Below are positions 1-29,856 of a stretch of 29,856 nucleotides of DNA, piece by piece. Below the pieces are notes generated by a model. That model made no database searches. It was not told where the DNA came from and saw nothing but the letters and a program-made list of their open reading frames with translations. The position numbers and the translations under genes are program-made. Origin of the DNA: a virus; the IMG/VR virus record IMGVR_UViG_3300042987_000156, positions 1 to 29,856 of that record; one strand, 5' to 3'. Position 1 is the stretch's first letter, and each line of letters opens with the position of its first letter.

Positions 1-1
1 G

Positions 2-184
2 GGCAACGGTGGTGGTTACAAGCACGGCGGTAAGGCGAAGAAGTATGCCAAGGGTGGTGGCGTTGAAGGTAACGTCAGCAGCACACCTCCGGGCGTAACT
101 AACACGACTACTGGCGGTGTTCGTAAGGGCAACGCAGGGGGCTACAAGAAGGGCGGTGCCCCAAAAAAGTATGCTAGGGGTGGA
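2..184 (+). repeat. Two-copy 57-bp coding repeat (Gly-Tyr-Lys...Lys-Tyr-Ala-x-Gly-Gly)
   Basis: Bases 2-58 and 128-184 encode two nearly matching 19-residue units in the same frame, with 126 bases between unit starts. The DNA copies differ at many third positions, so this is an old protein-level repeat rather than a recent duplication. Confidence 0.7.
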
Positions 185-541
185 TCGGTAAACGATTCGG
201 GTAAAGCGGTTGCGATGCCTCAGAAAAGTCCGCCCACCCCTGTCAGCATCAACCGTCTATCAGGCACCTATAAAAAGGGTGGCAAGGTAAAGATGATGGA
301 AGGTGGCCCTGCTGACGTAGCAGAAGAAAAGAAGCGCAAGGCAATGCAAAAGGCGTATGAAGACTCTTACAAGCATTCAGCAGAGCTAGAGAGGGCGATG
401 AACCCGCTAGATATGTTGAAAGAGGGCTTTGAAAAAGCCAAAGAGTTTTTTACGACAAAGCCATCAGGGGAAAGCGTGACCAAGACCAAAGAGTCTGTAA
501 CTGTCACACCCGCGAAAAAGCGCTACGGCGGTGCGTGTTAA
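2..541 (+). CDS. Lys/Gly-motif phage protein, 5'-truncated by window edge
   Basis: The reading frame is open from base 2 to the stop at 539-541, so the gene begins upstream of the window. An internal ATG at 215 would give 108 residues, but the open upstream frame carries the same Gly/Lys-rich composition and is very probably coding. The visible N-terminal part has two copies of a 19-residue unit (bases 2-58 and 128-184, 42 codons apart), each with a Gly-Tyr-Lys-x-Gly-Gly core and ending Lys-Tyr-Ala-(Lys/Arg)-Gly-Gly. A third degenerate copy (Lys-Lys-Gly-Gly-Lys-Val) lies near base 275. The rest is charged and helical (about bases 300-440) with a basic C-terminus. I do not recognise a named family. 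Tyr-Ala-x-Gly-Gly motifs recur in the proteins at 20687-23368 and 23361-24368, which suggests a virion role. Function unknown. Confidence 0.75.
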   Translation, partial: GNGGGYKHGGKAKKYAKGGGVEGNVSSTPPGVTNTTTGGVRKGNAGGYKKGGAPKKYARGGSVNDSGKAVAMPQKSPPTPVSINRLSGTYKKGGKVKMMEGGPADVAEEKKRKAMQKAYEDSYKHSAELERAMNPLDMLKEGFEKAKEFFTTKPSGESVTKTKESVTVTPAKKRYGGAC

Positions 542-547
542 ATAAGG

Positions 548-567
548 CAGGGAGCTTCGGCTCCCTG
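548..567 (+). terminator. UUCG-loop hairpin between genes (weak terminator or RNA-stabilising stem)
   Basis: Bases 548-555 pair perfectly with 560-567 around a TTCG loop, an exceptionally stable tetraloop. It sits directly after the stop at 541 and before the start at 587. Only a broken T tract follows (TTGTCT), so strong intrinsic termination is not expected. Partial termination, or protection of the upstream mRNA 3' end, is equally plausible. Confidence 0.5.
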
Positions 568-586
568 TTGTCTATGGGGATTTAAT

Positions 587-892
587 ATGAGATTGCAGAC
601 TGTTTCAAAAACTGGCGTTGGGTCAAGCAGCCCGATTGTCATGAACCTGAATGCGACACCGTTCAATGTTGGGTTTGGTGTTGTGAAGTCTGGCACTGTT
701 GACTACACCGTTCAACATACTTTCGACGATCCTACGGTTGGCTTTTCTACTTGGTTTCCGCATCCGACAGTAGCTGATGCTATTGCGAATGCTGATGGCA
801 ACTACGCATTCCCAGTAACGGCGATTCGTGTGACGATGAACTCAGGCGATGGTACGGTTACGTTGAAGTTGATTCAGGCAGGCATTGCGTAA
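587..892 (+). CDS. Small phage structural protein, beta-rich, function unknown
   Basis: This 101-residue protein is compact and predicted to be beta-rich, with segments such as FNVGFGVV, VDYTVQHTFDD and a C-terminal GTVTLKLIQAG strand. The start at 587 has a GGGGA ribosome binding site (576-580) at six-base spacing and follows the UUCG hairpin. The stop overlaps the next start as TAATG. The pattern of a Gly-x-Val-x-Tyr-Thr-Val strand followed by His-Thr-Phe-Asp-Asp recalls small conserved proteins in virion blocks of many tailed phages, whose role is not established as far as I know. A decoration or minor tail role is an inference from position. Confidence 0.75.
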   Translation: MRLQTVSKTGVGSSSPIVMNLNATPFNVGFGVVKSGTVDYTVQHTFDDPTVGFSTWFPHPTVADAIANADGNYAFPVTAIRVTMNSGDGTVTLKLIQAGIA

Positions 893-1122
893 TGGCTGGC
901 GGCGTCGGCTTTGAGTACGTAGCAAACTTTGCGAATACCTATCCGGGTACCGCAACGGGCGTTGTCGCTGACGCAAGTGCTGGTAATGGCAATGATGTAG
1001 GTGGGCAATCGGTTATTGTGAGAGGGCCTGTGCCACCGCCCGGAGGCCCGTACTACATACTGATGGAAAATGCCGGTTACGTTCTACAAGAGAACGACGA
1101 CAAAATTGAGTTGGAGTCCTAA
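892..1122 (+). CDS. Small hypothetical phage protein
   Basis: A 76-residue protein starting in a TAATG overlap with the upstream gene, which implies translational coupling. It has a glycine-rich middle (VADASAGNGNDVGG), a proline stretch (VPPPGGPYY) and a C-terminal YILMENAGYVLQENDD segment. This C-terminal pattern (a beta strand ending in an acidic tip) resembles short phage tail or neck peptides, but I cannot assign a family. Its tight packing between two structural genes supports it being real. Confidence 0.65.
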   Translation: MAGGVGFEYVANFANTYPGTATGVVADASAGNGNDVGGQSVIVRGPVPPPGGPYYILMENAGYVLQENDDKIELES

Positions 1123-1704
1123 ATGGCAGACACGAAGATTTCAGCAATGACTGCGGCAGCTCTGCCATTAACTGGTGCAGAGTTAGTCCCTATTGTTCAG
1201 GGTGGCGACAACAAAAAGACAACCGTTGCGGATATTGTCAGCGTATCCAGATCGTATGGTTCGTGGAGTGATTCAACTGACCAGACGGGTAGCACAACTG
1301 CTGGTGCGGTAATTACGTTTGATACGCAAGACATAGCAGATTCGATCACGCTAGTTGATAACAGCAAATTTACGGTGCCAAACACCGGCATTTACGATCT
1401 TCAGTTCAGCGCTCAGCTAAAGAACACCGACAACGCCCAGCATGAGGCGACTATTTGGTTCAAGATAAATGGATCAGATTTGGCTAACTCAGCGACGATT
1501 GTGACAATACCTGCGCGGAAGAGCGCAAGTATTTTTGGTTATGGCGTAGCCGCTTGGAATCTTTTCTTTAGCCTTAATTCAAGCGACTACGTAGAGATTT
1601 ATTGGTTGAAATCTAACGCTGCGGTGACGCTTGAGTCTTTGCCGGCAACGGCTTTGCATCCAGCGATACCTTCTATCATTCTTAGCATTCAGCAGGTGGC
1701 TTAA
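1123..1704 (+). CDS. Short tail fiber with C1q/TNF-like jelly-roll domain (putative)
   Basis: 193 residues. Residues 1-40 form a short module (I-S-x-M-x-A-A, L-T-G-x-E-x-V-P-I-x-Q-x-G, T-T-V-A-D-I) that also begins the 916-residue fiber at 3515, so it is probably a virion-attachment segment. Residues about 50-193 alternate strands with patterns typical of C1q/TNF-like jelly rolls: FTVPNTGIYDLQFSAQL, an A-T-I-W-F-K-I-N-G strand, and a DYVEIYWLKS strand near the end. Such domains usually trimerise and bind ligands, so a receptor-binding or tail-decoration role is likely. The start directly abuts the previous stop. The fold call comes from pattern only. Confidence 0.7.
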   Translation: MADTKISAMTAAALPLTGAELVPIVQGGDNKKTTVADIVSVSRSYGSWSDSTDQTGSTTAGAVITFDTQDIADSITLVDNSKFTVPNTGIYDLQFSAQLKNTDNAQHEATIWFKINGSDLANSATIVTIPARKSASIFGYGVAAWNLFFSLNSSDYVEIYWLKSNAAVTLESLPATALHPAIPSIILSIQQVA

Positions 1705-2109
1705 ATGCCAGCCAAGTCTAAAGCCCAGTTCCGCTTGATGAAGGCGGCTCAATACAATCCTAAGATTGCGAAGAAAGTTGGCATATCTGAAGATGTCGCC
1801 AAAGAGTTTACGGAGTCAAATGTCGGCAAGAAGGCGTATAGCAAGCTCCCAGAGGCGATGAAAAAGGGTGGGGTAAGTCTGGCTATAGGCAGGGGCGAAA
1901 AACTGCCTGCTGAGCAGGGCGCCGGCCTTACAGCCAAGGGTCGGGCGAAGTACAACCGTGAGACTGGTAGCAATTTAAAGGCACCTCAGCCGCAAGGGGG
2001 TAAGCGCAGAGACTCCTTTTGTGCGCGTATGGGGCCTGTGGCTGAGAAAAGTGAGAAAGGTTCTAGGGCTAGAGCCTCAATGAAGCGTTGGAACTGTCCG
2101 GGTTGGTAG
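1705..2109 (+). CDS. Small basic phage protein (two-part, DUF6321-like C-terminus)
   Basis: 134 residues and strongly basic. The N-terminal half (AQFRLMKAA, AKKVGIS, VAKEFTESN) is a short helical segment I have seen in phage and bacterial small proteins. The C-terminal half (GLTAKGRAKYNRETGSNLKAP, then a Lys-Arg-Arg-Asp-Ser-Phe-Cys-Ala-Arg motif) resembles the DUF6321 type. No enzymatic motif is visible. A DNA-binding or capsid-packaged basic protein is a reasonable inference, since two other small basic proteins (2-541 and 14128-14520) lie in the same virion block. The start abuts the upstream stop directly. Confidence 0.75.
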   Translation: MPAKSKAQFRLMKAAQYNPKIAKKVGISEDVAKEFTESNVGKKAYSKLPEAMKKGGVSLAIGRGEKLPAEQGAGLTAKGRAKYNRETGSNLKAPQPQGGKRRDSFCARMGPVAEKSEKGSRARASMKRWNCPGW

Positions 2110-2118
2110 GTAAAAAAT

Positions 2119-3177
2119 ATGGCTTACTCTGGAACGATAGGTCAAACAGTCATATCTGTGCAGGATTTGATTGATAAGGGTGCTCGAAGAAGCGGAAAGT
2201 TGGCTGAGGAGCTAACTTCCGAGCAGATTTACTCATCTAAGCAGTCGCTTTTCTTCCTTTTGAGCAGTTTGATCAATCGCGGCATCCAATATTGGGCGAT
2301 TGAGAAGGAAGTTATTGGTTTAAACGCTGACAAATACATCTACAAACTGCCTTTAGGGGGTGTGGATGTCTTAAATGCCAACTATCGGCAGATGCAGCGG
2401 CCTACTGGCAGCTATTCTGCGTCTTCTGGGGTGGCAAACAACGCTTTTGATAACGATGTAAACACTGTCGATGTTCAAACGTCGCCGAATGGCTCAATCA
2501 CGGTCAATTATGGTACTGACAATCCTGTGTATGCCGGTTCTATTGGCATTCTTCCCGGCGTTTCTGGTAGCTTCCACATTATTTTGGAGGTCTCCAACGA
2601 CGGTTCTACATGGACAACGCTTGAAGACACGGGTGTTACCACTTGGGTAGACAACGAGTGGTTGTGGTACGACATTGATCCGGGCGCCTCGAAGCAGTAT
2701 TACCGGATGCGTGAGACTGGTGGTAATACCTTACAGGTGCGAGAGTTCTATGTAGGGAACGATTCGCGTGAAGTCCCGATGGCGCGTCTGAACCGGGATG
2801 ACTACGTCTCACTGCCGAACAAGAACTTTACTGCGAACCAGCCGTATCAATTTTGGTTCAACCGGACGATTCCTCAGCCCGAGATTTATCTGTGGCCGGT
2901 GCCGTCTGATCCGTTTGTCCAGATGACCATTTGGTATTCACGCCAGATTATGGATGTGGGTGAGCTAAATGGGCAGCTAGAGATACCGGATCGCTGGTAC
3001 ATGGCAATTCAGAGTATGTTGGCGCATCAGATGTCGATGGAGCTTCCGCAGGTAGATCCGGCGCGGATTCAGTATTTAGAGGCGCAGGCGGATAAGCATT
3101 TGTTTATGGCTGAGCAGGAAGAGCGTGACAAGTCGCCTGTGTATCTGGCGCCGAATATCGCAGTTTATTCGAGGTAG
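2119..3177 (+). CDS. Connector/adaptor-like phage protein with inserted discoidin-like domain
   Basis: 352 residues. The N-terminal helices (residues 12-65: VQDLIDKGARRSG, QSLFFLLSSLINRGIQYW) match the pattern of tailed-phage head-tail adaptor proteins, where a paired-helix core ends in an N-R-G-I-x-x-W motif. Residues about 220-350 resume that core (IYLWPVPSD, IWYSRQI, helical C-terminus). Residues about 100-213 look inserted: they carry a VANNAFDND start, an ILEVSNDGSTWTTL strand and a final EFYVGN strand, as in F5/8-type-C (discoidin) carbohydrate-binding domains. A core neck component displaying a sugar-binding domain would fit. The protein at 14520 looks like a second member of the same core type. 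The ribosome binding site is weak. Confidence 0.7.
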   Translation: MAYSGTIGQTVISVQDLIDKGARRSGKLAEELTSEQIYSSKQSLFFLLSSLINRGIQYWAIEKEVIGLNADKYIYKLPLGGVDVLNANYRQMQRPTGSYSASSGVANNAFDNDVNTVDVQTSPNGSITVNYGTDNPVYAGSIGILPGVSGSFHIILEVSNDGSTWTTLEDTGVTTWVDNEWLWYDIDPGASKQYYRMRETGGNTLQVREFYVGNDSREVPMARLNRDDYVSLPNKNFTANQPYQFWFNRTIPQPEIYLWPVPSDPFVQMTIWYSRQIMDVGELNGQLEIPDRWYMAIQSMLAHQMSMELPQVDPARIQYLEAQADKHLFMAEQEERDKSPVYLAPNIAVYSR

Positions 3178-3179
3178 AA

Positions 3180-3515
3180 ATGCCCCTGTTTCTGGACACT
3201 CGTGGCTACTCAGATATTGCGATTGCAATCTGTGACAGATGCCGCATGAAGCGTCCGCACGCAGAGTTATCGAAAGACCCTAATTTCCCGGGTTTGATGG
3301 TATGTGAGCAGGGGTGTAAAGATCAGTTTGACCCTTATCGGTTGCCTGCCAGAAAGACTGAGCGGATTACGATTCGGTTTCCGAGGCCGGATGCCAATGT
3401 GGCGGTAGACCCGAACGACATCATTACGACGACTGGGTTTATCTTGTCTACTAACCAAAACACAGATGATCCTGAGAACAACGGGAATCTGGACGTTATT
3501 AGCACATCAGAATAA
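3180..3515 (+). CDS. Small four-cysteine (zinc-ribbon-like) phage protein
   Basis: 111 residues. Cysteines 18 and 21 (C-D-R-C) and 42 and 46 (C-E-Q-G-C) form a CxxC...CxxxC arrangement likely to bind zinc, followed by a D-Q-F-D-P-Y-R-L-P motif. Small proteins of this layout commonly follow the adaptor-like gene in related uncultured phages, and their function is unknown to me. The resemblance to a degenerate HNH-like ribbon is only superficial, because no catalytic histidine pair is visible. The C-terminal 45 residues are acidic and probably disordered. The stop overlaps the next start as TAATG. Confidence 0.75.
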   Translation: MPLFLDTRGYSDIAIAICDRCRMKRPHAELSKDPNFPGLMVCEQGCKDQFDPYRLPARKTERITIRFPRPDANVAVDPNDIITTTGFILSTNQNTDDPENNGNLDVISTSE

Positions 3516-6265
3516 TGGCACAGGTAACTATTTCCCAGCTCCCAGCGGCGCAGTCGCTTACTGGCACTGAGTCGGTTCCCATCAGTCAGAACGGGCAGAC
3601 TGTCCAGACGACTGTTGCGGCGATTGCTAATTCCCCGACGCAGACGCAGACCTTTATCACGGTTAACGGTGAGCCGACGTTACCCAACTCCCGGCAGCTA
3701 CAAGGGGGTACGGGTGTAGGGTTAACCGACACGGGGTCTTTAGGCACGCTCACGGTTAGCCTAAACGGGGTATCTGGCAGCCTTGAGATTTCAACCAACG
3801 GCATGATTGCCAAGACCGGAGGGTCGGTTGTTGGTAGAACCCTCACAGGCTCGTCTACAGGCGTCACAGTGACAAATGGCGACGGGGTGGCTGGTAACCC
3901 TGTGATTGCTCTAACGGGCGCTGTAGGCTCTATAAATGGCCTTAGCGGGTCAGGTCTGTTGACTCTGCAAAACGGGGCTTCAGTCGGCTCTGTGACGATT
4001 CAGGGTACGTCAAATCAGATTGACGTTGCCAATGGCAACGGCTTGTCGGGTAGCCCGACGATTGCGATTGCTAGTAACCCGACGATTCCCGGCACGGGCG
4101 GTATGGTGGTGCCGGTAGGTACGACTGCTCAGCGCGGTGCTGCGGTTAACGGAACAATTCGTTACAACACTGACATCAGCCAATTTGAGATTTACGACAA
4201 CGGTTGGAGCAATTTGCCTGCTGGCGCAGTTTCAAGCGTTGATGTTTCCGGCGGCACGACGGGGCTTACCACCACAGGTGGCCCGATTACTAGTTCTGGC
4301 ACGATCACAATTGGTGGAACGCTAAATGTAGACAGTGGTGGAACTGGCGCTACGACATTAACGGGATACGTTAAGGGCAACGGCACTTCTGCCATGACTG
4401 CCTCGGCGACGATTCCGGTGGGTGATTTGACCGGCACCTTGCCTGTTGGCAACGGCGGCACTGGTGCGACGACCTTAACTGGTTATGTAAAAGGTAATGG
4501 CACAAGCGCAATGACGGCGAGTGCCACGATTCCCAATACCGATATTACGGGTTTGGGAACGATGTCTACGCAGAGTGCGAACAGCGTAGCAATTACTGGC
4601 GGCAACATAGATGGAACGACAGTAGGAGGCACGGTTCCGGCAGCGGGTACGTTTACCTCAGTGGCGATGACAACAGGAACGATTACTACCGCTCCTGCCT
4701 CCGGTAATGACATTGTCAACCGCACTTATGCTGATTCAATCGCAGCGGGTATCAATTTCCATCAGGCTTGTAAATATGCAACGACAAGTGCTTTACCTGC
4801 CAATACTTACAACAATGGCATTTCAGGGGTAGGAGCGACGCTGACAGGTAACGTCAACGGAGCGCTGACGGTTGATGGATATACCTTTAGTTCGCCTGCT
4901 GACGATGGCACCCGGATACTAATCAAAAACGAGTCAAATGCGGCTCATAACGGCGTTTACACGCTATTTGCCTCGGGAAGTGCTGGTAGCCCTTACATTC
5001 TTACTCGGGCGACAGATTTTGACTCTACGGGTTCTGGTGTTGATCAGATCGATGCAGGTGACTTTTTCTTAATCACCGCAGGCACTGCAAACGCTAACAC
5101 TTCATGGGTACAGCAGACACCGCTGCCTATCACGATAGGTACAACTGGGATTGTCTTTACGCAGTTTGGTGCGCCGATTGTTTACAGTGCAGGTACAGGG
5201 CTATCGGAGTCACCAAGTTACACCTTTAACATCGCAAATACGGGCGTGGTCGCTGGTAGTTATGGTGGCGCAGCTACTGCGATGACCCTGTCAATCAATG
5301 CACAGGGTCAGATTACGAGTGCGACGGATGTTTCTATAGCGATTGCTGCGAGTCAGATTACATCGGGTCAGTTAGCTATAGCTTATGGTGGGACGAATGC
5401 TACGGCGACCCCAACAGCGGGTGCTGTGGCTTATGGAACGGGTTCGGCGTATGCCTTTACCTCAGCGGGTAATTCTGGCGATGTATTAACGTCTGGAGGG
5501 GCTGGAGCGCCTAGTTTTGCAGCGCAGTCCACTTTGTCGGTAGGCAGTGCAACAACGGCAACAACTGCTACCAACCTAGCGGGTGGTGCGGCTAATCAGA
5601 TTGCCTACCAGACGGGTGCGGCCACAACGTCATTTATCACTGCGCCGACAATTGCAAGTACTTATCTGAGTTGGACGGGATCGGCGTTTGCGTGGGCAGC
5701 GGCAGGCACAGGAACGGTCACAAGCGTAGGTTTGTCGCTGCCGGCTCAATTTACGGTCACTAATTCGCCGGTAACTACTTCGGGTACGTTGACTGCGACA
5801 TGGGCGAATGCCACGGCAAATTACTTCTTTGCAGGTCCGACAACGGGTTCTCCTGACACGCCAGCGTTTAGGGCGATTGTTGCAGGGGATATTCCGACGC
5901 TAAATCAAAATACGACGGGTTCTGCTGGATCGGTTGCCAATTCAGTAACCTTTACGAATACAGGCGGGGCGGCGGCTGGCGCTACGTTTAATGGTTCGGC
6001 AGCAAGAACGATTGACTACAGCACTGTGGGCGCTCCGAAGGCGGACGGTACGGGTGCTTCGGGAACATGGGGTATCAGTATTAGTGGAACTGCCACGAAT
6101 GCCACGAATGTAGCTACAACAGCGACCAGTACGAATGCCGACTTTTACATCCCGTTTGTAGCGGCTGCGACGACTGGAAATCAGGCACTTGGAGTAGACG
6201 CTGGTATTACCTACAATCCATCAACTAATGCGATTACTGCCGGCATATCCGGTGGGACGTTCTAA
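3515..6265 (+). CDS. Large tail fiber protein, repeat-rich
   Basis: 916 residues, low in charge and very rich in Gly, Thr, Ser and Ala, as is typical of trimeric beta-structured fibers. Residues 1-40 repeat the attachment-like module of the protein at 1123. Residues about 275-340 contain a 27-residue unit present twice (GGTGATTLTGYVKGN and onward). Residues about 450-545 form a globular segment (TRILIKNESNAAHNGVYTL, then an R-A-T-D-F-D motif) seen in many phage fibers. Later parts include L-A-I-A-Y-G-G-T-N and Y-F-F-A-G-P-T-T-G-S-P modules. The last residues are G-I-S-G-G-T-F, also found at the end of the protein at 15158. It probably reaches the host receptor; the exact specificity cannot be read from sequence. 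Confidence 0.85.
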   Translation: MAQVTISQLPAAQSLTGTESVPISQNGQTVQTTVAAIANSPTQTQTFITVNGEPTLPNSRQLQGGTGVGLTDTGSLGTLTVSLNGVSGSLEISTNGMIAKTGGSVVGRTLTGSSTGVTVTNGDGVAGNPVIALTGAVGSINGLSGSGLLTLQNGASVGSVTIQGTSNQIDVANGNGLSGSPTIAIASNPTIPGTGGMVVPVGTTAQRGAAVNGTIRYNTDISQFEIYDNGWSNLPAGAVSSVDVSGGTTGLTTTGGPITSSGTITIGGTLNVDSGGTGATTLTGYVKGNGTSAMTASATIPVGDLTGTLPVGNGGTGATTLTGYVKGNGTSAMTASATIPNTDITGLGTMSTQSANSVAITGGNIDGTTVGGTVPAAGTFTSVAMTTGTITTAPASGNDIVNRTYADSIAAGINFHQACKYATTSALPANTYNNGISGVGATLTGNVNGALTVDGYTFSSPADDGTRILIKNESNAAHNGVYTLFASGSAGSPYILTRATDFDSTGSGVDQIDAGDFFLITAGTANANTSWVQQTPLPITIGTTGIVFTQFGAPIVYSAGTGLSESPSYTFNIANTGVVAGSYGGAATAMTLSINAQGQITSATDVSIAIAASQITSGQLAIAYGGTNATATPTAGAVAYGTGSAYAFTSAGNSGDVLTSGGAGAPSFAAQSTLSVGSATTATTATNLAGGAANQIAYQTGAATTSFITAPTIASTYLSWTGSAFAWAAAGTGTVTSVGLSLPAQFTVTNSPVTTSGTLTATWANATANYFFAGPTTGSPDTPAFRAIVAGDIPTLNQNTTGSAGSVANSVTFTNTGGAAAGATFNGSAARTIDYSTVGAPKADGTGASGTWGISISGTATNATNVATTATSTNADFYIPFVAAATTGNQALGVDAGITYNPSTNAITAGISGGTF
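4337..4534 (+). repeat. Two 27-codon fiber repeats, identical in protein, divergent in codons
   Basis: Bases 4337-4417 and 4454-4534 encode the same 27 residues, with unit starts 39 codons apart. By eye about 20 of the 27 codons differ, all synonymously, including two serine codons switched between the TCN and AGY classes. Confidence 0.85.
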
Positions 6266-6275
6266 GGAGTAAGAA

Positions 6276-6794
6276 ATGGCTGCTGCTGGCTACACGCCCA
6301 TATCCCTATACCACAGCACCACGGCTTCGGCTGTGCCGACTGCTGGGAACCTAGCCCCCGGAGAGTTAGGCCTAAACATCGCGGACATGAAGCTGTACTG
6401 CGAGAACTCGTCTGGGGTAGTGACTTTACTGGCCTCTGCTGGGGGCGCATCAGGGGACGTTGTAGGGCCAGCTTCATCGACAGATAACGCGATTGTCAGA
6501 TTTGACCTAACAACAGGCAAGTTAGTTCAAAACTCTGGGGTAACGATTGATGACAGTAACAACTTGACGTTGCCGGGGCAGGCGGACTTGAGGTTTGCTG
6601 ATTCAGATTCATCAAACTATGTTGCTTTTCAAGCGCCTGCAACGGTAGCGACAAACGTCACATGGACGCTACCTAGTGCTGATGGGACATCTGGACAGGC
6701 TTTAGTTACGGACGGATCGGGAACATTGTCCTTTGCTAATGCAGGTATTTCTACTGGTAAAAGCATCGCAATGGCGATGATCTTCGGATTCTAA
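6276..6794 (+). CDS. Tail fiber-associated protein with N-terminal GELxLNIADxKLY module
   Basis: 172 residues. The segment A-P-G-E-L-G-L-N-I-A-D-M-K-L-Y (residues about 26-42) is a widespread phage fiber module, usually near the N-terminus where the fiber meets the tail. It is followed by a Gly-rich hinge and a beta-rich part (VTWTLPSADGTSGQALVTD) common in fiber shafts. The start has a strong AAGGAG site (6265-6270). The C-terminus (KSIAMAMIFGF) is short and hydrophobic. It lies between the large fiber and another small structural gene, so it is probably a minor tail or fiber component. Confidence 0.75.
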   Translation: MAAAGYTPISLYHSTTASAVPTAGNLAPGELGLNIADMKLYCENSSGVVTLLASAGGASGDVVGPASSTDNAIVRFDLTTGKLVQNSGVTIDDSNNLTLPGQADLRFADSDSSNYVAFQAPATVATNVTWTLPSADGTSGQALVTDGSGTLSFANAGISTGKSIAMAMIFGF

Positions 6795-6803
6795 GGAGCA
6801 ATC

Positions 6804-7181
6804 ATGGCAAATCCCAATATCGTAAACGTCGCCGCTATTTACGGCGAGAACTCAAGTACATCGCTTACCACGACCGGTGCAACGTCGATTGTCAGCAACG
6901 CGGCATCGAGCGGTAAAGTCTACAAGATCAACATGATCACGGTGGCTAATGTCGATGGCACCAATGCGGCGGACATCACGATCAGCAAGTACAGCGCAGC
7001 AGCTTTGGGTGGTACGGCTTTCCCGATTGTGTCTACTGTGTCTGTGCCTGCTGATGCGACGCTGATTGTGTTAGACAAGACGACGGCTTTGTATTTGAAA
7101 GAAAATGAGTCGATTGGTGCCACGGCGGGTACAGCCAGTGATTTGGTTGTGACTTGTTCGTGGGAGGAAATCAATTCGTAA
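6804..7181 (+). CDS. Small structural (tail/decoration) protein
   Basis: 125 residues, predicted to be almost entirely beta, with strands such as KVYKINMITVANVDG, ATLIVLDKTTALYL and DLVVTCSWEEI. Small single-domain proteins of this pattern occur among tail or decoration genes of aquatic phages. A good AAGGAG site (6793-6798) precedes the ATG at 6804. No catalytic residues stand out. It separates the fiber pair from the propeller genes. Confidence 0.7.
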   Translation: MANPNIVNVAAIYGENSSTSLTTTGATSIVSNAASSGKVYKINMITVANVDGTNAADITISKYSAAALGGTAFPIVSTVSVPADATLIVLDKTTALYLKENESIGATAGTASDLVVTCSWEEINS

Positions 7182-7190
7182 GGGGGCGTC

Positions 7191-8414
7191 ATGCCACTAC
7201 GTCCTCCGGCTGGATACATATATCCGGGCTACAACCCGCTGCAAGTTCCTGACGCGCCGACGATTGGTACGGCGACGGGTGGGGATGCACAAGCGTCTGT
7301 TGCGTTTACTGCGCCTACGAATGTGGGCGGCAGTGCTATTTCTGCGTATTACGCTGTTTCTAATCCCGGTCAGATTACTGTAACGGGCGCTTCGTCTCCA
7401 ATCACGGTCACTGGGTTGTCTAATGGCACGGCTTATACGTTCCGAGTATGGGCGTTGAATACGTTCGGCCCATCTCCTTATAGCGCGGCGAGTGGGAGTG
7501 TGACACCTCAAGGGCCTAGAGGATTATTTGGTGGCGGTCAAGTAAGCGGTGCAGCAAACAATACTATTGATTACATAATTACATCTTCGGCAGCAAACGC
7601 TACAGATTTTGGAGATTTGACTGTTGCTAGAAGTGCATTGGGTTCTTGCTCATCATCCACCAGAGGTGTTTGGGCGAATGGAACACCAACGACCAATGTC
7701 ATAGATTATGTAACCATAGCTTCTGCTGGGAATGCTACCGATTTTGGAGACTTGACTCCGTTCACAGACAATTTAGCAGGGTGTTCTAGTTCAACAAGAG
7801 GGTTGTTTGCTGGTGGTGTTGATGCGTTAGGAAACAATCTAAACACGATCAATTACATAACAATAGCGTCCGTTGGAAATTCCACAGATTTCGGCGATTT
7901 GTTGTATACACCATCGTCTTTGGCTTCTTGCTCTTCTACAACCAGAGGGATATTTGCCGGGGGGAATGGTGGTGGACCCACCTACGCCACAGTAAATGTC
8001 ATTAATTATGTAACAATCGCTTCCACCGGCAATGCCACCGACTTCGGAGATTTATATTTAGCAGAACAAGGTCTAGCTGGATGTTCTAATTCCACCAGAG
8101 GGTTGTTTGGAGGTGGAACTATAGCTGGCAGTGGGGGTGCTGGGACTAATGTGATTAGCTATATAACTATTGCGTCCACTGGAAATTCGACCGATTTTGG
8201 TGATTTAACAGTTGTTAGAAATTTAATTGCTGCTTGCTCTAGTTCCACCACGGGTATTTTTGCTGGTGGAACACAACCCGGAGGCGGCAGTCCACCAGTA
8301 AATGTCATGGATTATGTAACGATTTCTGTAACGGGTAACGCCACTGATTTTGGCGATTTAACCGTTGCTAGAGCTTCTTTAGCAGGTTGTTCTGCTGGTC
8401 ACGGAGGTCTCTAA
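7191..8414 (+). CDS. Fibronectin-III plus six-bladed propeller-like receptor-binding protein
   Basis: 407 residues. Residues 1-16 are Pro/Gly/Tyr-rich. Residues about 17-108 form an FN3 domain (PDAPTIGTATGG, ISAYYAVS, ITVTGLSNGTAYTFRVWA, then GPSPYSAAS). From residue 110 the protein has an opening GLFGGG strand and exactly six repeats with consensus N-x-I-D-Y-x-T-I-A-S-x-G-N-A-T-D-F-G-D-L, then a variable Ala-Arg helix or loop, then C-S-S-S-T-R-G-x-F-x-G-G. The last repeat ends C-S-A-G-H-G-G-L. An opening strand plus a truncated last repeat is the usual velcro closure of beta propellers; Kelch or RCC1 types are the closest by pattern. It probably binds host surface glycans. The stop overlaps the next start as TAATG. 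Confidence 0.75.
   Translation: MPLRPPAGYIYPGYNPLQVPDAPTIGTATGGDAQASVAFTAPTNVGGSAISAYYAVSNPGQITVTGASSPITVTGLSNGTAYTFRVWALNTFGPSPYSAASGSVTPQGPRGLFGGGQVSGAANNTIDYIITSSAANATDFGDLTVARSALGSCSSSTRGVWANGTPTTNVIDYVTIASAGNATDFGDLTPFTDNLAGCSSSTRGLFAGGVDALGNNLNTINYITIASVGNSTDFGDLLYTPSSLASCSSTTRGIFAGGNGGGPTYATVNVINYVTIASTGNATDFGDLYLAEQGLAGCSNSTRGLFGGGTIAGSGGAGTNVISYITIASTGNSTDFGDLTVVRNLIAACSSSTTGIFAGGTQPGGGSPPVNVMDYVTISVTGNATDFGDLTVARASLAGCSAGHGGL
8403..8408 (+). promoter_or_regulatory. Shine-Dalgarno GGAGGT embedded in HGGL codons
   Basis: The codons for the two glycines of the terminal His-Gly-Gly-Leu (gga ggt) spell GGAGGT, a full anti-16S match. The GGAGG core is six bases before the ATG at 8414, so the upstream C-terminus also serves as the ribosome binding site. 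Confidence 0.8.
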
Positions 8415-9373
8415 TGCCGTCATATAGCGGAGTCTGGAGTCTTCCAGCGGTATATCAAGCGGTGGCGCAGGGGCAGTGGAATCCTCCTGTGGGTGACAGG
8501 GGATTGTTTGGCGGCGGTCAATTAACTTCTGGCAGCTACTCAAATACGATTGACTATGTCGAAATAGCGACCACTGGTAACGCAACCGATTTTGGTGATC
8601 TGACTGTTGCTTATGCTTTTATTGCATCTTGTGCTTCATCAACACGAGCTTTGTTTTACGCAGGCTACACAGGATCAGTCAACAATACAATTTGTTATGT
8701 GAATATCTTGTCCACAGGAAACGCCCTTGATTTTGGGGACATTTACAACACAACTTATGTTGGTTATGGATGTTCTAATTCAACTCGCGGCATTATGGCA
8801 GGAGGTTTTAATCTTACTGCGTCGGTCAATGTAATTAGCTACATGACCATAGCAACAACAGGAAATTCCGTTGATTTTGGCGATTTAACAGTTGCGCGTT
8901 ATGGTTCACAGTCTTGTGCATCTACAACTAGGGCAGTTTTTGGAAGTGGATATCTCGATCCGCCTGCAACAAATGTGATGGATTACATAACTATTGCAAC
9001 AACTGGCAATGCAACAGATTTTGGCGATTGTGTTCCAATACAAAAGTTGGGTGGTGGATGCGGCTCTTCTACTCGTGGTTTGTTTGGTGGCGATAATGAC
9101 AGCAGCAATGTAATTCAATACATTACGATTGCATCAGTTGGAAACACAACAGATTTTGGTGATTTGATTGATGCTATGGGTAGGAACTGCGGAACATCCA
9201 ACGCAACAAGAGGATTGTTCGCTGCTGGTAGCACAGGCGCTGCCGCCAATACGTCTTTTAATGCAATAAACTATGTGACCATTGCTTCGACGGGGAACGC
9301 CACTGATTTTGGCGACACCTCTGTTGCTAGGTTGGGTTTGACTGGAACATCCAACGCACACGGAGGTCTATAA
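8414..9373 (+). CDS. Six-bladed propeller-like receptor-binding protein
   Basis: 319 residues. The ATG at 8414 is chosen over an in-frame codon at 8387 because it is in a TAATG overlap and has GGAGGT directly upstream. Residues 1-28 contain a G-V-W-S-L-P-A-V motif shared with the next protein. From residue 30 (GLFGGG) there are six repeats of the same family as the previous gene, each centred on D-F-G-D-L; variants here include D-F-G-D-I, D-F-G-D-C and D-F-G-D-T. The last repeat ends S-N-A-H-G-G-L. It is probably one propeller with a short attachment peptide and lacks the FN3 domain of its neighbour. Receptor binding is inferred from context. Confidence 0.75.
   Translation: MPSYSGVWSLPAVYQAVAQGQWNPPVGDRGLFGGGQLTSGSYSNTIDYVEIATTGNATDFGDLTVAYAFIASCASSTRALFYAGYTGSVNNTICYVNILSTGNALDFGDIYNTTYVGYGCSNSTRGIMAGGFNLTASVNVISYMTIATTGNSVDFGDLTVARYGSQSCASTTRAVFGSGYLDPPATNVMDYITIATTGNATDFGDCVPIQKLGGGCGSSTRGLFGGDNDSSNVIQYITIASVGNTTDFGDLIDAMGRNCGTSNATRGLFAAGSTGAAANTSFNAINYVTIASTGNATDFGDTSVARLGLTGTSNAHGGL
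9362..9367 (+). promoter_or_regulatory. Shine-Dalgarno GGAGGT embedded in HGGL codons (second copy)
   Basis: As at 8403, the glycine codons of the terminal His-Gly-Gly-Leu are gga ggt. The GGAGG core lies seven bases before the ATG at 9374. The stop TAA directly abuts the start. Confidence 0.8.
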
Positions 9374-11293
9374 ATGGGAATCGCAGATTGGAACGCGGGG
9401 ATTATCAGGCCAGTGCCTGTAGCTCCTGCTGGCCCATATCAAGACGGTGCAGCTCCCGGTGTATGGACGCTGGATCAAGTGGCTTACTGGCAGAAGCAAG
9501 GGCTGTGGCCTATTGCGGGGAATGCTGCGCCGATTGGGTTGTTTGGTGGGGGTGCAGATTCAGGAGGTTCTGGAATAAATGTAATTGACAGATTACTGCT
9601 GACCACCGCTGGAAATTCAACAGACTTTGGCGACTTGACCGTAAAACGGTATGGCTTGACATCGTGTTCGTCGGCAGTTCGAGGCGTTTTTGCTGGCGGT
9701 TTTAACAGCGACATATCCGCATATCAGAATGTCATTGACTATGTGACGATTGCTACGGCGGGAAATGCTACTGATTTTGGCGATCTGACGCTTGCACGAG
9801 GTGCTGGATTTGCAGGGATGTCGAATTACGTTCGAGGTGCTTTTGCTGGAGGGGCTGGCGCAAGCGGTGACTCCAACATCATCGACTACATCACCATAGC
9901 ATCAACAGGAAATGCAATTGATTTTGGCGATTTATTGTCAGCGCAACAAGGAACCGCTGGGTGTTCGTCATCAACTAGAGGAATTATCGGCGGCGGAAAT
10001 GGCCCAATAAATGTAATTCAGTACATCACAATTGCGTCTACGGGAAACTCAACGGATTTTGGTGACATGACAGTTGCCAGATCGCAGCTGGCGGCTTGTT
10101 CGTCGGAAACGAGGGGTGTGTTTGCTGGTGGAGGAGTAAGCGGGGGAACTCCAAACAATACAATTGACTACATCACTATTGCATCGGCTGGAAACGCAAC
10201 AGATTTTGGGGATATATTAGAAGCGAGACGACAGCTTGCCGGATGCGCTTCATCAACGTCAGGTTTTTTTGCGGGTGGCACTACTAACGGAGCAACGGTT
10301 ACCAACGTAATTCAAACAATAACAATAGCTTCGACTGGAAACTCAACGGACTTTGGCGATTTGACAAATGCAGTGCGTTGGTCAGCTGGTTGCTCCTCCG
10401 CCGCCGCAGCAGTCCAACCCACGCCGACAAGTTCTGCAATGGCGTTGTTTGGGGGTGGTGAAACCACAGCAAATCAAATATCAATTCAATACGTAAATAT
10501 AGCCACTACAGGAAATGCTTTTTTGTTTGGAGATTTAACTGTAGCAAGGGCTTTCACTGGTGCTTGTTCATCTTCGACACGAGGGTTGTTTGGCGGAGGT
10601 AGTGGCCCAACTAACGTAATTGATTACGTAACTATTGCAACTATAGCTAATGGAATTGATTTTGGGGATTTAACGGAAGCTAGAAGATTTCTTGCTGGAT
10701 GTTCTTCTTCCACCAGAGGTGTGTTTGGAGGTGGTAGAACTACAGTAAATGTCAACACAATTGATTATGTAACAATTGCGTCAATTGGTAACGCAACTGA
10801 TTTTGGGGATTTGACAAGCGCTCGGCAAACTTTAGGCGCTTGTTCTTCAACAACGCGTGGATTGTTTGGGGGTGGAGACACCGGCTCTGTATCAAACATC
10901 ATTGATTACATCACGATTGCGTCGGCTGGTAACGCTACAGACTTTGGTGACTTGACCGTAGCTAGGTCAAATTTGTCCGGTTGTTCGTCTGATACAAGAG
11001 GAATTTTTGCTGGTGGATTTGTTACTGCGGTTTCAAATGTAATTGATTATGTAACTATCTCATCAGCCGGAAACGCCACAGATTTTGGTGATTTGACAAT
11101 TGCTAGAAGGTATTTATCTTCTGCGTCTTCATTAACAATCGGCGTGTTTGGTGGTGGTAATGATGGTTCCGCAAATACCAATGTCATCGATTACATCACC
11201 ATTGCTTCAACTGGAAATGCTATAGATTTTGGTGACTTGTCTTTTGTTGTTCAAGGCCAAGCAGCCTGTTCCAACGCCCACGGTGGTTTATAA
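9374..11293 (+). CDS. Double propeller-like receptor-binding protein (6+6 repeats)
   Basis: 639 residues. Residues 1-53 hold a proline-rich start and a G-V-W-T-L-D-Q-V-A-Y-W-x-K-Q-G-L-W-P segment, common in phage fiber attachment regions. Twelve repeats follow, starting with GLFGGG at residue 55. After repeat six the regular C-S-S-S-T-R-G ending is replaced by an Ala/Pro/Thr linker (about residues 340-355), followed by M-A-L-F-G-G-G at residue 356, where a second set of six begins. The second set ends C-S-N-A-H-G-G-L. The simplest reading is two fused six-bladed propellers. The DNA is A+T-rich except at the linker, which is G+C-rich. It probably evolved by duplication and fusion of a single-propeller gene. 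Confidence 0.75.
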   Translation: MGIADWNAGIIRPVPVAPAGPYQDGAAPGVWTLDQVAYWQKQGLWPIAGNAAPIGLFGGGADSGGSGINVIDRLLLTTAGNSTDFGDLTVKRYGLTSCSSAVRGVFAGGFNSDISAYQNVIDYVTIATAGNATDFGDLTLARGAGFAGMSNYVRGAFAGGAGASGDSNIIDYITIASTGNAIDFGDLLSAQQGTAGCSSSTRGIIGGGNGPINVIQYITIASTGNSTDFGDMTVARSQLAACSSETRGVFAGGGVSGGTPNNTIDYITIASAGNATDFGDILEARRQLAGCASSTSGFFAGGTTNGATVTNVIQTITIASTGNSTDFGDLTNAVRWSAGCSSAAAAVQPTPTSSAMALFGGGETTANQISIQYVNIATTGNAFLFGDLTVARAFTGACSSSTRGLFGGGSGPTNVIDYVTIATIANGIDFGDLTEARRFLAGCSSSTRGVFGGGRTTVNVNTIDYVTIASIGNATDFGDLTSARQTLGACSSTTRGLFGGGDTGSVSNIIDYITIASAGNATDFGDLTVARSNLSGCSSDTRGIFAGGFVTAVSNVIDYVTISSAGNATDFGDLTIARRYLSSASSLTIGVFGGGNDGSANTNVIDYITIASTGNAIDFGDLSFVVQGQAACSNAHGGL

Positions 11294-11305
11294 AAAGGAG
11301 AGAGA

Positions 11306-12151
11306 ATGTCAAACGATCTAATCATCAGCAATATGCAAACGGCTTTGGAAGTCAAAAAGCCAGAATACAACTTGATGTTGAAGAACATCCAAGACCGTTT
11401 GCCTGCGGTTGCCAAGGACACTAGCAACTTCCACAAGTCTCACTCTCAATTCATGCAGGTGACTTTAGATGTGACGGCAATCACTCCGATCCGCTCCATC
11501 AAGCATACCTTGGCTGAGATTGATCGCACTAAATCAGCCCTGCAAGAAGCCTACGTCAATATGCGTAAGAAGCAGGTCGAACTGAAAAAGAAGCAACGAG
11601 AACTTGAATCCTGCACTGATGAGCTTGACCGCGAACTGCTAGAGATCGAAATCCTTGAACTCAACAGCCACCTCGAAGGTACGCAAAACCATGTGAATGG
11701 CGCATTGCGTAAGATGAACTTCATGGTCAACCAGCACAAACAACTGCTGGAAAAGGTAGGCAAGAACGAAATCACCGAAGAAGATTACGAGCGCGAAGAG
11801 TCTCGCTACCACATCATGACCTGCATGAAGCAGGCATTGAACGCTGCTCGTAGCCGCAACGGTATGATTGATGAAGGCAACCTGATCTACCTGTTCGACT
11901 TAGGGATTAATGCGGCACAAGCGCAAGCTGAGGTCTTTGCTTACCTGAACATGGAGAATCAACTGATCTCTAACGGTCAGGCACCGACCCATGAGATGAC
12001 GATGCGCTGGCTGGAGGCTTGTGCAGACAAGTGGGAGAAAGACCCTGAGACCTTCGCCAAGCGTCGCGGCTTCTCGGTATTTGACCGCTCGTCGTTGACG
12101 AATACGCCGCTCTTAGAGCAGGCACCTGACCCTGACAAGAAGGTGGCGTGA
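11306..12151 (+). CDS. Coiled-coil phage protein, function unknown
   Basis: 281 residues, mostly helical, with a long charged coiled coil at about residues 70-155 (repeated Lys/Glu/Leu heptads such as KKKQRELESCTDELDREL). Residues about 165-235 are a helical domain with no recognised motif; the C-terminus is proline-rich. The start at 11306 has a strong AAGGAGAGA site in its own intergenic gap, so translation does not depend on the propeller gene. Base composition returns to that of the general virion block. It overlaps the glycosyltransferase as TGATG. A chaperone, scaffold or regulatory role is possible but unsupported. Confidence 0.75.
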   Translation: MSNDLIISNMQTALEVKKPEYNLMLKNIQDRLPAVAKDTSNFHKSHSQFMQVTLDVTAITPIRSIKHTLAEIDRTKSALQEAYVNMRKKQVELKKKQRELESCTDELDRELLEIEILELNSHLEGTQNHVNGALRKMNFMVNQHKQLLEKVGKNEITEEDYEREESRYHIMTCMKQALNAARSRNGMIDEGNLIYLFDLGINAAQAQAEVFAYLNMENQLISNGQAPTHEMTMRWLEACADKWEKDPETFAKRRGFSVFDRSSLTNTPLLEQAPDPDKKVA

Positions 12152-12894
12152 TGCACTTGGTTATAGGCACCCCTGCTTATGGCGGCATGATGTGCACGGA
12201 ATACGTGCAGTCGTTGCTTGCTTTGAAGGAAGCCTGTCTCCAGTACAACATCAAGTTGACCTGCATATTCCTTGGTAACGAGTCTTTGATTCAGCGCGGC
12301 AGGAACACGATTGCTTGGCACTTCTTGAATACGGATGCCACGCATTTGATGTTCATTGATGCCGATCAAAAGTTCGTGCCGAACGACATTGCTCGGATGA
12401 TCAAAGCGGACAAGGGGATCATCGCTGGTGCGGTTCCGATGAAAGGTATCAATTGGGATGCGGTCAGAAAAGGAGCGCAGGCAGGCTACCAAGACTTGTA
12501 CAAGTTGACAGGCGTGTTCAATGTGAACAAGTTGCCCGGTCATGAGATGACTGACCCCAATCAGCCGTTTCAAGTCAAACATGCAGGTACTGGGTTCATG
12601 CTGATCCGCCGCGATGTGTTTGAGAAGTTGCGTCCGCATGTGGGTTACTACATGAACGGCGGCTCAACGATCCCTGTACATGCTGAGGTTTACGACTTCT
12701 TCAAAGTACAGAACGTCGATCACGAGCTATTGTCAGAAGACTATAACTTTTGTCATATGTACCGGCAGCACGGCGGTACGGTTTGGGTTGCTCCGTGGTG
12801 CGAACTGGGTCACTTCGGGGCGTATTGTTTTAGTGGGCAGTATGCACAACAAGGAGCTTTTCATGGCACACCAATGCATCAAGTACCGTCTTAA
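12151..12894 (+). CDS. GT-A type glycosyltransferase
   Basis: 247 residues. The N-terminus begins with a beta strand and P-A-Y-G-G loop (LVIGTPAYGGMM), typical of nucleotide-sugar binding. L-I-Q-R-G-R-N is followed by F-I-D-A-D (residues 68-72), the DxD metal/nucleotide-sugar motif of GT-A enzymes. A P-M-K-G-I-N-W motif and a C-terminal G-H-F-G-A-Y-C-F segment match phage-encoded members of this group. It probably transfers a sugar from a nucleotide donor to a protein or glycan; the acceptor is unknown. Its place just after the propeller genes and coiled-coil protein suggests virion fiber or host surface modification. The ATG at 12151 (TGATG overlap) is preferred over the GTG at 12148. Confidence 0.85.
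   Translation: MHLVIGTPAYGGMMCTEYVQSLLALKEACLQYNIKLTCIFLGNESLIQRGRNTIAWHFLNTDATHLMFIDADQKFVPNDIARMIKADKGIIAGAVPMKGINWDAVRKGAQAGYQDLYKLTGVFNVNKLPGHEMTDPNQPFQVKHAGTGFMLIRRDVFEKLRPHVGYYMNGGSTIPVHAEVYDFFKVQNVDHELLSEDYNFCHMYRQHGGTVWVAPWCELGHFGAYCFSGQYAQQGAFHGTPMHQVPS
12851..12856 (+). promoter_or_regulatory. AAGGAG site inside the glycosyltransferase gene
   Basis: AAGGAG lies six bases before the ATG at 12863 and decides the start of the next gene. Initiation there overlaps the glycosyltransferase by 32 bases. Confidence 0.7.
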
Positions 12895-13207
12895 CGCTGA
12901 CGGCACCGTACCTTCCTTTCTCTGCCTGCACCCAGAGGGTGTCGGCGGGGTTTTTGTCGTTGGCGACCCATCTGCGCCTTCTCCGCGAGACATGGTGATG
13001 GTTGGCATCTCCGAGGACAACAACACAGGCGATGCGGAAGTTATTCCTACGCAATCTGACCTTCAGGCTTATCTGGCGCAAGTGGGCGCAAATTGGACAC
13101 AGCCTGACCCTGCCAATCCTAATGACCTAGAGGCTACGGTGCCGTTCGATCCGGCGGCGGCTTCGGCTTGGGTTTGGGGCAGACTGACTGCGTTGAACGC
13201 ATCATGA
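12863..13207 (+). CDS. Small hypothetical phage protein
   Basis: 114 residues from the ATG at 12863, chosen for its AAGGAG site; in-frame codons further upstream (12680, 12842) lack one. The first part, C-I-K-Y-R-L-N-A-D-G-T-V-P-S-F-L, suggests a beta hairpin. The C-terminal half has W-T-Q-P-D-P-A-N-P-N-D-L, with several prolines, and ends with W-V-W-G-R-L. I know no function. It sits between the glycosyltransferase and the lysis genes and overlaps the holin-like gene as ATGA. Confidence 0.65.
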   Translation: MAHQCIKYRLNADGTVPSFLCLHPEGVGGVFVVGDPSAPSPRDMVMVGISEDNNTGDAEVIPTQSDLQAYLAQVGANWTQPDPANPNDLEATVPFDPAAASAWVWGRLTALNAS

Positions 13208-13674
13208 TTGAAACCCTGTTAGGTGGTGTATTTGGCGGCATCTTGAGGTTAGCTCCCGAAGTCTTCAAGCTGTTCGACCGGGCTAACGAGCGCAAACACG
13301 AACTCGCCATGCTGAATGCCGAGATGGAGTTTGCCAAGGTTCGGGGCGAGATTGCCATGCGCCAGACCGAAGCCCAGATGACGATGGCTGAGATGGACGC
13401 GATGTCTGAGGCGTTCAAAGAGCAAGGTGCAACCGCTGCGGCAGCAGGCAAGATCATCGCCGGTATCTCTGCTTTAGTCCGTCCGGGCATCACATACCTG
13501 TTTGTCACCGCTTATTTCTTGGTCAAGTTCGCCATGTTCGAGTTGGCGATGGCTCAGGGTGGTAATTGGAAGGAAGTGCTGGTTGGCATTTGGACAAAAG
13601 ACGACATGACCATTATGTTCATGATCATCAGCTTCTGGTTTGTGGGTCGAGTCTATGACCGGGTCAGTAAGTGA
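13204..13674 (+). CDS. Putative holin (3TM gene-transfer-release type)
   Basis: 156 residues from the ATG at 13204 (ATGA overlap). An N-terminal Gly-rich helix (LLGGVFGGILRLAPEVFKLF) is followed by a charged helix (residues 26-75: ANERKHELAMLNAEMEFAKVRGE), then two hydrophobic segments: residues about 84-115, containing the L-V-R-P-G-I-T-Y motif, and 134-149. This order matches the family called holin of 3TMs for gene-transfer release. It directly precedes and overlaps the endolysin gene, the classic holin-endolysin layout, and the endolysin has no signal sequence. It probably forms the inner-membrane hole that releases the lysozyme. The family call is from memory of its layout. Confidence 0.7.
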   Translation: MIETLLGGVFGGILRLAPEVFKLFDRANERKHELAMLNAEMEFAKVRGEIAMRQTEAQMTMAEMDAMSEAFKEQGATAAAAGKIIAGISALVRPGITYLFVTAYFLVKFAMFELAMAQGGNWKEVLVGIWTKDDMTIMFMIISFWFVGRVYDRVSK

Positions 13675-14113
13675 GGCGGTAAACATAGCCGCAGCCATTT
13701 GTCGGCCTTTTGAGGGATTGCGACTCTCGCCTTACATTTGCCCTGCTGGCTACCCAACAATTGGCTACGGCACGGTTTACAAGCCGGATGGGACTAAGGT
13801 GACGATGGATGACCCGCCGATCACCAAAGAGACTGCCGAGGCGTGGTTGCTGCATGAGCTGCGGCATAACTACATAGCGGGGGTGTTGAAGGCGTCTCCT
13901 CACCTAATAGCCTATCCAAGGGTTCTAGGGGCGTTAGGAGACTTTGCCTACAACGTGGGGGTGCCGAGGTATCGCGCTAGCACTTTACGCCGTAGAGTGG
14001 CTGAAAAGGACTGGGAAGGCGCTAAGGCTGAACTAATGAAGTGGACTAGGGCAAACGGCAAGGTTTTGCCGGGGCTGGTGCGACGTAGAAAAGCCGAGTG
14101 CGGTCTTTTGTAA
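13655..14113 (+). CDS. GH24 endolysin (T4-type lysozyme) with E-C-T triad
   Basis: 152 residues. The ATG at 13655 is chosen; a TTG at 13640 is in frame but less likely. The catalytic Glu20 is in R-P-F-E-G-L-R-L, and Thr35 is in Y-P-T-I-G-Y-G-T. The position of the usual catalytic Asp (nine residues after the Glu) is Cys29. Spacing E-8-C-5-T matches the known E-8-(D/C)-5-T pattern of phage lysozymes. It hydrolyses the MurNAc-GlcNAc bond of peptidoglycan. No signal-anchor helix is visible at the N-terminus, so release should depend on the holin, whose gene it overlaps by 20 bases. The length is normal for the family. Confidence 0.9.
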   Translation: MTGSVSEAVNIAAAICRPFEGLRLSPYICPAGYPTIGYGTVYKPDGTKVTMDDPPITKETAEAWLLHELRHNYIAGVLKASPHLIAYPRVLGALGDFAYNVGVPRYRASTLRRRVAEKDWEGAKAELMKWTRANGKVLPGLVRRRKAECGLL

Positions 14114-14127
14114 AAAAGGAAACAGCC

Positions 14128-14520
14128 ATGAGTTCAGCGGTTAAGTCAGATCCGGGTAAATGGAAGCGGATTGTTGCCTCAGTCAAAGCCTCTGGTAAGG
14201 GTGGTTCTCCGGGGCAGTGGAGCGCGAGAAAAGCTCAGCTTGCCACTCAGAAATATAAAGCCGCTGGAGGGGGTTACAAAGGTGCGAAAAAGGCAGATAA
14301 TTCGCTTGCAAAGTGGACAAGAGAAGACTGGGGCACAAAGTCTGGAAAGCCGTCCACCCAAGGATCTGAGGCGACAGGAGAGCGATACCTGCCGAGACGC
14401 GCCCGAGAGAAACTTACTTCTGCCGAGTACGGTGCCACGACCCGTGCCAAAAGAGAGGGCATGAAACAAGGCAAGCAATTCGTTCCGCAGCCTGAATCTA
14501 TCAAGAAAAAGGTGTGGTGA
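14128..14520 (+). CDS. Small basic phage protein (DUF5872-like)
   Basis: 130 residues from the ATG at 14128, chosen for its AAGGA site (14116-14120); a longer frame from 14098 lacks one and runs into the endolysin end. It is rich in Lys, Arg and Gly. Patterns G-G-S-P-G-Q-W-S-A-R-K-A-Q-L, G-G-G-Y-K-G and W-T-R-E-D-W-G-T-K-S-G-K, followed by R-Y-L-P-R-R-A-R, match the DUF5872 type found in phages, large viruses and some bacteria. Function unknown; nucleic-acid or virion DNA association is a guess from charge. It overlaps the next start as TGATG. Confidence 0.75.
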   Translation: MSSAVKSDPGKWKRIVASVKASGKGGSPGQWSARKAQLATQKYKAAGGGYKGAKKADNSLAKWTREDWGTKSGKPSTQGSEATGERYLPRRAREKLTSAEYGATTRAKREGMKQGKQFVPQPESIKKKVW

Positions 14521-15155
14521 TGCCAGTAGCCCAAGTAATGACCTATGACAGCTTGGTTGACGACATATCAAGCTACCTAGAGCGTACCGATCAAGCGACG
14601 CTCGACAAGATCCCGACTTTCATCATGTTGGCAGAGCAAGTCATTGCTGCCGAGATAAAGTTTTTGGGGAACCTGACGCCGATGTCTTCGACGATGACGA
14701 CTAGCCAGTCGATCATTGATAAGCCTGCGCGGTGGCATAAAACGGTGTCCATGAACATTACTGTGGCTGGTAGACGTCAACCGGTCTTTTTACGCAAATA
14801 CGAGTATCTGCGGGAATACTGGCCGGATGCCACCCAAGAGGGTACGCCTAAATTTTACGCAGACTACGACTATACCCACTGGTTAGTTGCTCCTACACCG
14901 GATGACGACTATACGTTCGAAGTTCTGTACTACGAGCGTATTCAGCCCCTTGATTCCTCGAATCAGACAAACTGGTTCACGATTTATGCCCCGCAGGCGC
15001 TGTTGTATGGCTCCCTGTTACAAGCAACTCCATTCCTTAAAAATGACGAGCGTCTCCCGATGTGGCAGGCTCAGTACGACAAGATCATGACCGTACTGAA
15101 GACTGAGGATGTCCAGCGCACGGGTGATCGTCAAGCCATTGCATTGGATAGTTAA
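14520..15155 (+). CDS. Head-tail connector/adaptor-like protein (SU10-adaptor/gp11-like)
   Basis: 211 residues from the ATG at 14520. The N-terminal helices (residues 5-40: DSLVDDISSYLER, PTFIMLAEQVI) and the central A-D-Y-D-Y-T-H-W-L-V-A-P-T-P-D strand segment fit podovirus tail-connecting proteins. The later L-Y-Y-E-R-I-Q-P-L-D and N-W-F-T-I-Y-A-P-Q-A-L-L-Y-G-S-L-L helix is highly typical of a conserved family in uncultured phages. It probably sits between the portal and the tail tube. The gene at 2119 has a similar core plus an insertion, so this genome may have two connector-like proteins. Family naming is by resemblance only. Confidence 0.7.
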   Translation: MPVAQVMTYDSLVDDISSYLERTDQATLDKIPTFIMLAEQVIAAEIKFLGNLTPMSSTMTTSQSIIDKPARWHKTVSMNITVAGRRQPVFLRKYEYLREYWPDATQEGTPKFYADYDYTHWLVAPTPDDDYTFEVLYYERIQPLDSSNQTNWFTIYAPQALLYGSLLQATPFLKNDERLPMWQAQYDKIMTVLKTEDVQRTGDRQAIALDS

Positions 15156-15157
15156 TC

Positions 15158-16384
15158 ATGAGCTATAACTCGCCCTTCACGGGAACGGTGATCCAGCCGA
15201 CGGATGTTTCCTTTCGTGCAATAACCTTATCGGCAAATACTCAGCTTCAATGGCCGATTAATGGAAATGCAACGGATGATTATGCGGCTCGGATTATGCA
15301 GGTTAACGCCACGACGAGTGGTCTTAGCCTGTACATGCCGCCTGCGAATCAGACTTCGGTAGGTAACGATGCCCTGATTAGAAATGTAGGGTCTAACTCG
15401 TTTACGGTCAAAGATTACAACGGCACAAACACAATTATCACGATTGCTGCCGGCGAGACAAAGTACATCTACATTACGGCTAACCCGAATGAGCAGGGCA
15501 CTTGGGGGAACATTGCGTTTGGTGTGGGGTCGTCTAATGCTGATGCAGCCACACTAGCTGGTTATGGCCTATTAGCTTCGGGAGTGACATTAAATCAGTC
15601 ACACCCAGTGACCACTTTCTCAACAGATGCCACAGCAACCGCTGCCTACCGTGCGCAGACGTATGTATGGACAGGGGGTGCTGGAACCCTGACGCTTGAC
15701 TCTGTGAGCACCCTTGGCAACAACTGGTTTGTGATGCTGAGAAACGCCGGCACAGGCGCTCTGACAGTATCTCCGCAAGGTGGAACCTTAATTAACGGTT
15801 CGGCATCGATTGTGATGCAGCCGTCTGATTCTGCGATCTTGGTGTGCTCGGGTACGACCTTTTACACCGTTGGCTTGGGTAAATCGACGCAGTTTAACTT
15901 CACTCAGTTGACTAAAGACGTATCGGCAGGCGGTACGTTTACCCTGACGACCTCTGAGGCTTCTAACGTTATTCAGAAGTACACCGGCACTTTGTTAGGA
16001 AACGCGACAATCATTGTTCCCCCAACGGTTCAGGTTTACTACATTGTTAACGAAGCAGTCGGCGGTGTCAGTAACTACGATGTGACGATCTCAACGGGCG
16101 GCGGTAATGATGTGACGTTGGCTCAGGGTGAGAGTTCTATCGTTATTTGCGACTCTGTTAACTTAATTGCGGCGGTGACTGTATCGGTGGGTTTGACCAC
16201 TGTATCTTTGCCTGATGGCACGGTAGCGGCACCTCCGTTGAACTTTGCCAACGAGGTTTCAACCGGTATCTACCGAGCTTCTGCTGGTGAATTGAACATG
16301 GCAATTTTAGGGGTGAATGAGTTCACTCTATCGGCGAGTGGTTTGACGGTTCCTAGTGGTATTAGCGGTGGCACGTTTACATGA
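15158..16384 (+). CDS. Tail structural/fiber-like protein, beta-rich
   Basis: 408 residues, low in charge and beta-rich. The N-terminal part (residues 20-120) resembles small fiber domains with an I-R-N-x-G-S-N-S-F-T-V strand and a G-T-W-G-N-I-A-F-G strand. A similar unit recurs at about 170-235 (V-M-L-R-N-A-G-T-G-A-L-T-V, then T-T-F-Y-T-V-G-L-G) and again at about 245-345, suggesting a three-unit internal repeat. The C-terminus has N-E-V-S-T-G-I-Y-R and ends G-I-S-G-G-T-F-T, like the large fiber. It lies between the connector-like and tail-tube-like genes, so it may be a tail appendage or nozzle component. Function is not certain. Confidence 0.75.
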   Translation: MSYNSPFTGTVIQPTDVSFRAITLSANTQLQWPINGNATDDYAARIMQVNATTSGLSLYMPPANQTSVGNDALIRNVGSNSFTVKDYNGTNTIITIAAGETKYIYITANPNEQGTWGNIAFGVGSSNADAATLAGYGLLASGVTLNQSHPVTTFSTDATATAAYRAQTYVWTGGAGTLTLDSVSTLGNNWFVMLRNAGTGALTVSPQGGTLINGSASIVMQPSDSAILVCSGTTFYTVGLGKSTQFNFTQLTKDVSAGGTFTLTTSEASNVIQKYTGTLLGNATIIVPPTVQVYYIVNEAVGGVSNYDVTISTGGGNDVTLAQGESSIVICDSVNLIAAVTVSVGLTTVSLPDGTVAAPPLNFANEVSTGIYRASAGELNMAILGVNEFTLSASGLTVPSGISGGTFT

Positions 16385-18456
16385 CCAAGAAGGTTTTCTC
16401 CCTAGACACCCTACCCGGCATTCAGCGGGATGGTACCTTTTTCGACAAGCAGTTCTACACTGATGGTCGTTGGGTAAGATTTCAGCGTGCTCGTCCCAGA
16501 AAAATCTTTGGGTATCGGTCAATAACGAATCAAGTCAATGGTCTATCTCGGGGTATTTACGTCAACTCTGAAGACGGTTTTAACCGCATCTTTAGCGGCT
16601 ATTCTGACGGCCTACAGACCTTCTCCGTAGACAACAACGGGGTAGGTGCTGGTCTAGTAGATGTCACCTTTGGCGGTGCTGTATTGACGCTAGGAGCCAT
16701 TACGGGAGGCTCTACCTATACCAACGGCACCTATACCAATGTGCCCCTGACAGGTGGCTCAGGATCAGGCGCAGAGGCCACGATTACAGTCTCAGCTAAC
16801 GCTGTATCGGCGGTGACGATTACCGCAGGCGGTACCTCTTACGTGGTGGGTGATTCTTTATCTGCTGCGGCTGCTTCAATTGGTGGTACGGGGTCAGGCT
16901 TCTCTGTACCTGTGGCGACTGTTCAGTCAGGGTTTACGGCGAGTGACTTAAATCTTTGGCAATTTGATGCGATGTATGACTCAGCGGGGAGCTTCAATAC
17001 CCTGCTGCTAGCGCATCCGGGTCGGAACTTAGCCCAGATTGATAGCACGGTGAATACGGCAGTTTTGTCGATGCCGGTGAATGGTTCGGTTGCGACTCCT
17101 TTAAAAGACATCAACGGTGCGAATCCCACGGGTAATTTAGTTGAGGTTTCTGGCGGGGTGGTGGTTTTGCACCCGTATGTCTTTGTGTATGGCGACAACG
17201 GCTTAATTAAGAACTGCGCGGCGGGTGATCCGTTTGACTGGAACAGCGCTGAGTCTAATGAGGTTAGTGTTGCCTCTACTAAGATCGTAAAGGGCTTGCC
17301 GGTTCGAGGCGGCTCTAATTCGCCGTCTGGGTTGTTTTGGTCGTTGGATTCACTGATTCGGGTGTCTTACGCACCACAGAGTTTAGGTGTGGCAGGCACG
17401 GGTAACTGGGCACCTGCTACGTACTGGCGCTATGACACCATTTCAACTCAAAGTTCTATTCTTTCTTCTCAGTGTGTTATTGAATACGACGGTATTTATT
17501 ATTGGATTGGGGTGGATAGATTTCTGCTTTATAACGGGGTAGTCAAAGAAATTCCCAACTCCATGAACCAGAACTATTTCTTTGACAATCTGAACTATGC
17601 GCAGAGACAAAAAGTCTGGGCGACTAAAGTGCCTCGATTTGGAGAGGTCTGGTGGTTCTATCCTCATGGGGACTCAGAGGAGTGTAACAACGCGATCATT
17701 TACAACGTCCGTGAGAATACTTGGTATGACGCCGGTTTTGCGCCGGGTTCTGAGCGCTCTGCGGGTTACTTCTCTCAAGTCTTTAAGTATCCGGTGAATG
17801 CGGGTACCAACTTGACTACTGCTGAGGCTATTTTCTCTGCCGATATAGATACAACGAATGGCAGCGCAGACATTGAGATGTTGGAGACAAACGAGATCGC
17901 GTTGAATCAAGTTGTTATTTCGCCAAGTATTCCTGACAATGCTTTTGTGATTGCGATAGCCCCAAGTGGTACGCCCGGGAATATCACGGTGACGCTATCT
18001 GAGAACGCTACGGCCACACAAACTGAGCTAGCGGTATTTACCACGATGCCCGGATTGACCACGATCTGGCAGCATGAGATTGGTACAGACGCGGTAGATG
18101 GTCAGAACACGTTGGCGATTGAGAGCTACTTTGAGACATCGGATTTAGGTTGGGTGGGTGGTGGCCCATCGCAGACCACAGCGGTGGGAGATAACTACTG
18201 GCTGCATATAGAGCGGATTGAGCCTGATTTCGTGCAATCAGGGGAAATGTATGTGCAGGTCGTTGGCCGTCCTTATGCTCAGGTAGAGGACGTTTACAGC
18301 GACCCGTATCCCTTCCAGCCGGATACCAACAAGATTGACATGCGTGAGCAGAGAAGGTTAGGTCGGTTGAAGTTTGGCAGCAACGTACAGGGTGGTAACT
18401 ACCAGATGGGTCGCGTGTTAGTGAATGCTAACGTTGGCGACGTAAGGGGTTACTAA
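16381..18456 (+). CDS. Large tail protein (tube/nozzle-like) with two inserted surface modules
   Basis: 691 residues. The N-terminus (FSLDTLPGIQRDGTFFD, G-R-W-V-R-F-Q-R-A-R-P-R-K) is strongly conserved among uncultured podovirus-like phages, in the position of a large tail tubular or nozzle protein. Two inserted modules stand out. Residues about 100-181 carry G-S-T-Y-T-N-G-T-Y-T-N-V-P-L-T-G-G-S-G-S-G followed by T-A-G-G-T-S-Y-V-V-G-D, a fiber-type module. Residues about 485-554 carry T-T-N-G-S-A-D-I followed by an L-S-E-N-A-T-A-T strand, an Ig-like or S-layer-like repeat. The core between them has WYDAG, WFYPHGD and YNGVVKEIP strands. It probably forms the tail tube end. ATGA overlap upstream, TAATG downstream. 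Confidence 0.75.
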   Translation: MTKKVFSLDTLPGIQRDGTFFDKQFYTDGRWVRFQRARPRKIFGYRSITNQVNGLSRGIYVNSEDGFNRIFSGYSDGLQTFSVDNNGVGAGLVDVTFGGAVLTLGAITGGSTYTNGTYTNVPLTGGSGSGAEATITVSANAVSAVTITAGGTSYVVGDSLSAAAASIGGTGSGFSVPVATVQSGFTASDLNLWQFDAMYDSAGSFNTLLLAHPGRNLAQIDSTVNTAVLSMPVNGSVATPLKDINGANPTGNLVEVSGGVVVLHPYVFVYGDNGLIKNCAAGDPFDWNSAESNEVSVASTKIVKGLPVRGGSNSPSGLFWSLDSLIRVSYAPQSLGVAGTGNWAPATYWRYDTISTQSSILSSQCVIEYDGIYYWIGVDRFLLYNGVVKEIPNSMNQNYFFDNLNYAQRQKVWATKVPRFGEVWWFYPHGDSEECNNAIIYNVRENTWYDAGFAPGSERSAGYFSQVFKYPVNAGTNLTTAEAIFSADIDTTNGSADIEMLETNEIALNQVVISPSIPDNAFVIAIAPSGTPGNITVTLSENATATQTELAVFTTMPGLTTIWQHEIGTDAVDGQNTLAIESYFETSDLGWVGGGPSQTTAVGDNYWLHIERIEPDFVQSGEMYVQVVGRPYAQVEDVYSDPYPFQPDTNKIDMREQRRLGRLKFGSNVQGGNYQMGRVLVNANVGDVRGY

Positions 18457-18713
18457 TGTCTGAGATTGCGGTTGTCTACGATCCTCGGTTTCACACGTGG
18501 GAGTCGTGGGCTTCGTTAATGGTTGAGGCGTATGCACCGCAGCAGTTGGCTATTCCTGATGGCGACTGGAAGACTTGGGCGGCTGGTCTGAAGGCGATTG
18601 ATGTGTTTAGTAACGAAGCGATACCCGGCCCTTACGTGTATGACAACTGGCAAGACTGGGCGGCTGCGTTGGTAAACGCAATAAATGTAAACACGATTTT
18701 GGCGAGTAAGTAA
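18456..18713 (+). CDS. Small Trp-rich phage protein
   Basis: 85 residues with six tryptophans. Two W-x-x-W motifs (W-E-S-W and W-Q-D-W) lie 50 residues apart, each followed by a short helix (ASLMVEAYAPQQL; AAALVNAINVNTI), suggesting an internal repeat of a small W-x-x-W-A unit. A D-W-K-T-W-A segment sits between them, making a third such unit. Small proteins of this layout recur at this point in related phages. The function is unknown. It is coupled on both sides (TAATG at each end), between the large tail protein and the internal proteins. Confidence 0.7.
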   Translation: MSEIAVVYDPRFHTWESWASLMVEAYAPQQLAIPDGDWKTWAAGLKAIDVFSNEAIPGPYVYDNWQDWAAALVNAINVNTILASK

Positions 18714-20674
18714 TGGCGATTACGAAGGCCGATGTCAATTCTGTCTATACCCGGTACCTTGGTAGGAACCCGGACGACCTCGACTATGAGAATCTGATTG
18801 GTCAGGACATTGAAAAGCCCAAGCTGATTGAGCAAGTTAGAAGTTCTGACGAATACAAAAGCCTGACGCCAGAAGACCACATCAATCGGCAGTTCCAAAT
18901 GGCTTTGGGTCGTGAGGCAAGCGACACAGAGCGAGAGCGCATCTTAGGCAACGACCTTTATTATGACTTTGCACCCATGATGATGGGTTCGAGGGAGCGT
19001 GCCGAGCGTACAGGGTTTAAGTCTGATTTGTTGGCAAATGATCTTGCCAAGTTGCCTGAAGCCGATCTGGTTCGGGTTTACAGAAACTATCTAGGTCGGA
19101 TGCCTGACGAGGAGGCTTACCGTAACTATCTGAGGCAGTTCGAGGCTGAGCCTAATAAAGGCCCGGACATCATGGGTTCTCAGATCCGTCGTGAGCAAAA
19201 GCTAGTCGATGTGAACTATGACTATGCGATGCCTGAGAAGCGCCTAGAAGAGGTGGGTTGGTCGCCAGAGGCTCAGGAGTACATCAACAATAAGTTTGAT
19301 GCAGAGGCTCGTAGATATGCCGCTGAGAAGGGTATTGAGCTACCTGAAGACTTTTCTGCGTTAGCGCAGCTCAGGAATCCATATCAGGACAACCGTGCTG
19401 GTATGGAGGGGTTAAATATGATGACCCCAACGCTGTACGACGAAGGGCCGTTTGGTAGAGGTGAAACGCCTACTGGCTATGACATTTACTCGGAGTCTGA
19501 CCTATACGACATCCCGGTTCATGCGATGTGGTATTCCCGAGCTGGGACGGCGGCATTTCTAAATCCAGAAAAAGCGTCTCAAATGGTTCAGCAGTGGGGG
19601 CCAGAGGCGTCTGTAGATGCGTATGCCAAAGATCCGGGTAGCTTCATGAAAGAGGCTGCTTCGGGGGTTTACGTCAATAACTGGTTAGAGCAGAACATCG
19701 ATCCGGGCGTGACCGCTGAGGGCAAGAACAAAGACAAGTTAGCGTCTTTAGCGCAGCGGTACCAAGACATCTCGAACCGAGCGATTGGTCTAGGGGCTGA
19801 TCCTAATGATATTGCCAAGTACACATCTGACCGCACCTCGAAGGTAGCGGCTGATTATCAGACGTACTACAACCATACGCATGACAACGGCTTCCTACAG
19901 TTTTTATTAGCCGCTGGTGGCCTGATGATCGGGGCTTATGGCCTATCTAAGTTAGCGGGAGCTGCGGGTAGTACTGCTGGGTCGGTTGCTGGCACTGGAT
20001 TGAAAATTGGTGCGGGTCAAGGTTTGGCTCCGGGCATAGGATCGACTATAGGTGCTGGAGCAACCCCGATTGGTGCCGGTAGTGTTGGCTTGACTGCTGG
20101 CGCGGGAACCGGATTGGCACCCGGCATCGGAGCCACATTAGGCGCTGGTGCTGGAACTATAGGTGCTGGTGCTATTGGATTGCAGGCGCCGGCTGGAGCG
20201 ATTACGCCGACTTTTGGTGTGCCGGGTTATGTGGGAACTAATGTGCCAACGGACATTTTTTCCAAGCCAACTTTTCCCGGTGGGGCTGGAGGTTCGGGGA
20301 CAACCACAACAACCTTACCGTCATGGTCAACGGAAGGGGCTTTTAAGACCCCGACGATGCCCGGTGGCGGTGGCGGTGGCCCTACTGCAACCACAGGCCC
20401 TAGCGCTATTGATAATGCCATTTCCGCAGGCAAGACCGCCTATGACAAAGTGGTCAGCCCTTTAAACAAAATATCCAATTTAACGCAGACTTTAACTGGT
20501 CAGCCAACTCAACCATTTCAGCAGGCTCAACAAGGTAGGGCAAGAGGGGCTTTAAGTGCTGCGGAGCTTTACCCTCAGAGCAATATAATGATTCCAATTG
20601 AGAAATACCTAGAATTAACCACTCCTAGGCGGACATTTGTTGGCGGTTTAAGCGCCATGAGGAACTTAGGATAA
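18713..20674 (+). CDS. Putative internal/ejection protein with DUF4214-like repeats
   Basis: 653 residues. Three units near the N-terminus (residues 8-48, 57-80 and 118-142) carry the L-G-R-x-x-x-D signature of DUF4214-type repeats, each with a Y-x-x-x-L-G-R helix start. Residues about 180-390 are mixed helical with Tyr/Asp-rich loops. Residues about 400-492 are Gly/Ala/Leu/Ile-rich with a two-copy 30-residue repeat, resembling glycine-zipper membrane segments. The C-terminal 150 residues are Pro/Gly/Thr-rich, then a short helix. A virion internal protein that inserts in the cell envelope during DNA entry fits this layout, but no enzymatic motif is visible. Confidence 0.65.
   Translation: MAITKADVNSVYTRYLGRNPDDLDYENLIGQDIEKPKLIEQVRSSDEYKSLTPEDHINRQFQMALGREASDTERERILGNDLYYDFAPMMMGSRERAERTGFKSDLLANDLAKLPEADLVRVYRNYLGRMPDEEAYRNYLRQFEAEPNKGPDIMGSQIRREQKLVDVNYDYAMPEKRLEEVGWSPEAQEYINNKFDAEARRYAAEKGIELPEDFSALAQLRNPYQDNRAGMEGLNMMTPTLYDEGPFGRGETPTGYDIYSESDLYDIPVHAMWYSRAGTAAFLNPEKASQMVQQWGPEASVDAYAKDPGSFMKEAASGVYVNNWLEQNIDPGVTAEGKNKDKLASLAQRYQDISNRAIGLGADPNDIAKYTSDRTSKVAADYQTYYNHTHDNGFLQFLLAAGGLMIGAYGLSKLAGAAGSTAGSVAGTGLKIGAGQGLAPGIGSTIGAGATPIGAGSVGLTAGAGTGLAPGIGATLGAGAGTIGAGAIGLQAPAGAITPTFGVPGYVGTNVPTDIFSKPTFPGGAGGSGTTTTTLPSWSTEGAFKTPTMPGGGGGGPTATTGPSAIDNAISAGKTAYDKVVSPLNKISNLTQTLTGQPTQPFQQAQQGRARGALSAAELYPQSNIMIPIEKYLELTTPRRTFVGGLSAMRNLG
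20021..20200 (+). repeat. Two-copy 90-bp glycine-zipper coding repeat
   Basis: Bases 20021-20110 and 20111-20200 encode two in-frame 30-residue units, each beginning G-L-A-P-G-I-G and continuing with G-A-G-A and I-G-A-G segments. They are adjacent and differ at many synonymous positions. Confidence 0.75.
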
Positions 20675-20686
20675 AGCGAGGAAAAA

Positions 20687-23368
20687 ATGGCTCTTGATCC
20701 TTTTGTCGAGCAATATTTTGCTAGCTTGCCGGATGGTGCGGCGAGGTTAGCTCAGGCTCTGGCTATTAATGAGCAGGTAAGGGCGCTAGAGGCACCTCAA
20801 GCGGCTCCGGCAGCTGTTTCGTTGCCAATTGCATCTTCGCCTCTAGCGGCTACAGTTGCAGCGCCTACGATCTCTGTGCCTGCGGCTAGTGCAGCTCCTG
20901 CGGAAGTTTCTTTGCCAATCACTTCCACTCGGTCAACAGCGACGGCTGCGCCAGTGACGATTTCTGTGCCTGCGGCATCTCCGTTGGCACAGCAGGCGGC
21001 GGCTGATCAATCCGTTCAAGACAGAATTAAGCAGATTTACCTTGAACAGTTAGGCCGTCCTGCTGACCCTGAAGGGTTGGCGGCTTATACCAACTTTGTA
21101 AAGTCAGGCCAGAAGACCTTACCGCAGATTGCTGAAGAACTTGACCGAACAACGGATGGTTACAACTACGACCGTCAACAGATTTCTTCTGCGTATCGTC
21201 AAAACTTTGGCAGGAATCCTGACGAAGCGGGTATTCAGTACTGGATGGGGCAAGAAGATAAAAATCTTTATTCTCAAGAACAACTTGTAAATCAGCTAAA
21301 AGGTGGAGCTACTGGCGTTGATGTTCGGTCGTTAGCAGATAACCCAGAGGGATTTGCCAAAGCTGTCGTAGATGCTCTTGCAGCAGACCCTTTTGCGGGG
21401 GGTTTTGCGGTTGACAACCCTTATATCTTTGATGAGGCAACAGCCGCTTTAAGACCAAATGTCTCAAAGACTGCTGCCGGTCAATATGTTCAGTTTGTTA
21501 ACCCTGTCACCCAACAACCCACTTACTCAGGTTATACGCCTGATGGGCAATTCAAGGTCTTTGCTGGTAAAGATGTGTTGCAGCCTGATCGGGTGCGACA
21601 GGCGGTCAATCTGGCAACGATCTCCGGTGCGCTGACTCAGGCAGATGCTAATCGCATCTTAGACGCGGTATCTAATTCTGAGAGATACAGAGCAGTTACT
21701 GGAAACGAAGACCCAAACGCTAACACCCTGTATGCCCTTCTGTCTGAGCCAAAAGCAAACATTGTTTTAGATCGGCTCGGTGTTCAGATTGGCGAAGATG
21801 CCGATGCTTCTTTGGCAATGGCAGAGTCGGCTGCGCGTCAACAAATTGTTGATAGAGCAAGAGAGCAGACTGGGCAAAATATTAATCCTGCTACCTTGTT
21901 GCAAGCTGATGTGGCTAGAGAAATGGGCGTCATGTTCCCATTCACTAAGGAAAATCTGACGATTGACCCTGCAACGGGTAAGACGATCCGCACGATGATG
22001 ACGGCGGAAGACCTTGCCAATAACCTATTTACTTATCTAAACATTCCGACAGACAAGACGTTAGAGAACATTATTACCTCTGGTTTAGGCAATAATGTTT
22101 CCGGTGGTGGCGCATCGACTGTGCCTCCGGGGGTTGGCGACTTTCGTGGTTTAGCCTTCCCAGAGGCGCGTCCCACGACGATTGGCGAGACTCCGGCAAT
22201 GTTGGGATTTCAGCCTTATACGTTGACGCAACCGGGTTCTGGTCGAGCCAAGACAGCAGAACCACAGCCGGTCATTCCAACACCCAGAGACACGACTGTT
22301 GACCCAACAACGGGTGCTTTACTTGGAGCAGCCGTAGGATCTTTGTTGCCAACGCCATCCTCTGGAGCTGGCGTTTTGACAGGTGTAAATACCATAGTAG
22401 ATGCTTTGGCTGGTAACAAGACCCCTGTTAATTGGAATCAAAGTTCATCAGTTCAGCAAACTCCCGGCACCTATTACGGTTCTTCAAGTGCTGATGTAAA
22501 AAAAGATGGTGGTTTAGCAACTCCTTTAATGAAAGAGGGCGGTATGGTTCCCCGTTACGCAGATGGTGGCGCAAGCCAAGTGGCTTTAGGCATTGATCAA
22601 ATCCTACAAGCTCCTTCAACCAGAGGGGCGCTGATTGGTGCGCTGATGAGCAACCTCCTGACTGCTCAGGCAAGGTCTCAGGCGGCGAATGCTTACCGAG
22701 GCATTGATATGTCTAAGGTGGGCGTAATCCCGCCTAGGTCAACGATGGTAAGCCCAGTAAGGTTTGCGCCTTACCGTCAATATGCGTCGGCGCCTGAGAT
22801 TCCTACATCGGTCAGCAGCCCGATTAACGTGAGTGGCTTAAAAGCTAGTCAAGGGCCAATGTTCTCGTTTGACTTTGCAAAACCTACTTCAAATTTATCG
22901 TTTACTAACCCACTAGCTCGTCCGGCACCGGCTTTACCTACCGCAATGGCTGATGGTGGCGCTGCTTACTACACCTATGGTCAGCAGGTTGATCCAATGG
23001 ATTACCTTGGCAACGGTATGGCATATGGTGGGTTAGCACATGGTGGTGATCTGCATCATGCTGACAACGCTCCGGTGGTCTCCGGCAGAAAAGACTACCG
23101 TGCTGGTTCAGCGGTGACAGGCCCCGGCGATGGGCAGTCAGACGACATCCCTGCGTTGTTAGCAGATGGAGAATATGTGTTTGATGCGGATACCGTAGCG
23201 CAGTTGGGGAACGGCTCGACGAAGGCAGGATCGAAGATATTAGACAAGTTCCGTGAAGAGATTCGCAGCCATAAGCGTTCTGCGCCTGTGAACAAGATTC
23301 CACCGCCTGCTAAATCCCCGCTGGCTTATTTAGCCGCAGCACAGAAGAAAGGAGCCAGCCGTGGCTGA
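20687..23368 (+). CDS. Large virion-associated protein with DUF4214-like and Gly-Gly motif regions
   Basis: 893 residues. Residues about 40-105 are Ala/Pro/Val-rich with a two-copy 30-residue repeat (V-S-L-P-I and T-I-S-V-P-A-A-S). Residues about 112-205 hold two DUF4214-like units (Y-L-E-Q-L-G-R-P-A-D and Y-R-Q-N-F-G-R-N-P-D). The middle is helical. From about residue 610 come K-E-G-G-M-V-P-R-Y-A-D-G-G and later A-D-G-G and A-Y-G-G motifs. The C-terminal region (about residues 808-845) contains G-P-G-D-G-Q-S-D-D-I-P-A-L-L-A-D-G-E-Y-V, a signature widely seen near the end of large phage virion proteins. It is probably an internal or tail-associated protein; its catalytic role, if any, is not visible. 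Confidence 0.7.
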   Translation: MALDPFVEQYFASLPDGAARLAQALAINEQVRALEAPQAAPAAVSLPIASSPLAATVAAPTISVPAASAAPAEVSLPITSTRSTATAAPVTISVPAASPLAQQAAADQSVQDRIKQIYLEQLGRPADPEGLAAYTNFVKSGQKTLPQIAEELDRTTDGYNYDRQQISSAYRQNFGRNPDEAGIQYWMGQEDKNLYSQEQLVNQLKGGATGVDVRSLADNPEGFAKAVVDALAADPFAGGFAVDNPYIFDEATAALRPNVSKTAAGQYVQFVNPVTQQPTYSGYTPDGQFKVFAGKDVLQPDRVRQAVNLATISGALTQADANRILDAVSNSERYRAVTGNEDPNANTLYALLSEPKANIVLDRLGVQIGEDADASLAMAESAARQQIVDRAREQTGQNINPATLLQADVAREMGVMFPFTKENLTIDPATGKTIRTMMTAEDLANNLFTYLNIPTDKTLENIITSGLGNNVSGGGASTVPPGVGDFRGLAFPEARPTTIGETPAMLGFQPYTLTQPGSGRAKTAEPQPVIPTPRDTTVDPTTGALLGAAVGSLLPTPSSGAGVLTGVNTIVDALAGNKTPVNWNQSSSVQQTPGTYYGSSSADVKKDGGLATPLMKEGGMVPRYADGGASQVALGIDQILQAPSTRGALIGALMSNLLTAQARSQAANAYRGIDMSKVGVIPPRSTMVSPVRFAPYRQYASAPEIPTSVSSPINVSGLKASQGPMFSFDFAKPTSNLSFTNPLARPAPALPTAMADGGAAYYTYGQQVDPMDYLGNGMAYGGLAHGGDLHHADNAPVVSGRKDYRAGSAVTGPGDGQSDDIPALLADGEYVFDADTVAQLGNGSTKAGSKILDKFREEIRSHKRSAPVNKIPPPAKSPLAYLAAAQKKGASRG
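20816..20995 (+). repeat. Two-copy 90-bp Ala/Pro/Val-rich coding repeat
   Basis: In-frame units beginning at 20816 and 20906 each encode V-S-L-P-I, a variable Ser/Thr/Ala segment, then T-I-S-V-P-A-A-S. The 90-base period equals that of the repeat at 20021 in the preceding gene, but the sequences are unrelated. Confidence 0.7.
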
Positions 23369-24368
23369 TATATTTCAGGGAGCGCCCTTACCGGCAACCG
23401 TACAAACAACTCAGGACGTCACATCGGCGCCTGAGTTTTACACCAATTACCTCCAAGATGTTGCTAATTTAGGGCAGGCTGCTGTCCAACAGGGCGGCGT
23501 GGCAGGGTTTAGTCCGCTTCAGCAGCAGGCATTGAATCTTGCACCTCAAGTAGCGTTTTCGGGTGCAGGCACTGCTGGAACGGGTGCAGGGTTTCTTGGG
23601 GCATCTGGGGCAACTCCGACGACCGCCTTAGTGAATCAGTACATGAACCCCTATCAGCAGAATGTCGTCAGTGAGATGGCAAGACTGCAACAGCGGGGGA
23701 TACAAGAGAACATCTTGCCTAATCTCAGGGCTGGAGCTGCCGGCACAGGTCAGTTTGGTAGTCAGAGAGCCGCACAGGTCACAGGACAGACTTTAAGAGA
23801 CCTACAAGCCGATTTATTGGGTCGGCAGTATGGTGCTCTATCTGAGGGCTACAGAGGCGCTCTAGGGGCTGCACAGGCCGATTTAGAGCGTCAGATGCGT
23901 GCAGGGCAAGCCTTGGGGCAAATAGGGCAAATAGAGCAAGGCATCGGCACGCAGGGTCTGAAGACTTTGTATGAGATGGGTGGTCAAGAGCAGGCTTTAG
24001 GGCAGCGGATTTTGGATTACCCGATGCAGCAGGCTGCGAACTATGGCAAGTTGCTACAAGGTTACGCAATTCCTACGTCAGTCACGAGACAGGCTACAGG
24101 TTCTCAAGGTTATGCCACGAGTCCTTTAGCGCAGATGACGGGTTTGTTGGCGGCTTTGGGATCTTTTGGCGGACAAACAACCGCCCAGCCGACTACAACT
24201 CAGACTAACATCGGAACAGCGCAACAGGCAGTAAATTTGGCTAATTCAATTAGGTCTTTCTTTGGGTTTGCTGAAGGTGGTGAAGTTCAGGAATATGCTG
24301 ATGGCGGCGTTGCCTACACTGACATCAGTGGCAATATGTACGACGTAAGCGGCAATCCAGTGGAGTAA
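23361..24368 (+). CDS. Putative internal virion protein with Tyr-Ala-Asp-Gly-Gly tail motif
   Basis: 335 residues. The start is a GTG at 23361, decided by AAAGGAG at 23348-23354 with six-base spacing; it overlaps the previous gene by 8 bases. Residues about 93-140 contain Y-M-N-P-Y-Q-Q-N-V-V-S-E-M and G-A-A-G-T-G-Q-F-G-S-Q-R-A, a pattern shared by many phage internal proteins. Residues 140-240 are a long Gln/Ala/Gly-rich helical stretch. Near the C-terminus is A-E-G-G-E-V-Q-E-Y-A-D-G-G, the same motif type as in the preceding protein and in the first gene of the window. Position suggests an ejection protein. Confidence 0.7.
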   Translation: MADIFQGAPLPATVQTTQDVTSAPEFYTNYLQDVANLGQAAVQQGGVAGFSPLQQQALNLAPQVAFSGAGTAGTGAGFLGASGATPTTALVNQYMNPYQQNVVSEMARLQQRGIQENILPNLRAGAAGTGQFGSQRAAQVTGQTLRDLQADLLGRQYGALSEGYRGALGAAQADLERQMRAGQALGQIGQIEQGIGTQGLKTLYEMGGQEQALGQRILDYPMQQAANYGKLLQGYAIPTSVTRQATGSQGYATSPLAQMTGLLAALGSFGGQTTAQPTTTQTNIGTAQQAVNLANSIRSFFGFAEGGEVQEYADGGVAYTDISGNMYDVSGNPVE

Positions 24369-24371
24369 ATC

Positions 24372-26225
24372 ATGGCTGATGAAACGCAATCGGGCGATTT
24401 AACTGAGCAGTATTTGCAGTCTGTCGAGGCAAGGAAGCTAGAAGCTGATCGACAGATGCAGAAGTTGATCGATGCGCTGAATGTTCGCAAGAACATGCCA
24501 TTTGATCCTATGCTGATGCGAGTGGCAGGGGCTTTGTTGTCTCCAACGAAAACGGGTTCTTTTGGCGAGTCTCTAGGCTACGCCACTACGGCTGCTGCTG
24601 ATGAGGCAGAAAAACAAGCAGCCCGTGGGATTGATGTTGCCAAGCTAGAGTTTGAGTTAGGCCAGAAGATGCGTGAGCAACAGGCTACGGCGGAGCAGCA
24701 AAAGTTCGCTATGCAGTATCTCAGTCAACCACAAGGTCAGGTTCCTGCTCAACCCGCGCAATTGACTGCCGCGCCACCTGTTGCGGCTGCTGAGCTTTCT
24801 GCTGAGCCGAGGATGTCAACGCCAGAGGCGCCAGCAGTCTTGCCAGAAGAGATGCCAAAGGCGCCTCCAGCGCCTGCTGCTGGTGGTGCGCCTGCTGGTT
24901 CTTACGTTCCTCGTCAAGTCGATCCAAGGTTAGCAATTATGCATCCTCTGCTTTATAACATAGAGAGGCAAAGGGCTGAGGATGCTCGGAAAGAAGCTGA
25001 ATTTAGATTAAAAGAACGAGAAGCAATAGGCAAAGATTATATGCCGCTTGAAATTGGTGGGATTAAAAAGATGGTATACATACCTGACTATCAGGCATTT
25101 TTGCAAGCAATTGATGAGGGAAAGTTTGATGTTGCTGAAAAGTTTCACACTAAATATGGTTTTGAGTTCCCTTATGTAAAAGATAAGGGTGGTTATCGTC
25201 CAAAGACTGCGGCAGAAGCAGCGGAAGAAATTGAATTAGCCAAAGGTATTGAGACAAAGTCGTATCCAATTTCAGAAGTTGGCGGTAATGTGAAAATGCT
25301 GCCAAAGCAATATAGAGATTATTTAAGAGCGGTTGAACAAGGAAAAGGCGAAGAGTGGGTTGATAAAAACATTCGGAGAAAGCCTTCTGGCGGCGAGGCA
25401 CCAAAAGCAGAAGCTAAGCCAGTGATGACCGAAGAACAGATAGCCGCAAGAGCGAAATCCTTAGAAGAGTATCAAACTCAAGTAGCTAGAGATGCTGCCA
25501 AACAACGCGGTCAAGTTATGGAGGCAGCTCAAAATGCTTTGGCCTTGGAGCAGCCTGTCAAAAACATATTTAAGATAGCTTCCGATCCAATAAGAAGTAA
25601 AGCTCTTGGAATTCTTGAAGACAATACGCTTGCTGATGCAGTGTTGGGCGTAGTTGCTGAAGGAGGTAAAGCTGGTTCATTGGTACTTGGTATTCCCGGT
25701 ATTCGTGAAGCAGTTGCAAAAGTATCAGGTGATGAAAAAGAGCAAACCAAAATTTTAGATAGTTTACAAGCGCTTAAAGGACATTTTGGGCAAGTAAATC
25801 TTCTATTCAGTCGTATTTATTTGGCTAATCAGGGTGCTGTTACAGAAGGGGAGCGAGCGCTTGTTGCTCAAGCAACTGGTGGCGTTCAAAACCGGAAAGT
25901 TGTTGCATTAGCTCAAGCGGAAATGCTTCAACAAAGAATGGCTTTTGACACACAAGTGAAAGCAAAATTACTTAAATGGGAAAAAGCCAATCCGGGAGGT
26001 CGATACGATGAGTTTACGGAAACAAAAGAATTTAAAGATCTTTACATGAATTTTGCAAGAAATTCTGATGCTGTGTATAACAAATACTTTGGATCGACAA
26101 AGTCTGAAGGTGCTCAAGCTGCGCCTGAAGCGGCTCCCAAAGCTCCTGCCTCAACAGCGCCCTCTTCTGGTGGAAGCCTGAGAGATCGGATTAACGCCGA
26201 GAAAAAGGCTAGAGGTCTGCAATGA
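24372..26225 (+). CDS. Large helical virion protein (putative ejection protein)
   Basis: 617 residues. Residues 1-115 are strongly helical (DLTEQYLQSVEARKLEADR, then EAEKQAARGIDVAKLEFEL). Residues about 118-180 are Pro/Ala-rich and probably a linker. The remainder is helical and charged, with a segment at about 430-530 (KAGSLVLGIPGIREAVAKV, LKGHFGQVNLLFSRIYLANQG) that may form a compact bundle. It ends G-G-S-L-R-D-R-I-N-A-E-K-K-A-R-G, a C-terminal pattern often seen in phage internal proteins. The middle of the gene (about 24940-26100) is more A+T-rich than its ends. It overlaps the transglycosylase as ATGA, so the two are probably used together. Confidence 0.7.
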   Translation: MADETQSGDLTEQYLQSVEARKLEADRQMQKLIDALNVRKNMPFDPMLMRVAGALLSPTKTGSFGESLGYATTAAADEAEKQAARGIDVAKLEFELGQKMREQQATAEQQKFAMQYLSQPQGQVPAQPAQLTAAPPVAAAELSAEPRMSTPEAPAVLPEEMPKAPPAPAAGGAPAGSYVPRQVDPRLAIMHPLLYNIERQRAEDARKEAEFRLKEREAIGKDYMPLEIGGIKKMVYIPDYQAFLQAIDEGKFDVAEKFHTKYGFEFPYVKDKGGYRPKTAAEAAEEIELAKGIETKSYPISEVGGNVKMLPKQYRDYLRAVEQGKGEEWVDKNIRRKPSGGEAPKAEAKPVMTEEQIAARAKSLEEYQTQVARDAAKQRGQVMEAAQNALALEQPVKNIFKIASDPIRSKALGILEDNTLADAVLGVVAEGGKAGSLVLGIPGIREAVAKVSGDEKEQTKILDSLQALKGHFGQVNLLFSRIYLANQGAVTEGERALVAQATGGVQNRKVVALAQAEMLQQRMAFDTQVKAKLLKWEKANPGGRYDEFTETKEFKDLYMNFARNSDAVYNKYFGSTKSEGAQAAPEAAPKAPASTAPSSGGSLRDRINAEKKARGLQ

Positions 26226-27523
26226 TTGACATTGTAAAGCTCAACGACGATCAGTTAAGGATTGTTGACAAGATTGAGGCTGAGGCTGCGCGTCAAGGCA
26301 TTGACCCTCGGTTGGCTTTGGCGGTTGCAAACATTGAGACTGGCGGCAAGTATTTGCATAAGGTTGGCAATAAGGTATTGACCTCTCCCAAAGGGGCTTT
26401 GGGTGTTATGCAGTTGTTGCCAACTACTGCAAAGTCTCTGGGCGTTGATCCGTTAGATGAAGATCAGAACATCCAAGGCGGCATTACCTATCTTAAGCAG
26501 CATTACAACACTTTTAAAGATCCGTATAAGGCTGCTGCGGCATACAACGCAGGGCCGGGAACTAAGTTTTTAAAGACAGGTGAATTCAAAGACTTGCCCG
26601 AAGAGACTTTGCTCTATTTGGACAAACTTGAGAAGCTCTATCCAGAGTCTGAGGTAGGTAAAGCGCCTGCGGAAGTTGTTGAAAAAACCGCCGAGGAAGT
26701 TTCTGAGGAGGCCCCTGCTGAATCTGTGTTGCCTGAAGTTTCAACTACGTTGCCGCCTTCACTTTCAGAAGCCCCTTCTGAGCCACCTCCAATTGATCCG
26801 AAAACCGGGAAGTTAGTGGGTGCAACTGCGGGTGCTGTAGCAGGCACTCTTGAAACCGGAGTTAATTACTTGACTGGCAGACGGCAACGTCTTGCTGAGG
26901 AAGCTAGACGTCTTGCGGAGGCTGCTGATCTTCGTTCTCCGGGAGAAAAATACAAAACCAAAACAGGCTTTGGTAAGGGTGAAGGCTACACTGTTAGAGA
27001 AGTCAGTGATGAGTTTAAACAAGCAAGAGAACGAGCGGCGGCTAGAGGAAAAGTATCTAGCAAGATACAAGAATTGCATGGTGTTGACGCTGTTAAAAAA
27101 GGTCTTCTAAGTATTGAGGGTTGGGCGCGTGAACAGCAAATGTTGAAAGAATTAGCTGACAAAATGCGACTTAAACAAGTGGCTGAAGCTACATCAAAAA
27201 CTCTTGGCAAGATTCCGTTCGGTAGCACTTTAGCTGGTTTGGGTGCCGGTATTGACGTAGCGGAAGCTGCTAAACGGTATCAAGAAGGCGACATAGGTGG
27301 TGCCGCAATCTCTGGTGTGTCTGCGTTAGGGCAGGCGGGTATGTTGGCGCCGCACCCTGCGCCTCGTTTATTAGGCACTTTGGCGACCGCAGGTGCTATG
27401 CCTGTGGATTACATCTATCGAATGCGCAAGATTAACGAAGAGCGTAGAAAGAAGGGGTTGCCCCCCATTACGCGAGGGCAAGAAGAAATTGAATACGACC
27501 CCACTGGAATGCCCATAAGATAA
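26222..27523 (+). CDS. Virion lytic transglycosylase (SLT/GH23 domain) ejection protein
   Basis: 433 residues. Residues about 12-130 form a lytic transglycosylase domain: catalytic Glu39 in A-N-I-E-T-G-G, then G-V-M-Q-L at 61-65, N-I-Q-G-G-I-T-Y-L at 83-91, and A-Y-N-A-G-P at 107-112. It cleaves peptidoglycan without water, forming 1,6-anhydro-MurNAc ends, and in podovirus-type virions opens a path through the cell wall during DNA entry. Residues about 135-205 are acidic and Pro-rich; the C-terminal 230 residues are helical with a Gly/Ala-rich segment (about 325-400) that may interact with membrane. It is the last gene before the terminator. Differs from the endolysin at 13655 in reaction and likely timing. 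Confidence 0.85.
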   Translation: MIDIVKLNDDQLRIVDKIEAEAARQGIDPRLALAVANIETGGKYLHKVGNKVLTSPKGALGVMQLLPTTAKSLGVDPLDEDQNIQGGITYLKQHYNTFKDPYKAAAAYNAGPGTKFLKTGEFKDLPEETLLYLDKLEKLYPESEVGKAPAEVVEKTAEEVSEEAPAESVLPEVSTTLPPSLSEAPSEPPPIDPKTGKLVGATAGAVAGTLETGVNYLTGRRQRLAEEARRLAEAADLRSPGEKYKTKTGFGKGEGYTVREVSDEFKQARERAAARGKVSSKIQELHGVDAVKKGLLSIEGWAREQQMLKELADKMRLKQVAEATSKTLGKIPFGSTLAGLGAGIDVAEAAKRYQEGDIGGAAISGVSALGQAGMLAPHPAPRLLGTLATAGAMPVDYIYRMRKINEERRKKGLPPITRGQEEIEYDPTGMPIR

Positions 27524-27550
27524 TTGCGACTTGCCCCAGTGAGTGGGCGA

Positions 27551-27599
27551 TCCCCCGAGCACGCCACTCTCTCTCTCCGTTGTCTCGGGGGAGTTTTTT
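27551..27599 (+). terminator. Intrinsic terminator of the virion operon
   Basis: Bases 27551-27559 pair perfectly with 27584-27592 (9 bp, G+C-rich, TCCCCCGAG / CTCGGGGGA), followed by G and six Ts (27594-27599). The loop is long (24 bases) and includes a CT-repeat. It lies 27 bases after the transglycosylase stop. The T tract is on the plus strand only, so it mainly terminates rightward transcription. Confidence 0.85.
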
Positions 27600-27817
27600 C
27601 AAGGTCGTTGAGAATCTAAGCCTTTAGCCACTTCTTTATTCATGTGCGACACGATCTCCACGCATCGCGCATGTTCTACTTGTGAAGCTCGAATAGCCAC
27701 GACTTGGGCGATCTTGTTAGCAAACTCAATGATGTCTACCTCCGGTGGGTAGACTCCGTCTTTGTTGTTGTTTTCACAATAAAAGAAGGTTTGAATGATG
27801 TCGTCTCGTGTCAGCAT
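27599..27817 (-). CDS. Small hypothetical early phage protein
   Basis: 72 residues, the last gene of the leftward operon, starting three bases after the nuclease stop. The first half begins M-L-T-R-D-D-I-I-Q-T-F, then an acidic P-E-V-D-I-I-E-F-A-N-K-I helix. The second half is a helix with A-R-C-V-E-I-V, resembling the F-A-x-x-V...E-x-x-C-A pattern of small phage proteins in early regions. I cannot assign a function. Its stop meets the T tract of the terminator. Confidence 0.65.
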   Translation of the reverse strand: MLTRDDIIQTFFYCENNNKDGVYPPEVDIIEFANKIAQVVAIRASQVEHARCVEIVSHMNKEVAKGLDSQRP

Positions 27818-27820
27818 AAG

Positions 27821-28570
27821 TCACTCATATTGGTTTTTCAGTTGCCAGAAAGATAATAAAGCCATAAACATCGACCAGCCTCTTTGAAGGTCGTCTTCCG
27901 TCCAATCTTTGACTGCGACGATCTCAGGATCGTTTCTGGAAATAAAGACGTTAGCGCACCTAGCTTCAGGCATCCCCAGACCTACCCTGTAAGCGGCTAG
28001 CTGGATCAGATGTTCGTCATACCAGAGGGTCTTAGTAGGATCGGTGAAGTCTTTGGTTTTGATGTCGATCACAATCCCATCGGTGTGCATATCGACTTTT
28101 CCCCCAAAGCCTAGCTCATGAGCAAACGCACGCTCACAGACCCAGTTTTTAGCCCCGTAGTGGCTTTCTATGGCCTTGACGCAGGTTTGTACGTGGAAAG
28201 GGTATTTCGAGCCTGTACGGCCTTCGTAGAAGCCCTGAATGGCCTCGTGGATTTCAGTGCCTATATCGGCGGCGATTCGCCCCTGTTCTTTGGAATCCTG
28301 AACGACTCTTTTTAGCCAGACGGATTCTGGTTCATCCTCCCCTCTGGGTAAGGTTAGAGCAGCTAGGATGGCCTGTTCCTGTAGCCAGACATTCAATCCG
28401 GGTTTGGCAGCAACGTTCAGGATAGTGGTTACCGAAGGAACCAGATTAAGTTCTCTGGCATCTTTCAGGGTAGTGTTTCTGAGTTTCCCGGTGGTTTTAC
28501 CCATGACGGTATACATGGGTTCCCCGTCGCGGGTATACCAGTGTGTGGACTCGGCGGCTCTAGTTAGCAT
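27821..28570 (-). CDS. Cas4/RecB-like PD-(D/E)XK nuclease
   Basis: 249 residues from the ATG at 28570, chosen because AAGG lies just upstream; a longer frame to 28615 would overlap the HTH gene more. Visible motifs: G-T-E-I-H-E-A-I (His108), Glu147 in C-E-R-A-F-A, Asp160 in G-G-K-V-D, D-I-K at 169-171, and Q-L-A-A-Y at 190-194. These are the H...D...(D/E)xK...QxxxY motifs of Cas4/RecB-family nucleases. It probably degrades or resects DNA ends in replication and recombination. No iron-sulfur cysteine cluster of the Cas4 type is evident (only scattered Cys). It shares an operon with the SSB-like protein; there is no CRISPR array or other cas gene in the window. Confidence 0.8.
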   Translation of the reverse strand: MLTRAAESTHWYTRDGEPMYTVMGKTTGKLRNTTLKDARELNLVPSVTTILNVAAKPGLNVWLQEQAILAALTLPRGEDEPESVWLKRVVQDSKEQGRIAADIGTEIHEAIQGFYEGRTGSKYPFHVQTCVKAIESHYGAKNWVCERAFAHELGFGGKVDMHTDGIVIDIKTKDFTDPTKTLWYDEHLIQLAAYRVGLGMPEARCANVFISRNDPEIVAVKDWTEDDLQRGWSMFMALLSFWQLKNQYE

Positions 28571-28787
28571 TCGGCACCTTTTTTGGTTTTTGTAAAAAGC
28601 TCTCAATGTCTTCAATAGACATACCTGTTGCCTTATAGATAAGCAGGATCATGCGAGGGGTGACCGGCTGACCAGCTCTCATTTTGCTGATCATTGGGTA
28701 TTTCACCCCTAGCCCATCTGCTAGAGCACGGTCATTTTTCAGACCGTACTCAGCAATCAGGAAGTCAAATAAGCGGTGAGGCCGCAT
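28560..28787 (-). CDS. Small HTH (XRE/Cro-like) DNA-binding protein
   Basis: 75 residues. It starts M-R-P-H-R-L-F-D-F-L-I, with a helix-turn-helix at residues about 18-39 (LADGLGVKYPMISKMRAG) and a second conserved part (PRMILLIYKATGMSIEDIE). This layout matches short Cro/XRE-type regulators that I associate mainly with Burkholderiales and their phages. It overlaps the SSB-like gene as TAATG and the nuclease start by about 11 bases. It could autoregulate the early operon or bind a host promoter. No operator could be identified. Confidence 0.75.
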   Translation of the reverse strand: MRPHRLFDFLIAEYGLKNDRALADGLGVKYPMISKMRAGQPVTPRMILLIYKATGMSIEDIESFLQKPKKVPNAN

Positions 28788-29407
28788 TAGAAGACATCAT
28801 CCAAAGAGTCATCAAAGCCACCCTTTTGGTACTTCACCTGCCATTCAGGCGACTTTTGGATGGTCTTCTGTAGGTTCTCAGAGAGCTTGGCAAAGTCCGC
28901 TGGAGTGCTATCTTGGATGCTGTAGAGCAGCGTCTCGTTATGCGCCTCTGGAAGCCCTGATTTTTTAATCTGAGCCGGCACCGGATTGATGGTCTCAATG
29001 TTGGTGTAAGCGTTCCCATCCTGCCCTTGAGATTCGGTGACGTTGACCATCGCCCAAACCCCTAGAAGACGCTCCAAGTCGAAGCCATCGCGCTCGGCTT
29101 TGGTTAACGCAGCGCCCCGCCAAGACTCCAAATCCGCCGTTAGGGTGGACTTGTCAGACAGGAGGTTGGTGTACCGTTTAGAGATAGACAGCGGCTCTCC
29201 AGCAGCCGTTAACAGGGGTCTACCCTCACTATCCTCTGAGTGAATCTCGAACTGAATTAAGACTTTAGGTAAGTGTTTTTCCTTACCTTGCCAGACAGTA
29301 GTTTGAGTTCCCAAATCAACAATCCTGAAGCACCGAGCCAAATGCATACCCGGTGGAACAGGGGTAAACGAAGACTGGGAGGATTTACCTTTCGCAATAA
29401 GAGGCAT
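28787..29407 (-). CDS. Putative single-stranded DNA-binding phage protein
   Basis: 206 residues. It begins M-P-L-I-A-K-G, then T-P-V-P-P-G-M-H-L-A-R-C-F-R-I-V-D-L-G, a strand pattern seen in a phage family placed with replication genes. Middle parts include K-V-L-I-Q-F-E-I, S-K-R-Y-T-N-L-L-S-D-K-S-T-L and L-E-S-W-R-G. The C-terminus ends in the acidic, aromatic-capped D-D-S-L-D-D-V-F, like the tips of SSB proteins that recruit replication partners. It probably protects ssDNA or loads recombination enzymes; the nearby nuclease supports this. AAAGGA lies upstream of the ATG at 29407. Not demonstrated by motif alone. Confidence 0.7.
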   Translation of the reverse strand: MPLIAKGKSSQSSFTPVPPGMHLARCFRIVDLGTQTTVWQGKEKHLPKVLIQFEIHSEDSEGRPLLTAAGEPLSISKRYTNLLSDKSTLTADLESWRGAALTKAERDGFDLERLLGVWAMVNVTESQGQDGNAYTNIETINPVPAQIKKSGLPEAHNETLLYSIQDSTPADFAKLSENLQKTIQKSPEWQVKYQKGGFDDSLDDVF

Positions 29408-29576
29408 TTGTCTTTCCTTTCGCTAGGGCAGATAAGCCACATTCATAGCGGAGGATTGCCCAATCATCCTCCGTGGCAAAGCCGGTATAGGCACGCTCAA
29501 AAGCCTGCTCAAGTATTTGTAGTCGCTCTTGTTGAAGCTGGTTGTATTCATCTTCTTGCACGGGGTCTCTCCACAT
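29385..29576 (-). CDS. Small acidic helical early phage protein
   Basis: 63 residues, starting at 29576 behind a GAGAGGAG site at about ten-base spacing. It overlaps the double-CxxC gene (29 bases) and the SSB-like gene (23 bases). A charged helix (DEYNQLQQERLQILEQAFERA) is followed by Y-T-G-F-A-T-E-D-D-W-A-I-L-R-Y-E-C-G-L, a motif I recall from small proteins of related phages. No function known. The overlaps and ribosome binding site argue that it is real. Confidence 0.6.
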   Translation of the reverse strand: MWRDPVQEDEYNQLQQERLQILEQAFERAYTGFATEDDWAILRYECGLSALAKGKTNASYCER

Positions 29577-29721
29577 ATAAAGATGGCTCCTCTCGGCGCC
29601 TGTAAATGCTTTCGCTTGTTTTTTCTATGCAGTTTTTACACACCCAGCGTTTCACTTTGCCGGGTTTGATCATCCCGCCTTCCTCAGCCCTAGTAAATTG
29701 ACAACTTGTGCAGAATCTCAT
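29548..29721 (-). CDS. Double-CxxC zinc-ribbon mini-protein
   Basis: 57 residues, read by hand from the ATG at 29721 to the TGA at 29548-29550. Two CxxC pairs, C-T-S-C at residues 4-7 and C-K-N-C at 28-31, are 20 residues apart and should hold one zinc. Between them are E-E-G-G and K-R-W-V; after them a basic C-terminus. This layout is seen in small phage early proteins. Its start overlaps the stop of the upstream membrane peptide as ATGA, and its end overlaps the next gene, so translation is coupled. DNA or protein binding is inferred from the zinc ribbon only. Confidence 0.65.
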   Translation of the reverse strand: MRFCTSCQFTRAEEGGMIKPGKVKRWVCKNCIEKTSESIYRRREEPSLYVERPRARR

Positions 29722-29816
29722 TCATCCCTCAATAACAGTGCCAAGTACAAGCCGGCGCCAATACAGCCGACGATAAGGCCGACCACGATAAGTGCTACGC
29801 CTATGACCGCGATCAT
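29718..29816 (-). CDS. Small single-pass membrane peptide (possibly 5'-truncated)
   Basis: From the ATG at 29816 this encodes 32 residues, nearly all hydrophobic (M-I-A-V-I-G-V-A-L-I-V-V-G-L, then a Gly/Leu-rich stretch) ending R-D-E: one transmembrane helix with a short charged tail. The frame stays open to the window edge (29855), with more hydrophobic residues, so a longer protein with a second membrane segment may start outside. No clear ribosome binding site precedes the ATG at 29816. The stop is in an ATGA overlap with the zinc-ribbon gene. Function unknown; such early membrane peptides may act on host processes. Confidence 0.5.
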   Translation of the reverse strand: MIAVIGVALIVVGLIVGCIGAGLYLALLLRDE

Positions 29817-29856
29817 CGGATAAAGATTGCCGCAAATGTAAAAAAGGCAATAACGG

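Follow-up and report, generated by a model that had tools for sequence, protein, structure and literature searches.

Beta-propellers are found in several proven or putative receptor-binding proteins of phages, among them the five-bladed Gp45 of phi11, the seven-bladed gp131C of phiKZ and P2 of PRD1 (PMC4901313), which have been described with one propeller per chain. It is also already known that environmental phages exchange recognition domains. In metaviromic islands and flexible genes, host-recognition genes are replaced in near-constant phage genomes, and the domains named for these islands are C1q, lectin, tail fibre and lipase (PMC3909814, PMC7468147); a search of the text of these two papers gave no mention of propellers. 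Two phage proteins also resemble those described here. The Kelch-motif protein of Burkholderia phage BcepSaruman (A0A4D5ZBY9) is likewise predicted to form a kelch-like propeller (TMt 0.85, 22% identity), but it is not known in sets or to be exchanged. Synechococcus phage S-SKS1, which was the only phage in INPHARED with a relative at E 1e-5, encodes a hypothetical protein with kelch-like blades, six ahead of a linker and behind it a further set that is truncated where the record ends, although its identity is only ~33%.

Analysis of a virus contig of 29,856 bases, which was studied over its full length and is referred to as the window, revealed three adjacent genes, designated gA, gB and gC (Table 1). 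Unlike the propellers of phi11, phiKZ and PRD1, the members of this family have other blade numbers and occur as tandem, apparently exchangeable sets on several anchors, and in contrast to the metaviromic islands what seems to move is a single folded domain that has defined joints and passes between anchors. As far as was searched, the combination of propeller receptor-binding domains of phages with whole-unit exchange in this form is new. On the basis of sequence comparison and structural models, we consider it likely that gA, gB and gC have the predicted function of modular receptor-binding proteins (adhesins) of a tailed phage, the propellers of which are swapped whole.

Table 1. Features of the propeller gene cluster and adjoining genes in the window
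Feature	Coordinates	Strand	Description	Basis or remarks
Window record			virus contig, 29,856 bases
gA	7191..8414	+	407 aa; MPLRPPAG N-terminal segment, FN3, one predicted six-bladed propeller	ORF, Pfam, AF2
FN3 domain (gA)	7275..7490	+	residues 29-100	Pfam PF00041, E 6.6e-6
Propeller P1 (gA)	7518..8411	+	six predicted kelch-like blades	repeat count, AF2, Foldseek
GGAGGT in gA HGGL codons	8403..8408	+	putative Shine-Dalgarno of gB	5 nt ahead of ATG 8414
gB	8414..9373	+	319 aa; short anchor MPSYSGVWSLPAVYQAVAQGQW, one putative six-bladed propeller	repeat count, relatives' starts
gB anchor	8414..8488	+		conserved-residue codon identity: L010 100%, L019 85%
Propeller P2 (gB)	8498..9370	+	putative propeller	repeat count; fold via homology to gA, gC
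GGAGGT in gB HGGL codons	9362..9367	+	putative Shine-Dalgarno of gC	6 nt ahead of ATG 9374
gC	9374..11293	+	639 aa; anchor, two predicted six-bladed propellers	ORF, AF2, Foldseek
gC anchor (PAGPYQDGAAPGVWTLDQVAYWQKQGLWP)	9374..9532	+	single short helix, residues 33-41	low AF2 confidence
Propeller P3 (gC, first)	9533..10414	+	predicted propeller	repeat count, AF2, Foldseek
Ala/Pro linker P3/P4	10415..10444	+	exchange joint in relatives
Propeller P4 (gC, second)	10445..11290	+	predicted propeller	repeat count, AF2
Coiled-coil-like 281-aa protein (phrog_1409)	11306..12151	+	conserved, adjoins gC	reference for propeller turnover
GT2-like 248-aa protein (phrog_1574)	12148..12894	+	conserved with previous gene	GT2 match below Pfam cut-off

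When the [DL]FGD centres were counted directly, there were 6 repeat copies in gA, 6 in gB and 12 in gC, which agreed with the numbers put forward in the initial annotation. The repeat periods were 45-51 aa with a single larger step of 58 aa; this step coincides with the Ala/Pro linker in gC (AAAVQPTPTSSAM), which divides the 12 repeats 6+6 as had been proposed. All 24 repeats (24/24) could be aligned with one another and followed the pattern FxGG - variable loop - NVIDYVTIAS - TGNATDFGDL - variable loop - LAGCSSSTRG. A chance origin of the repeats is excluded, since there are 24 of ~48 aa with high identity and their count is kept in 301 homologous ORFs. Among 1582 unique repeats, the kelch-type Gly-Gly closing strand b was strongly represented (G 0.92 and 0.98), as was the strand c Tyr (Y 0.73), and where strand d of kelch has Trp, the repeats had the F (0.96) of D-F-G-D-L. 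None of the three proteins matched a Kelch family in Pfam at E <= 0.1. When Pfam and PDB were searched by sequence for a known repeat family, FN3 in gA was the only result (the initial annotation had assigned such a domain to one gene), and structure prediction was therefore needed to obtain the fold. A literature search found no paper describing these repeats.

AlphaFold2 models built with alignments of relatives predicted closed propellers for gA (mean pLDDT 93.7, pTM 0.88) and gC (mean pLDDT 89.6, pTM 0.75). Foldseek matched both to six-bladed kelch domains, namely the designed SAKe6, Keap1, KLHL12 and Plasmodium Kelch, with target TM mostly 0.85-0.91, an rmsd of ~2.5 Å over ~300 residues and 10-16% identity. 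That gA and gC are closed kelch-like six-bladed propellers is therefore supported as a prediction, a kelch-like ring and no beta helix having been returned, and for gB we infer a propeller by homology to gA and gC; the four six-bladed propellers that had been suggested for the locus stand on these two lines of evidence. The likeness to the kelch domains of Keap1, KLHL12 and SAKe extends to six four-stranded blades, the strand-b GG, the strand-c Tyr, a TM of ~0.9 and a chain running from strand b to strand a. From this topology, strand b would open the chain and strand a would end it, the last strand completing the first blade. The window proteins differ in being viral, in carrying two propellers per chain (gC) and in being exchanged between genomes. 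As they have no Pfam Kelch match and DFGDL supplies F in place of the strand-d Trp, they are kelch-like in fold yet outside the Pfam Kelch sequence families. The terminal HGGL, which had been taken as the element closing the propeller, did not behave as such: the last strand of the gA model was formed by residues 398-401 (AGCS), and HGGL followed it as non-strand, which rules it out as the closing strand.

The argument from multiples of six was extended to related contigs, in which 287 of 301 distinct, non-identical complete homologous ORFs contained 6 (182 ORFs), 12 (103) or 18 (2) repeats, so that divisibility by six held across the family. The 14 exceptions comprised ORFs of 12 or 6 repeats that had been undercounted, genes broken up into adjacent ORFs, and truncated genes; the first two kinds made up most of them. 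Counts of 11 in L064, L075 and L083 resulted from one degenerate blade overlooked by the profile. Genes split by a frameshift or stop were found in L040, L050, L060 and L172, the parts of which total 6, 12 or 18 when the interrupted blade is counted, and truncated or disrupted genes in L041/L122 (one contig) and L119. The splits at L060:7699, L050:6177, L172:5134 and L040:5665 fall in or near a b-c loop, and in L060, L050 and L172 a TAATG-like stop-start links the gene parts, with blades totalling 6 or 12. Such genes could represent two-chain propellers with coupled translation, or frameshifts from sequencing or assembly. The number of propellers per locus ranged from one (L144) to at least nine (L056). 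L056 and L065 contain arrays of many single-propeller genes with a different anchor type (RFNTD..LEYYDG..W).

Sequence comparison revealed the modularity typical of receptor-binding proteins, with a constant N-terminal anchor and an exchangeable C-terminal domain. Anchors were of FN3-bearing, short GVW and PAGP-GVW types. The start of the gB anchor is ATG 8414, which overlaps the gA stop by one base; TTG 8387 is merely the first start codon of the ORF and was rejected, the relatives starting with MPSYSGVW. Other domains were also found behind these anchors. In L126 a gC-type anchor is followed by three LamG domains, and in L165 (6268-7989) the gC anchor is fused to an SMP-30/NHL-like repeat domain (SDGTKMYVVGxTNDNVYEYDLSTAWDISTASYVQ), perhaps a different propeller. 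Phage DSL-LC04 encodes LamG domains behind a weaker anchor match (E 0.07).

The window was then aligned with two related loci, L010 and L019. The downstream genes had 99-100% protein identity and 88-95% identity at fourfold sites, and the gB and gC anchors had 73-100% fourfold-site identity. The propellers showed 44-71% protein identity and 23-39% fourfold-site identity, with the exception of the last gC stretch against L010 (52% at fourfold sites); synonymous sites are mostly saturated in the replaced propellers. A pair test was carried out on 43 non-redundant pairs in which the downstream gene had 93-99.9% nucleotide identity; the pairs are statistically non-independent as loci recur across them, and their propeller medians were 57.7-60.7% (56.9% in propeller pairs taken at random), except for four gC single-propeller pairs (median 77.9%). 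The anchor medians of the 43 pairs were 90.2% for gC and 73.6-76.2% for the other two anchors. The region is hypervariable between conserved neighbours in these pairs, and several of them also diverge in flanking sequence farther out than the cluster. Outside it, the window and L010 are strongly different, so the pattern may also have come from spread of the conserved downstream block together with the anchors.

Diversity could in principle be made inside each phage, by a diversity-generating retroelement or by blade-by-blade gene conversion. The DNA of the repeats is similar enough for conversion, and paralogous stretches of 41-68 nt with 88-95% identity occur within a genome. Mutagenesis of loops, however, would not give the saturated synonymous sites of the replaced propellers, and a reverse transcriptase was found in 0/11 related records, some of them fragments. 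Moreover, all 207 cross-locus high-identity matches (identity at least 88% over at least 120 nt; loci from the same or near-identical contigs included) spanned at least 90% of the propeller, none being partial, and hence no single-blade exchange was seen among them. Diversification within the phage is largely refuted by these results and must be regarded as most improbable.

The exchange of whole propellers was seen within genes and between anchors. L130 and L140 have the gC anchor and first propeller in common (98.5%) and differ in the second, whereas L130 and L139 share the second gC propeller (95.8%) and differ in the first; in both cases the switch point is the AAAVQP linker. L141 and L144 have flanks that are 97% identical, but L144 lacks gA and gB and its gC propeller is unrelated. 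In three cases the same propeller (96-98% nucleotide identity) was present on different anchors: FN3-type in L126 and gC-type in L122, gC-type in L123 and FN3-type in L017, and gB-type in L163 and gC-type in L144. Identity in these cases begins near GLFGGG and ends at HGGL, and the junctions of exchange overall were GLFGGG, the gC linker and HGGL. As read from the sequences, the within-gene switches and the anchor changes independently show propellers moving as units, that is, as putative whole-unit exchange cassettes between phages, which would explain why the four propellers of the window are related but diverged. Some of the mosaic contigs could be assembly chimeras. Every contig is metagenomic, and the anchors are short and near-identical in DNA, as would suit chimeric joining at conserved anchors. 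The same arrangement was nevertheless repeated across datasets (L123, L124 and L125; L175 and L176; the window and L009), and the two arrangements at the anchor-change joints have only ~10-15 nt in common, a length by which most assemblers would not be misled. Chimeric assembly is thus a very unlikely source of the apparent swaps.

The genomic context is structural, with tail-fibre-like, adaptor-like and DNA-ejection-type genes nearby, and gA-gC are situated downstream of the tail-fibre-like block. The window encodes proteins of DNA-ejection and lytic-transglycosylase type, and the relative L010 (65 kb) encodes a terminase large subunit, portal, capsid protein, SU10-type adaptor and family A DNA polymerase; this gene content suggests a short-tailed, podovirus-like phage. 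A host search in genome bins gave scattered MAGs only. In nine early proteins scanned from one relative, a PDDEXK nuclease and a helicase were the only recombination-type functions, and no single-strand-annealing recombinase was recognised. The 281-aa protein downstream of gC is 99-100% identical in some relatives whose neighbours are replaced, and also adjoins other fibre types, such as DUF7483 in L044. It is unlikely to be a propeller-specific chaperone, given this identity while the propellers are replaced. The GT2-like protein is kept with the cluster, in the structural region, in many relatives.

Alignment of the 1582 unique repeats showed two variable stretches: columns 5-11, corresponding to the b-c loop, where length also changes, and columns 33-38, which take in the d-a loop and the end of strand d before it. 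Conservation was higher in the turns c-d and a-b. Closely related propellers were compared in 38 independent pairs, and pN/pS was 0.58 in loop columns, which were picked from the long-term variability of the same protein family, and 0.15 elsewhere (Fisher p 8e-39); recent amino-acid changes are concentrated in the b-c and d-a loops. In kelch domains the b-c and d-a loops lie on one face, which Keap1 uses to bind Nrf2, and by analogy with this topology they would share one face here. The bias of change towards the loops fits a recognition surface, while positive selection is unproven by pN/pS; as the loop value is below 1, relaxed constraint accounts for it equally well. The same value could be expected if the propellers decorated the virion or capsid, bound mucus or environmental polysaccharide without specificity, and varied through weak constraint. 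FN3 and LamG modules occur in phage decoration proteins, and gA and gB appear dispensable in the L144 contig, which lacks both within a 97% identical flank. Such a decoration is nonetheless unlikely, because whole-propeller replacement beside ~95% identical downstream genes is the behaviour of a host-recognition island (PMC3909814, PMC7468147) and because the genes follow the tail-fibre-like block.

The codons of HGGL were found to overlap a translation signal. gA ends with CAC GGA GGT CTC TAATG and gB with CAC GGA GGT CTA TAAATG, so that in each the Gly-Gly codons provide the Shine-Dalgarno for the gene that follows. The end of gC reads CAC GGT GGT TTA TAA, and a separate AAGGAG lies behind it. 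In relatives, the terminal GG pair was encoded by GGAGG in 124/151 cases with the next ATG within 11 nt and in 22/131 otherwise (odds ratio 23, p 1e-29), so that codon choice in the terminal HGGL varies with the nearness of the next start. HGGL probably has a structural role too, since the protein motif is kept even without need for a Shine-Dalgarno.

In the reading that we favour, that of modular receptor-binding proteins, a short conserved N-terminal anchor (modelled at low confidence) probably docks each protein to the virion and would be followed by one or two six-bladed kelch-like propellers, whose scaffold would consist of the conserved blade core with the c-d and a-b turns, and whose variable host-contacting surface would be formed by the b-c and d-a loops. 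Phages of the community would swap whole propellers through recombination at joints that are short and conserved (GLFGGG at the start, HGGL at the end and, where two propellers stand in tandem, the AAAVQP linker), and could also transfer them from one anchor type to another. As the HGGL codons supply the next gene's Shine-Dalgarno, an incoming HGGL-ended cassette could bring that signal along. Location on the virion, receptor binding, docking of the anchors and recombination as the agent of exchange are what we infer from these comparisons. The exchange probably serves to alter the bacterial surface recognised. As suggested in the initial annotation, the different propellers might each bind another receptor or assemble into a hetero-oligomeric tip. 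We see an even chance that the locus belongs to a community-wide combinatorial adhesin system, in which standard propellers circulate among uncultivated phages, on any of several anchors and from one to at least nine per locus, with their ends as joints and the C-terminal joint carrying the next ribosome-binding site.

An exchange unit is rarely so well defined, with a fixed blade number, a scaffold with variable loops, exact joints and several anchors. It would offer a model, open to testing, of the way in which phages that lack close cultured relatives keep up with variation of the host surface, and the family provides several hundred naturally occurring six-bladed propellers with a common scaffold, which may serve as a source for learning ligand specificity.
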